Positions 1 through 50,454 of a DNA stretch of 50,454 nucleotides are shown piece after piece. Position 1 is the first letter of the stretch. Every line of letters starts with the position of its first letter. The DNA is from Bacteriovoracaceae bacterium. GTDB taxonomy: Bacteria; Bdellovibrionota; Bacteriovoracia; Bacteriovoracales; Bacteriovoracaceae. A program made the translations under genes and the position numbers. The stretch lies in assembly GCA_029865945.1 (NCBI GenBank), contig JARXAH010000072.1:1-50454 (forward strand), written 5' to 3'. The notes beneath the pieces were generated by a model. It made no database searches. It was not told the origin of the DNA and saw only the letters and a program-made list of their open reading frames with translations.

Positions 1-129
1 GCAGCTCTCGCAGCAACTTTTGCTTGGGAAATTGTTTCTATGTATTTTTGTTTTCTCTTCACTTTATATTATGTGCCACAGAAAACTTCAAAGGCCCAGA
101 ATAAAATAAGGATTTTAAGAAATATTTAG
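1..129 (+). CDS. C-terminal end of a membrane protein (partial)
   Basis: The reading frame is open from the first base of the window to a TAG at 127-129. It encodes 42 residues: a small-residue/aromatic stretch (AALAATFAWEIVSMY), a hydrophobic segment (FCFLFTLYYV) and a basic tail (KTSKAQNKIRILRNI). This is the profile of the last transmembrane helix and cytoplasmic tail of an integral membrane protein such as a transporter, but the family cannot be read from so little sequence. The gene runs off the left edge. It ends 23 bases before the LysR start at 153 on the same strand, so the two could be co-transcribed. Confidence 0.5.
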   Translation, partial: AALAATFAWEIVSMYFCFLFTLYYVPQKTSKAQNKIRILRNI

Positions 130-152
130 TGGGTAGTTACGTATTTATTTAT

Positions 153-974
153 ATGATACGACTCAATGATATATATAATTTCATAGAGGTGAGTTCCTTC
201 TCAAGTCTAAGTCTTGCCGCTAAGAAAATGGAAGTCACTCAACCGGCACTTTCCGAATCAGTCGCAAGATTAGAAAAAGATCTTGGCGTTAAGCTTTTTT
301 ACCGTACTAAAAATGGGATATCTCTTACGCCTCAAGGAAGAAAGATTTTAGATCAGGCCAAGCAAGTTTATGAGATAATCCATCATTTAGGTGCAGGCGA
401 AGCTGAGGTAGGCCCAACTGTAATTTTGGGGTGCCATACAACAATTGGTTCATATTTCTTACCTACATTTTTTTCTAAGATTCAAAAAAAAGTGCCAACT
501 TACAAGATACAATTAAAGCATAATCTTTCTCGAAACATTCAGTTAGAGATCCAGGCCGGGCGAATTGATGTGGGCGTCGTGGTAAATGCAATTTCCAATC
601 CCGATTTAATCATTAGAAAAATTGCCGAAGACAAAGTATGTGTATGGAAATCTAAAAAGAAAAATCCACAGAAGCAGATAATTACTGACTTAAATCTTTT
701 TCAGTCTCAGAGCGTTCTTAAGAAATGGGCCCAGGCCCCCAAACAACTTCTGTCGACTGAAAGTTTGGAGCTTGTCGTGCGTTTGACGAATGAGGGTTGT
801 GGGTATGGCATCATTCCTAAGAGGACTGTCGATTTGTTAGGAGTAGATCTCATCCAAGAGCCTAATACTCCCGTTTATAGCGATCAGTTTAGCATTGTTC
901 ATCGACCTGAATTTGGAAAAACTCGGTATGAAAAAGAAATTTTAGCGACGATCTCGCAAGCTTTTAACAAATAG
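153..974 (+). CDS. LysR-family transcriptional regulator
   Basis: This is a DNA-binding regulator of the LysR family. Residues 1-62 form the typical winged helix-turn-helix: 'SLSLAAKKMEVTQPALSES' around residues 18-36, then 'LEKDLGVKLFYRT' and the 'LTPQGRKIL' wing. The rest is a substrate-binding effector domain. At 273 residues it is slightly shorter than the usual ~300. An in-frame GTG at 129 would add eight residues, but the ATG at 153 places the conserved LysR N-terminus (MIRLNDIYNF) at residue 1 and is preferred. The effector and target are unknown. LysR proteins often regulate an adjacent divergent gene, but here the upstream neighbour is co-directional and the downstream gene is convergent. 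Confidence 0.9.
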   Translation: MIRLNDIYNFIEVSSFSSLSLAAKKMEVTQPALSESVARLEKDLGVKLFYRTKNGISLTPQGRKILDQAKQVYEIIHHLGAGEAEVGPTVILGCHTTIGSYFLPTFFSKIQKKVPTYKIQLKHNLSRNIQLEIQAGRIDVGVVVNAISNPDLIIRKIAEDKVCVWKSKKKNPQKQIITDLNLFQSQSVLKKWAQAPKQLLSTESLELVVRLTNEGCGYGIIPKRTVDLLGVDLIQEPNTPVYSDQFSIVHRPEFGKTRYEKEILATISQAFNK

Positions 975-1184
975 TTAAAAAACCTTTGGCCCTCAAGTTT
1001 TCTTAACTTTAATGAATATTTTTAGAAAAGCAGTTTTTGTGAATTAAGCAGTACAAAGTTTTGCATTGATTGCTGAGAGTGTATTTTCTCCCAGCGATAA
1101 TAACTATGAAATGTTTCGAATTCTAGGATTTGTTACAGTTATTAAAAAACTTGAAGAGCGGGTGCAAAATCTTCATTTATGATA

Positions 1185-2192
1185 CTAAGGATTTATGGTA
1201 TCGGTATGGCGTTGTTTACTTTCATATTGACACTGCAAAGAGTATGCTTTTTTTAATTTTTCTAAATCACTTGCTGCACTTCTTGCTTGTATTAATTTTT
1301 GCATATCTCCTAAAAAAAGAAAGTCATATTGGGCCAACATAAGATTTAGTGTATCAATTTTATCTTGATAATGTTCTCTTTTATTATTAAAAATGTGCCA
1401 TGCAGGAAGAGCATCGTATTTCTCCTGATAATAATCTATTGAATCTAATATCCGATTGCGAAGACCTCCAAGAGGATTTGACGGATCCGGAGACAGAAGG
1501 ATGGAATCGTTCGAATTTCTAAATTTTGTTAACCAAGTAAGATAATCTAAATCATTTTTTGCTAGAACTTCATCAAACAAAGTTATTCCAAATATTAGAA
1601 TTCCTTTATTGTATAGTTCATTATACATAGCAATACGCTTTTGATGATATAACATCCAGGCTTTTAAATTACTGCAATTTTGATTACATCTAAAATCCAT
1701 TTGGTAAATTCCATATTGCGATCCTTGGAAATTAATATCCTGCTTATATGACGTTGATAAAAATAATTCTGGGAGAGATCCCAGCAAGGATTCATTACAT
1801 TGCAGTGACATTGCCTTCCATGCCATCAGAGGTGAGGATTTAGGTAAGTTCTGTTCTCCTCCTTGATCATATATAAATACTAAATAATTGGGCCAGTTTA
1901 ATGGATCAAGTCCAGATGGGAGTCCTCCGAAAGAATAAAATGGAATCAGTTGCTCTGGTGAAAATAAGTAGTCAGCTTTTGCCAGCGGTGATAGATTTTT
2001 TCCAGCATTTATTCCATCTTCGTAGAGCTGCGCAAGGTAAGTTGATCCACTATTTGGTTCTTGAACGGGTTCTTGATACCGCATGGCCACTTTTTGACTT
2101 TGCACAATTGATTGAAATTTCGGAAATGTTGGGTTTTGCGAATGCGCTGTGAAATTGAGAAACATTATTAAGGCCACTAATAATTTTTTCAT
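1185..2192 (-). CDS. Secreted protein of unknown function
   Basis: This 335-residue protein has a clear Sec signal peptide (MKKLLVALIMFLNFTAHS, cleavage before Gln19). The mature part is rich in Tyr, Leu, Asn and Gln, with a few cysteines (for example 'FRCNQNCSNL') that could form disulfides in the periplasm. I recognise no domain. The last ~60 residues ('NLMLAQYDFLFLGDMQKL...') look helical. Base composition is more AT-rich than in the neighbouring umuDC, which fits a lineage-specific or transferred gene. It stands alone on the minus strand between LysR and umuC, with a 476-base spacer upstream. The ribosome binding site is weak (AGAGAA). Confidence 0.6.
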   Translation of the reverse strand: MKKLLVALIMFLNFTAHSQNPTFPKFQSIVQSQKVAMRYQEPVQEPNSGSTYLAQLYEDGINAGKNLSPLAKADYLFSPEQLIPFYSFGGLPSGLDPLNWPNYLVFIYDQGGEQNLPKSSPLMAWKAMSLQCNESLLGSLPELFLSTSYKQDINFQGSQYGIYQMDFRCNQNCSNLKAWMLYHQKRIAMYNELYNKGILIFGITLFDEVLAKNDLDYLTWLTKFRNSNDSILLSPDPSNPLGGLRNRILDSIDYYQEKYDALPAWHIFNNKREHYQDKIDTLNLMLAQYDFLFLGDMQKLIQARSAASDLEKLKKAYSLQCQYESKQRHTDTINP

Positions 2193-2668
2193 AATACATT
2201 TCTCTAATTTTTTTGTTTAATTCCTCTCTAAGCTTAAGCTCATTTTTTCATTTTGAGGTTTTGCATTAATTTCCACATACTTGGATCTGACTTGATGCCA
2301 AAATAAAGTGGCAAAGCTCTACAATTATTGCCACATTTGTAACTCCATATCTAATAGTTAAAAATTACAGACCGCCCAGTATTTCATTGGTTTGGCGTGA
2401 TTCCTTTGAAAGTTGGCCTCTGTGAGTACGGAACATGAATTATTAGAAAATTAAACGGGATTGTATTTTTTTCAAGTGATTATGAGTTTGAAATGGTTTG
2501 AAATCTAGAGTTTTAGAAAGTTTCAAAAATTAGACATTTCGTTATTTTAACTGAATTTCTAAGTAGGTAAATCAGACTTATGCAAGGAAGTAAGCACAAT
2601 GCTACAGCTGAACGACTCAGAAAATTCACGTACAATTTCCTTTCCCCTTATGCATTTTCATGGCGATG
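2193..2668. other. Long AT-rich intergenic region upstream of the secreted protein
   Basis: This 476-base gap separates two minus-strand genes and holds no reading frame I would call. It must contain the promoter of the gene ending at 1185. The only structure seen is a set of three short arms, TGCCA (2296-2300), TGGCAA (2309-2314) and TTGCCA (2328-2333), in which the middle arm can pair with either side. No convincing -35/-10 pair stands out. Confidence 0.5.
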
Positions 2669-3985
2669 CTAATTTTTAACCACGAGCAGTTCGCTCCAGC
2701 GTGTCGTGTAGCAAGGACTCTTTTGTTCTGAGCGCATTTTCCAAAATTGATTAATTCCGCAGGCCGCCGATTTCACTGTTCCTTTGCCGTAGTCTTGATT
2801 AATACCATCCACCGTTTTCATGGAATCGTCTTCTTGTTGAGTATCGGCCTCACTAAAAAAATTAAGTTGTACTTGAGATTTGGAATGGATGTCATTGAAG
2901 ATCACGCCCGCTTTTTTATATTCATAACCGCCGCGGTAAATTTGAGATAACAATTGAAACGCAAAATGAATTAATTTCGGCGTATGAGCTGATCCCGTCG
3001 GCAATTCCATGGAGGCAGCATTGTAATAGAAAGGAGTGGGCGAGTTACTCAAAGGGTTCGTCGTAATCCATACGGTGAGGTGGCGGGTGATGCTTTTTTG
3101 CTTGCGAAGTTTTTCCGCTGCGCTGGTAATGTGATTGGCCACTGACTCTCTTAATTCTTCGAGGAGCAAAACGGGACGGCCAAAAGAGCGAGAGGAAATA
3201 ATTTGTTTCTTGTCTTGAATTTCAGTTTGCAAGCCTGAACATGAGATTCCTTGGAGCTCTAGGGCAATTTTTTTTCCTACAATCGTAAAGTTTTTTTGAA
3301 CCCAATCGATATTGGCGTTGGCGAAATCCCACGCTGTTTCAATTTTGAAGCTTTTGCACTTCTTGGCATTTTGCCTTCCAATACCCCAAATATTTTCTAC
3401 GGAAAATTTTTTTAACTGCGCTTCCCTGATGGCCGGATCACTTAAGTTATAAATGCCTTGGGTTTCTTTCTTTGATTGCTTTGCAATTTTATTGGCCGCC
3501 TTGGCCAACACCTTCGTAGGCCCTACTCCAATACACACCGGGATTCCGGTATCGCGCAAAACCACGCGCTTCATTTCTAATAAGTAGGAGTTGAGATCTT
3601 TAATGGGAATGTCGCCGAGCTCTAAAAAACATTCATCGACGGAATACACTTCCATTTCCGATGCGAACTCCGAGAGTACTTTCATCATCCGCTTACTCAT
3701 ATCGGCGTAGAGAGGAAAATTGGAGGAAAAAACATGGACTTTCTTTTGCGCAACTAATTCTTTAATTTGAAAAAGTGGCACACCCATGGGAATGCCCAGT
3801 TGTTTGGCCTCGTCGCTCCTTGAAACAATACAACCATCATTATTCGATAAAACGACGACGGGTTTCCCGATTAATTCTGGGCGAAAAACCATTTCACAGG
3901 AACAAAAAAAAGAATTTCCGTCAGCGAGGGCAAAGAGATGGCGCGAATGGGAAAGTCCGAACGTTGACATAGGGGACTTCTTCAT
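2669..3985 (-). CDS. umuC: DNA polymerase V catalytic subunit UmuC (Y-family)
   Basis: This is the error-prone translesion polymerase subunit that acts with processed UmuD (UmuD') as Pol V. The palm domain shows the metal-binding Asp in 'ALADGNSFF' (D22) and the catalytic pair in 'YSVDECFLEL' (D117, E118). 'NNDGCIVSRSDEAKQLGIPMG' spans the fingers, 'GVGPTKVLAKAANKIAK' follows, and an HhH-like segment 'NIWGIGRQNAKK' lies near residue 200. The C-terminal part is the little-finger/UmuC C-terminal region. Its 438 residues are close to E. coli UmuC (422). The start overlaps the umuD stop by four bases (ATGA), the usual translationally coupled umuDC arrangement. M6 is an alternative start. Regulation by DNA damage is expected from the family; I saw no LexA box. 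Confidence 0.96.
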   Translation of the reverse strand: MKKSPMSTFGLSHSRHLFALADGNSFFCSCEMVFRPELIGKPVVVLSNNDGCIVSRSDEAKQLGIPMGVPLFQIKELVAQKKVHVFSSNFPLYADMSKRMMKVLSEFASEMEVYSVDECFLELGDIPIKDLNSYLLEMKRVVLRDTGIPVCIGVGPTKVLAKAANKIAKQSKKETQGIYNLSDPAIREAQLKKFSVENIWGIGRQNAKKCKSFKIETAWDFANANIDWVQKNFTIVGKKIALELQGISCSGLQTEIQDKKQIISSRSFGRPVLLLEELRESVANHITSAAEKLRKQKSITRHLTVWITTNPLSNSPTPFYYNAASMELPTGSAHTPKLIHFAFQLLSQIYRGGYEYKKAGVIFNDIHSKSQVQLNFFSEADTQQEDDSMKTVDGINQDYGKGTVKSAACGINQFWKMRSEQKSPCYTTRWSELLVVKN

Positions 3986-4413
3986 AGGGAGGGTAGCAAC
4001 TTATGAATGCAGTGAATGGCCACGCCCCAAACTTGAAAATCCATTTCCATCGTCATGAGCATGGGAGAATATTTGGGATTTTCTGGATGAAGCCAAATCT
4101 CATTGTTTCGTTTATGAAACCTCTTGAGCATAAATTCCCCATTCACGATCGCCACCACGATGTGGCCATGTTTGGCCTCAATCGACTTATCGATGATCAG
4201 TAAATCGCCACTAAAAATTCCGGCGCCGATCATGGAGTCGCCTTGAGCGCGCACGAAAAAAGTGGAGCTTGGCCTAGTAATTAAATGTTCATGTAAATTG
4301 AGTGTCCCTTCATGGTAGTCCTCGGCAGGACTTAAAAATCCGCAGCTGACTGACGAGCTGACTAAGGGAACTGAAGATTGGGGGGAAGGGGGAAGTAGTT
4401 TTAATGCGTCCAT
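3982..4413 (-). CDS. umuD: DNA polymerase V subunit UmuD (self-cleaving S24 peptidase)
   Basis: UmuD is a LexA-like serine peptidase that removes its own N-terminus on RecA filaments to become active UmuD'. With the ATG at 4413 the protein is 143 residues. The key positions then coincide with E. coli numbering: the Cys24-Gly25 cleavage site in 'CGFLSPAEDY', nucleophile Ser60 in 'AQGDSMIGAGI' and Lys97 in 'NGEFMLKRF'. This argues strongly for that start over the upstream ATG at 4494, which has no ribosome binding site and would add 27 poorly matching residues. A TATAAT box lies only seven bases upstream of the chosen ATG, so the mRNA may be leaderless. It is translationally coupled to umuC. 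Confidence 0.94.
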   Translation of the reverse strand: MDALKLLPPSPQSSVPLVSSSVSCGFLSPAEDYHEGTLNLHEHLITRPSSTFFVRAQGDSMIGAGIFSGDLLIIDKSIEAKHGHIVVAIVNGEFMLKRFHKRNNEIWLHPENPKYSPMLMTMEMDFQVWGVAIHCIHKLLPSL

Positions 4414-4420
4414 ACTAGCG

Positions 4421-4450
4421 ATTATAGATGATTTTGCTTCGCATTGTGGA
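4421..4450 (-). promoter_or_regulatory. Putative umuDC promoter, close to the start codon
   Basis: On the minus strand a perfect -10 hexamer TATAAT (4426-4421) is preceded by an 18-base spacer and TCCACA (4450-4445), which matches four of six bases of a -35 box. Only seven bases separate the -10 box from the umuD ATG, so transcription would begin at or one base before the start codon. No LexA-type palindrome (CTG-N10-CAG, TTAC-N3-GTAA or a Gram-positive type) was seen around it. Confidence 0.5.
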
Positions 4451-4513
4451 AAAAAATACATCCTTTGGCGGCAGAGGATTGAAAAAATTTCCATGTGAGT
4501 CTAAAAGTGGGCC

Positions 4514-5383
4514 ATGAGAAATTCGCTTAGGTTTTTTGGAGTGATGTTTTTAATGCGTTTTGCCCTGGTGACCGTCAACAGTCTGGCAGGCGAAGATTTC
4601 CATCACTGGTCAGCGGTTAATGGCGAGCTGGATCGTTGGAATATGAAACCATATGCTAGGCAAGTCATTGAGTCAGAGTTAAAGCTGAGCCTTCCTTCCA
4701 TTCAATTTTTTAGAGAACAAAATAAAGATGAGGAATTAAAAACCTTCGCGATGGATTTGAAGCGCCGGGCAAGTGAGGCCTTTGTCTTAAGAAATGAAAA
4801 GGAAGTTTTAAATCCCATCAAAAAATATAATCTTGGTGATTGCGTAGCGCACTTAAATTATCTAGAGGATCGCTACGAAAATATGATCCATCACTACGAA
4901 GAATTATTTAAGCAAATGTCTAATCCACTGACAAACATGCGTGAAAAAGTGAAGTTGTCGCTCCAAGAGCAAAAAGATTTTCCTACTTTTCAAAAAATTT
5001 TTGAATTGAGAAATAATGGCGATGAAAACAAGTCCATTGAATTTTTTGATATTTATTTTTCCATGGGAGAAAAAATCGTTCTCGATTTGAACTTGCAACT
5101 AAAGGAACAATTTTCTCAATTTCAAAAGCAAGAAAAAATCAAACACCTAAGATTAGAACTTACGACTACCTACAGGGGCCAAGAAAAATCCTCACCCTTT
5201 GAACTTTGCGGTGAAAAATCCAAAGAAAAATTTTGTATTCCGATTGAAGGAAAAACTCAAATCATTTTTCCAGAGCGCATCCTCACTCAGACCACCGTCG
5301 ATCGTTACCTCAAGCAATACGGACAAGAGTGCCTCGCCAAATTGAAAGGTGAGTTAGTGGAAAAGCTTGCCTTTTCAAATTGA
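4514..5383 (+). CDS. Secreted protein of unknown function
   Basis: This 289-residue protein begins with a signal-peptide-like segment (RFFGVMFLMRFALVTVNSLAG) ending near residue 26. The mature part is highly charged and mostly helical, with long Glu/Lys/Gln-rich stretches (for example 'EQNKDEELKTF' and 'LKEQFSQFQKQEKIKHL') suggesting coiled coils. Two cysteines near residues 235-245 ('ELCGEKSKEKFCIP') could form a disulfide. I recognise no family. It is divergent from umuD, with 100 bases between the two start codons. The ribosome binding site is weak (GTGG). Confidence 0.6.
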   Translation: MRNSLRFFGVMFLMRFALVTVNSLAGEDFHHWSAVNGELDRWNMKPYARQVIESELKLSLPSIQFFREQNKDEELKTFAMDLKRRASEAFVLRNEKEVLNPIKKYNLGDCVAHLNYLEDRYENMIHHYEELFKQMSNPLTNMREKVKLSLQEQKDFPTFQKIFELRNNGDENKSIEFFDIYFSMGEKIVLDLNLQLKEQFSQFQKQEKIKHLRLELTTTYRGQEKSSPFELCGEKSKEKFCIPIEGKTQIIFPERILTQTTVDRYLKQYGQECLAKLKGELVEKLAFSN

Positions 5384-5435
5384 GATCCTTTCGCTAAATT
5401 CTAGACGTAGGTGCTAGGAACGAGGAGGATAAAAA

Positions 5436-5948
5436 ATGAAGTTAACGACTAAGTATAATGCGATCTTAAAACTTTTTGGCCTAACCAAAATTCCTCTCCT
5501 CTTTTTTGTGAATCCCACCATCACGCACATGGATGATGAATCCTTAGAATTAAAAATTCCGCTCAATTGGAAAACAAGAAATCATTTAAAGTCTATGTAT
5601 TTTGGTTCGCTTGCGGTGGGTGCGGATTGCGCAGGAGGCCTACTTGCGACCAAATTTATTCGGGAAGCGAAAGCGAAAGTGCATCTCTCATTTAAAGATT
5701 TTCAGGCCAATTTTCTTTTGCGGGCGATGGGCGATACCTATTTTATTAACAAACAAGGGCGAGAGATCAAGTCCTTCGTGGAAGAGGTGATAAAAAATCC
5801 TGGTGAGAGAAAAAATTTGCTTCTCCATATCGATGCTGAGTGTATGGATAAAGATAAAAAAAGAGTAACGGTTGCCACTTTTCAGTTAACTTTATCTTTG
5901 AAAATGGCATCAGAAAAAAAGTCTCTATCTAACATTACTCATGCGTAG
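5436..5948 (+). CDS. Hotdog-fold thioesterase-like protein (DUF4442/PaaI type)
   Basis: The 170-residue protein has the pattern of DUF4442 hotdog proteins related to acyl-CoA thioesterases: 'KIPLNWKTRNHLKSMYFGSL' near residues 40-58, the start of the central helix 'GADCAGGLLATKF', and then 'VHLSFKDFQANFLLRAMGD' and 'LLLHIDAECMDKDKKRVTVATF' as strands. In PaaI-like enzymes an Asn/Asp before the central helix assists thioester hydrolysis; the 'N-H' in 'TRNHLKSM' occupies the corresponding motif. The substrate is unknown. A good ribosome binding site (GAGGAGG) precedes the ATG. The next gene overlaps its 3' end by eight bases, so the pair is probably one operon. Confidence 0.75.
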   Translation: MKLTTKYNAILKLFGLTKIPLLFFVNPTITHMDDESLELKIPLNWKTRNHLKSMYFGSLAVGADCAGGLLATKFIREAKAKVHLSFKDFQANFLLRAMGDTYFINKQGREIKSFVEEVIKNPGERKNLLLHIDAECMDKDKKRVTVATFQLTLSLKMASEKKSLSNITHA

Positions 5949-6732
5949 AGGAAGATTTTCTAAAAAACAATTGATGAATTGGCACTCAGCTGATCAACTA
6001 AATCTGCTCGAATTAAAATTGAAACAAATCCCCCAAAAATTAGACTCTAGCTACGCAGTCACGATTTTTATGATCGCTTACCGGGCGGCCAATCCTGACA
6101 GCTGGAAGATGAGCGGAAAAAAAATTTCTTTGGAACTCAAAGAGGCGCAAGGGAACTGGGATTTGGCCTGTCATGTAGATGATCCTGAAAAAATGATCCT
6201 ATGCTCGCTTCATTTATTGAAAGTTTTACATGAAGGGAAATACGCTTTATTTCGCATTCATACCCGAGTGATCAGTGCTCTTTATGGATGGCATTTTCTT
6301 AAGTGGCCGCTGGCGTTTGTGGGCCATATTCCTAGCGTGGAGGAAATGTTGAGGCTTCAGGTAGCAGGGGGAAGGTTTATCTCATTTCTTTACCCTAAGT
6401 TTCCCTTAAGCAAAATAATCGAAGGACGCCCCATTTTTAGTTTTTTTATTCACGATTTAATGCACGCCGATCATTTTTTTTCTGATCCTGAGCATTACCA
6501 GGGGCAAGTGGAATTTTACAGAGAAGTTCAACTGGTGAACCAAGCGATAAAAGAAAAACCAAGTATGATTACTGATCTGGAAATACTTAAAAAATGGGAA
6601 GAGGACTGGGAATATTTACTTAGCGATATGAATGGACACCCAGCGTACTTGCGAAAATGCATGCAAAACTTATTGCACCAACGCCATGGTGCTGCAGGTT
6701 TTGATGCCTATAATTTACAACCCTCAAAATAA
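5941..6732 (+). CDS. Conserved-looking cytoplasmic protein of unknown function
   Basis: I recognise no family in this 263-residue protein. It has no signal peptide. It is rich in His, Trp and aromatic residues, with a cluster 'SFFIHDLMHADHFFSDPEHY' around residues 166-185 in which several His and Asp residues are spaced as a metal site might be; that is only a suggestion. It ends 'LLHQRHGAAGFDAYNLQ'. Its start overlaps the thioesterase gene by eight bases, which implies translational coupling and a shared pathway, perhaps in lipid or acyl-thioester handling. The start ATG has no separate Shine-Dalgarno beyond purine-rich sequence inside the upstream gene. Confidence 0.6.
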   Translation: MRRGRFSKKQLMNWHSADQLNLLELKLKQIPQKLDSSYAVTIFMIAYRAANPDSWKMSGKKISLELKEAQGNWDLACHVDDPEKMILCSLHLLKVLHEGKYALFRIHTRVISALYGWHFLKWPLAFVGHIPSVEEMLRLQVAGGRFISFLYPKFPLSKIIEGRPIFSFFIHDLMHADHFFSDPEHYQGQVEFYREVQLVNQAIKEKPSMITDLEILKKWEEDWEYLLSDMNGHPAYLRKCMQNLLHQRHGAAGFDAYNLQPSK

Positions 6733-6791
6733 TCTATTTCAAATTTATCATTTTCATCTATAATCCAGAGCGACCAAAACGGAGAATCATC

Positions 6792-7601
6792 ATGAAAAAA
6801 TCTTTTTATTTTTTTATCCTAGTTATCTCATTTCTTTTAAATTCAATAGTGGAAGCTAACGCAAAACCTGGACTTGATTTTTATATAGATGAGTATGGCG
6901 CTATCGATGTTAGGGTATTAAATATTAATGAAATCTATCAAATCACTCAAACTTGGGGAGCAAATTTTGTTGAAAGCTCTGCTTTGTGGCCCATATTGAC
7001 CGGTAAACACAAGGCCTTTGGAAACTTTTACGATCAAAAAAACCCTAATGGTGATGGGCCTTATGTATTAAAGAAAATGATGGACAGAACGCTTCCCCGA
7101 ATTGAAGGGCAGGCCTATTTACCTATGAGTACCATTACGACGATGGCCTTTGAAAAAGAATGTCACGACCGAGTTTCTGATGGAATCATGAATTTTGGAT
7201 TTTTAAGTGTTGATTATGTTCAAACACAATTTATTAAAATGGAAGTGGGTGATTCTGCAGGTATGGGGCTTTTAATTATTGATAAAAAACCAAAATACTT
7301 TTTTAATTCTGTTGTCTATCAGTGGATTGTTTTTGATTCGGTATCTAAATGTAAAAATGCCATTGAACAGATTAAGCAAAAATACTCACCCTTTTATTAT
7401 GAAGAATTTCTTGAAAACGTGAGAATTAAAAAAACAGGACCAAAGCGTTCCCAAAAAATGTTGATGTATAGTGGAAAAAATCTATCTGAGGACACTGTCT
7501 ATTTAGTCAAAAACCATATCTACGGCGATAAAAGTTATGCTTACCCCTTCAATTATTTTACTCAAGACAAATTTATAAGAGCAAGTAAACCAGAAAAATA
7601 A
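6792..7601 (+). CDS. Secreted protein of unknown function
   Basis: This 269-residue protein carries a textbook Sec signal peptide (MKKSFYFFILVISFLLNSIVEANA, cleavage before Lys25). The mature part is rich in Tyr, Lys and Phe with no recognisable domain; it includes 'FEKECHDRVSDGIMNFGFLSVDYV' around residue 117-140 and two well-separated cysteines that may pair. It is more AT-rich than the following tex gene. A GGAG ribosome binding site (ACGGAGAATCATC) precedes the ATG. It follows the thioesterase pair by 59 bases and could be read through from it, or have its own promoter. Confidence 0.6.
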   Translation: MKKSFYFFILVISFLLNSIVEANAKPGLDFYIDEYGAIDVRVLNINEIYQITQTWGANFVESSALWPILTGKHKAFGNFYDQKNPNGDGPYVLKKMMDRTLPRIEGQAYLPMSTITTMAFEKECHDRVSDGIMNFGFLSVDYVQTQFIKMEVGDSAGMGLLIIDKKPKYFFNSVVYQWIVFDSVSKCKNAIEQIKQKYSPFYYEEFLENVRIKKTGPKRSQKMLMYSGKNLSEDTVYLVKNHIYGDKSYAYPFNYFTQDKFIRASKPEK

Positions 7602-7659
7602 AATATTATTTTTTTGTTTCTTGGATTGAAAATTTGTTGATTCTCGCTTTAAATGAGCT

Positions 7660-9855
7660 ATGGAATTACAAACACCTCTTTTAAATAAACTCGTTCTAAA
7701 TCAAAATTTAAATTTCTCCAACACCAAAGCGGCCTTGCATTTGTTGCTGGAAGAAGAGTGCACCATTCCCTTCGTGGCGCGCTACCGAAAAGATATGACT
7801 GGCGCCATGACGGAGCAAGATCTTCGCTCGGTGCAAGAAAAATATGAAGAATTAGTCGAGGTCGAAAAGCGCAAGGCCTTCATTTTGGACGCCATCACCA
7901 AGATGGAGAAGATGACGCCCGATTTAGAAAAGCGAATTATTCAATCTGACAGTCTTCAAATCTTAGAAGATATCTACGCCCCATTTAAATCCAAGCGAAA
8001 AACTAAAGCGCAACTTGCAAAAGATTATGGATTAGAACCACTGGCAAATATGATCAAAGGGAATTTATTATCCCAAGCGGAGATGGAAGCGCGTTTCAAT
8101 AATGATTACGTCACTTTATCGGAAGGAAAAATTGCTAATTTTGTGCAAGCGCTGGAGTCTGCCAAAGATATTATTATTGAAGAAATTGTGCACCACGTGG
8201 AATTAAAAAATTCCTTGCGCCAATTTATGTGGGATCACGGACTTTTAAAATGCTCACTTAAAAAAGATGGGGACAAGCATTCGGAAGCGCAAAAATTTAA
8301 AGATCTCTTCGAATACCAAGGAAGAATTCAAGACCTCATGAATAAAAAAGTTGGCCACCGATACTTGGCGATGCGCCGGGCCGCTGCTTTAGAAATTTTA
8401 ACTTTATCCATGGTGGTAGAAGAAGATTCCGCAGAAGCGTTGATTTGGAAATATGCTCTGGTAGGGACAAAAAAAGTTGGACCTAGCCAAGAAGCACTAA
8501 AAATTTGCGTACAAAAAGCTTGGAAAAATTATTTGCTCGATTCATTAGAGCTTGAAATTCATAGCGAACTTAAAAAAACTGCTGATGACGGTGCCAAAGA
8601 TGTCTTCGCTACCAATCTAAAACAACTCCTTCTGGCACCTTACTTAGGAGCTAAGAAAGTCATGGGAATTGATCCAGGTTTTCGTTCAGGATGCAAAATC
8701 GCCATCGTTGATGAAACAGGAAAGTATGTGGTCGACGGAGTTATCTATCCACATCCACCCCAAGATCGAATGAGTGAAGCGAAAGAGACCCTTAAAAAAA
8801 TTATTCAACAACTCAATATTCAATTTATCGCCATCGGAAATGGAACAGCAGGGCAAGAGACGCTGCATTTTGTTCAAGACGTCATCAAAGAAAATTTTGC
8901 GGGCAAGGTAAATGCCGTCATGGTGAGTGAGGCCGGCGCCTCCGTTTATTCGGCCTCAGTGTTGGCCGGCGCAGAATTTCCCAATCTGGATGTGACCGTG
9001 CGCGGTGCGATCAGTATCGCAAGACGTTTTCAAGATCCACTTTCTGAATTAGTAAAAATTGATCCTAAATCCATTGGTGTGGGGCAATATCAACACGATG
9101 TCAATCAAACCAAGTTGGCCAAATCGCTAGAGGGCGTGGTGGAAGATTGCGTGAATTTCGTGGGCGTGAATTTGAATACCGCTTCATTTTCGATACTTTC
9201 TTATATTTCGGGAATTGGCCCAAGCTTGGCAAAAAATATTGTGGCCCACAGAGAAAAAAATCAGGTCTTCAAAACAAGGCAAGATTTACTTAAAGTTCCA
9301 CGCTTTACCGATAAAATATTTTTGCAGTCAGCGGGTTTTTTGCGCGTAGAAGAGAGCGAGAATCCTTTCGATCGCACTTTTGTGCATCCGGAAAATTACC
9401 CTGTGTTAATGGCGTGGTGTGAAGAAAATGCGATTTCGCCTGCCGACTTAATGAGTAATCCTAAATTTAAGCAAAAATTTTCGCAAGATAAAAATGTGGC
9501 GAAGAAAATAGGTGAACAAACGTTTCAAGATATTGTGAAGGCCTTAAGTGCTCCCAAGCAAGATCCAAGACAAGAATTTAAAAATACGGAATTCGCCAAA
9601 GACATTCGAGAAATCACTGATCTTAAAATAGGTGAGTGGTACCAAGGGGTTGTGACCAACATTACTTTGTTTGGTGCTTTTGTGAACATTGGTATTAAGA
9701 CCAATGGACTACTACACGTTTCACAAATTAGTGATGAGTTTGTTTCGAATCCTCTTGAGAAATTAAAAGTGGGCCAAGAATTAAAAGTGAAAGTACTTGC
9801 GATTGATAAGGAGCGAAGTCGGATTAATCTTTCTTGTAAGACGAAGAATTACTAA
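7660..9855 (+). CDS. tex: Tex family RNA-binding transcription accessory protein
   Basis: Tex is a cytoplasmic nucleic-acid-binding protein related to eukaryotic Spt6. All its modules are visible: an N-terminal helical region with 'VPFVARYRKDMTGAMTEQDLR' (residues ~37-57) and 'LEDIYAPFKSKRKTKAQLA' (~105-123), the YqgF/RNase H-like domain starting at 'KVMGIDPGFRSGCKIAIVDE' (~332), a helix-hairpin-helix region 'ISGIGPSLAKNIVAHRE' (~518), and a C-terminal S1 domain beginning 'IGEWYQGVVTNITLFGAFV' (~657). Its 731 residues are a little shorter than the usual 750-780, mainly because little follows the S1 domain. Start by ATG at 7660. It is monocistronic, with a T-run after the stop. Confidence 0.96.
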   Translation: MELQTPLLNKLVLNQNLNFSNTKAALHLLLEEECTIPFVARYRKDMTGAMTEQDLRSVQEKYEELVEVEKRKAFILDAITKMEKMTPDLEKRIIQSDSLQILEDIYAPFKSKRKTKAQLAKDYGLEPLANMIKGNLLSQAEMEARFNNDYVTLSEGKIANFVQALESAKDIIIEEIVHHVELKNSLRQFMWDHGLLKCSLKKDGDKHSEAQKFKDLFEYQGRIQDLMNKKVGHRYLAMRRAAALEILTLSMVVEEDSAEALIWKYALVGTKKVGPSQEALKICVQKAWKNYLLDSLELEIHSELKKTADDGAKDVFATNLKQLLLAPYLGAKKVMGIDPGFRSGCKIAIVDETGKYVVDGVIYPHPPQDRMSEAKETLKKIIQQLNIQFIAIGNGTAGQETLHFVQDVIKENFAGKVNAVMVSEAGASVYSASVLAGAEFPNLDVTVRGAISIARRFQDPLSELVKIDPKSIGVGQYQHDVNQTKLAKSLEGVVEDCVNFVGVNLNTASFSILSYISGIGPSLAKNIVAHREKNQVFKTRQDLLKVPRFTDKIFLQSAGFLRVEESENPFDRTFVHPENYPVLMAWCEENAISPADLMSNPKFKQKFSQDKNVAKKIGEQTFQDIVKALSAPKQDPRQEFKNTEFAKDIREITDLKIGEWYQGVVTNITLFGAFVNIGIKTNGLLHVSQISDEFVSNPLEKLKVGQELKVKVLAIDKERSRINLSCKTKNY

Positions 9856-9867
9856 TTTTTTTAAGGG

Positions 9868-10125
9868 TCAAATATTCGCCTTTCGACCAAGAACGATGCT
9901 TTCAACTGAAAGATCTTCATCGATTTCTGGCCAGTGAATACCTTCGCCGCCACCAATGATTCGATAGTTGGATCTCTGTTTTTCTGTTGCATTTAGAAGG
10001 CGAGGATAGAACGTCAGTGGGGCCTTAATTTCTCGTCCGTCGGAAAGCTCTAGAATAATCATATCTGCTGTGAAAGAAATGTTTGTCGCCCAAACTTCAT
10101 TTACTTTTTGTGCTAAAGAATTCAT
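9868..10125 (-). CDS. DUF2442 family protein
   Basis: This small protein of 85 residues matches the DUF2442 pattern: a strand-rich N-terminus that reads 'ISFTADMIILELSDGREIKAPL', then 'YPRLLNATEKQRSNYRIIGGGEGIHWPEIDEDLSVESIVLG'. The 'FYPRL...A...R..y.i...g.gIhWpeiDEDLSv..lL' signature is what I recall of this family. DUF2442 genes commonly sit next to DUF4160 genes, exactly as here, and the pair has been suggested to be a toxin-antitoxin-like module. Its ATG lies 29 bases inside the upstream DUF4160 gene, so the two are translationally coupled. Biochemical function is unknown. Confidence 0.85.
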   Translation of the reverse strand: MNSLAQKVNEVWATNISFTADMIILELSDGREIKAPLTFYPRLLNATEKQRSNYRIIGGGEGIHWPEIDEDLSVESIVLGRKANI

Positions 10126-10342
10126 TCCATTTCTCCAATATTTTTTGATTATGTTTTTGAGTCAACTCTTGGGCCTTTTTTAATTCTGGTGCCTTCATTT
10201 TATATGAAGAAGCTAGTACAACCGGCAATAGCCAGAACTTGGCCTTACCATCTCCGTGCTCGATGTGCACGTGAGGAGGTTCTACTCCATCTGCACTGTA
10301 AAAGAAAAAACGATACCCATCGATCATCAGTATGGTGGGCAT
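10097..10342 (-). CDS. DUF4160 family protein
   Basis: This 81-residue protein fits DUF4160: 'MPTILMIDGYRFFFYSAD' followed by 'EPPHVHIEHGDGKAKFWL', in which the PPHVHxxxGxxxAkfWl motif is diagnostic. The conserved His pair is notable but no activity is established. It is the first gene of a two-gene unit with DUF2442, overlapping it by 29 bases. The proposed role as one half of a toxin-antitoxin-like system is inference from this recurring pairing. The ATG at 10342 is preceded by the weak purine run AAAAGGAATG. It is transcribed away from the M28 peptidase gene, across a 315-base gap. Confidence 0.87.
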   Translation of the reverse strand: MPTILMIDGYRFFFYSADGVEPPHVHIEHGDGKAKFWLLPVVLASSYKMKAPELKKAQELTQKHNQKILEKWNEFFSTKSK

Positions 10343-10657
10343 AATTTTATCATTCCTTTTTAACTTAACTTTGTAATTCCGAAGTTTATTTTATCTCTAT
10401 TTTAATTATTTGTCTTGCCAGTCGTAATTTACATTTAAATCTGGTGATAAATATTTTATCCCTTCCGTCTAAGACGTGCTTTATTTTAATTTTTGGTACT
10501 GTCGATTCTATATTTATACTGGACACTAATTTTTTAATTTATTGCCATCATTTTTCTTATACCTGTAAGTTGATTGTTTCGCTCCAGCTTGAAGATTATT
10601 TGTAAGATGACATTGAGCTATTCTCAGCGGCAAGCTAAGTAAATCAAGGAGATAACG
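10343..10657. other. AT-rich divergent intergenic region
   Basis: These 315 bases separate two divergent genes and must hold the promoters of both the DUF4160/DUF2442 unit and the M28 peptidase gene. The sequence is mostly A/T with T-runs. I found no reading frame, tRNA or strong inverted repeat. On the plus strand AAGGAG (10647-10652) lies six bases before the ATG at 10658 and is the ribosome binding site of the peptidase. Confidence 0.55.
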
Positions 10658-11914
10658 ATGACCAATGGATGGGTTTTACTGTTTGTTTCAATTTCTACAC
10701 TTTTTTCTTTTGTCATTCATGTTGCAGATGCCGCCGAAGATGCCCTAGTGGCGCAAGCGGCCAAGAAAAATCTCATCATATCAATAGGAACTGATAGTTT
10801 TAGTTCCCTATCAAAGGATAAATCAATCAATAAATCTGGAGTCCTGCTGCTTGATGAAGGCCAGAGATTGCAAGGATCAGTCCTCAGTAAAATAAACGAA
10901 AGTTCTGTCAATCAATTGAGCGCCTACCAACACGATAAATACCATCGTTGCGGCGGATTTGTCGTCCATGATTCGATTCAAGACGCCAAAGATTTCATGG
11001 CAAGATCCCTGGTGACGCCCTCACTTGATCAAAAAAATTCCTTCTTCTTGGATTACGACATCAACCAAGAAGAGCTCGTAAACCCCCTGCTTAAAGAGGT
11101 TAGCGAAATAAATATCTTAACAACGATTCAAAAACTTTCCTCCTATTTTGATCGCTACTACACCAGTGCGACCGGAGTTGAATCTGCCAACTGGATTTAT
11201 CAACAGTTAAAATCTTTATCCAAATCAAGGTCCGACATCTCAGTTGAATTATTTAAACATGAAAGTTGGGCACAACCCTCTGTCATTGCCACTATCAAAG
11301 GTGAAACGAACGAAAAAATCATTATTGGCGGACACTTGGATTCTATTAACCAGCGCGGAGGATTTTTTGGAAGGAAATCCGCGGCCCCTGGTGCGGATGA
11401 TAATGCATCCGGTATTGCCACCTGGATGGAGGCCTTCCGAGTTCTAAGCAAAAATGGTTATCGCCCAAAACATACGATCCAATTTATGGGTTATGCCGCA
11501 GAAGAGGTAGGCCTGCGAGGATCCAATGCCATCGCCAAGCAATATAAAGCGAAAGGCGAAAAAGTATTGGGTGCACTCCAATTTGATATGACTAATTTTA
11601 AGAATCATGAAAAAGATATCTTCTTAATTAGCGATTATACCAATCAAGAACAAAATAAATTTTTAGGCAACCTCATCGATACTTATATTAAACTCCCATG
11701 GGGCTTTACTAAGTGTGGTTATGCTTGTTCCGATCACGCCTCTTGGAATGGCCAAGGATACGTGGTCTCTTATCCTTTTGAGACGGCCTTTGAAACTTAT
11801 AATAAAAAAATCCACACGACCGCAGATACTCTCTCTGTGTCTCAAAACTCTGCCAACCATGCGACCAAATTTGCCCGCTTGGCAGTTGCGTATGTACTAG
11901 AACTAGATAACTGA
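10658..11914 (+). CDS. Secreted M28 family zinc aminopeptidase
   Basis: This 418-residue protein resembles the Vibrio-type leucine aminopeptidases that release N-terminal residues from peptides outside the cell. A signal peptide (~1-26, ending 'VADAA') and a propeptide-like region of about 125 residues come before the catalytic domain. All five zinc ligands are seen: H226 in 'GGHLDSI', D247 in 'PGADDNASG', E283 in 'AAEEVGL', D310 in 'QFDMTNF' and H386 in 'KKIHTTADT'. The general base is E282. The Cys353/Cys357 pair ('CGYACSDHASW') matches the disulfide near the active site of the Vibrio enzyme. AAGGAG gives a strong ribosome binding site. It is likely a nutrient-acquisition or prey-digesting exoenzyme. 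Confidence 0.93.
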   Translation: MTNGWVLLFVSISTLFSFVIHVADAAEDALVAQAAKKNLIISIGTDSFSSLSKDKSINKSGVLLLDEGQRLQGSVLSKINESSVNQLSAYQHDKYHRCGGFVVHDSIQDAKDFMARSLVTPSLDQKNSFFLDYDINQEELVNPLLKEVSEINILTTIQKLSSYFDRYYTSATGVESANWIYQQLKSLSKSRSDISVELFKHESWAQPSVIATIKGETNEKIIIGGHLDSINQRGGFFGRKSAAPGADDNASGIATWMEAFRVLSKNGYRPKHTIQFMGYAAEEVGLRGSNAIAKQYKAKGEKVLGALQFDMTNFKNHEKDIFLISDYTNQEQNKFLGNLIDTYIKLPWGFTKCGYACSDHASWNGQGYVVSYPFETAFETYNKKIHTTADTLSVSQNSANHATKFARLAVAYVLELDN

Positions 11915-12050
11915 AACGAGGAGAGAGAATTTTTATTTAGTTTGCACACTTTTCCTATCTGCTTTTCCTAATCTTACATGTAAAATTAAAATTGGGACGC
12001 TGAGAGCGTTCCAGTTTTGATAGGCCTCTCAAATTAGACAAGGGAGAGTA

Positions 12051-13406
12051 ATGGGAATGATGCATAAAAATTTTCTTGCCGCTCTTTTTGTAAGTGTACT
12101 GTCTTTGTCGGCCAGCGTCGTCTTCGCAAAACCTAAATCTAAATTTAACCTCTACCGAAATGTATCAGACATTTGCTATCAAGTGAAAACATCGCTATCT
12201 GAGAATGCACCCAAAGCATCCTACGGAACTGGCTTTGTGGTCAATGCAAAGAGGGGATGGCTCATTACCAATTATCATGTCGTTTCAGATGTGATTCAAA
12301 AGAAAAATTCCACTTACCGCAACTTCGTGGTCATTGATGGAAAACCTATTCAAGCAAAAATTTTAGATATCGATATTTTGCGAGATCTTGCCCTCATTCA
12401 AATAGACTATCAATTTAAATCCGAAATTAAACTTCAATCGAAAGCGATTAAAGAGGGCGAAAAAATCTTTTCCTTTGGAATTCCGAAAGATTTAAAGCTG
12501 AGCATGGTGGATGGAATTTTTAATGGGTACCTAGAAAATGGCCCGTTTCATAAAATACTCATGTCGACTCCGATTAATGGCGGAATGAGTGGTGGGCCTG
12601 TGACCAACAATGAAGGAAAATTAGTGGGGGTTAACGTTTCGACCCTTAGAAACAGTGACAATATTAGTTTTTCCGTTCCTGGAAAATTTGTAGGGGAATT
12701 GATAAGTCATGTGGAGGAAGGGGGAGCGAGAATAAGTGATCTGGATTATGGTAAAAACCAATTGTACTTACAGAGTCAAATCTTAATGGGGCAAAATGAT
12801 ATTTTTTTAGCGATGCAAAAAAATTGGAAAAAAGAAGTACTCAACGAGTGGTCGGTCCCCATGTTTGGGGACTTAATGAAATGTTGGATGCAAAAGTTAA
12901 ACGAGCACATAAAAACAGAAAGTGAAAAAGTGATAGCGTTTGGAAAATTTTGCGAAGTTCCTGACTCCATGTTTTTATCCAGTGATGAAAAATTTGAAGG
13001 AACACTTTTTTATACCATGAATATTTTTTCAGCGAGCAATAAAAAATTGAATCGATTTCAATTTGCTGATTTTTTAAATGGTTTATTTAATTCTCCAAAA
13101 ATGCTAAGAAATGAAAATTACAACAATGATGAGGAGGAAGCACCTAGTACTCTCCATCAATGTAGCAATCTCAAAATGAAAAATAAAAAAAATCTCACCT
13201 TTCAGGTTAGTTACTGTACGAGTACTTATTTAAAATATCCCAAAATAATGGAAACATTTTTTAAGATGATTACCTACGATGATTCAGGAAATAATGCCCT
13301 CATTGTGAATTTTATCTTAGATGGTTTTACGTCTGATAATGCCATCGAGTTTTTGAAAAAAGTTGTGGAAGATATTTCGTTTCAAAAATTCAACAAGGAT
13401 AGTTAA
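12051..13406 (+). CDS. Secreted trypsin-like serine protease with a C-terminal extension
   Basis: A signal peptide (residues 1-26, 'ASVVFA') is followed by a trypsin fold of the HtrA/DegP type. The catalytic triad is His76 ('WLITNYHVVSD'), Asp112 ('ILRDLALIQID') and Ser180 ('INGGMSGGPVTN'). There is no PDZ domain; the C-terminal ~220 residues are a separate region I do not recognise. Cysteines in that part may form disulfides. The ATG at 12051 follows GGGAGAG; M3 and M4 are alternatives. Its stop overlaps the start of the membrane protein downstream by one base (TAATG), so the two are coupled and the protease may act on or with that protein. A periplasmic or envelope location is expected. Confidence 0.88.
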   Translation: MGMMHKNFLAALFVSVLSLSASVVFAKPKSKFNLYRNVSDICYQVKTSLSENAPKASYGTGFVVNAKRGWLITNYHVVSDVIQKKNSTYRNFVVIDGKPIQAKILDIDILRDLALIQIDYQFKSEIKLQSKAIKEGEKIFSFGIPKDLKLSMVDGIFNGYLENGPFHKILMSTPINGGMSGGPVTNNEGKLVGVNVSTLRNSDNISFSVPGKFVGELISHVEEGGARISDLDYGKNQLYLQSQILMGQNDIFLAMQKNWKKEVLNEWSVPMFGDLMKCWMQKLNEHIKTESEKVIAFGKFCEVPDSMFLSSDEKFEGTLFYTMNIFSASNKKLNRFQFADFLNGLFNSPKMLRNENYNNDEEEAPSTLHQCSNLKMKNKKNLTFQVSYCTSTYLKYPKIMETFFKMITYDDSGNNALIVNFILDGFTSDNAIEFLKKVVEDISFQKFNKDS

Positions 13407-13987
13407 TGAAAAATCCTGTCGTTAGTATTACTTTTTTTGTTATCTTGTTTCTGATCTCTCTCATTGCGGTTTACCTGACTACTTATATTCAAGTGACTGT
13501 CATGGCCTATGGACTCTTTGGTGGATTTATTGCTGCTGCGGTTGTTGGGTGGTTATTGTTGGGTGGCCTATCTTGGATCATTTCAAAAGAATTTAAAGGT
13601 ATTTTTCTTCTTAAGTACGTTCTCATTTCTATGACAGCGACGACCCTTTTTACCGTTTTATTTACTCCGATTTTACATCTTGATCACTTAACTTATTTTA
13701 CACCTATTTTTAATGTGTTGATTTCTTTTATAGGATTATTTTTTCTTTTTCAAATTCTTACCCCCGATGTTTCTCGCTCAAAATTGCTCGCACGGATAAG
13801 TTTATTTATTTTTACCTGGCAGACAGTTGTCTTTACCATTTCCTATTTTTCTTCAAAAATCCATATGAAGTATACCGTCGAGGCCCCAGGGTATTTTGCG
13901 TCCCTTAAAATTAAAACTCCTCAAGAATTTGAACAAGATTTGCAGGAGACATTTAAGGCGGCGGCCGTGGAAAATTCAAAAAACTAA
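13406..13987 (+). CDS. Integral membrane protein of unknown function
   Basis: This 193-residue protein has about five hydrophobic segments: ~7-26, ~32-54, ~67-88, ~97-117 and ~128-149. It ends with a soluble tail of about 40 residues ('VEAPGYFASLKIKTPQEFEQDLQETFKAAAVEN'). I recognise no family. It starts at the stop codon of the serine protease gene (TAATG), which implies co-translation, so a role as membrane partner, anchor or substrate of the protease is plausible but inferred. Its stop codon overlaps that of the convergent acs gene by three bases. Confidence 0.7.
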   Translation: MKNPVVSITFFVILFLISLIAVYLTTYIQVTVMAYGLFGGFIAAAVVGWLLLGGLSWIISKEFKGIFLLKYVLISMTATTLFTVLFTPILHLDHLTYFTPIFNVLISFIGLFFLFQILTPDVSRSKLLARISLFIFTWQTVVFTISYFSSKIHMKYTVEAPGYFASLKIKTPQEFEQDLQETFKAAAVENSKN

Positions 13988-15960
13988 ATGAGCTTACTGA
14001 TTTCTTCAATTATTTCTGGATTAGTCAGCGTACTCACATCACCCAATTTCTTTAAATCTTTCTCACCTTGCGAAAGTTTTCTTAAGAAACGCCTCATAAT
14101 TTTTCCCGAGCGAGTTTTCGGCAATTGAGGAACCATAATCAGGCGATCTAATTTAGCAATCGCACCAATTTGTTTTGTTAAGAGTTGATTGACTTCAATT
14201 AATAATTCTTGAATTGGTTTCATTATTGAAACGCCCTCATGTTGCTGATAGACCGCAAAGGCCCAAAGGCATTCGCCTTTAATGTCATGCGGAGCACCAA
14301 CGACCGCCGATTCCACAATGAAGTGAGACTCATTGATCACGTTTTCTACTTCTGCTGTCCCTATTCGGTGGCCAGACACGTTGATGACGTCATCCATTCT
14401 CCCTAAAATTCGGTATTCTCCTCTCTCGTTGCATTCGGCCGCATCACCCGTGAAATAAAATCCGGGATAGGCCTTAAAGTAATTTTCCCTATATCGTGTA
14501 TGATCGCCATAAATGGTGCGGGCCATTCCCGGCCACGGATGACTTAGACAAAGAGTACCTTCCCTTGTCGCTTGATTTCCTTTTTCATCTAGTAAAATGG
14601 CCTGCACGCCTGGAAGGGGCAATGTTGCTTTCGTAGGAATTTCAGGAGTGATACCCGCCACATTGGTGATCATGATTCCACCCGTTTCCGTTTGCCACCA
14701 CGTATCGACGATGGGGCACCTTTCCTTCGCCACCCATTTTTTTAACCATTCCCAAGCTTCAAGATTGATAGGTTCACCCACGGAGCCACACACTTGTAAA
14801 CTGTCCATCGCATAATGTTTAGGAAATTCATCGCCCAATGACTCAAGGCCACGAATAGCGGTAGGCGCCGTATAAAAATGAGTAACTTTTAATTCTTCAA
14901 TAATTTTCCAGAAGCGATCGGCGCTTGGATAAGTAGGAATTCCCTCATACATGACACTGGTGATCCCATTGAGAAGTGGCCCATAGATCACGTAAGAGTG
15001 GCCTGTAATCCAACCCGCGTCAGCGGTACACCAAAAGAGGGAATCGTTTCGTAATTGAAACACCTCCCTCATCGTCCATCCGGCCCACACCATGTATCCG
15101 CCGGTGGTGTGAAGTAGGCCTTTAGGCTTTCCGGTTGAGCCAGAAGTATAAAGGATAAAGAGGGGATCTTCAGCTTTGCGATCGACAGCTTTAACAACTG
15201 TGTCCATAGGAATTTTTTTTAACTCTTCACTAATAAGTAAATCCCTTCCTTTAACTAAAGAAATAGGCTTCTTTGTGTGATCGTGAATGAGGACATGTTT
15301 CACTTTTGATAATATTTTATTTTCAATTTCATTTTCACTTTCACTTTCACTTTCACTTAAAGAAGTTAAGGCCACATCGACAATATTTTTATAATCCACA
15401 TATTTATCTCCTCGGTAACTTCCATCACAAGTAACCACTAATTTGCATTCTGCATCGATGATTCTCGATCTCAAGGCCTGGGCGGAAAATCCGCCAAAGA
15501 CCACACTGTGAACCAGGCCAAGTCTCGCGCAGGCCAACATGGCAAACGCCAATTCCGGAATATGGGGCATGTAGAGACAAACCACATCATTGGCCTTTAA
15601 GTCTAAAGATTGAAACATTTTGGACCAACGATTTACCGATTGAAATAACTCTTGGTAAGTAATGTTGCGTCTCTCTGCGCCTTCTTGATTGGGAATAAAA
15701 TGCAAGGCGACGTGATCAGCAAGGAGGGGCAAATGACGATCTAGCATATTTTCGGTGATATTTAAGTGGCCATCAGAAAACCAACGCACATCTCCGCCCT
15801 CAAAACTTCCCTCTAGGGACTGGGTGGGAAATTTGCGCCATTGATATTCCTTGGCAAGTGAGAGCCAATATTCCTTTCGTACCAAGGGATCTTTGTGAGA
15901 GGCTTGGCGAGATAATTTTTCATGGTCTTGCTGAGATCGTATGGAATGGGATGGCATCAT
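13984..15960 (-). CDS. acs: Acetyl-CoA synthetase (AMP-forming)
   Basis: It activates acetate to acetyl-CoA through acetyl-AMP. Family motifs are all present: the P-loop-like 'LFILYTSGSTGKPKGLLHTT', 'FWCTADAGWITGHSYVIYG', 'VDTWWQTETGGIMITN', the hinge 'RMDDVINVSGHRIGTAEVE', and the C-terminal 'PKTRSGKIMRRFLRK', whose second Lys is the catalytic and acetylation-controlled residue. Its 658 residues match the usual ~650. A low-complexity Ser-Glu stretch (residues ~202-213) has been inserted in a surface loop of the N-terminal domain; see the separate repeat entry. GGAGAAAAT precedes the ATG. It is divergent from the secreted-protein gene at 16055. Confidence 0.97.
   Translation of the reverse strand: MMPSHSIRSQQDHEKLSRQASHKDPLVRKEYWLSLAKEYQWRKFPTQSLEGSFEGGDVRWFSDGHLNITENMLDRHLPLLADHVALHFIPNQEGAERRNITYQELFQSVNRWSKMFQSLDLKANDVVCLYMPHIPELAFAMLACARLGLVHSVVFGGFSAQALRSRIIDAECKLVVTCDGSYRGDKYVDYKNIVDVALTSLSESESESENEIENKILSKVKHVLIHDHTKKPISLVKGRDLLISEELKKIPMDTVVKAVDRKAEDPLFILYTSGSTGKPKGLLHTTGGYMVWAGWTMREVFQLRNDSLFWCTADAGWITGHSYVIYGPLLNGITSVMYEGIPTYPSADRFWKIIEELKVTHFYTAPTAIRGLESLGDEFPKHYAMDSLQVCGSVGEPINLEAWEWLKKWVAKERCPIVDTWWQTETGGIMITNVAGITPEIPTKATLPLPGVQAILLDEKGNQATREGTLCLSHPWPGMARTIYGDHTRYRENYFKAYPGFYFTGDAAECNERGEYRILGRMDDVINVSGHRIGTAEVENVINESHFIVESAVVGAPHDIKGECLWAFAVYQQHEGVSIMKPIQELLIEVNQLLTKQIGAIAKLDRLIMVPQLPKTRSGKIMRRFLRKLSQGEKDLKKLGDVSTLTNPEIIEEISKLI
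15321..15356. repeat. Hexanucleotide tandem repeat inside acs
   Basis: Four perfect copies of TTTCAC (15333-15356) follow two degenerate copies (TTTCAA, TTTCAT; 15321-15332). Read on the minus strand they encode alternating Ser-Glu, then Asn-Glu-Ile-Glu, in a loop of acetyl-CoA synthetase. Because the unit is six bases, changes in copy number keep the frame and would only lengthen or shorten the acidic loop. Confidence 0.9.
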
Positions 15961-16054
15961 ATTTTCTCCAGAATATCACTCTATCCTGATCATTTTTCTT
16001 TACGTTGTCATCACTCTTTGGAAAACTTTGCTGCGTTATCAAATAGGAGATTTT

Positions 16055-17062
16055 ATGTCGACATTACCTTACAAATTCCTTGTGCTCTTTTTTTCTTTAT
16101 CTACGTTTTCTAGCTTGGTGCTTGCCCATCCCAAGAAACAACCTAGTGGCCATGTGGATGAAGTAGCACTTATCAAATCGATGCAAGGGTGCTTTGAGGT
16201 GACGAGTGCCTTTGGCGAAACAGGAATCATCGATGATAAGTATCCTATTGTTTCCCGCGATTATTTTTCCAAAAATTATGAGTACATTGCTCTCGATGGC
16301 GATGGCGTAGAAGAGCTTGAGCTACAACACATCTTGTTGACTGCCTTGGGCCCTCAAAAAACTCAGCGCGATCAGTGGGTACGATCCCCTCGCAAAATGA
16401 TTTCGTATTTGAAACCCCACCAATATAAGCAAAGTTTTTATCCTTCCAAAGGTAATCAATGGTTACTTACGGTGCGCGCTGTGGATGAATCACCTCTCTA
16501 TAGTTGTGCCGCTTCCTTTGGCCCAGTCCCCGAGCCAGAAGAATTTGCCTATTGGAATTGTTCCCATTTTTCGCCCGTGCCTTGGCGAGAGTCGTCGCAG
16601 CGAAATGACTACAATTTTTTAGGCCAAAATAACTTCATTTCCTTTTCTAAATTGGGTTGGGTTCATAAGCAAAGTAATCGCAAAATTCAGTACGTCGAAG
16701 GTGAGGCCGACGTTTCAAAAACGATCGCTTGGGAAGATGGATATGTGTCTTACAAAAAAACCGATGATCAAAATTGTAAGGAGGCGAAAGCTTGGTGGCA
16801 AGCGCAGTCAGCTACATGGTCCAAAGTTCGTGAGGTGTGGGCGAATTCATTAAACAACAGTCATGCTCTTGTTTTTCTTGATCCCTCAGAAAAAAATTCT
16901 CTAACTGATGAAGTCTTAGCTGCATTCACTAAAGCGCAAGCGGAGATTAAAAATTTGGGTACTGAAGGAAGCGTTGATGAAGTTTATCAAACGATGCAAC
17001 TACAAATGAAAAACTTAATTGAAAAATATGTTAAAGAAGAAGTTCAAGTAGAAGAAGATTAG
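16055..17062 (+). CDS. Secreted protein of unknown function
   Basis: The start at 16055 gives a 335-residue protein with a good signal peptide (FLVLFFSLSTFSSLVLAHP, cleavage near residue 25) and a ribosome binding site TAGGAG six bases upstream. An in-frame ATG at 15941 would run into the acs gene and lacks a binding site. The mature protein is rich in Trp, Tyr and Ser. It includes 'CFEVTSAFGETGIIDDKYPI' (~53-72) and 'YWNCSHFSPVPWRESS', with conserved-looking cysteines. The C-terminal ~60 residues are helical and acidic. I do not recognise the family; it looks like a periplasmic or outer-membrane-associated protein, possibly of the type that binds small ligands. Confidence 0.65.
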   Translation: MSTLPYKFLVLFFSLSTFSSLVLAHPKKQPSGHVDEVALIKSMQGCFEVTSAFGETGIIDDKYPIVSRDYFSKNYEYIALDGDGVEELELQHILLTALGPQKTQRDQWVRSPRKMISYLKPHQYKQSFYPSKGNQWLLTVRAVDESPLYSCAASFGPVPEPEEFAYWNCSHFSPVPWRESSQRNDYNFLGQNNFISFSKLGWVHKQSNRKIQYVEGEADVSKTIAWEDGYVSYKKTDDQNCKEAKAWWQAQSATWSKVREVWANSLNNSHALVFLDPSEKNSLTDEVLAAFTKAQAEIKNLGTEGSVDEVYQTMQLQMKNLIEKYVKEEVQVEED

Positions 17063-17079
17063 AGATCATCCCTAGAGAA

Positions 17080-17121
17080 CCCCCATCACCAGAATTTATG
17101 ATTTAATTTTGGCGATGGGGG
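17080..17121. terminator. Bidirectional terminator hairpin between convergent genes
   Basis: CCCCCATC (17080-17087) pairs with GATGGGGG (17114-17121). After one A-C mismatch, CCAGAATT (17089-17096) pairs with AATTTTGG (17105-17112), with one G-U. The loop is eight bases. The long stem sits between the convergent ends at 17062 and 17145 and is followed by T-rich sequence on the plus strand, so it can end transcription of both genes. Confidence 0.75.
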
Positions 17122-17144
17122 ATTTGATTTCGTTCATTTATTTT

Positions 17145-18158
17145 TTAAGGGATGCATTGTCCAGGAGCTAATCCATTAAGTATAATTAAGCTTGCCTTTG
17201 TACAATAAAATTCGCATTTCTCGTAAGGAGGAACGTTTCCGGTTAGTCCATTTTGAAAATTATTGATGATCACATTTAACGCTTGAAGCGAAGGTAAACT
17301 GCTTGGCGTACAGATTTGAGATACGATAGGCTGTACACCCGTATTTTGAGCAAAGTTCTTCAGAGCATCAAGACATGTGATGTTTGGAAAACCGCTTGGA
17401 GAACCTTGATTTCCAGGTGACGCTGAGGGGCCATATTTATAAACTGCGACAGCTCTTTCACAATTAAACTGTTGTGTTGTCGGGGGCGGATTACTTCCAC
17501 CGTTAGGATTAGCATTACCGCTTCCTCCGCCAACATTTCCACCATTGTTGCCGGGGTTACTACCTGCTCCATTGACCCCACAAACTGGTCCGAGACTCAT
17601 TTGTGTTCCACCGCATTTTTTAATATAGCTATTGATCTCATCAAGAAAATTTAGCCAATCATTCGCCATGTTCCCACACATACTAGGAGTGGAAGTAAGG
17701 GCCTGATGAATTCCTTGATACATGGCACTCAATTGCGAAATAAATTGAGCACTGCAAGATCCACCATTGTTACCATATAAATCCATGAAAGCTTGGTAAA
17801 GCTGATCGTAGGTACATCCAATAAATGGATTATTTCCGTTGCTGATGTTTAGGTTAGGTAATCCACATGTAGCAACAATCCCACCACCAGCGGCAGCTGC
17901 AGTGCCATTATTTACGCCACCACCACCGCCACCACCGATGGCGATAATACCATTAATCTGATTGACTAGATTTTGACTTTGCTGGTTGTCATTGTTGTCC
18001 CAAACGACCGTAACCTGTTCTCCCTCTGGATTGGCGCTGCTCACCACGGTGCCTCCGCTCTCGCCTGATTTTTGGCAACTTATCAAAGTTGAAACAAATC
18101 CAGCAACGATCAGAAAGATGAATGAATTTTTTGTTCTCTTTAACGCTAAGAGTTTCAT
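17145..18158 (-). CDS. Cysteine- and glycine-rich lipoprotein of unknown function
   Basis: The start at 18158 has the ribosome binding site AAAGGAA and gives a 337-residue lipoprotein. Its basic N-terminus (KLLALKRTKNSF) and hydrophobic core end in the lipobox 'LISC', with lipidated Cys28. The upstream ATG at 18287 would bury this signal and is rejected. The mature protein contains low-complexity Gly/Asn/Ala stretches ('IGGGGGGGVNNGTAAAAGGG' and 'GSNPGNNGGNVGGGSGNANP') between segments with many cysteines ('TCGLPN', 'GCTYDQL', 'SMCGNM', 'KCGGT', 'KCEFYCTKA'), suggesting disulfide-rich repeats. Its function is unknown; it is probably anchored in the outer membrane. It ends at the shared terminator at 17080-17121. 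Confidence 0.75.
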   Translation of the reverse strand: MKLLALKRTKNSFIFLIVAGFVSTLISCQKSGESGGTVVSSANPEGEQVTVVWDNNDNQQSQNLVNQINGIIAIGGGGGGGVNNGTAAAAGGGIVATCGLPNLNISNGNNPFIGCTYDQLYQAFMDLYGNNGGSCSAQFISQLSAMYQGIHQALTSTPSMCGNMANDWLNFLDEINSYIKKCGGTQMSLGPVCGVNGAGSNPGNNGGNVGGGSGNANPNGGSNPPPTTQQFNCERAVAVYKYGPSASPGNQGSPSGFPNITCLDALKNFAQNTGVQPIVSQICTPSSLPSLQALNVIINNFQNGLTGNVPPYEKCEFYCTKASLIILNGLAPGQCIP

Positions 18159-18552
18159 ATTGTTCCTTTGAATAATTCCCATATACGTTCTCATGTCTCC
18201 ATTGTATCGGCATTTGGTTAAATAACTTGAGTAAAACTGTTGACAAGGCTTAAGTGGTTGATAAAATGCGAAAAGATAAAATTTCAAAAATGAAACAAAT
18301 TAATTTAAGTGCCCATTAAACGCGCCATGCGATCGCATCTTTTGGTTGATCATGGTTTAAACATCAAGTGATTAAAAAATAGACGACTGTCTAAAATTTA
18401 GATACCGAAAATGTTTTAAAATTTCTCTTTTTGATACTAACTATTTAATAATCAGTTCACCAAAGTTTAAACAGTCTCTTGGCATGAAAACTGCATTACT
18501 AACTCCCAATGGGATATTATTGTATTTTTTTTTGACATAAGGGGGACGTGAA
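18159..18552. other. Divergent promoter region with two GTTTAAAC palindromes
   Basis: This 394-base region separates the lipoprotein gene from the beta-barrel gene. It holds two exact copies of the 8-base palindrome GTTTAAAC (18355-18362 and 18465-18472), 110 bases apart, which could be operator sites. No gene was seen. The plus-strand gene has a GGGGGA ribosome binding site immediately before 18553. No clear -35/-10 pair was found. Confidence 0.4.
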
Positions 18553-19617
18553 ATGAAAACTTTGAAATCTTTGAATTTTAAGTTGTTGCCAACAGTCATG
18601 TTGATGGGACTCTCATTGGAGGCCTTTAGTGTTTTGGCCGAAACTACTTTGGAAGGTTCTCTGCCTTCTAGAAGAAAGGTGGCGTTAAAAAATCCCACCA
18701 CTCAAAATGAAATGATCAGAAAAAAACCAGAAAAAAAATATTATCAACAATCCTTATCTACTCGCTATGCTTCCACGACTTCCACCGCCAATGGCAACGC
18801 CAACCAAGCAAGCGGATCCATTTCAACTTTGAAGCTTCCTGGATCTACCTCGCCATCTAAAGCACCCAACATACTCAGCATGATGACGCAATTTTCTTAC
18901 ACAACAAACGCAACTAGTTTTGGAACAAAAGACAGTACGACCGGAGCGACCATCGAATTATTTTTAACGGTCAATTTAAATTCCACTCTTGCGCTCTTGC
19001 TTGAAACAGGGGCCACTAAAAATATAGATGCTCCGACAGGATCTCCCAATGCGCATTCTTCTAATATGAATAATACAAATATAGGTGGAAAAATTGCTGC
19101 GTATAAAGATTCTAGTTGGGATATTTTTTTTCGAGGATATTATATCGCTCCAACTTCACTTGCCTCTAGAGAGCAAGCAACGATGACGGGCGGCTACAGG
19201 ACAGATGCAACCATTATTCCAACTCTTTATAAAGGCGATGTACTGAATTTAACTTATCGCTTTCGACCAGCGTACTCCCATTTTTACTATGACGAGCTTA
19301 TCAACAAAGGCAATGATTTACCAAATTTAGAAAATCGATTTGATTTAGGAAATCGACTAGGTTTTAATTTATGGGGATCTCTTGACCTTAATTTTCATTT
19401 TATCTATACGACATTTCAAAATTCCTTGGGTGTCAGAGTTGATGATCAATATACTTGGGTACAAGAAGTTGAGTACGCCGTTAATCCAAACTTTTTCATA
19501 GGCTTAAGTCATTCGATCAATGGGGCTTTTTATAATGCTGCAGGCTCAAGAGAGGTTGTTTCCATCTACTCATCTAAGTCTTCTGAGTTTACAGGGTACT
19601 TTGGAATCCAGTTTTAA
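18553..19617 (+). CDS. Outer-membrane beta-barrel protein (predicted)
   Basis: The 354-residue protein has a signal peptide (~1-29, ending 'LEAFSVLAE'). After this comes a Ser/Thr/Asn-rich linker (~40-100). From residue ~115 the sequence alternates polar and hydrophobic residues in short amphipathic strands ('IELFLTVNLNSTLALLLET', 'WDIFFRGYYIAP', 'LNLTYRFRPAYSHFYYDE', 'FNLWGSLDLNFHFIYT'). It ends in a C-terminal aromatic strand 'TGYFGIQF', the BAM recognition pattern. This supports an outer-membrane barrel of about 12 strands, but substrate and family are unknown. It lies divergent from the cysteine-rich lipoprotein; a shared surface role is possible but unproven. Confidence 0.75.
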   Translation: MKTLKSLNFKLLPTVMLMGLSLEAFSVLAETTLEGSLPSRRKVALKNPTTQNEMIRKKPEKKYYQQSLSTRYASTTSTANGNANQASGSISTLKLPGSTSPSKAPNILSMMTQFSYTTNATSFGTKDSTTGATIELFLTVNLNSTLALLLETGATKNIDAPTGSPNAHSSNMNNTNIGGKIAAYKDSSWDIFFRGYYIAPTSLASREQATMTGGYRTDATIIPTLYKGDVLNLTYRFRPAYSHFYYDELINKGNDLPNLENRFDLGNRLGFNLWGSLDLNFHFIYTTFQNSLGVRVDDQYTWVQEVEYAVNPNFFIGLSHSINGAFYNAAGSREVVSIYSSKSSEFTGYFGIQF

Positions 19618-19640
19618 GATTAATGAATTAGTTTCAATTT

Positions 19641-21434
19641 TTACATTTTCTCCGGGCACTCTATCCCAAGGAGTGCCAATCCCTTTGCCAGGATAGCTTG
19701 CGATAACCAAACAATCATGAGTCTGTCTTGGCGCTTATCCACGTTTGTTTCATTCATGATAGGGGATTGAACATAAAACGTATTCACCGCTTGGGATAAT
19801 TCAAATAAATAATTGGCCACTAAGTGGATAGCAAATTTTTGTCCTGCTTGCCAGACCACGTTGTGAAATTGCATGAGCTTTACTATTAATTCCACTTCTG
19901 CGTTATTCAAATTTTCAGGAAGAAAAGAAGACCTGGGTTTGGGCGTCGCTTCAATGTTGAAACTATTTTTGCTTAAGATCGATTGAAGTCTTGTGGCCGT
20001 GTATTGCAGGTAAGGCCCAGAATTTCCATCAAGTCTCAACCACTCTTTGAGATCAAACACAATTTTCTTTTGCGGATCCACTCTGACCATCCCGTACTTG
20101 ATCGCCCCATTGGCCACTTGTTGGGCGGTCTTTTTAATTTGCTCCACGCTCCATTCACTTTTGTAGTGAGATAAATATTCGTTCACAATCGTTTCTTGCA
20201 TTTCATCGATCAGTTGTTCAATCGGAACAATATTTCCTTTGCGCGATGACATGGCACCACTTGGAAGCTCCACCATCTCGTAAGGCAAATGCACGCAGTC
20301 TTTAGATTGCTCAAAACCCATCTTTTCTAAAATTTTAAAAAATTGTTTGAAGTGTAGACTCTGCCTCACATCGACAAGGTATAAACTTTTTTCAATTTGC
20401 ATCTCTTGAAATTTTCTTCGCGCTAATTCCAAGTCTTTGGTTGCATAAAGCCCATTGCCGTCAGACTTTCTCAGAAGCGCAAATCCCAAATTATCTTCTG
20501 ATAAATCGCAACCTACCGCACCTTCATCAATTTTAAAAAGTCCCTTCGCTAAATATTCATCCACTAATTTTAAAGACGGGACGTCCACATCGGATTCAAA
20601 GTACCAGTAATCAAAATCCACATTCAGCCACTCATAAACTTGTTTCATAAGTGTAATGGACCACTCTCTGGTTTGTTTCCATTCATCAAAAAAACTTCCT
20701 TGACCGCTATGAATTTCTTGTAAAATATTTGTTAAGGCCAACCTGTTCGCTTCTTCCGAAGGAGTGCCTCGTTCGGCCTCTAGTAAATTGTGGGCCTGAG
20801 AATACATGGATCCCAACCACGCGCCCTTATGTTCACTTGGTGCTTTGGCCTTGATTTTATGAATGTACCACAAGCACTTGGCCACATGGGTTCCCACATC
20901 ACCTGGGTAGGTGGCCGAGATCACATCCATGCCGCAGTATCGCAAAACTTTCACAATTGCTTGGCCCAGACAAACGTTTCGCATGTGGCCTACATGCATT
21001 TCCTTGTGAGTGTTGGGTTGGGAGTATTCCAACATCGTTTTGGGAGGAACGGCCTTAGAATATAATTGATGAAAATATTTTTTAGCGACTACGAGTTCAA
21101 TCCAATCTTCCATGATTTTAGAAAAATCCCAAAATACATTTAAATAAGGGCCAACCGACTTTACGGATGTGATGTATTTAATTGTTTCATTATTTTCTAA
21201 ATATTTTTGCGCCGCCGCCCTTAATTGCTCGGCCACTTGGGCGGGGGAAATTTTTAATTTCTTGGCCAGCTGAAAACATGGAAAGGCCAAATGTCCTGCG
21301 CTAAAGTTGGGAGTTGCCGTAAATTGTTCGTGCAGATCTGGGTTTGTCTCCCCAGAGGCAATTTGAATGACTTGAGAAAATTCTAAAATCCAAGGATCAA
21401 TAACGGTCGGTGATGAAGATAGATGATGTTGCAT
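19641..21434 (-). CDS. argS: Arginyl-tRNA synthetase
   Basis: A class I aminoacyl-tRNA synthetase that charges tRNA-Arg. The N-terminal Arg-tRNA synthetase domain (~10-100) is followed by the HIGH-type motif 'NTHKEMHVGHMRNVCLG' (HVGH at 147-150) and 'YPGDVGTHVAKCLWYIHK'. The loop 'SGAMSSRKGNIVPIEQL' occupies the KMSKS position, and the C-terminal DALR anticodon-binding domain includes 'LQYTATRLQSIL'. Its 597 residues match the ~560-600 of the family. It starts 19 bases after the stop of the secreted-protein gene at 21454 and is probably co-transcribed with it. No sign of truncation. Confidence 0.97.
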   Translation of the reverse strand: MQHHLSSSPTVIDPWILEFSQVIQIASGETNPDLHEQFTATPNFSAGHLAFPCFQLAKKLKISPAQVAEQLRAAAQKYLENNETIKYITSVKSVGPYLNVFWDFSKIMEDWIELVVAKKYFHQLYSKAVPPKTMLEYSQPNTHKEMHVGHMRNVCLGQAIVKVLRYCGMDVISATYPGDVGTHVAKCLWYIHKIKAKAPSEHKGAWLGSMYSQAHNLLEAERGTPSEEANRLALTNILQEIHSGQGSFFDEWKQTREWSITLMKQVYEWLNVDFDYWYFESDVDVPSLKLVDEYLAKGLFKIDEGAVGCDLSEDNLGFALLRKSDGNGLYATKDLELARRKFQEMQIEKSLYLVDVRQSLHFKQFFKILEKMGFEQSKDCVHLPYEMVELPSGAMSSRKGNIVPIEQLIDEMQETIVNEYLSHYKSEWSVEQIKKTAQQVANGAIKYGMVRVDPQKKIVFDLKEWLRLDGNSGPYLQYTATRLQSILSKNSFNIEATPKPRSSFLPENLNNAEVELIVKLMQFHNVVWQAGQKFAIHLVANYLFELSQAVNTFYVQSPIMNETNVDKRQDRLMIVWLSQAILAKGLALLGIECPEKM

Positions 21435-21453
21435 CTCTTCAAACTACTAAAAC

Positions 21454-22083
21454 TTATTTTGGTTGGGAACCAGATATTGTGAATAATTTTTCTAACCCCC
21501 GCTTGGAGATCATTTCAGTTAAATTTTTGACAATAAAGTTCTTCATTCCGGTGTCTTCACCTTTCCAATCCGCGTTGATGTAGTAGAGACATTTTTTTTC
21601 TTTAGTCTCAACCACATTGACGAAACCATTTAATCCTTTAAATATTCCTAGCGCCATGGTGTATTTGTAGGCACCTGCCCCCTTGAGACGCTCAATTTCC
21701 ACATTGATATTAAATTTAAAATATTTTTCCGGAAGGAGCGGGATAATCTGCTGCGCATTGAGTACCATGGTAATGGTTTTTCCGTCGTAATCACTCTTGT
21801 CGAGAAAGGAAATATGCTTTTTATAATCCTCGTATTTCCCTAAGATGGCCGAGCTATCAGCGCAATTTTTTTCATGAATTCCTGAGACATAATGGGTGAG
21901 CGTTTGGATTTTTGGTGCGGGATCGGTCACTTCCGAGCTAGAAATAATTTTTCGATCTTTTAAATATTCAAAATTAGTGCGGGAAAAAAATTTTTTCTCT
22001 TCCATGTAACTACGCAATTCAAATTCGGCCGCAAAAGCAGTAGAAAAAACAAAAAAAAGTGCGGATCCCCAAAAATATTTCAT
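21454..22083 (-). CDS. Periplasmic protein of unknown function
   Basis: The start at 22083 has the binding site GAGGAG seven bases upstream and gives 209 residues with a signal peptide 'MKYFWGSALFFVFSTAFAAE'. Upstream TTG (22098) and ATG (22089) codons overlap the binding site and are less likely. The mature part has two cysteines ('EKNCADSS' and 'KKCLYY') and an alternating pattern suggesting a small alpha/beta fold, including 'TITMVLNAQQIIPLLP'. I recognise no family. It is divergent from the topoisomerase subunit B gene at 22127, with 43 bases between the start codons, and lies upstream of argS on the same strand. Confidence 0.65.
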   Translation of the reverse strand: MKYFWGSALFFVFSTAFAAEFELRSYMEEKKFFSRTNFEYLKDRKIISSSEVTDPAPKIQTLTHYVSGIHEKNCADSSAILGKYEDYKKHISFLDKSDYDGKTITMVLNAQQIIPLLPEKYFKFNINVEIERLKGAGAYKYTMALGIFKGLNGFVNVVETKEKKCLYYINADWKGEDTGMKNFIVKNLTEMISKRGLEKLFTISGSQPK

Positions 22084-22126
22084 GATCATTCTCCTCAAAC
22101 CGTTTTTGTGCCCTTATGATGAGTTT

Positions 22127-24082
22127 ATGAATGCAATATCAACAAAGCAACGTTCTGGTAAAATTAAAGAGGCCGTCATCGAGAGTAAAGACCAAAGATG
22201 GCATTGTCGCAACCGAATTACTCTAGTATTCGGATCCAACGATGTGGAGGATTTGGAAACCTATCTTTACACCGAAGGGGGAGTCGAGTTTAAGGCCGTC
22301 CAATTTCATCAGGCCAAATCCAAGGCGATTGAAGAAATTCTCGACAATAGTATTGATGAATTTTATCGCGGGCACGTGAGTGAAATTCGAACCGAACTTT
22401 CTGACGACGGCCTAACAGTCACGATTCAAGATAATGGAATTGGATTTCCCTTAGACAAGGTCAAGCAAGTCTACACGGAATTTAGGACCGGATCTAAATT
22501 TAAAGATGAAGAAGTTGATGAAAAAGGTTTGCTTTTTCGAACCTTAGGCCAAAACGGCTTGGGGGCGGCGGCCACTTGTTTAACCAGCGACGAATTTGAA
22601 GTCACAGTGAAACATTATAATAGTAAGCAAGAGCAAACTTACCGTTTCATTGATGGAGCGCTCAAAGTGACCCAAACCAGGCCTAAGTCTTTTAGTGGCC
22701 CTTCTGGCGTTAGCATCACTCTCAAGCTTGCCAAAGAAGTTTATAAAAATCCCAAAATTGATAAAGATCTCTTAAGAAAACGAATCATCGATTTGGCCTA
22801 CAACAACCCGGGCCTTAAATTTGTCTTCAATAAAGAAGAGTTTCAATTTAAAAAAGGGCTCTTTGAGCTTGCCCAGCGTATCAATATTGATACGGCGCAG
22901 TTAATTGGAGAAGAAGAATTTATTTTTGATACCCAAACGACGACGGGAAAAACGGCCAAGGCGAAAATTAATTTGCACGTCTCGCTTACCCTAGATCCTA
23001 AAAATGATGAGCGTGAGCGCTTTATTTCTTTTGTGAATTCTACTCCCACCTTTGATGGCGGATATCACAACGACCGAGTCAAGCGTTCTTTCATTAATAA
23101 AGTAAAAGAGAAGGCCGAGCGTCAATTAAAAAAAGAAAAAATCACAGTCGCAGATAATGATGTTCTTCAAGGTGTCATTTTTGTGATTGGGATCATTATG
23201 CCCAATCCTCGCTTCGAATCACAAACGAAACGAAAACTTGTTCGCGATCAGCTCCTCGAGAAGGCCCTCGATCAATTCATGGAAGAGGGAGTTGAGAAAT
23301 TCTTAAGAAAAAATAAAGAATTTATTGATTTGGTTTGTGAGCGCGCGCAAACTCGCCACCGTTTTCAAGAATTAAAAGATGCCAGCAAGCAAGGCAAGAA
23401 GCAAAAAAAACAACGAGTGGAAAAATTGCTCGATGCTAACGAACGCAAAGATCGCACGAAGTGTGTGCTCTTTATATGTGAAGGAGATTCGGCGATTGGT
23501 GGTCTGCGCTCTGCTCGCGATAAACTCACTCAAGGTGGAATTGCGCTCAAAGGGAAACCAATGAACGTGAGTCAGGCCACCATTAAAGACGTACTTGATA
23601 ATCAAGAGTTCGCTGACATCATGGCCGCCATCGGACTCACCATCGGAGTTAAGGCCGATCCTCATGAGATGCGCTACTCAAAAATTGTTTTTTTGGCCGA
23701 CTCCGACGTGGACGGCGGTCACATTAATACCTTACTTACTAATTTCTTTTTCACTTTTTGGCCGGAACTTTTTCAAATGGGAATTATTTGTATCGCCAAA
23801 GCACCTCTCTTTGAGGTGATCACCGACAAGGAAACGATTTATGCGGAAACCGAAGGCGAGTTAGAAAATATTAAAAAGCGAAGTGAAGTAAAAATTAGAG
23901 AAATTCAGCGCAACAAAGGTTTAGGGGAGATGTCGCCGGAAGCTTTTCGCTACGTCTTGAGTAGAAAAGATTTTACCAAAATTGCCGTCAAAGAAGTGAA
24001 GGCCTCTCAAGACATGCTCAATGTTTGCTTTGGAAAAGATTCGCAGCCGCGCAAAGATTTGCTGTTAGATACCTCAAAATAA
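22127..24082 (+). CDS. Type IIA DNA topoisomerase, ATPase/TOPRIM subunit (GyrB/ParE-like, divergent)
   Basis: This 651-residue subunit hydrolyses ATP and supplies the metal-binding TOPRIM centre. The GHKL ATPase shows 'AIEEILDNSIDEFYRG' (catalytic Glu, ATP-binding Asn; ~65-80), 'TIQDNGIGFPL' and the ATP-loop 'GQNGLGAAATCLTS' (~140), which is closer to the T4 gp39 and eukaryotic Top2 loop than to the GyrB 'GLHGVGVSVVN'. The TOPRIM domain has 'CEGDSAIGG' (~451), 'ADSDVDGGHINTLL' (~525) and 'QRNKGLGEMSPEAF' near the end. The usual GyrB N-terminal strap (RKRPGMYIG) is missing; instead the region reads 'YLYTEGGVEFKAVQF'. The ATG at 22127 is chosen over 22082 because the family similarity starts later. 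It forms a pair with the next gene, 47 bases downstream. Confidence 0.9.
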   Translation: MNAISTKQRSGKIKEAVIESKDQRWHCRNRITLVFGSNDVEDLETYLYTEGGVEFKAVQFHQAKSKAIEEILDNSIDEFYRGHVSEIRTELSDDGLTVTIQDNGIGFPLDKVKQVYTEFRTGSKFKDEEVDEKGLLFRTLGQNGLGAAATCLTSDEFEVTVKHYNSKQEQTYRFIDGALKVTQTRPKSFSGPSGVSITLKLAKEVYKNPKIDKDLLRKRIIDLAYNNPGLKFVFNKEEFQFKKGLFELAQRINIDTAQLIGEEEFIFDTQTTTGKTAKAKINLHVSLTLDPKNDERERFISFVNSTPTFDGGYHNDRVKRSFINKVKEKAERQLKKEKITVADNDVLQGVIFVIGIIMPNPRFESQTKRKLVRDQLLEKALDQFMEEGVEKFLRKNKEFIDLVCERAQTRHRFQELKDASKQGKKQKKQRVEKLLDANERKDRTKCVLFICEGDSAIGGLRSARDKLTQGGIALKGKPMNVSQATIKDVLDNQEFADIMAAIGLTIGVKADPHEMRYSKIVFLADSDVDGGHINTLLTNFFFTFWPELFQMGIICIAKAPLFEVITDKETIYAETEGELENIKKRSEVKIREIQRNKGLGEMSPEAFRYVLSRKDFTKIAVKEVKASQDMLNVCFGKDSQPRKDLLLDTSK

Positions 24083-24129
24083 AAAAGATACAAAAACGAA
24101 ACAAAAAAATAAAATGACGGGCCATCTTT

Positions 24130-25539
24130 ATGAGTGAAGTTTTTTTACATTCCTTATCCTCTGTTCCTTTAGAATCCATCATTAAAAAAGAATATCGCGA
24201 TTATCAAATTTATACCTTGATGGACCGGGCGATTCCTTATTTGCAAGATGGGCTCAAGCCTTCCCAGCGCCGCATCCTCTTTACCCTCTGGAAAAATCAA
24301 AATAAGGGCCTCATCAAAGTTTCCAGCTTAACTGGCCTCGTGCTCACCCTGCATCCCCACGGCCCTGCATCCGTTGAATCTTCGGTCGTTAACTTGGCCC
24401 AAGATTTCACGTTTTCTAATAATTATCCCTTGATTGATAAAAAAGGATATTTTGGCGAGCGTATGGAAACCCAAGCGGCGGCCGCTCGTTATATTGAATG
24501 TAAATTGGGAAAAGTCGCAGAGCTACTTCTCTTTGATGATATGAATCAAGTGGAAATGGTTCCCAACTATGATGAAAAAGTGATGGAGCCCTTATCGCTT
24601 TATCCCAAACTTCCTCTGATGCTACTTAACGGTGCAGAAGGAATTGGGACAGGATTTTCATCTGTCATCCCGCAGCACAATCACATGGATATTATAAACG
24701 CCATGATGATGTACCTAGAGAAAGGGAAGCCAAAAAAACTTCGCTGCTGGGTTCGCAATTATAATGAAAAAATTGATATTGAAAAAGATGGAAAGATTAT
24801 TTTCCCTATGAGCTTTAAGCAATACGGAGAGTCCATTCACATAACGGAGCTTCCCAAAGGCTTTGATGCCCAGCGGATTTATAAACATTTAAATAAATTT
24901 ATCGAAAAAGATTTTTTAAAAGATTATATCGACAGCTCTGTGGATAACGAAATTGATATTCAGCTCATTTTTAAAAGAGGCCAGCAACCCACCCTCGAAG
25001 AAGTAGTGGCCGAAATGTATACCAGTACTTCCATTGTTCCCAATTACACGTTGATTTCTGAGCGCGGTGTGAAAATTTTTGATAACGCGGAAGATATTAT
25101 TGAAGTGTTTACTGCTCAGCGAATGCAAGTGGTTAAGCGTCGCTATGAACTCCTCATCAAAGATCATGAGGCCAACATCCAAAAAAATAATGAGATCATT
25201 CGTTTCATTAAAGAAAAGCATTACGCGGAAGCAGAGAAGAAAGCTAACCGTAAAGATTTCGTAGACTATTTATCCATTAAAAAATTTGTTTATGCAGAGT
25301 ACTTGGCCGATATGGCCATCTACCGCATGACCAAAGATGAAGTCGGAAAGCGGCAGCTGCTCATTGATGAAGATACCAATAAACTCAAAGGATTTAGAAA
25401 AGTATTGTCTAATCCCGATGGCGTAAAAGAAAAACTCATGGATGAACTCAACGACGTGGGCCTCAAGCTCAGTAAAATCATGGAAGATAAACAAAAAGAG
25501 AAAAAAGAAGTCTACGCTAAACTTAAGAAAAAAAGATAA
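24130..25539 (+). CDS. Type IIA DNA topoisomerase, breakage-reunion subunit (GyrA/ParC-like, short)
   Basis: This is the DNA-cleaving partner of the subunit encoded at 22127. The winged-helix and tower regions include 'MDRAIPYLQDGLKPSQRRIL' (~32-51), 'HPHGPASVESSVVNLAQ', 'KKGYFGERMETQ' and the active-site tyrosine Tyr121 with its preceding Arg in 'AAARYIECKL'. The family motif 'GIGTGFSSVIPQHN' and a long coiled coil with 'QRMQVVKRRYELL' follow. At 469 residues it stops after the coiled coil and lacks the C-terminal beta-pinwheel of GyrA (about 870 residues) and ParC (about 750). It is similar in size to phage T4 gp52 (442). With this architecture it probably relaxes or decatenates DNA rather than supercoiling it. 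Confidence 0.9.
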   Translation: MSEVFLHSLSSVPLESIIKKEYRDYQIYTLMDRAIPYLQDGLKPSQRRILFTLWKNQNKGLIKVSSLTGLVLTLHPHGPASVESSVVNLAQDFTFSNNYPLIDKKGYFGERMETQAAAARYIECKLGKVAELLLFDDMNQVEMVPNYDEKVMEPLSLYPKLPLMLLNGAEGIGTGFSSVIPQHNHMDIINAMMMYLEKGKPKKLRCWVRNYNEKIDIEKDGKIIFPMSFKQYGESIHITELPKGFDAQRIYKHLNKFIEKDFLKDYIDSSVDNEIDIQLIFKRGQQPTLEEVVAEMYTSTSIVPNYTLISERGVKIFDNAEDIIEVFTAQRMQVVKRRYELLIKDHEANIQKNNEIIRFIKEKHYAEAEKKANRKDFVDYLSIKKFVYAEYLADMAIYRMTKDEVGKRQLLIDEDTNKLKGFRKVLSNPDGVKEKLMDELNDVGLKLSKIMEDKQKEKKEVYAKLKKKR

Positions 25540-25548
25540 CGGGATTTG

Positions 25549-25719
25549 GTACTGATGCAGGTTTGGTTTTCAAGAAGGGTTCCGATTCAACAATTTGAAT
25601 CGGAAGTGAGGGCGAAACGCCGAGACGTGCTTAGGCACGTCGCAGGCGATGTTGAGACTGTGCCAAAGCACAGTCGAACCGAAGTTCGACGCACTGGAAA
25701 ATCAAAACCGCATCAGTAC
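25549..25719. repeat. Multi-hairpin intergenic element 1
   Basis: An outer stem of about 22 base pairs joins 25549-25571 with 25697-25719: GTACTGATGC/GCATCAGTAC is perfect, and GGTTTGGTTTTC pairs with GAAAATCAAAACC with one bulge and one G-U. Inside are five hairpins in a row: an 11-bp perfect stem with loop CAAT (25580-25605); GGCG/CGCC with loop AAA (25611-25621); a 7-bp stem with loop TTAG (25624-25641); an 8-bp stem with loop CAAA (25656-25675); and CGAAC/GTTCG with loop CGAA (25675-25688). It begins ten bases after the topoisomerase stop. It may be a structured RNA, a 3' UTR element or a mobile palindromic element. The reading frame over it is an artefact of the palindromes. Confidence 0.7.
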
Positions 25720-25726
25720 AAAAAGA

Positions 25727-25767
25727 GGAAAACCAAATACGGAGGGGGGGGCCGCATTTGGTTTTCC
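25727..25767 (+). terminator. Strong hairpin after the topoisomerase operon
   Basis: GGAAAACCAAAT (25727-25738) pairs perfectly with ATTTGGTTTTCC (25756-25767), extended by CGG/CCG (25740-25742/25752-25754) after an A-C mismatch. The loop is A followed by eight G. The arm repeats the AAAACCAAA motif of the element next to it. It may end transcription of the topoisomerase genes, though no T-run follows. The remaining 156 bases to 25923 hold nothing I can identify. Confidence 0.5.
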
Positions 25768-25923
25768 TATGTTTGCCTACTCCTTAAGGCGTTCATCCTT
25801 GAATTACCATCCAGTGGTTGTCTACTCCGTGACAAAATTGACTTCATGCCAAGATAAAAACTTCCCGTCTTTATTTAGTCATCCAATGACTTTATTATTT
25901 TTTAAAAAACTTTTGAGAGTTTT

Positions 25924-26898
25924 TTAATTTTTTGCTACATCAAGTAAAATATTTTTTTCAAATGTTTTCCCTTTAAGTTTTCTCATGTCCACTTTATGCT
26001 CTGAAATTTTGTGGCCGTTGATATCGTGAATGCAAGATCCATCTGGCATTAACGTATGGGCCACGACCACATCGTCTCCTGGCTCTAAACCTGCGGCTTG
26101 TATCGCCTCTGGCGAAAGTCCTGCTAAAATATTTGAACTCGCATTACTCTTAATTTCACTGTAATAATTTTCCAATTCTGCAGACATGGACACGCCATAG
26201 TTTCCTTTCACATGGGCCTCGCTACATTTGTCGTACGCCTTACCACTAGAAGAATAAGGCGCCAAGGTCGTTGTGGCAGTCGCATAGCTCACATAAGGTT
26301 CCATTAATGAAGCATCACAGCTTGTAATATGGATCAGTCCAATCACGTGTCCCAATTCATGGGCCAGCACATAATAAAGTGAGTACTCCCCTGAATCATA
26401 AGTAGAATTATCCGTTTGGTTATAAAAATTGTAAGTATAATCATTTACCCCAATGTCACTTGCACTTAAGGTGACAGAGTTTCCTCCTTGATACGTTCCA
26501 TAGTTCACAGTCACGGCCAGTGCCCCCGATGATAGCGCTGAAGGCCAGGAAGTCGTATAGCGATAAATACCCACCGAGGAGTCTTTCCAACTTGAATAGC
26601 TACTTGGGTGACTTAAGGCACCAGAGGAAATGGAGAAGAAGGAATAGTTATTATCACTCATGGTCGCCCAATCAGACCCAATCGATTGAATTTCTGTAAG
26701 ATCGAGGGCTGAAAAATCACTATCTGCGATGGTTGTTAAAGGTAAACTAGATGCGGCGTACTTATACAGTGTAAATCCACTCGAAGCTGCCGAAGTCGAT
26801 GAACTAGATTTCGTTCCAATACATCCTTGCAGAAGGAGTGAACTTGTCATCGTCGCTGTTACAATTAGTGTCTCTACAGATCTAGGGATTATCTTCAC
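25924..26898 (-). CDS. Metzincin-type zinc metalloprotease lipoprotein
   Basis: The 324-residue protein starts with GTG (26898), preceded by AAGGTGG, and has a lipoprotein signal peptide ending 'LLLQGC' (Cys26). A Ser/Thr-rich linker follows. The catalytic motif 'HELGHVIGLIH' (His180, Glu181, His184, His190) matches HExxHxxGxxH of metzincins such as matrixins (M10-like), and 'SLMEP' (Met199) nine residues later fits the Met-turn. A cysteine (Cys194) sits between them. The C-terminal ~80 residues contain 'GLSPEAIQAAGLEPGDDV' and are of unknown role. It is expected at the cell surface or in the periplasm, digesting protein outside the cytoplasm. Confidence 0.85.
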   Translation of the reverse strand: MKIIPRSVETLIVTATMTSSLLLQGCIGTKSSSSTSAASSGFTLYKYAASSLPLTTIADSDFSALDLTEIQSIGSDWATMSDNNYSFFSISSGALSHPSSYSSWKDSSVGIYRYTTSWPSALSSGALAVTVNYGTYQGGNSVTLSASDIGVNDYTYNFYNQTDNSTYDSGEYSLYYVLAHELGHVIGLIHITSCDASLMEPYVSYATATTTLAPYSSSGKAYDKCSEAHVKGNYGVSMSAELENYYSEIKSNASSNILAGLSPEAIQAAGLEPGDDVVVAHTLMPDGSCIHDINGHKISEHKVDMRKLKGKTFEKNILLDVAKN

Positions 26899-27101
26899 AG
26901 ACGTACCACCTTGATAACTTCCAAGTTTTTGTCAACAGCTCCTAACCTTGTTACGTTAGGTTCCATCCCTAGATCGCTGTTCCAGTTAAAGTGATTGTAA
27001 AACTACTTTGGGTTTTCATATGAATTCAGAGATTTATTGACGATGTGAATGAAAAGAGGCAAAGAAAATTGACCGGTTTCTGTGGCATTTTGAGGAGCAT
27101 T

Positions 27102-30100
27102 ATGAAAATTAATCCATCTACCAAGTTAGGCCTGATTTTAGGGATCCTCCTTTACTCATTACAAATTTTGGCCTCAGAGAAAATTTATCTTATCAAAAAT
27201 GAAACTTTGAGTTCCACCTTTGTTCGCACAACTCGTTTTTACGTCGTTGAAAAAACTTTTGATGGATCGACGGTCTATCAATTCGAGCGAAGCTACGGAA
27301 AATTACAAAAATTAGTGGGGATACAAAAATTCACCTCAGGCGAATCACTTTCAAAATTAAATGAAAATCATGAACAAACTTATGCTTTGCTTGATTGGGA
27401 TTTAGAATTTGAAACCTTTGTTCCGTTCGATTCTCCCACACTTCCCACTGTTCTTTGGCCCAATCGAAATCAATGGAATGATCCGGCCCGAGATTGGGAG
27501 AAAGAATTTGGAACATTTGTCTCCGAAGTTTCTTTGAATTTATTTTATGATCTGGGCCTTGCCATTGATTGTGCGGATGTGGTTTACGGTCTTAGGTGGA
27601 TTTTTGCTCGCATGAATTTTCTTCCCATGAACTTTACGGTGAGTGGTGGAAGAAAAATGAATAATTCAAGGTTTCCCAAAGAGTGGCTCGCGCTTAATAC
27701 GAGTGATCGTTTAAAGAAATCTTGGAGGGAAGATAAAGTTTTTTTAAAATCTTTGCGCTACATGATGGATGTAACCTACACAAGTACTATGCCCTTTGAT
27801 ACTGATCTTCTCAGACCACAGGTAGAAAATATTCGTCCAGGCGTTATCAACTACTGGGGATCCCATTCACAGTTTGTACAAAAGGTAGACTCGTCGGGAG
27901 AAAATGTTCCTGTAACCGTTATCGAAACATCTGTTCCTAAAATTCTAAAACCGCTCAACCAATACTTGATTTTTGATCCAAAAAATTTTCGGCAATTTAG
28001 GCCTAATGGAATTCGTAGTGAATTAAAGATTCAAAAACCTCAACTAGATCCTGATAGTCATTTAGATAGTGATGCTATGTTTGGTGGCTATACTGAGATG
28101 GCGGCCATGGTGGTCGATAAGAATTTACTTAAAAAAAATGTTTCAAAAATTAAACAGAGTTTTCATTTAACCCTGCAAACTATGTTGGATCAAAGATCCT
28201 TGGCCATTTCGCTTGCGCAAAAAGAGTGCGAGGCGAACCCCCTTTCCTGTACTTTTGGGTCGTCAAATTTTGAAAATTATTCTACTCCTTCTCGTGATCA
28301 GAGAATTTCAGATACTTTTGCTTATATGCAATTTTTTTTACAATGGATTAATCCCAGCGAAAACATGGGTAATCCAGATCTTTTTATTTCTTTGGGCAAC
28401 GAAAAAGTTTCCCTTGATTTTGTTACGTTTGTTCAAAACATCAATGAAAGTTTAGTGTCGTTTGTCCCTTTTGATCCTGTGATGTTAAGGTGGGGGTATT
28501 CATTAAAATCGCAAAATCAAGAAGCAAGTGACAACGCAATTTATCTTAAAAGCTTAGATTCCCTTTATAAAACCAAATTCATATTTGAGCAAAGCTTTGC
28601 TACAACGCCCTCGAAATCTACTTTATTTTCCCTTAGGCACTTAAGTCTATCTTCACAAAAAATTGCGTACCACTGGATGAACAGCTGCTTAAGTAATTTA
28701 TCAGACATTAATCATACCCATGCCACTTGCTTTCAGGATTTAGTGGACAGTGGTTTTGAGGAATTTAATTTCGATCCTCAATTGAATTCACCTAAAATAA
28801 AATCCAAATTTTTGCCTATTCAACGTGAGCAGGGATTAATTTTAAAAAATGAGGAAACTGTTTTTGAGTCAAAATATTTTTTAGTTATCGGTGGGAGATG
28901 GGTTTACCGAAAAGCTGACATGAAAATGTTTGATTTGTGGGAACCCTTATATCAGGCCGCCTTATCAACTCCCATCAATGAGGATGGAAACCAAGCAGAG
29001 CAATTTAACGACTACATCAAGCAAAGTGGCGAATTTCACACTTCCCTTGAAGGAATTTATTTTTCTGATGCCAATCAAAGATTTTGTCCTTTTGTGATTG
29101 ATCTAAGTGATCCCCAAGCGCCGCAAGTAGTTCCTTTGGGAGTTGAAGTCGCGATTTTTGATGAAAAAATTGTATCCATCGATGAAACACAAAATAAAAT
29201 ATATTTTTACCGGTGGAATAGGGGATTATTCTTCGATTCTGAAAAAAAAGTAGATCATGTTCTAATGTTAAAAGATCTTAAGCGTGAATTTCACAAGATG
29301 ATGTTTGTGCAGTACCAGGGAGATAAAACCCTGCACGTTTTTTCTAGCTACGGGGAGCGAACACTTCCACCCTTCGAAGAATTCTGGAAAGCTGATTTTA
29401 CGAATTTTTTCATTAATGCGAGTGGTGATCTTTATTTTTCCTCTTCAAGCCCAACGTCGACGTTTTTGTATCGCGCGAAGTCCTTCGTTTCAAGCATGAC
29501 AAATTCTCAAGATGCTTTGGAGCAAATAGTGATATCAGATAGAGAGAGTTTATCATTGAAGCTATTCTTGTCTGAAAAATTCGTGATTTTTGATAACCAA
29601 GTTTTTCAATTGAGCTGGGGGGCCCCAGAGGCAAATTCTCAACCCATCGGTATGTATCGGCCAATCAATGAAATCGCTTCAACTTCGAAACGCTTTTTGC
29701 TTCAAAGTCTAAGCAAAGTCGGCCGATTTTTATTGCTTGATTCGCAAACTATTTTTAATCGCAAGCTTCCATTTATCGCACCGGAAGTTTCAGAGTATTC
29801 ATTTAACGGCGAAGAGCTTGATATTTATTATACGAGAGAACAAGATGAAGCACTCATCACTAAGTCAGTTAATAAGGAATTTGCTCCCATCATTCCCTGG
29901 CCAAGAGGAAATAATTTGCAATTGCTTGATCACAAGACAGTGGATACGAATTATTCCCAATTTCGCATCGTCCCTGGCCCCTCGCAACCGGTTGATCAAA
30001 TTTTGCTGCGAGAGCAGATGCCCAATTTGGGCGGCCATGGATTTTTAGAGCAAAAATTTAGTTTAAGTGGCCGCTTTCAAAAAGGTTCCATTTTTGAAGC

Positions 30101-30227
30101 GTCAAGCTCTCAAGCAGTGGACGACTTTTGCGAAGCTAAAAATTTTGAAAACGAGCGCGTTCATTTAAAAACGTATCAATTGAGCAGGCTTTGTGGAGAC
30201 TTATTTTTTCTAACACCATTGCAATAA
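27102..30227 (+). CDS. Large secreted protein of unknown function
   Basis: The start at 27102 follows TGAGGAGC and gives 1041 residues with a signal peptide (LGLILGILLYSLQILASE). An upstream in-frame codon at 27045 has no binding site and would hide the signal. The mature protein is rich in Phe, Leu and Ser. Its C-terminal half alternates short strands ('VPLGVEVAIFDEKIVSID', 'NKIYFYRWNRGLFFD', 'KTLHVFSSYGERTLPP', 'GRFLLLDSQTIFNRKLP'), which suggests beta-propeller-like repeats. No enzyme motif or membrane anchor was seen beyond the signal. Nothing similar comes to mind. It is monocistronic, with 226 bases of AT-rich sequence after it. Confidence 0.65.
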   Translation: MKINPSTKLGLILGILLYSLQILASEKIYLIKNETLSSTFVRTTRFYVVEKTFDGSTVYQFERSYGKLQKLVGIQKFTSGESLSKLNENHEQTYALLDWDLEFETFVPFDSPTLPTVLWPNRNQWNDPARDWEKEFGTFVSEVSLNLFYDLGLAIDCADVVYGLRWIFARMNFLPMNFTVSGGRKMNNSRFPKEWLALNTSDRLKKSWREDKVFLKSLRYMMDVTYTSTMPFDTDLLRPQVENIRPGVINYWGSHSQFVQKVDSSGENVPVTVIETSVPKILKPLNQYLIFDPKNFRQFRPNGIRSELKIQKPQLDPDSHLDSDAMFGGYTEMAAMVVDKNLLKKNVSKIKQSFHLTLQTMLDQRSLAISLAQKECEANPLSCTFGSSNFENYSTPSRDQRISDTFAYMQFFLQWINPSENMGNPDLFISLGNEKVSLDFVTFVQNINESLVSFVPFDPVMLRWGYSLKSQNQEASDNAIYLKSLDSLYKTKFIFEQSFATTPSKSTLFSLRHLSLSSQKIAYHWMNSCLSNLSDINHTHATCFQDLVDSGFEEFNFDPQLNSPKIKSKFLPIQREQGLILKNEETVFESKYFLVIGGRWVYRKADMKMFDLWEPLYQAALSTPINEDGNQAEQFNDYIKQSGEFHTSLEGIYFSDANQRFCPFVIDLSDPQAPQVVPLGVEVAIFDEKIVSIDETQNKIYFYRWNRGLFFDSEKKVDHVLMLKDLKREFHKMMFVQYQGDKTLHVFSSYGERTLPPFEEFWKADFTNFFINASGDLYFSSSSPTSTFLYRAKSFVSSMTNSQDALEQIVISDRESLSLKLFLSEKFVIFDNQVFQLSWGAPEANSQPIGMYRPINEIASTSKRFLLQSLSKVGRFLLLDSQTIFNRKLPFIAPEVSEYSFNGEELDIYYTREQDEALITKSVNKEFAPIIPWPRGNNLQLLDHKTVDTNYSQFRIVPGPSQPVDQILLREQMPNLGGHGFLEQKFSLSGRFQKGSIFEASSSQAVDDFCEAKNFENERVHLKTYQLSRLCGDLFFLTPLQ

Positions 30228-30453
30228 CCGAATGATAAGTAATTTGAAAATTTCTTTTTTTGAATTTATCTATAACACATCTGAAAAGTGTTATTATTAG
30301 TTTGAAATGCATAATTTTACTTACTTAAATTGTCCAAATATTGAACAATCAAGGAATTTTTTCCCAATTTGATGAATTTTTTACTCTGCTCAACGTTCAA
30401 CGTTTAAAATATCAAAATAAGCTCAACAAAAGTTTTAACTCAGGAGAAAAAAG

Positions 30454-30951
30454 ATGAAAGTTTTTTTTACTTTATTTTTGATTGCTTCCCCTAATTTGTT
30501 TGCCCAAAACCATGTTCCTATTGAATGCTATCATGATGATTTTGATAAAACTAAGTTAATAATTAAGATAGATGGTATCACTGATGATAGTTATCCTATA
30601 AGTGATAACTATCCTGGTGGTGAAGTTGCAGTAAAAACCTTCGGGAATGCGTATTTGTTTAAGAATAATCGAAAAACTAGAAACCTTGGACCTGTTTATT
30701 CATATTATGATAATCGAGCTGTAGAGGGTTATATTAAAACTGCAGAAAATATACTAGTTGTGACAAGCACTGATAATCCAAAAGGTCCACAAAGTCTGAA
30801 AGATGTAGATTTTCAAAATGGTTTCTTAGAATTAAAACAAGCATATGATTTTTCTGTAAATCAACGAAATGGAAAGGAATTGAAGTTTAGAGGTTATTTG
30901 TCTTTAATAAATCCTCCAGAAGCTTCTCTGACATTATATAATTGTTATTGA
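30454..30951 (+). CDS. Small secreted protein of unknown function
   Basis: This 165-residue protein has a clear signal peptide (MKVFFTLFLIASPNLFAQ) and the binding site CAGGAG. The mature part is about 147 residues, rich in Asp, Asn and Tyr, with one cysteine near each end ('IECYHD' and 'LYNCY') that could form a disulfide closing a single beta-rich domain. Repeated 'DDSYPISDNYPG' suggests exposed loops. Base composition is clearly more AT-rich than in the neighbours, as is the flanking sequence on both sides (226 and 273 bases without genes), which hints at acquisition by transfer. No family recognised. Confidence 0.6.
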   Translation: MKVFFTLFLIASPNLFAQNHVPIECYHDDFDKTKLIIKIDGITDDSYPISDNYPGGEVAVKTFGNAYLFKNNRKTRNLGPVYSYYDNRAVEGYIKTAENILVVTSTDNPKGPQSLKDVDFQNGFLELKQAYDFSVNQRNGKELKFRGYLSLINPPEASLTLYNCY

Positions 30952-31224
30952 GTCCAACACTTAGAAATTGGATTAATGTAAATAGACTATGATTAATTTG
31001 TTTTAAATTATCAGTTTATTACATTTAAAAATATATTTTTTTAAAAGTTAAATTTTTTATCTATGTAAATAATAATGGATGATTTAATTGAATTTCAATA
31101 ATTCAATAATATGGTAAGTGAAAAAAATCATTTACCATTTTATCTGATTATTTCTATTAAAGTTTTACGTTTTTTATTTTTTCCATGTCTTTCGTTATCT
31201 ATATACGCCGAAGATTCTTTTTAA

Positions 31225-31875
31225 CTACTTCTTCCCCTGACTTTGCGCGTGATCTTTTAAAAATTGCGCCAACCCAAGATCAGTGAGCGGATGTTTCGCA
31301 AGTCCTTCAATCACTTTAAAAGGAATCGTGGCCACATGGGATCCGGCCATCGCCGCCGCTCGCACGTGATCTGCATGTCGGATACTTGCCGCGAGAATTT
31401 GAGTTTTGAATTTGTAATTATCAAAAATTGTTTTGATATCAGCAATCAACTGCATTCCATTTTGTCCTATATCATCGAGCCTTCCGATAAACGGCGATAC
31501 ATACGTTGCGCCGCACTTCGCTGCCAACAACGCTTGATTCGCAGAAAAAACCAAAGTGACATTGATGCGAATGCCTTTATCAAAAAATGTTTTACATGCC
31601 TTAAGTCCATCCATCGTTAAGGGAACTTTAATGACGATATTTTTATGAATGGCCGCCAATTCCAGTCCTTCTTTTACCATACCATCATACTCTGTAGAGA
31701 TTACTTCAGCAGAGATTGGGCCATCCACGATTTCACATATTTGTTTTAGTAGATCTTTTGCGTCGCCTTTTTCTTTGGCCATGAGACTAGGGTTAGTCGT
31801 CACTCCATCAATCAATCCCATTTTCTTTGCGTTCGCTATTTCCGTTAAGTTGGCGGTATCAATAAAAAATTGCAT
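31225..31875 (-). CDS. Small transaldolase / fructose-6-phosphate aldolase family (TalC/FSA type)
   Basis: This cytoplasmic class I aldolase of the short transaldolase subfamily transfers dihydroxyacetone units in the pentose phosphate pathway, or cleaves fructose 6-phosphate. It has 216 residues. The family signature '[13 protein letters not shown]' starts the protein, followed by '[12 protein letters not shown]' (~24-35), the Schiff-base lysine Lys83 in 'NIVIKVPLT', '[21 protein letters not shown]', '[11 protein letters not shown]' and '[27 protein letters not shown]'. Whether it is a transaldolase or an FSA cannot be settled by eye. Most bacteria with only this short form use it as transaldolase. 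It is monocistronic and divergent from the secreted-protein gene at 31962. Confidence 0.93.
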
Positions 31876-31961
31876 AAAATAACTCCCTATAAAATTCCAA
31901 ACCTAAAAAAACCATTATGCCTGGCCCTTGCGAAGTATGACAAGGGAACTAAAATAAATAT

Positions 31962-32750
31962 ATGAAAACAATTTTATTTCTATCCATTCTTTGGTCGACG
32001 ACTCTGCCTACCTCTCGCACTTGGGCGACGGCCTATTCCCCCAATCTTCCAGATCATGGAGTGATGACGGCCGATAAAAATGGGTTTATTGATCCGGCCC
32101 TCGATTACACCACAACTTATGGTCGAATTTCCGATTACGATCCCGCTTACCGAATCATCAAAGTAAAAGTAGAAAATGATTATACCCGCTTTTTAAAAGC
32201 AGACGATGCCTTTTACATCAGACCTGAGAGATTATCGAAACGTGGTTCGGCCTGCATCGCACGCTTGCAAAAAACGGAGCCCTATTACTTTGTAGCGGAA
32301 GTGGATAATTGGAATACCTGTTTGAAATCTAAAGGAGATATTCGGCGTGGGATGGTAGTTAAAATCTTTGGAGATATTTTAAAGGAGCGAGTCTATCAGG
32401 CCGCAAAAATGCGAGAAGATATTTTAGTAAAAAAAGATGCTTACTTAAAACAATTGGCCGAGGCCAACAACTTTACTTGGAACTTTGATTTAGAGCGAGA
32501 AAAGTTACTCAATGATTATGATCAGCGCTTGCAAGCAATCAAAAACGAAAAAGTAAATTCCATCGAGGCCTTAAACCGAAAGAAAGTGGATACCGTTCAA
32601 GTTCAAGGAGAGCTCCTAAGTGCCATCGATTCCCTCGAAGAATTATTAAAATTTTATCGTCTGGATCGACGAGAAGTTCTCAAAGATCGTTTTCATATGG
32701 ACTACGATACATCCGCACCAGTTGACAAACCGGCACGCGTACAACAATAA
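31962..32750 (+). CDS. Secreted coiled-coil protein of unknown function
   Basis: A 262-residue protein with a signal peptide (residues 1-22, ending 'SRTWA'). The N-terminal ~110 residues of the mature part are a mixed beta domain ('YDPAYRIIKVKVENDYTRFL', 'AFYIRPERLSKRGSACIARL') with two cysteines that may pair. From about residue 140 to 240 the sequence is helical and charged ('AAKMREDILVKKDAYLKQL', 'LEREKLLNDYDQRLQAI') and likely a coiled coil. No family was recognised. The gene lies six bases upstream of the TauE-type exporter and should be co-transcribed with it. Confidence 0.65.
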   Translation: MKTILFLSILWSTTLPTSRTWATAYSPNLPDHGVMTADKNGFIDPALDYTTTYGRISDYDPAYRIIKVKVENDYTRFLKADDAFYIRPERLSKRGSACIARLQKTEPYYFVAEVDNWNTCLKSKGDIRRGMVVKIFGDILKERVYQAAKMREDILVKKDAYLKQLAEANNFTWNFDLEREKLLNDYDQRLQAIKNEKVNSIEALNRKKVDTVQVQGELLSAIDSLEELLKFYRLDRREVLKDRFHMDYDTSAPVDKPARVQQ

Positions 32751-32756
32751 ATCTAA

Positions 32757-33590
32757 ATGATATTATCACTCATTGGCACACTTCTCTTCTTACTCATGGG
32801 ACTTAGTCTTGGCATGCTCGGATCAGGAGGCGCCATTCTTGCTGTTCCTATCCTCGTTTATTTTTTTCAACTAGAAGCAACCGTCGCCACTTCTTACTCA
32901 CTAGGAATTGTGGGCCTCACCTCCCTCATCGGGGCGTACAACAAGGCCAAGAAAAAAGAATGGGATTTGAAAAAGGCGTGGCCACTAGGCCTTGCAAGTA
33001 CCGCAGGTTTAATCGTTTCAAGAATGTATCTACTTCCTGCGACACCAGAAATTATTTCTGTGGATTTGGGTTTTACTTATTTACGTGCCCAAAAATCGGA
33101 GCTGATTTTATTTTTGTTTGCTTCGTTACTCATTTTAGTCGGACGAAAAATGCTTAGGGCCTCCTTAATGCCGAATCATTCGTTAGGAATTGCCCCCACA
33201 AACAAAAATTTACCTCTCCTCTCTCTAATTATCTTAGGCGTTCTCATTGGCATGCTCGCTGGTTTTATGGGCGCAGGCGGAGGATTCTTCTTTATTCCCT
33301 TGCTCACCCTTGGCATGGGAATTTCGATGCACAAGGCCGTGGGCACGTCCCTCGTGATCATTGCTTTTAATTCCCTAACTGGTTTCACGATTGATATTTT
33401 TCTAAAAAATCAGTCCCTCGATTTTAAACTTTATGGAGTTCTCTTAATATTTTCTTTTATCGGTGTATTACTTGGCACTTACTATGCTACTCGGGTGAAC
33501 GACAAAAAATTGCGCAAATCTTTCGCCGTTTTTCTTTTAGTCTTAGGTTTGACGATGATGCTCGATCGTTTTTTCTTAAGAAAAATTTAA
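32757..33590 (+). CDS. TauE/SafE family anion exporter (DUF81)
   Basis: This 277-residue inner-membrane protein has about eight hydrophobic segments and the internal duplication of the family: 'SLGMLGSGGAILAVPILVYF' in the first half and 'GMLAGFMGAGGGFFFIPLL' in the second. Known members export sulfite, sulfoacetate or related organosulfonates, or work in reverse; the substrate here cannot be read from the sequence. The first 35 residues and the last transmembrane segment ('VFLLVLGLTMMLDRFF') fit a complete protein. The start lies six bases after the preceding stop codon, with no clear ribosome binding site, so translation may depend on the upstream gene. Confidence 0.9.
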   Translation: MILSLIGTLLFLLMGLSLGMLGSGGAILAVPILVYFFQLEATVATSYSLGIVGLTSLIGAYNKAKKKEWDLKKAWPLGLASTAGLIVSRMYLLPATPEIISVDLGFTYLRAQKSELILFLFASLLILVGRKMLRASLMPNHSLGIAPTNKNLPLLSLIILGVLIGMLAGFMGAGGGFFFIPLLTLGMGISMHKAVGTSLVIIAFNSLTGFTIDIFLKNQSLDFKLYGVLLIFSFIGVLLGTYYATRVNDKKLRKSFAVFLLVLGLTMMLDRFFLRKI

Positions 33591-33610
33591 GCAGTTCAAT
33601 CCAGTTAACT

Positions 33611-33955
33611 CTAATTTTGAAATTTTTTTGCTAGCACTTCTTTAATCCATCTATTAAATATTTCTTTTTCTTCTTTGGTAAAAGGGCGATCCAGCGGCAT
33701 TTGGTTATTATTGGTTAAATACCAAATTTCCCCTTGCTCCACATCACTGGGATTAAGAAAATACTCTAGTTGATCTTTTTCTAAAAAATTAATTCTTGAT
33801 TCTTCGCCGTGACATTGAAGGCAGCGCTGAAATAATTTTTCTCCCTCAACCGTAACATCAGGATTATTTTGAGTCTGCTGCGCTTGTCCAAAAGAAGAAT
33901 TGAAAACGCTAAAAAATAAAGCAACATAACAAACGAACTTTAACATTAAATACAT
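33611..33955 (-). CDS. Periplasmic c-type cytochrome
   Basis: The 114-residue protein has a signal peptide (cleavage near residue 23, 'SSFGQ') and one heme-binding motif CLQCH (Cys45, Cys48, His49). The likely sixth ligand is Met86 in 'NNNQMPLD', as in class I cytochromes c. The segment 'PFTKEEKEIFNRWIKEVL' is the typical C-terminal helix. At about 90 mature residues it is a small electron carrier. It is the last gene of a three-gene minus-strand operon; its ATG overlaps the end of the preceding gene by ten bases. Its partner is unknown, but the thioredoxin-sized gene upstream suggests redox work in the periplasm. Maturation would need a Ccm or ResBC system elsewhere. Confidence 0.88.
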   Translation of the reverse strand: MYLMLKFVCYVALFFSVFNSSFGQAQQTQNNPDVTVEGEKLFQRCLQCHGEESRINFLEKDQLEYFLNPSDVEQGEIWYLTNNNQMPLDRPFTKEEKEIFNRWIKEVLAKKFQN

Positions 33956-34377
33956 AAATTTCCTTTTCTCATCACTTCCTCAACGATGAGGGCGAGTGAT
34001 TCTGGTACTTCATATCCTTGAATGAGCGTCTCAGAAATTTTCCCATCAACAATAAAAAAAATGAAAGGAAAATGATCAAAGGCCCCCAGGTCCCAAAGAG
34101 TAGCGCTGTTAAAAATGTCATCTTTCGTTTCCAAGCAATTTTTCATTCTCAAGCAAGAGTCATCTTGCAAAATAACAAGTGGCAAGTTCAAGCTTTGAGC
34201 AATAGCTTCTATTTCCTTTCGCCCTCTTTGAGATAAGGGCATGAGCTGAGACCACCCATAAATAATGCTTTGGGGATGCTCTGCCATCCAATCATTAAGA
34301 TTTTCATCATGGAAATATTTTTGCGCGTTCACTAATGGGCAAAAGGAAAGAAAGAGTAACAAAAAAAAAGGGTTCAA
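33946..34377 (-). CDS. Small secreted protein, possibly thioredoxin-like
   Basis: The 143-residue protein has a signal peptide (NPFFLLLFLSFCPLVNAQ). The remaining ~125 residues have the alternating strand-helix pattern of a thioredoxin-type fold ('SIIYGWSQLMPLSQRGRKEI', 'LNLPLVILQDDSCL', 'HFPFIFFIVDGKI'). The 'Pro' before the strand in 'FDHFPFIFFIVDG' resembles the cis-Pro region. The usual CxxC is replaced by 'SQLMPLSQRG', so it would not be a dithiol oxidoreductase. The family assignment is tentative. It overlaps the upstream gene by four bases (ATGA) and the cytochrome downstream by ten, so all three are translationally linked. Confidence 0.6.
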   Translation of the reverse strand: MNPFFLLLFLSFCPLVNAQKYFHDENLNDWMAEHPQSIIYGWSQLMPLSQRGRKEIEAIAQSLNLPLVILQDDSCLRMKNCLETKDDIFNSATLWDLGAFDHFPFIFFIVDGKISETLIQGYEVPESLALIVEEVMRKGNLCI

Positions 34378-35426
34378 ATTTTACCTCTCAACTTTTTCGC
34401 CTGTTTTGCTTCATTGAGATTTGGTATAAGTGATAAGAAAGTAAATGAAACTTTTTGATTTCCATCATGAGGATGATTGATAAAAACTAATTGCCCATCA
34501 TCCGTAAAATCTGGGTACATTGAATTGACATTAAGATTATTGGTTACCTTAATGGCCTCAATATCAGAGAAGATAGGCCTTAGGTAAATATCTGAAACAT
34601 AATTTTTTCCAGGAACAGCTACATAATCTTCTGCCGTGACATCTCCTTGTTCTCTATTGTGGGAGAGGTGATAAGCTACGAGGGTTTCATGTTTATTGAA
34701 ATTGAGTTTTCCTGTCTTTATTCCTAAATCCATAACTTTATGACAACTTCCATTATCTTCAATTCGAAAAACCCCGCTAGTTTTTGTTTGAGTGTCGAAA
34801 GCTCCTAGCAGTTTTCCTGTCTTGGATAGCATCGGGAGTTTTAATTTAAAGTTTTGACAAAATATAGTAGAAGGTGTCTTTATTTCAATGTGATCACTAT
34901 CTTCTTCTAGGCAAATATCAGTAAAAATATGTTTGCCGATTCGGCTTTCTGCGATGATGCGGTAGCATTTACTTGATTCAGGATTTTTCGCATTAGGCCC
35001 TAATTCTCCCGTTGACTGGTAGTAGCCAGAAAAATTTTCAAGTTTAATCAGAGATTCTGGTTGATCATCCGTCAATAAATTTTCGACATTAAAAATTCGA
35101 TAATCGTCCACCGCAGCAGTCATGGGGAGAATCATTAAATTGCTATGGTAAATAAAAACGGGATCCCAAACTCCTGGAACTTTGGTAATTTTTTTTGTTT
35201 CGGTATCAATTAAATAATTGGTCCCGCTCCCTCCAGTATTCGCCTTACTGATAGTATAGGAAATCATGGACCCATCACTTTTTACTTTGAAAAAAAAGGA
35301 AGGGATTCCATTAATTTCAATCGTTTTCTTAACCTTTCCGAACGCTAGTGATTGGGAGTACGTCTCTAAGTTGAAACAAATCAAGAGAACTAAATAACAC
35401 CATTTAAAAATAAAATTCATTTTCAT
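34374..35426 (-). CDS. Secreted protein with beta-propeller-like repeats
   Basis: The start at 35426 (or 35420) gives about 350 residues with a signal peptide (FIFKWCYLVLLICFNLETYS). The region upstream to 35480 is poly-A-rich and unlikely to be coding. Repeated short strands with Asp/Thr-rich turns ('LIDTETKKITKVPGVWDPV', 'YRIFNVENLL', 'MLSKTGKLLGAFDTQTKT', 'YPDFTDDGQLVFINHPHDG') suggest a TolB- or WD40-like propeller of six or seven blades. It has several cysteines. It is the first gene of the operon with the thioredoxin-like and cytochrome genes. A periplasmic role linked to electron transfer is possible, but function is unknown. Confidence 0.6.
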   Translation of the reverse strand: MKMNFIFKWCYLVLLICFNLETYSQSLAFGKVKKTIEINGIPSFFFKVKSDGSMISYTISKANTGGSGTNYLIDTETKKITKVPGVWDPVFIYHSNLMILPMTAAVDDYRIFNVENLLTDDQPESLIKLENFSGYYQSTGELGPNAKNPESSKCYRIIAESRIGKHIFTDICLEEDSDHIEIKTPSTIFCQNFKLKLPMLSKTGKLLGAFDTQTKTSGVFRIEDNGSCHKVMDLGIKTGKLNFNKHETLVAYHLSHNREQGDVTAEDYVAVPGKNYVSDIYLRPIFSDIEAIKVTNNLNVNSMYPDFTDDGQLVFINHPHDGNQKVSFTFLSLIPNLNEAKQAKKLRGKI

Positions 35427-35527
35427 TTTTTTCCCATTTTTTTTAAAATATAATTTTTGAAACGAAGAAAAGCGTAACAATCGAAATTGAGTTCTACAAG
35501 TTCAGATATAAAATGTAAGATGATAAT

Positions 35528-36775
35528 TTATGAAACGGAATTTTGATGAATAGAGCGATAATTCCAGAAAGACTTAATTTTTATTCCAACGACAAAAACA
35601 ACGACAACTCCCATCGCGCCGCCCATACCTAATGCCGTTTTTTTTCCGAGTTGATCGGCCATGATACCCATGAGTGACCCACCAATCAGCGGCCCACAGG
35701 TATAAGAAATCATCTCTACCGCTGCTAGTCGCCCCCGAAAATGAGAGTCAATGAGTTCATTCCAAAGTGTGGAACGAAAGACGCCTGAATAGGAATCAAA
35801 AAGTCCTGCGAGGGCAAGAAAAATAAATCCCCAAATGGATCCAAACGTAAAAGCAAAACCTAAAATGCCCAAGCACCACAGCGCCGCACACCACGTAATC
35901 GACTTGCCGTGGTGAATGACTCGATACGTCCACCCACTAAATAAGACGGCCACCAGTCCACCAATCGCTGGTGAAGAATAGTACCATCCCAGAAGAGATT
36001 GATTGGCCACACCATAGGCGAGCGCTGGAAATAATGTTGTGGGAAATGCAAACGTCATGGATAAAATGTCTACGACGTAGGATCCCATCAAAACAGGATT
36101 TTTCCACGCATAACTTAGTCCCTCTTTAATCGAATAAAAATGCTCGCGAATTTTTTTGGAGGGAACTTTCGATGAAGGCCTTGTATCAAACTTTACTTTT
36201 AGGACACAAAAAATAGAAATGATAAAGGTAAGTAGATCGATGAAATAAGTAGATATAATTCCAACTGAAGCTATTAAAATTCCTCCCACCGCAGGGCCTA
36301 CGATAAATCCAGCGTTGGATTTTAATGTACCAAGAGGTGAAATAAGTGCGAAATCTTCTTTCGCAATAATTTGCTGAGTTATGGCTTCCAGGGAAGGGCG
36401 CTCTAGCGCTTTGGCCATGGACATCAAGGCCGCAAGAAAAATCAGTAGAGCTGTAGAGTGTGAATCGGTGTAACTAAAAATAATGAGCCCCAAGTTGCCG
36501 CAAGCGCCAACTAAAGATGCCCCAATCATTAATTTTTTTCGGTTGTAAATATCGGCCCATGTTCCGCCTAGCGTTCCAAAAATGATAAGGGTGAGAAGCT
36601 GAATAATTCCAATGGATCCTACCATGGTTGAGGATTTAGTCAGATGATACATTTGGTAGGGGATTGCTACATACGTAATCATGCTTCCAAAAAAAGAAAT
36701 AAATTGTCCGGCATAAAGCCAACGATAATCGGGGTATTTTTTGAAAGGGGAGAAGTCAATGGAGATACGTTTCAT
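35528..36775 (-). CDS. Major facilitator superfamily exporter (EntS-like)
   Basis: The 415-residue integral membrane protein has twelve predicted hydrophobic segments and the MFS loop 'GGTWADIYNRKKLMIGA' (motif A: GxxxDxxxRKK) between helices 2 and 3. The N-terminus 'YRWLYAGQFISFFGSMITYVAIPYQM' and the overall pattern resemble the EntS/MFS_3 group, which exports enterobactin and other small molecules. The substrate here is unknown; a drug or siderophore is possible. It starts 14 bases downstream of the PilZ-like gene on the same strand and may be transcribed with it. No truncation or odd composition was seen. Confidence 0.9.
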   Translation of the reverse strand: MKRISIDFSPFKKYPDYRWLYAGQFISFFGSMITYVAIPYQMYHLTKSSTMVGSIGIIQLLTLIIFGTLGGTWADIYNRKKLMIGASLVGACGNLGLIIFSYTDSHSTALLIFLAALMSMAKALERPSLEAITQQIIAKEDFALISPLGTLKSNAGFIVGPAVGGILIASVGIISTYFIDLLTFIISIFCVLKVKFDTRPSSKVPSKKIREHFYSIKEGLSYAWKNPVLMGSYVVDILSMTFAFPTTLFPALAYGVANQSLLGWYYSSPAIGGLVAVLFSGWTYRVIHHGKSITWCAALWCLGILGFAFTFGSIWGFIFLALAGLFDSYSGVFRSTLWNELIDSHFRGRLAAVEMISYTCGPLIGGSLMGIMADQLGKKTALGMGGAMGVVVVFVVGIKIKSFWNYRSIHQNSVS

Positions 36776-36789
36776 TTTTGATAAAGCTT

Positions 36790-37476
36790 TTAAGAAAGAG
36801 TTTGCCCCATTTGTTGGGTCAGGTAATAAGGAATAACTTTTTCTTTAATAAATTTTTTTAAAATGTTTTCTTCAGAAGATTCCAACTTAAATTGGATTCC
36901 ACACTGAGGAATAATTCCAACTTTACCCCAGGGAGAGGACCATTTAATTTGCGACTTAAGTTTTAAGTTGCCTTCTTCTGTCGGGATTTCCACCACGATA
37001 GTCGAACCATTGTCATAATGTCCATGGATGAGCGCCCCTTGAAGGGATAATTGATCAAGAAAAGTTTTATGGGGAAAGGTTATCTCATCTTTTTCATTCT
37101 TAACTTCACAGGGGACGGGACAACCAAAGCGGTGATGACGCCGAACATTTTGATCTTGATTTTCCCAAGGTTTATTTTTTAAAAAATCCTCACTACTTAT
37201 TCGTTCAATAGGATTCAAGTAAAGAAACGAGATAGTAAGGTTAGGAAAAAGTTGAACGCCAAAAATTTTGGGCCCTAAAAATGAGTTAATAAATCCACTT
37301 ATGCCTGCTAGTTCTTTATTTATCACGTAAGCATAATCAATCATGATGATGTCGTAGGGATCTAAAGTTGAGTGATAGAGTTCTTCAATCGTGTAAATGC
37401 GCTTCCACTCATCAAGGGGAAATAAATTAAAGGCCCGTTCATAGGTGGGATTTTTCAGTAAGGCGATAATAACCAT
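36790..37476 (-). CDS. PilZ-like domain protein, possible c-di-GMP sensor
   Basis: The 228-residue protein has an N-terminal ~100 residues with a receiver-like look ('IIMIDYAYV') and a C-terminal segment that resembles PilZ: 'VRRHHRFGCPVPCEV' (~110-125), which fits the RxxxR start of PilZ domains, and 'FLDQLSLQGALIHG' (~139-152), where D/NxSxxG would be expected. Gln replaces the Asp/Asn of that motif, so c-di-GMP binding is uncertain. The rest ('GSTIVVEIPTEEGNLKLKSQIKW') looks like the PilZ beta barrel. A good ribosome binding site (AAGGAG) precedes the ATG. It lies directly upstream of the MFS gene. It has no signal peptide and is presumably cytoplasmic. Confidence 0.6.
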   Translation of the reverse strand: MVIIALLKNPTYERAFNLFPLDEWKRIYTIEELYHSTLDPYDIIMIDYAYVINKELAGISGFINSFLGPKIFGVQLFPNLTISFLYLNPIERISSEDFLKNKPWENQDQNVRRHHRFGCPVPCEVKNEKDEITFPHKTFLDQLSLQGALIHGHYDNGSTIVVEIPTEEGNLKLKSQIKWSSPWGKVGIIPQCGIQFKLESSEENILKKFIKEKVIPYYLTQQMGQTLS

Positions 37477-37513
37477 AGTAGCTCCTTATCCATGGAGTTT
37501 AAAAAATGATCTG

Positions 37514-37544
37514 GCCCAAAGAATATATTAACTCTTCCTTGGGC
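37514..37544 (-). terminator. Hairpin between two minus-strand genes
   Basis: GCCCAAaGAA (37514-37523) pairs with TTCcTTGGGC (37535-37544) in nine of ten positions, with an 11-base loop. Read on the minus strand it lies just after the stop of the cysteine-rich protein gene (37601) and before the PilZ-like gene. It is followed by CAGATCATTTTTT. This is the right place and shape for a factor-independent terminator, although the T-run starts eight bases after the stem. Confidence 0.45.
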
Positions 37545-37600
37545 GAGATTCTACTTCTACTTTACTTAATAGCGATCAAAAAATAATGACATTTAATTTT

Positions 37601-38863
37601 TTAGTAGCAAACGCCGGGTGACTCAGATTGGGACTGAGAGGAAGAACCGGTCCATGGGTCTACCATTTCTGTCGTCACTAATTTAGCTCCAACACAGGTA
37701 AAACCTTCTTGACATGGAGGGTAGTGGTCATTGGGAAAATTATTACATTTAGATCCCTGTGAAGACCTAAATTGACAAACCATTTTTTGTTCCTCGCCAG
37801 TATAAGCAGAAGACGTATATTTGATGGGCAAACATTTTTTGTATACGGTGCCAATTCCTCCCACCGTATTTCTTTCAAACCACGATCTTTCGTCTTTGAA
37901 ATCAGGGCACTCAAAATCTTCTTCGCATTCTTTTACGGAATTAGATTTAAAAAAATAAGTCCTCATAGTTGAATTTAATTGCTGATAAATTCTTTTTTCT
38001 TTTTGTGGGAATACGAATTTCTCGCAAAATGTTTCTATATCTTTTTCATTGCGAACGCTGATCAGTTGCTCTGCTCCATTTTCATCATAGGTATAGCTAT
38101 AGGGAACGGGATAGTAACCAGAAATGGAATCCACCTCAATTCCACTTTCTCTTTTGTAATAAGAATTTGAATCAATCGTTATGGGAATTAAACCGCGCAA
38201 TATTCCTATGTCTTGTCCGTTGCCAAGATTTACGTCCCAACTTCGATCTAATTCCCCTTTTTGGGCCATGACACAATTGAAGGTAATAGGAATTTTTTTG
38301 CAGGCCGATTTTCTCACAGGATCGTTTTGATATTTTGTATCAACATAGCGATGAAAAACTTCTTTATTAAGAATATCTTTTAATTCTAAGATCACATTAG
38401 GATTTCCGATAGGATTGAGTGCCTCGCAGTCTACTTCTTTTCCGTTTTCTTCCACAATATACGAAGGGGCCACATAGAAAATAACTGTCTTTTCTTTTTC
38501 ATATTTAAATTCGTAACTCCGCTCGATGCTTACGAAATTTGCTATATTTGCTTTAACACTTATCGAAGTCCCATACTCCGACGTTTCATATTTATAAACT
38601 CGGTCAAAGGGAGGGAACATGAAGTAATAGTCACTGTGGGAAAAAAGCATGTACTTGAGAATTTTATTGACTGGAATTTTATATTCTCGAACAGGAGCAA
38701 TTTTGCCTCCTAGTCCCAATTCGCTTTCACTACTGGCGGCAGCAGCACTTACCTTGAGGGCCAATCCCCCAAGAATAAGGAAATATCCCATGAACAAGAA
38801 TTTTAGAATGGGGATTAGAATTTTACTAAAATTCGCCTTTGATGCTGATGTTCGATAATCCAT
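37601..38863 (-). CDS. Secreted cysteine-rich protein of unknown function
   Basis: The start at 38863 follows GAAAGG and gives 420 residues with a hydrophobic signal segment (ILIPILKFLFMGYFLILGGLAL). The upstream 57 residues to 39034 would be a second hydrophobic stretch with no binding site and are left out. The mature N-terminal half has 'YYFMFPPFDRVYKYETSEY' and 'YEFKYEKEKTVIFYVAPSY' as beta-rich segments. The C-terminal ~120 residues carry many cysteines in pairs ('ECEEDFECPDF', 'MVCQFRSSQGSKCNNFPNDH', 'PPCQEGFTCVG'), typical of small disulfide-bonded extracellular modules. Family unknown. It is probably on the cell surface. It is divergent from the Ppx-like gene. Confidence 0.65.
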   Translation of the reverse strand: MDYRTSASKANFSKILIPILKFLFMGYFLILGGLALKVSAAAASSESELGLGGKIAPVREYKIPVNKILKYMLFSHSDYYFMFPPFDRVYKYETSEYGTSISVKANIANFVSIERSYEFKYEKEKTVIFYVAPSYIVEENGKEVDCEALNPIGNPNVILELKDILNKEVFHRYVDTKYQNDPVRKSACKKIPITFNCVMAQKGELDRSWDVNLGNGQDIGILRGLIPITIDSNSYYKRESGIEVDSISGYYPVPYSYTYDENGAEQLISVRNEKDIETFCEKFVFPQKEKRIYQQLNSTMRTYFFKSNSVKECEEDFECPDFKDERSWFERNTVGGIGTVYKKCLPIKYTSSAYTGEEQKMVCQFRSSQGSKCNNFPNDHYPPCQEGFTCVGAKLVTTEMVDPWTGSSSQSQSESPGVCY

Positions 38864-39064
38864 GGACATCCTTTCGTGAGAAGTTAATAAGTTCCGTTTA
38901 TTAATGTTATTAGAATGGCTAATCTGCCCTTTATGGAAAATAATCGTCAAGTTAAGAATTTGCAAAGAACAAAAGAAGAATAGGTAGACGAAGTTTTTCT
39001 CTTTTGTGTAAGAGGAGGAAGTCTCTTTTTGCACAAGATTGGTGAAAGCTTTGAGCGGAGTGTC

Positions 39065-40111
39065 ATGGTTATGGCCTTGAAAATATTTTTTGTATTTATT
39101 TTTATTCGTTTTTCGTTTGCGGCAGAGGGAGAAATAAATTCTCTAGCAAGATTAGCAGTGAAAAACCCCTGCATCATCATTAGAGGGGCCATGGATTTGG
39201 GATCAGGAACCACCAAAGTTAAAGTGGCAGAAATCAACAAATGTCATAAAACGATTGGACGAATTTTGTATGAAAAAAATGTGAAAGTATCCTATCAAGC
39301 TGATTTAGATAAAAGTAAGGATAAAAGTTTCTCAAAGAATATGTTAATCGAAGGAGAAATGGCGATTAAAAATGTTTTACTGGAAGTGGCCAGACAGGTG
39401 ACTTCTCACGAAAATATTCAATGGAAAAGCGTCACTTCAGCCGCCTTTAGGAATGCTAAAAATTCCTCAGAGTTTGTTCACGAACTCAATTTGCACTATC
39501 CCATTAATGTAAGAATTTTGAATCAAGTGGAAGAAGGAATTTTGGGATTTAACTCCGCCTTTGCTTATGAGCCCAAGCCGCTTAAGTCAGTTGTTTGGGA
39601 TATTGGTGGTGGAAGTAGTCAATGGGTGGCGGAATCCAAAGGAGAATTTTTATTTTTTTTAACTCAACTTGCGTCTGAAACTTTTAAAGAACTCATCCTT
39701 AAAGAGTTTAAGAAAAATACTACTACCAACACTCCTAATCCCTTTTACCGTGAACAACGTTTAATTGCCGAAAAAATTGCTACTCAAGAAGCAGAGAAGT
39801 TGAATCCGCAAATAAAAGAACTGTTAAAGAATAACGCCAAAGTGATTGGAATTGGCAGTGTCCATTTTCATAGCGTGCTTGGGCAAATTCACGGACTAAA
39901 AAATAAAAATAAAATGACTTATACGATCGATCAAATAGAAACCGCCATTCAAGGAAGAATGGGACATACGGATCGCCAGATTGGCGGGGACTACGCGACG
40001 ACAGAAGTTTCAAACTTGATCTATGTTTGCGGCTTCATGAAAGCGCTAGGCATAAAAAATGTGGTGGTTAGAAAAATTAACCTGACCGATGGCCTACTTC
40101 TCGATATATAA
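39065..40111 (+). CDS. Exported Ppx/GppA-family phosphatase-like protein
   Basis: The Ppx/GppA family hydrolyses polyphosphate or pppGpp. The 348-residue protein contains 'GAMDLGSGTTKVKVAEI' (phosphate-binding loop 1), 'SAAFRNAKNS', 'NQVEEGILGFNSAFAY' and 'VVWDIGGGSSQW' (loop 2). Family members are normally cytoplasmic, but this one has an N-terminal signal segment (VMALKIFFVFIFIRFSFAAE) and should be in the periplasm. The ATG at 39065 follows GGAG; an alternative TTG at 39029 follows GAGGAGG and would extend the n-region by 12 residues. Both keep the signal peptide. It lacks the C-terminal HD domain of long Ppx enzymes. It lies convergent to the PAP2-type phosphatase. Confidence 0.85.
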   Translation: MVMALKIFFVFIFIRFSFAAEGEINSLARLAVKNPCIIIRGAMDLGSGTTKVKVAEINKCHKTIGRILYEKNVKVSYQADLDKSKDKSFSKNMLIEGEMAIKNVLLEVARQVTSHENIQWKSVTSAAFRNAKNSSEFVHELNLHYPINVRILNQVEEGILGFNSAFAYEPKPLKSVVWDIGGGSSQWVAESKGEFLFFLTQLASETFKELILKEFKKNTTTNTPNPFYREQRLIAEKIATQEAEKLNPQIKELLKNNAKVIGIGSVHFHSVLGQIHGLKNKNKMTYTIDQIETAIQGRMGHTDRQIGGDYATTEVSNLIYVCGFMKALGIKNVVVRKINLTDGLLLDI

Positions 40112-40144
40112 ATCTGGCACCATTTGAATCTAGGATTTACTTAT

Positions 40145-40975
40145 TTAGAAAAACGTGACGGCCCATTTTTCTTTGCGGCCATTCGCCCTAAGTCCGCCGA
40201 ATTGATGTACATAGGTCAAAATTTCTTCACATTCATTGGTCGTTAGTTTTGATGACAACTCCGCTTCAAAAGTTTTACAAAAAAGGGAGTCGGCAACTGC
40301 TTCACCCGCCAAAATATCAGTAGGGTAGTGATGACCTGCGAGGACTCGGTGTAATGCCATGAGGGATCCGTGAGCTATTAAGGAATAATTTTCTTTTAAA
40401 AATTTTTCCGGAGTTTCCAGTGTTTGGGCCTTTGAAACGGACATAGCGAGAAAAAGCGCTGCCACTCTCGCTTGAACGCTATGGGTGCTGGGAAAAGAGT
40501 AAAATTTGCTACTGTTTAGCATTGCTGAAGTAAAGACTTCATCAGAACAAGGAGTGTACGCCAAACCTGGAGCGATATTTTGATTTTTATAGGGACGCAA
40601 TCTTTTGAAATATTCTTTCGCAAGTTGAGATTGTCGTTCAATTTTTTTTGAATTTAATTTGAGTGCTTTTAAAAAGTTTGGAGTTAAGGCGTCCTGATGC
40701 TTTGGAAAAATTTGATCCCATTTCCCCGCAGTAATCGCCCCTGACGTTCCTAGATAAATCAGGCAATTAGATGGCGAATCGTTATTTCTAAAAGATCTCA
40801 TTTCTTCGTATTCTGCGGCCTGGTTTTTCCAAATGGAATTTTCTTTATCGGACTTATGGAGAAAGTTTTCTAAGAGAGGAATGACGAATAGCTCTTCTTG
40901 GGAAAATGCCTTGGGGGCGAAAGAAATTAAGCCGGCCAAAGGGAAAATACAAAAATAAAGAAAAGATTTTTTCAC
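40145..40975 (-). CDS. Secreted PAP2-type acid phosphatase
   Basis: The 276-residue protein starts with GTG (40975) after GAGGAG. A signal peptide (cleavage near residue 25, 'APKAFSQ') leads to a soluble class A acid phosphatase-like domain. The three PAP2 motifs are seen: K-x6-RP in 'KEYFKRLRPY', 'FPSTHSVQARVAAL' (PSxH, with the active-site His) and R-x5-H-x3-D in 'HRVLAGHHYPTDILAG'. Such enzymes release phosphate from a range of phosphomonoesters in the periplasm. The ends of this gene and the exported Ppx-like gene are only 33 bases apart, and the pairing suggests shared phosphate-scavenging. Confidence 0.9.
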   Translation of the reverse strand: MKKSFLYFCIFPLAGLISFAPKAFSQEELFVIPLLENFLHKSDKENSIWKNQAAEYEEMRSFRNNDSPSNCLIYLGTSGAITAGKWDQIFPKHQDALTPNFLKALKLNSKKIERQSQLAKEYFKRLRPYKNQNIAPGLAYTPCSDEVFTSAMLNSSKFYSFPSTHSVQARVAALFLAMSVSKAQTLETPEKFLKENYSLIAHGSLMALHRVLAGHHYPTDILAGEAVADSLFCKTFEAELSSKLTTNECEEILTYVHQFGGLRANGRKEKWAVTFF

Positions 40976-41038
40976 AGACTATCTCCTCGTTAATGCTTAC
41001 TTTGGCTTTTACGGGAGTGAAAACCTTCTGTCCATCAT

Positions 41039-42265
41039 TTATTTAAAAAAAGAGGTGATGAGAACATTTCGTGGAGAAAGTGACCGATGAAAAATTTCTG
41101 CTAAATCCCTGACTGGACGGTTGAGTCTGCGAGCTAACTTAAGCAGCCGATGGTAAGAAATATATATTTCTAGTGGCCTGGAAAAAAAATGTCTTAACAG
41201 GCCTAGTAAAATTAGGCGAGTGATGAGTTGCTGTACTTTGGGTTCCTCTCTAAACTCTATCATTGTCGCCGCAAAGTTCGATTTCTTAACATGAGGGAAG
41301 CGATCCATGGCCGCTTCTAAATATTCGCCGTAACTTCCCTGATAAATTCGAGAGGGAAAACTTCTTAAGTTAACGGACCCTTTGTAATCATAAATTTTTC
41401 TTAAACCTAACTCGAAAGGATAGCGATAAGACTTAACTTTGAATCGATGTATCAGCGAAGTAAGATCTAAAAATTGTGTTCCTTTCGCCGCCAAGGTGAG
41501 CGCCTCATTGGTAAGGGGAAGATTAATGTTAATGGGGTGCTGTTTACCCCAGTTCGTCGGCAACATATGATAGCAGCAGCCAATACTACAAAGATGGTTT
41601 TCTAAAGGAAATTGTTCGATGAGAAAATCAGTAAGCCCCCCACATGCATGTAGTCCAAGCCAAAAATGGGGGCCTACATTTTTCTTCGCCTCACTTAAGC
41701 TTTCGAGACTTAAGTTAAAAAAATTATCATGAATGATAGTCAGTCTTTCCTTTGACAAGTGGGCGGACATTTCAAGTAAGCGAGCATTTTTATCAATCAA
41801 CGTAGCGATGGGCCTTGGATTAAAGTTTGTTGTTTTTTGAAAAAATTCTTGAGTAAAAAGTCCTGCCCCTCCGGCACAATCAAAGAGGTGGTTTGGGACA
41901 CAATTTTCCCTGAACATGAAATTCAAAATCTCTTCAATTTCGTGAAATTTTTTTTTACTCATTTTTTTTTGTTTGGGAGGAGAAGAGAAATTTTTTTCAT
42001 AAATGGGGGGAAGCCAAGTCGCTTGCTGGATTTCATCCCACGCTGGTATTATTTTTAAGACTTCCAAGCGCAAGAAATTTTCTAATTCTTCCAGCTTTAA
42101 TGGGATCATTTTTTCAACGAGTTCTTCCACTTCGGGAGGATACACCAAATCTGGAAAATCTAAGGGCTCCTTGCTCCAAAGCTCTTGCCAGGGAAGAAGG
42201 AGATTTTCAAAGGTCATTATTTTTGATTCAATGGAATGTTCATTGATGTAATTGGAAGAATTCAT
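41039..42265 (-). CDS. METTL25/RRNAD1-like SAM-dependent methyltransferase
   Basis: This 408-residue protein has the Methyltransf_32 pattern found in eukaryotic METTL25 and RRNAD1: the SAM motif 'LFDCAGGAGLFTQEFF' (~127-142), an acidic strand end 'ATLIDKNARLLEMSAHL', 'GLHACGGLTDFLIEQF' (~207-222) and the diagnostic 'CSIGCCYHMLP'. The C-terminal ~150 residues are helical and basic and include 'FELGLRKIYDYKGS'. The substrate is unknown; eukaryotic relatives act on RNA or ribosomal proteins. The start codon is uncertain; M17 is another choice, and neither has a clear ribosome binding site. It is divergent from murD, 40 bases apart. Confidence 0.8.
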   Translation of the reverse strand: MNSSNYINEHSIESKIMTFENLLLPWQELWSKEPLDFPDLVYPPEVEELVEKMIPLKLEELENFLRLEVLKIIPAWDEIQQATWLPPIYEKNFSSPPKQKKMSKKKFHEIEEILNFMFRENCVPNHLFDCAGGAGLFTQEFFQKTTNFNPRPIATLIDKNARLLEMSAHLSKERLTIIHDNFFNLSLESLSEAKKNVGPHFWLGLHACGGLTDFLIEQFPLENHLCSIGCCYHMLPTNWGKQHPININLPLTNEALTLAAKGTQFLDLTSLIHRFKVKSYRYPFELGLRKIYDYKGSVNLRSFPSRIYQGSYGEYLEAAMDRFPHVKKSNFAATMIEFREEPKVQQLITRLILLGLLRHFFSRPLEIYISYHRLLKLARRLNRPVRDLAEIFHRSLSPRNVLITSFFK

Positions 42266-42305
42266 AAAGTGAATTCAGTATAGCAGGGGTGGGGAGGAAT
42301 TTGCC

Positions 42306-43655
42306 ATGGACATCGAAAGAATGGAAGGTATTGAGAAGAAAAAAATTTTAATTTGGGGCATGGGAATTTCTGGTAAGGCCGCTTGGGATTTGGCCAAAAA
42401 ATGGGGAATGGAAATTTTTGGAACCGACGATAAAAAAGAGGCCGCTTCAACATTTTTCGATGCCGATCATTTCCTTTTGGCAGGCGAATTAACTTACGAG
42501 TGGATGGTTAAGCAAAAAATTCAACAAATTGTTTTGTCGCCCGGAGTACCTCGCCAGCATCCTGTTATTTTAGAGTGTATAAAAAATAAATTGCCCGTAT
42601 TGGGTGAATTAGAATTTGCTTATCAACGATGTAAAATACCGATTTATGCCATTACCGGAACCAATGGAAAATCAACGACCGTACACATGCTGCGTGACGC
42701 ACTCATCTTGCTGGGTAAGCGGCCCTTTTTGGGCGGCAATGTAGGCATTCCTTTTTCTTACTATTACTTAGATCCCAAATTTAGTGAGTACGATTGTATT
42801 GTTTTGGAGGTTTCTAGTTTTCAGTGCGAAAGCTTGATTGCCTTTCGTCCACTCATCGCGGGAATTTTAAATCTCACGGAGAGTCATACAGAGCGCTACA
42901 GTAACGTGGCCGATTATGCTTATGCAAAACTCATGCTCTTTAAAAATATGAACTCCCATCAAAAAGTTTTGTTACCTTCTAAACAGCAACAATTTTTTTA
43001 TTCCATGTTAAATAAAATTCCAGCGGAAGTTGTGTATTATGGAGAGAACGACCAAAGGGAGTTAGATTTTTCTCAAACGCGCGTCGTGGGAAATCATAAT
43101 CAAGAAAATTTTAGTTTTGTCTACCGAATGTTACTTGAAGTTTTTCCGACTCAAGACGTAAGAACGGCCATGCAGCAACTCATCGGCCAATTTACATCCA
43201 TCGAACATCGCTTAGAGCCTTGCGGCGAATATAAGGAAACCGTTTTTTACAATGATTCCAAAAGTACGAATGTACAATCAACCCTCACCGCGATTGATAG
43301 TTTTGCCACTTATTCCCCAGACTATGAGCGTTGGTTAATTTTGGGTGGCAAAAAAAGAAGTAATCATTTATCTTTTCTGGAAAAAATTAAGGATAGAAAA
43401 ACCTTAACTGGGATTTTATGCATAGGGGATAGTACTGATGACTGTTGCCAGTTTTTCCGAGGAGAAGAAAAAACTATTGTAGCTTGCTATACCATGACGC
43501 GGGCGCTTGAATGGGTTCGCAAAATGAGTACAGATTCGCCTCAAAAGAAAAGAATCATTTTACTAAGCCCGTCCTTTCCATCCTATGATCAGTATAAAAA
43601 TTTTGAAGAACGAGGAAGACACTTTAAAACGTTAATCAAGGAAATATTTGTATGA
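42306..43655 (+). CDS. murD: UDP-N-acetylmuramoyl-L-alanine:D-glutamate ligase
   Basis: MurD adds D-glutamate to the growing peptidoglycan precursor in the cytoplasm. The 449-residue protein has the N-terminal Rossmann motif 'ILIWGMGISGKAAWDLA' (~14-30), 'LSPGVPRQHPVI', the ATP-binding P-loop 'YAITGTNGKSTTVHML' (~115-130), 'EVSSFQCES', and 'FYNDSKSTNVQST' (~316). 'NLTESHTERYSN' replaces the common 'N(V/I)TEDHLDRY'. All elements of an active Mur ligase are in place. GGAGG precedes the ATG at 42306. The stop overlaps the start of the next gene by four bases (ATGA), so the two are coupled; this is not the usual division cluster setting, since murF, mraY, ftsW and murG are not here. Confidence 0.94.
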   Translation: MDIERMEGIEKKKILIWGMGISGKAAWDLAKKWGMEIFGTDDKKEAASTFFDADHFLLAGELTYEWMVKQKIQQIVLSPGVPRQHPVILECIKNKLPVLGELEFAYQRCKIPIYAITGTNGKSTTVHMLRDALILLGKRPFLGGNVGIPFSYYYLDPKFSEYDCIVLEVSSFQCESLIAFRPLIAGILNLTESHTERYSNVADYAYAKLMLFKNMNSHQKVLLPSKQQQFFYSMLNKIPAEVVYYGENDQRELDFSQTRVVGNHNQENFSFVYRMLLEVFPTQDVRTAMQQLIGQFTSIEHRLEPCGEYKETVFYNDSKSTNVQSTLTAIDSFATYSPDYERWLILGGKKRSNHLSFLEKIKDRKTLTGILCIGDSTDDCCQFFRGEEKTIVACYTMTRALEWVRKMSTDSPQKKRIILLSPSFPSYDQYKNFEERGRHFKTLIKEIFV

Positions 43656-45457
43656 ACGATCAAGCTTTAACTTCTGACACTATTAAGAGAAATCAAAAAA
43701 TTCTCGCCCAACTTTTCTCATCGAAGGGAGTGGCCAATCAAAATGAAACTGCTTTTTATATTCCCAACTCCAATGAATTTTTATTGGAATACACCGAGCG
43801 CATGCAATCGATGCGCTACCACCTTACTGGCTTTACAGGATCCACGGGCGAATCCGTCATGCTACCAAACGGAGAAATTTGGATTGTGGTTGATGGAAGG
43901 TACCAAGTTCAGGCCGACCGGGAAGTGATTCCTCTCGGTGTAAAGGTCGTTAAGGCGCCCACACAAGTAGAATTAATTACGACGCTTGTTGATCATTTAA
44001 AGAAGGCCGGGATTAAAAATATTTTAATGGTGGCCGATCGCACAAGTTGGAGTGATTATTTATTGTTTCAAAAATTAGGCCTCACGACACAGACGATGGA
44101 CAGTAAGGATCTTGCACCATATTTTGATTTGTATTCCCTGCCTGACCATGCCCCTTCAAAAGTTGTTTTTATTGATCCTAAAATTTTGAATGAAAATTTT
44201 CAGACGAGATCACCCAGAGTTGCAAAAACTTCCCAGCAGGCACTTTTTCTTTCTCAAGGTGATGACATCTCTTGGCTCACTCAATGCGTGGGAGAATTAA
44301 GTAATGGAAATAGATCGAACCTTTTGGCCAAATCTCTGTGGATGGGAGATGAGGTTGTTGTCTTATTGCCACCAAACTACGAATTATCAACAGAGGTTAA
44401 AAATTTAAAAAATGTGAAATTTATCGTCGCTCCCTTGGCCCAGTGGTCAAAAATTTGGGGCGAGCTTTTACTTGAAAAGATCAAAAATGAAACGATTTCA
44501 GAATTCATCATTGATCAGCTAAGTGCTACGCTCAGTGACGTCCTTTGTTGGAAATCGTTACTGGATTCCCACAAAGTACAAGTGGGCATATCTATTTCTC
44601 CGGTCGCCAAAGCGAAGCGATTAAAAAATTCTCAAGAGCGCCGTCATTTAGAAGATATTAATTTGCGCGCCTCAGTTGCTGTCGCTGATACTTTGCGCTG
44701 GATTTTGGCCAAATCCAAAAACAACGAAGAGATTTATGAAGTTGATTATAAAAATTATTGCGAGGCCCAGTTTAAGAAGCAAGGTGCTTGCGGACAAAGC
44801 TTTACTACCATTTCTGCTTTTGGATCAAATTCTTCTCTCAGTCATTATGGGCTAAAAGGTCAAGGCGCCAAACTCGATCTCACTAACGGCGACGTGGCGC
44901 TGCTTGATGCCGGCGGGCAATTTGCGGCCGGTTTCGTAACTGACCTAACTCGGACACTCATGATTGCTCCAGAAAAAATGCGGCCAGAAAGGCGAGCGGC
45001 GATCAAGCGCGCTTTTACTTTGGTTTTAAAAGCGCAGATTAATGGAGAATCGAGTGTTTTTCCAGAGGGAACAGCAGGTTCATCCATCGATTACCGAGTT
45101 CGTGCCCCCATGTATGCTCAAGGGCTAAATTTTAAACATGGAACCGGGCATGGAGTAGGGTTTAATGTTCACGAATGGGGTGGGAGAATTACGGTATGGT
45201 CGCAGGATACGATGAATCTCGGGCAGGTAAGTTCGATTGAGCCTGGATACTATTTGGATGAACAATGGGGAATTCGACATGAAAATTTGGCCATTGTGGA
45301 AAGACACCCAAACTTTCCGGATTTTTGCCGATTTGCGCCGCTAGTTTTTATTGGTTGGCAAGAAGAGGCCATTGATTGGGACCTATTCACCCAGGATGAG
45401 CTTGCTTACTTCAAGGAATATCAATCCAGATGTCAAAAATTAGGCACTGCCCTATAG
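43652..45457 (+). CDS. pepP: Xaa-Pro aminopeptidase (M24B family)
   Basis: This 601-residue protein is a long M24B peptidase, related to eukaryotic XPNPEP1, that removes the residue before proline. It has creatinase-like N-terminal domains ('HLTGFTGSTGESVMLPNG', ~54-71) and a C-terminal pita-bread domain with the five metal ligands: two Asp in 'LLDAGGQFAAGFVTDLTRT' (~416, ~427), His ~499 in 'TGHGVGFNVHEWGG', and two Glu in 'SIEPGYYLDE' (~529) and 'RHENLAIVE' (~543). It is probably cytoplasmic since no signal peptide is seen. The symbol follows the general family name. It is coupled to murD by a four-base overlap, and followed by a hairpin at 45491-45516. Confidence 0.92.
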   Translation: MNDQALTSDTIKRNQKILAQLFSSKGVANQNETAFYIPNSNEFLLEYTERMQSMRYHLTGFTGSTGESVMLPNGEIWIVVDGRYQVQADREVIPLGVKVVKAPTQVELITTLVDHLKKAGIKNILMVADRTSWSDYLLFQKLGLTTQTMDSKDLAPYFDLYSLPDHAPSKVVFIDPKILNENFQTRSPRVAKTSQQALFLSQGDDISWLTQCVGELSNGNRSNLLAKSLWMGDEVVVLLPPNYELSTEVKNLKNVKFIVAPLAQWSKIWGELLLEKIKNETISEFIIDQLSATLSDVLCWKSLLDSHKVQVGISISPVAKAKRLKNSQERRHLEDINLRASVAVADTLRWILAKSKNNEEIYEVDYKNYCEAQFKKQGACGQSFTTISAFGSNSSLSHYGLKGQGAKLDLTNGDVALLDAGGQFAAGFVTDLTRTLMIAPEKMRPERRAAIKRAFTLVLKAQINGESSVFPEGTAGSSIDYRVRAPMYAQGLNFKHGTGHGVGFNVHEWGGRITVWSQDTMNLGQVSSIEPGYYLDEQWGIRHENLAIVERHPNFPDFCRFAPLVFIGWQEEAIDWDLFTQDELAYFKEYQSRCQKLGTAL

Positions 45458-45490
45458 CATGTGACAGAAAAAACAAATGATAAATATAGG

Positions 45491-45516
45491 GGTAGGGATT
45501 GACTCGCCCCCCTGCC
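45491..45516 (+). terminator. Possible terminator after the aminopeptidase gene
   Basis: GGTAGGG (45491-45497) pairs with CCCTGCC (45510-45516) through seven base pairs, one of them a T-G wobble. The loop is 12 bases. The sequence CTTCTCG follows, with no long T-run, so this is only a moderate candidate for ending the murD operon. It lies 23 bases before the small coding region at 45539. Confidence 0.4.
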
Positions 45517-45538
45517 TTCTCGTAACCTTCCTAACCAT

Positions 45539-45715
45539 ATGAAGCATTTTTTAGTCGCTATTTTATTATTTGTTGTTCTTAAGCTTATGGGAGAAGATTC
45601 TTCGACGAGCAAGATGGAAAATAAAAGTCTCGTTAGTACTAATGCTGTCTTAGCTACTACAGATGCTGCTTTAGATGCAAAATCAGTGAATGTTCAAGAA
45701 AGTCCTAAGAAATAA
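45539..45715 (+). CDS. Small exported peptide of unknown function
   Basis: A 58-residue reading frame begins 'MKHFLVAILLFVVLKLMGED', which looks like a signal peptide or a single membrane anchor. The rest (~38 residues) is polar and Ser/Thr/Ala-rich ('SSTSKMENKSLVS...TDAALDAKSVNVQES') and ends 'PKK'. No Shine-Dalgarno sequence precedes the ATG, which lowers the confidence. It is followed by a short hairpin (GAGGC 45726-45730 / GCCTC 45741-45745) and a CCTTT tail. It fills most of the 357-base gap between pepP and the gene at 45815. Confidence 0.45.
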   Translation: MKHFLVAILLFVVLKLMGEDSSTSKMENKSLVSTNAVLATTDAALDAKSVNVQESPKK

Positions 45716-45782
45716 AAAAATAAGAGAGGCCTACATCTACGCCTCCCTTTCAATCAGTCTCTAATTTTCTTCAATACAAAAT

Positions 45783-45806
45783 TTGGTAATTAGCTTGGTA
45801 ATTAGC
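45783..45806. repeat. 12-base tandem duplication
   Basis: TTGGTAATTAGC occurs twice in perfect tandem (45783-45794 and 45795-45806), just downstream of the stop codon of the small minus-strand gene at 45815. It looks like a simple slippage duplication in non-coding sequence. Confidence 0.85.
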
Positions 45807-45814
45807 TTAGTGGC

Positions 45815-46162
45815 CTAGCGAAAATCTTCCGGCAATGGTTCTCCAATTGGAGTCACTGTTAGGCACTTATTATCAGAGATCACTTTTACAACATAATTTA
45901 AGTAATTTTCTGAGTCAGCAAATTTGACTTTGTAATAGATGTTAAATGTGGGAACGATACTTGGAAAAATAGGGGTAATTTTTGTGTATTTCATATCTTG
46001 AATATAATCTTCAGACTCTTCGATCGCTTTAGCGAAATAAGTAATAATCGCCGAATCCTTTTTTTCATTAATATATTCAGAACAATCTGTCGCAGATACT
46101 GTGGTTACATCCAAAATGACGGCAATAAATGTGAAGGATAAAAATTTAAATAAAAATTTCAT
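45815..46162 (-). CDS. Small secreted protein of unknown function
   Basis: This 115-residue protein has a signal peptide (MKFLFKFLSFTFIAVILDVTTVSA, cleavage before Thr25). The mature part is about 90 residues with two cysteines ('DCSEYI' near the N-terminus and 'NKCLTVTPIGEP' near the C-terminus) that likely form a disulfide. A central amphipathic helix ('AIITYFAKAIEESEDYIQDM') and three short strands follow. I recognise no family. The gene stands alone on the minus strand; a GGGGAG binding site (46173-46168 on the minus strand) precedes the ATG. Confidence 0.6.
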   Translation of the reverse strand: MKFLFKFLSFTFIAVILDVTTVSATDCSEYINEKKDSAIITYFAKAIEESEDYIQDMKYTKITPIFPSIVPTFNIYYKVKFADSENYLNYVVKVISDNKCLTVTPIGEPLPEDFR

Positions 46163-46316
46163 AGGATAATCTCCCCAATAGGTTTAGAAAAATAGTGTCA
46201 AGCTTGATTATCACAAGAGAAATTCTGTTGTCATTAGATAAAATTCTCGACTATTAACACTCACCATATCAAAATGAGAATGAACTATTTTCCTATATCT
46301 CAAGGGTAATATCTCT

Positions 46317-47081
46317 ATGACAACGATAACTACCAATTCGCAGTTCGCGATCGAGCTTAAAAATATTGTAAAAACCTACGAAAAATCTCAAACCGAAAGT
46401 CTTGAAGTTCTCAAGGGGATAAGCCTGAAAATTCCCCATGGGCAATTTACCTCGCTCATGGGCCCTTCAGGTTCAGGGAAAAGTACACTCTTACAAGTGA
46501 TGGGCGCCTTGGATGTTCCCACGAATGGGGAAGTGATCGTTAACGGATCTCCCATTCATAAAATGGACGATCAATCCCTGACACTTTTTAGACGAAGACA
46601 TTTGGGATTTATTTTTCAATTTTTTAATTTACTGCCAACATTGACGGCGCAAGAAAATGTGGCGCTTCCTGCGCTTCTAGATGGAAAAAGTTTTCATGAA
46701 CTAAAAAATAAAGTTAAAGATTTGCTATCGCAATTGGGATTAGGTGATCGTCTCAATCATTTTCCGCATCAACTTTCGGGTGGAGAAATGCAGCGCGTGG
46801 CCATCGCAAGGTCACTGATTAACCAACCTTTAGTGATTTTGGCCGATGAGCCGACGGGAAATCTAGATTCCAAAACTGGAAATGAAGTATTGGCCATGTT
46901 TCGCAAGTTAACCAAAGAAAATAATGTAACGGTCGTTATGGTGACTCACGATTTAAATGCGGCCAATGTTGGTGATAAAATTTTACGTTTAAGAGACGGA
47001 CTTATTGATGCTGAAACCCTTGCATCCTCGTCCCTAACAACTCCTAATAAAAATATTCTACAGACGCCCCAATCGCATTGA
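46317..47081 (+). CDS. ABC transporter ATP-binding protein (LolD/MacB/FtsE type)
   Basis: This 254-residue ATPase belongs to the family that pairs with FtsX-like permeases to move lipoproteins or substrates across the envelope. It has Walker A 'GPSGSGKST' (~51), the Q-loop with '[21 protein letters not shown]', the signature '[14 protein letters not shown]', Walker B '[13 protein letters not shown]' and the H-loop 'VTHD'. The '[14 protein letters not shown]' stretch is typical of LolD and MacB. No permease follows in the window: the next gene is on the opposite strand and its 3' end overlaps this one by 38 bases. The partner permease must be elsewhere. The LolA-like and barrel genes nearby fit the same envelope-export theme. 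Confidence 0.92.
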
Positions 47082-48345
47082 GCGATTTTAATTGTCCGAG
47101 AGGGGATCTATTTTCTCCCCAATAAATATTTGAAAATAAATTTGATTTTAATCCATCCATCCATTCATAGGTTAGTTTGGGACTGATAACGCCCGCGTTA
47201 TCTCTCGCATAACTTAAAGTTGTTAGCTCATATTTCCATTCTGGTGCGCTGTCCTGGGAGTAAAAAAGATGGATGAGTAATCCCAACTTATCTTGATTGA
47301 GGGGCCCAAGAATGGATCGGTTGGCCAAACGTAACGCCGCTTGAATGGAATCACTGGCGGCCGAATTTTTTTCAAATTCTAGTTGCCTCGTATAATGAAT
47401 TTCAGCAATGACTCTTAAGTCTTCAAAAAAACTTCGCTCTACTCCAAAGGCACCATTTGCTTGAGACACATCTTGATAAAGAAGATAGTTGTTCGTTGAA
47501 TAGTCCACATAGGAACTTTCTGCGCGCAGAACCCAATTTTCTAAGGCCTTGGACCAACTACCGCCGACCACTTTCTTTTTTAAGTGAAGAGGACGCAAAT
47601 AAACAAAGGCCGGAGTTGTGAGAAGATTGACGCTTTGAGTTTCCAGTAAAGATAAATGTTCGTATCCATCGAAGCCAACCAATTCAAAATCTTGTCGATC
47701 ACCAGTATAAGTCAACTGTAAACCCGTTTCTGGACGAGAGTTGCTTTCAATAAAGTGAGATTCATTTTTATCGCGTTGGAGCTCTAAGGAGAAAGGAACG
47801 TTGGATTTGGGAAGGATGATGTCAGTGGCCTCGCCTCGCCAGCTGTGGGCAACATTAAGTGACCACGGCGAAGAAAAAATTTGGGGAATTTTTAACTGTC
47901 CCATCCATTCGCCGCGATCTTGCCAGTAAGAGTCGGGATGAATGAGCTGTTGCCTTCTCGTTCTAAAAACATCAAGCGGTGAAGGGCCATCCATTCGGCC
48001 CCATTTGACGATGGATTTACCGGCCACTAATTTTATTTTTTCATTCAGTACTGATTGGGAAAACTCTAGTTCACTTAGATCTAGTTTAGAAGATGTGCCT
48101 TCATTGTTTTTGGCCAATATGAAATAGGGGGAATCGCTATAAGTGTAAAAAATTTGAGATTTAATTTCACCTTTAAATTCCCATTTTTTTTCAACCTGGA
48201 GAGATCCCCATAAATTTTTTTGAATCCATTGGCCTGTATTGGAAGACGGAGCGATTCCACTTCCCAGTAATCTTCCGTTCAAGCTTAGCTGGGCGAAGGA
48301 AAAAAGGGGGCATAAAAAGAGGATCACTTTGAAAAAATATTTCAT
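47044..48345 (-). CDS. Outer-membrane beta-barrel protein, DUF1302-like
   Basis: The 433-residue protein has a signal peptide (FFKVILFLCPLFSFA). The mature part is built of short amphipathic strands throughout and ends with the aromatic strand 'IGASVEYFY', typical for outer-membrane barrels. The N-terminal segment 'VAGKSIVKWGRMDGPSPLD' resembles the conserved patch of DUF1302-type porin-like proteins. Substrate and role are unknown. It begins three bases after the stop of the LolA-like gene on the same strand, so the two form an operon. Its 3' end overlaps the convergent ATPase gene by 38 bases. Confidence 0.75.
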   Translation of the reverse strand: MKYFFKVILFLCPLFSFAQLSLNGRLLGSGIAPSSNTGQWIQKNLWGSLQVEKKWEFKGEIKSQIFYTYSDSPYFILAKNNEGTSSKLDLSELEFSQSVLNEKIKLVAGKSIVKWGRMDGPSPLDVFRTRRQQLIHPDSYWQDRGEWMGQLKIPQIFSSPWSLNVAHSWRGEATDIILPKSNVPFSLELQRDKNESHFIESNSRPETGLQLTYTGDRQDFELVGFDGYEHLSLLETQSVNLLTTPAFVYLRPLHLKKKVVGGSWSKALENWVLRAESSYVDYSTNNYLLYQDVSQANGAFGVERSFFEDLRVIAEIHYTRQLEFEKNSAASDSIQAALRLANRSILGPLNQDKLGLLIHLFYSQDSAPEWKYELTTLSYARDNAGVISPKLTYEWMDGLKSNLFSNIYWGENRSPLGQLKSLNAIGASVEYFY

Positions 48346-48348
48346 AGA

Positions 48349-49185
48349 CTATTTTCCAAAATTTTGAAGACTAAAAATATTTTCTTTTAATGGAAGGTTT
48401 ATTTCTACTTGGTCAAAGTTTAAGTCCGTTTTTTGCTCGCTCGCAAGGGCGTTCATGAGTAGGTGGTGCGCAAAATATAAATCTTGTCCTTGATCACCTT
48501 TTCCCATTTTTTTAGATGTTTCAAAAATTAAACGTTTATTTAGCTTATTGTCTTTATCATAGTGTTCCACTTGAGTGGTGGTATTTTGATCCACTCTGAC
48601 CCATACAATCGAGCGAGAGTATCCTGTTCGCTCAGCGGTGGAATTGTCTTTGGGGGTCGCCTCAATTACTCGGCAATCAATCGTTTTAGCATCATCAGTC
48701 GGACATTTTTCGCTTTTCTTTTCAGTATAATTGTATTCTTTATTTTGAAATGTAGTCATGTCAGCATAGGAAAAATCACTGGACATAAAACTTGATTTTT
48801 GCTGAGAGGCCTCTACACGCCTCACTTTTTTATAGGCCGGCAAATACATGGAGATTTCATTTTGATTGGCGGCTCGTTCTAAAAATAAAATTGCTTGATC
48901 TTTAATTTCTGCGGGAGTTTTAAACGTAGTTAAGGTGTTAAAATAAATTCCATTGTCTTGACGTGAGCGCAACCATGTAAAACTTTTTTCACTTGGGCGC
49001 CTTTTTCCTCCAGAAGTTTTTATCACGCAATCGGCCTTGAGGGACTTAAACTGCTGGGCCAGTCGATTTTTATCCATGAGTTCTTCTGGTGAGATCTTGG
49101 CATTACTCTCGGCCTGCGAGTTCAAGGTCATTATTGGGGAAAAATAAAGGGCAAAGATAATGTTAAAATAGATGAATATTTTCAA
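48349..49185 (-). CDS. LolA-like outer membrane lipoprotein-sorting protein
   Basis: The start chosen is TTG at 49185, with GGAGG five bases upstream; it gives 278 residues with a signal peptide (FIYFNIIFALYFSPIMTLNSQA). The ATG at 49242 would add 19 residues ahead of it with no binding site. The sequence fits the LolA_like (PF17131) family of proteins annotated as outer membrane lipoprotein-sorting: 'QFKSLKADCVIKTSGG', 'QDNGIYFNTLTTFKTPAEIKD', 'ISMYLPAYKKVRRVEAS' and 'SDFSYADMTTF' are characteristic. Such proteins are usually coded beside an ABC or RND exporter and a DUF1302 barrel; the barrel follows three bases downstream. Function is probably in envelope lipid or lipoprotein transport. 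Confidence 0.85.
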   Translation of the reverse strand: MKIFIYFNIIFALYFSPIMTLNSQAESNAKISPEELMDKNRLAQQFKSLKADCVIKTSGGKRRPSEKSFTWLRSRQDNGIYFNTLTTFKTPAEIKDQAILFLERAANQNEISMYLPAYKKVRRVEASQQKSSFMSSDFSYADMTTFQNKEYNYTEKKSEKCPTDDAKTIDCRVIEATPKDNSTAERTGYSRSIVWVRVDQNTTTQVEHYDKDNKLNKRLIFETSKKMGKGDQGQDLYFAHHLLMNALASEQKTDLNFDQVEINLPLKENIFSLQNFGK

Positions 49186-49227
49186 GGAGACCTCCGTCGA
49201 CAATGCATGTAATTTTGGATAATTACA

Positions 49228-49256
49228 TTGACAGTATCTCAAGGCAAGGATAGATT
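49228..49256 (+). promoter_or_regulatory. Sigma70-type promoter of the tRNA-Gly gene
   Basis: A perfect TTGACA (49228-49233) is separated by exactly 17 bases from TAGATT (49251-49256). Transcription would start near 49263, about 11 bases before the tRNA. It is the best canonical promoter in the window and suits a stable RNA gene. Confidence 0.8.
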
Positions 49257-49273
49257 ATTTTTATTCAACTTAC

Positions 49274-49350
49274 GCGGGCATAGCTCAGTTGGCTAGAGCG
49301 TCTGCTTGCCATGCAGAAGGTCGAGAGTTCGAGTCTCTTTGCCCGCTCCA
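49274..49350 (+). tRNA. tRNA-Gly (anticodon GCC)
   Basis: The sequence folds as a full cloverleaf. The acceptor stem GCGGGCA (49274-49280) pairs with TGCCCGC (49340-49346), followed by discriminator T and an encoded CCA (49348-49350). The D arm contains AGCTCAGTTGG, the anticodon stem is TCTGC/GCAGA (49301-49305/49313-49317) with loop TTGCCAT, so the anticodon GCC (49308-49310) reads GGC and GGT glycine codons. The T arm has the GTTCGAGTC core. A consensus promoter lies immediately upstream. It is a single tRNA gene, and two 9-base direct repeats TAGAACTAT follow it at 49354-49372. Confidence 0.97.
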
Positions 49351-49370
49351 TTTTAGAACTATCTAGAACT

Positions 49371-49487
49371 ATGAAGATTCACCAGAAAATCACTCTTGTA
49401 TTTATTCTCATTGCAATTTGTTCAACAACTTTTTATAGATGTCAAAAAGACAAATATAATTGCCGTCACTCTAGCGCTAATTGTTAA
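49371..49487 (+). CDS. Possible small membrane or lipoprotein-like peptide
   Basis: A 38-residue reading frame starts 21 bases after the tRNA. It begins 'MKIHQKITLVFILIAICST', a charged then hydrophobic segment like a signal peptide, and ends 'RHSSANC' with several cysteines. No Shine-Dalgarno is present, so it may not be translated. It is listed because it is the only reading frame in this stretch. The rest of the 340-base gap holds the multi-hairpin element at 49557-49700. Confidence 0.25.
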   Translation: MKIHQKITLVFILIAICSTTFYRCQKDKYNCRHSSANC

Positions 49488-49556
49488 TATAATGAAATTA
49501 TTTTTTTGAGTATGTCATTGCGAAGCCATGGGTAATTGCTATTCATTGCCATTGAA

Positions 49557-49700
49557 TACCCATCTCGCAATTTGGTTTTCATGGTGCGGAAATGATCCAA
49601 ATCGTTGGATCATTTCCGTCTTAGAGGTATAACCATACGCCTTCCAAACCTTTGGTTTGGAACCTCATCTACAAACCTGAAAACCAAATTTCAATGGGTA
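49557..49700. repeat. Multi-hairpin intergenic element 2
   Basis: The outer stem pairs TACCCAT (49557-49563) with ATGGGTA (49694-49700) and, inside it, AATTTGGTTTTCA (49569-49581) with TGAAAACCAAATT (49678-49690), a perfect 13-bp helix extended by GGT/ACC. Inside lie a perfect 14-bp hairpin with loop ATCG (49587-49618) and a perfect 9-bp hairpin TTCCAAACC/GGTTTGGAA with loop TTT (49642-49662), the latter enclosed by GAGG/CCTC. The arm TTTGGTTTTCA matches element 1 at 25562-25572. The stop codon of the gene at 49691 lies within the outer stem. It may act as a terminator or be a mobile or structured-RNA element. Confidence 0.7.
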
Positions 49701-50386
49701 TAATAGAAATCATCAATAAAAAATGGATTGCGTAAAGAGTCATTATCCTTTGTCGCTTTTCCTCCAAAATTTACTACAATCGCAAATTCTAGCTCACTCA
49801 ATTTATCATCAGCACTTGTAGCGCCTTTTATTATTCCAGAAATCGTATAGTAAAAATGAAAAGGAGTTACTCCTCCTTCATACCAGTAATCTCGAAATGT
49901 CCTTACCCCTTGCTTGTTAAGAGTAAAGCTACAGGGAACATTATCTATGGCCTGTCCAGCTACGTTATTACAGTCATTACTTAGAATAAAAGGTTTCATG
50001 TCTTCATTGAATTCTACCCTCGAGGCGATGAAGGGAATTGAAGCAAATTTGGCCTTAGGATTTTCTTTTAAAAGAATATCTTTTGCTTCTTCCAATGTTG
50101 CATCATAATGCTCTGTTTTTAAAAGACTTGTTATAATGACAGCTCTCTTGCCTCCTATCCTAGTTTTTAAATAGCCAAAATATTTATTTGTTCTTCCCCC
50201 AATTTTTAAAAAATTAGGTGCAAAATAAAATAGATTTTTGTCTTCATTGTCTGGCCACATGACATAAGATTTTTGAGTGGTCGCCACATTTAAATTTAGA
50301 ATAGGAAGAGCGAATATTGAATTTATTGATAAAACGTAACTACCCAGTAAATTTATGTGAAAAAACAAGTTCAATTGATTTTGCAT
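49691..50386 (-). CDS. Secreted protein of unknown function
   Basis: The start at 50386 follows TAGGAAC and gives 231 residues with a signal-like segment (FFHINLLGSYVLSINSIFA). An ATG at 50452, near the window edge, would add 22 polar residues ahead of the signal and lacks a visible binding site, though the sequence upstream is cut off. The mature part has 'YVMWPDNEDKNLFYFAPNFLKIGG' (~37-60), two cysteines ('NDCNNVAGQAIDNVPCSF') and a beta-rich end ('LEFAIVVNFGGKAT'). I recognise no family. It is more AT-rich than the LolA-like operon. Its 3' end lies inside the multi-hairpin element. Confidence 0.6.
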   Translation of the reverse strand: MQNQLNLFFHINLLGSYVLSINSIFALPILNLNVATTQKSYVMWPDNEDKNLFYFAPNFLKIGGRTNKYFGYLKTRIGGKRAVIITSLLKTEHYDATLEEAKDILLKENPKAKFASIPFIASRVEFNEDMKPFILSNDCNNVAGQAIDNVPCSFTLNKQGVRTFRDYWYEGGVTPFHFYYTISGIIKGATSADDKLSELEFAIVVNFGGKATKDNDSLRNPFFIDDFYYTH

Positions 50387-50454
50387 AGTTCCTATTTTGT
50401 TTTTTTTCAGTAGAGATAAATCCTCTAATCCTAAAAAATGCTTTTGCGCCATGT

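Follow-up and report, generated by a model that had tools for sequence, protein, structure and literature searches.

A palindrome at the end of a topoisomerase operon

The stretch of DNA we analysed, called the window throughout, comprises positions 1 to 50,454 of contig JARXAH010000072.1 from a Bacteriovoracaceae bacterium (assembly GCA_029865945.1). Within it the gene for an A-type subunit of topoisomerase IV or gyrase ends and, 9 nt after its stop codon, an imperfect palindrome begins. Read directly, this is a repeat of 171 nt in which 22-nt outer arms surround five inner hairpins. From the other side, the gene for a matrixin-like peptidase converges on it. The features are as follows.

24130–25539, plus strand: topoisomerase IV/gyrase A-type subunit gene, upstream of the repeat (PF00521, E 7e-86)
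25549–25719, plus strand: whole repeat, long 171-nt form, with copies at 57 places in its own genome
25550–25571, plus strand: left outer arm TACTGATGCAGGTTTGGTTTTC, opening with TA, presumably that of the target site
25580–25605, plus strand: hairpin module TTCCGATTCAA-CAAT-TTGAATCGGAA, not in the 125-nt short form (direct reading, copies compared)
25618–25648, plus strand: conserved core CGCC-GA-[GACGTGC-TTAG-GCACGTC]-GCA-GGCG, common to sub-families and phyla
25656–25675, plus strand: hairpin module GACTGTGC-CAAA-GCACAGTC, not in the 125-nt short form
25674–25689, plus strand: hairpin TCGAAC-CGAA-GTTCGA (direct reading, folding)
25697–25718, minus strand: right outer arm, GAAAATCAAAACCGCATCAGTA on plus and TACTGATGCGGTTTTGATTTTC on minus, an exact arm match
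25726–25768, no strand assigned: sixth hairpin with an A+G8 loop, separate from the repeat, single-copy
25924–26898, minus strand: matrixin-like peptidase gene, convergent (PF00413, E 6e-7)

TA stands at both termini of the repeat (25550–25551 and 25717–25718), and the loops of the five inner hairpins are CAAT, AAA, TTAG, CAAA and CGAA. The plus strand is the purine-rich one here, and the fold common to the family is built on it: CGCC at 25618–25621 pairs with GGCG at 25645–25648, enclosing the hairpin at 25624–25641 and replacing a purely local GGCG-AAA-CGCC hairpin. An earlier note on this DNA had described an outer stem of about 22 bp around five serial hairpins, and both our reading and folding agree with it. 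The plus strand folds at a minimum free energy of −104 kcal/mol, against −63.3 (sd 4.6) for shuffles (z = −8.9), and the minus strand at −102 kcal/mol (z = −13). The worry that shuffled sequence might fold just as well can be set aside, as none of 200 shuffles did.

The note had also taken some 220 bases as one element. The palindrome at 25549–25719 is real; the sixth hairpin is a separate, single-copy structure, for which a DNA search of the genome found no second match (nothing beyond query position 184). On the minus strand TCTTTTTG follows this hairpin, which makes it a possible terminator of the minus-strand gene.

A dispersed family

The window copy is far from alone, and with its further copies and its better-than-shuffled fold both refuting checks set by the note came out in the note's favour. 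A DNA search located matches at 57 places in its genome, the arm pattern matched 63 times against four for a reversed control, and exact core matches numbered 28 against none. Nine near-identical short copies of 125 nt do without the hairpins at 25580–25605 and 25656–25675, and young copies end in TATAC..GTATA. Several sub-families keep the core, GAGACGTGC..GCACGTCGCA, between other outer arms, mostly of the TATAC..GTATA type. One copy (C26 / L016, about 1850–1962) is a chimera, with the left arm of the TATACCAAGCCTAGAAAATAATCTTC sub-family and the right arm of the window's own. Small inserted hairpins, at window positions 25580–25605 and in L027, L041, L066 and L014, have different stems and similar loops (AACGATTT or its complement). 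They recur at several positions from copy to copy and could represent a nested repeat of a second type. Searching further afield, we found no match to any RNA family described in Rfam, only chance matches of the element's sequence strings in literature texts, and no viral contig carrying it.

Relatives carry the element too, in numbers from zero to about 100 copies. A covariance model, R1, built from 23 sequences and seeded on the GTGC apex, matches the window copy at 25586–25692 on the plus strand (36.3 bits, E 1.1e-7). Of 241 genomes in the window's phylum, apparently Bdellovibrionota, 78 have significant matches, as do 84 of 198 from a second, deltaproteobacterial phylum. The name of the window's phylum is drawn from two relatives that share its family, G022 (Bdellovibrio sp. 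JACPIU) and G025 (Bacteriovoracales JAPONP). The core pattern extends to Gemmatimonadetes, Acidobacteria, deltaproteobacteria, Bdellovibrionales and Clostridia, each time with arms of its own that compensate one another. Single matches in Opitutaceae and Dormibacteraeota fall within coding sequence and look like chance.

In Bdellovibrio the element has a preferred position. In 24 of 33 copies, some of them orthologous between strains, no more than 9 nt separate the 3' end of the purine strand from the stop codon of an oppositely running gene; in no copy is the 5' end that near the stop of a sense gene. Copies in GY13CH (L107, L116, L130, L136, L138, L142) start at a stop codon, mostly TAG, or 1–2 nt from it, each with its own GC-rich compensated arms beginning AG. 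Copies in the window genome do not show this orientation rule, and the window copy, 9 nt from its gene, has the opposite sense to that of Bdellovibrio and ERIC copies.

Signs of movement

Traces of movement come from G025, where the family forms a 169-bp composite with GTAAC..GTTAC ends. Its 8-bp target duplications are perfect in 10 of 16 cases, and on average 7.1 of the eight positions are identical, against 2.8 for mismatched flanks. Empty orthologous sites were shown in Bdellovibrio and in relatives of GY13CH. At one Bdellovibrio locus (L231) three genomes have the element and seven have an empty site; at another (L234) three relatives carry a plain intrinsic terminator at the same place. 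In GY13CH the spacing of one gene pair is 154 nt where the element is present; in relatives that lack it, the spacing is 56 or 9 nt. The ortholog of L231 in G128 (L326) has a 63-bp two-hairpin insert inside the element, which two sister strains do not have.

In the window genome the sole candidate target duplication is the TA at the ends, which, being palindromic, cannot be proved a duplication from single copies; these ends fit an enzyme that duplicates TA. The family is multi-copy, has terminal inverted repeats and contains no transposase gene, as miniature inverted-repeat elements (MITEs) do. Taken with the kinship to ERIC described below, the copies, empty sites and duplications leave us close to certain that this is a mobile palindrome, one of the roles that the earlier note had offered for it.

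A fold kept on one strand

Copies differ in sequence and keep their pairing. In A5, an alignment of 68 distinct sequences that was fitted to the model, 93.7% of cells pair and 28 of 31 pairs have changed on both sides; for covariation it scores 0.669, compared with 0.191 after shuffling and 0.08–0.13 after sliding. Alignment A1, made independently by sequence alone, scores 0.729 against 0.183 shuffled. The apical stem covaries in A5 and seems invariant in A1, because the seeds of A1 were selected on that stem. Arm mismatches in Bdellovibrio, read on the purine strand, are G.U in 70 cases and A.C in one, or 18 against one once two conserved wobble columns are removed, and a C.C mismatch is kept in 34 of 35 rows. 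In the window genome the strand bias is weak, at 31 G.U to 18 A.C. The purine strand, plus here, is shown to keep a defined fold while the outer arms change in a compensated fashion. Template switching during palindrome repair might preserve complementary arms even in the absence of selection, yet one strand would not be favoured by it.

Such evidence would fit a conserved structured RNA, a regulator or 3'-end element under host selection for which dispersal is secondary. Covariation in both alignments, the wobble bias, the conserved C.C mismatch and the fixed stop-codon orientation in Bdellovibrio all speak for it. We nevertheless consider it unlikely, since copy number swings widely among relatives, sister species have empty sites, near-identical recent copies with target duplications point to self-spread, and the strand bias fades in the window genome. 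From the note's suggestion of a structured RNA, only the conserved fold of one strand survives.

Whose arms are they?

A different reading of the same material treats the core as a guest, inserted in the loops of palindromes already present, terminators or MITEs, so that the arms belong to the host site. One genome can combine a single core with different arms, every GY13CH copy has unique compensated arms, the chimeric copy takes its arms from two sub-families, and relatives have a plain terminator where Bdellovibrio carries the element. But in GY13CH relatives the empty site contains no palindrome and leaves as little as 9 nt of room, which is why we demoted core insertion into terminators to a rival, and an improbable one. 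Bdellovibrio arms and those of the deltaproteobacterial phylum have AAAAAGG..CCTTTTT and the C.C mismatch in common, and so belong to the element.

Which enzyme moves it?

To our mind a mobile palindrome it remains, and the next question is what carries it. Resident DDE transposases would read the ends of the element and move it in trans: in the window genome a TA-type, IS630-like enzyme, and in APA_bin_12 an IS66-like enzyme that makes 8-bp duplications. From the ends and duplications we lean towards DDE mobilisation of this kind, with some reserve. The one IS630-type (DDE_3) element found in the window genome (C103, L066 about 940–2060) was considered as parent and rejected: its ends (TATAGATCGTAGCG.., TATAGATCGTAGCGAAAATAATTTCAG), in a TATA context, differ from those of the repeat. 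The search among DDE_3 elements thus yielded no parent insertion sequence that shares the repeat's ends. Directly behind this element, at about 2085–2245, lies a copy of a further ERIC-like sub-family.

Among the closest known systems are RUP and Correia/NEMIS, MITEs mobilised by IS630-type enzymes. They too are short and protein-less, with TA ends and terminal inverted repeats, and their transcripts are expected to form strong stem-loops (PMC2229807). Unlike them, the present element has no parent insertion sequence of the same ends in the search of its own genome's DDE_3 elements, and its core spans genomes with differing end types, TA here and 8-bp duplications in G025.

Alternatively, a RAYT (Y1) transposase could move the repeat as single-stranded DNA, which would make it a REP/REPIN-type element. 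REP/REPIN sequences, with their GTAG or CGTC tags, are likewise palindromic, extragenic and often downstream of genes, some REP dimers are on record within larger palindromes (PMC3733652), and RAYT genes occur in the window genome and many relatives. Yet the element is much longer and shows no dependence on RAYT: Y1 genes are present in 64 of the 78 genomes that carry the element and in 116 of the 163 that do not (p = 0.08), and none was detected in G025, G047, G123, G131, G143 or G160, each with at least 10 copies. RAYT-type genes of Bdellovibrio are flanked by a repeat of their own, GGTATCGGTCA, and the 8-bp duplications of G025 point to a DDE enzyme. We rejected the link after testing 241 genomes and the RAYT loci, where two apparent RAYT-element neighbours proved to be one orthologous locus. 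This reading is very improbable, and the note's idea of processing as single-stranded DNA finds no support. Two observations on RAYT genes may be recorded. Several copies of GGTATCGGTCA..TGACCGATACC surround RAYT-type genes at L274, L285 and L280 in Bdellovibrio, apparently a RAYT-associated family. In the window genome a RAYT/TIRYT-type Y1 transposase gene (L070 737–1366, C15) sits between inverted repeats of its own, GTGCCAGCACCCCGCTGTTATGAGAC and its complement, which are unrelated to the element; an element copy lies about 0.8 kb from it.

That the repeat is an elaborate terminator of the topoisomerase operon and nothing more is hardly credible: it has strong hairpins and follows the operon by 9 nt, but the plus strand continues just past it as AAAAAG, not a T-run, a terminator scan gave a single weak site, on the minus strand and at chance level, and the same unit stands at dozens of unrelated loci.

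Probable kinship with ERIC

ERIC (enterobacterial repetitive intergenic consensus, also IRU or RU-1, about 127 bp) has been known since about 1990 and is a standard typing target; to our knowledge it has no known mobilising enzyme. According to a 2024 review (PMC10969869) it occurs in Enterobacteriaceae and Vibrionaceae. It is reported to have TA termini and to duplicate its target (PMC2229807). In Yersinia it is reported to be transcribed and to change mRNA stability, and for ERIC an effect on that stability through RNase E, dependent on orientation, has been reported (PMC2229807, PMC10969869).

We compared the family with ERIC copies from E. coli, Klebsiella, Pantoea, Rahnella and Salmonella. 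R1 gave these just 10 bits, and a broader model was required: R2, whose 69 source copies include no ERIC. In a first test containing nine ERIC loci, ERIC supplied the top eight matches of R2, all of them full length and agreeing in strand and register (E 7e-7 to 0.12), at 35.7, 27.7, 25.3, 23.1, 20.9, 20.3, 17.5 and 14.1 bits against 11.6 for the best non-ERIC sequence; one locus (L388) had no ERIC match. In a second set all nine ERIC loci were matched, and nothing further at E ≤ 0.2. The reverse comparison used R3, a covariance model of ERIC only. With filters off it matched a sister genome (E 3e-11, 9e-9 and 2.5e-8), a 125-nt copy of the window genome (1.3e-4) and a Clostridia copy (0.007), and gave no match to the long-form window copy. 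With default filters, over 202 kb, it missed the 125-nt copies and reported only a further sub-family of the window genome, TATACTGGTTCGGTTTTGAATTTCC..GGACCGGTATA (L032 2456–2568 on C6, E 2e-5; also C36:15920 and C55:58897). A sequence-only HMM search found no link to ERIC. E-values of the covariance models are rough, coming from a shortened calibration, so the argument is carried by rank, strand and register; and since R3 misses the window copy itself, its membership rests on its short-form sisters.

The resemblance goes beyond scores. Like ERIC, the element is intergenic, ends in TATAC..GTATA and is, in its short form, an imperfect palindrome of about 125–130 bp, of which the window copy is a 171-nt variant. 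Both have the same internal-loop plan, with unpaired bases AGGCG.ACAAG on one side and CGCAG..CAACG on the other. ERIC also docks beside stop codons: at the loci we read, it lies behind ybhI, cusC, potI, a Rahnella gene and zapB, about 0–8 nt from the stop and oriented as the Bdellovibrio copies are. They differ in the apical stem, GCTTAC/GTAAGT in ERIC and GRCGTGC/GCACGTC here, and in the arms, and the window copy has two additional hairpin modules. We judge it highly probable that the element belongs with the ERIC repeats in one cross-phylum family.

Palindromic intergenic families have been described before in deltaproteobacteria, as the 'multicopy nucleotide sequences' of Geobacter. The central palindrome of one, GRCGTAGCGCTGCTACGCC, recalls the apical hairpin here; the text of that account treats these families genome by genome and draws no link to ERIC (PMC2700814).

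What the repeat may be, and why it matters

Our preferred reading, held with good confidence, is that 25549–25719 is a long-form copy of a MITE-class mobile palindrome that is dispersed, encodes no protein, does not move autonomously and shares its ancestry with ERIC. Such an element would be tolerated between genes and at gene ends. Where co-transcribed, it would form a long hairpin in the 3' untranslated region and could alter mRNA stability or termination, as is reported for ERIC in Yersinia. The window copy might truly affect the topoisomerase mRNA, though we are doubtful that it does.

A wider picture can be offered tentatively. An ancient mobile element would span the phyla, with ERIC as its branch in the enterobacteria. 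A common factor would recognise its folded purine strand, and its ends would be swapped in such a way that resident transposases unrelated to one another, of the TA type or the 8-bp-duplication type, carry it. In Bdellovibrio and the enterobacteria, stop codons would be either its target or the place where it is retained, always in one orientation.

An ERIC superfamily that includes Bdellovibrio and deltaproteobacteria would offer the hunt for the mobilising enzyme new, recently active relatives, with target duplications that can be read. The 69-sequence covariance model detects members that plain sequence search misses. And with a fold kept on one strand and a habit of docking at stop codons, the benefit that such repeats may bring to their hosts becomes directly testable.
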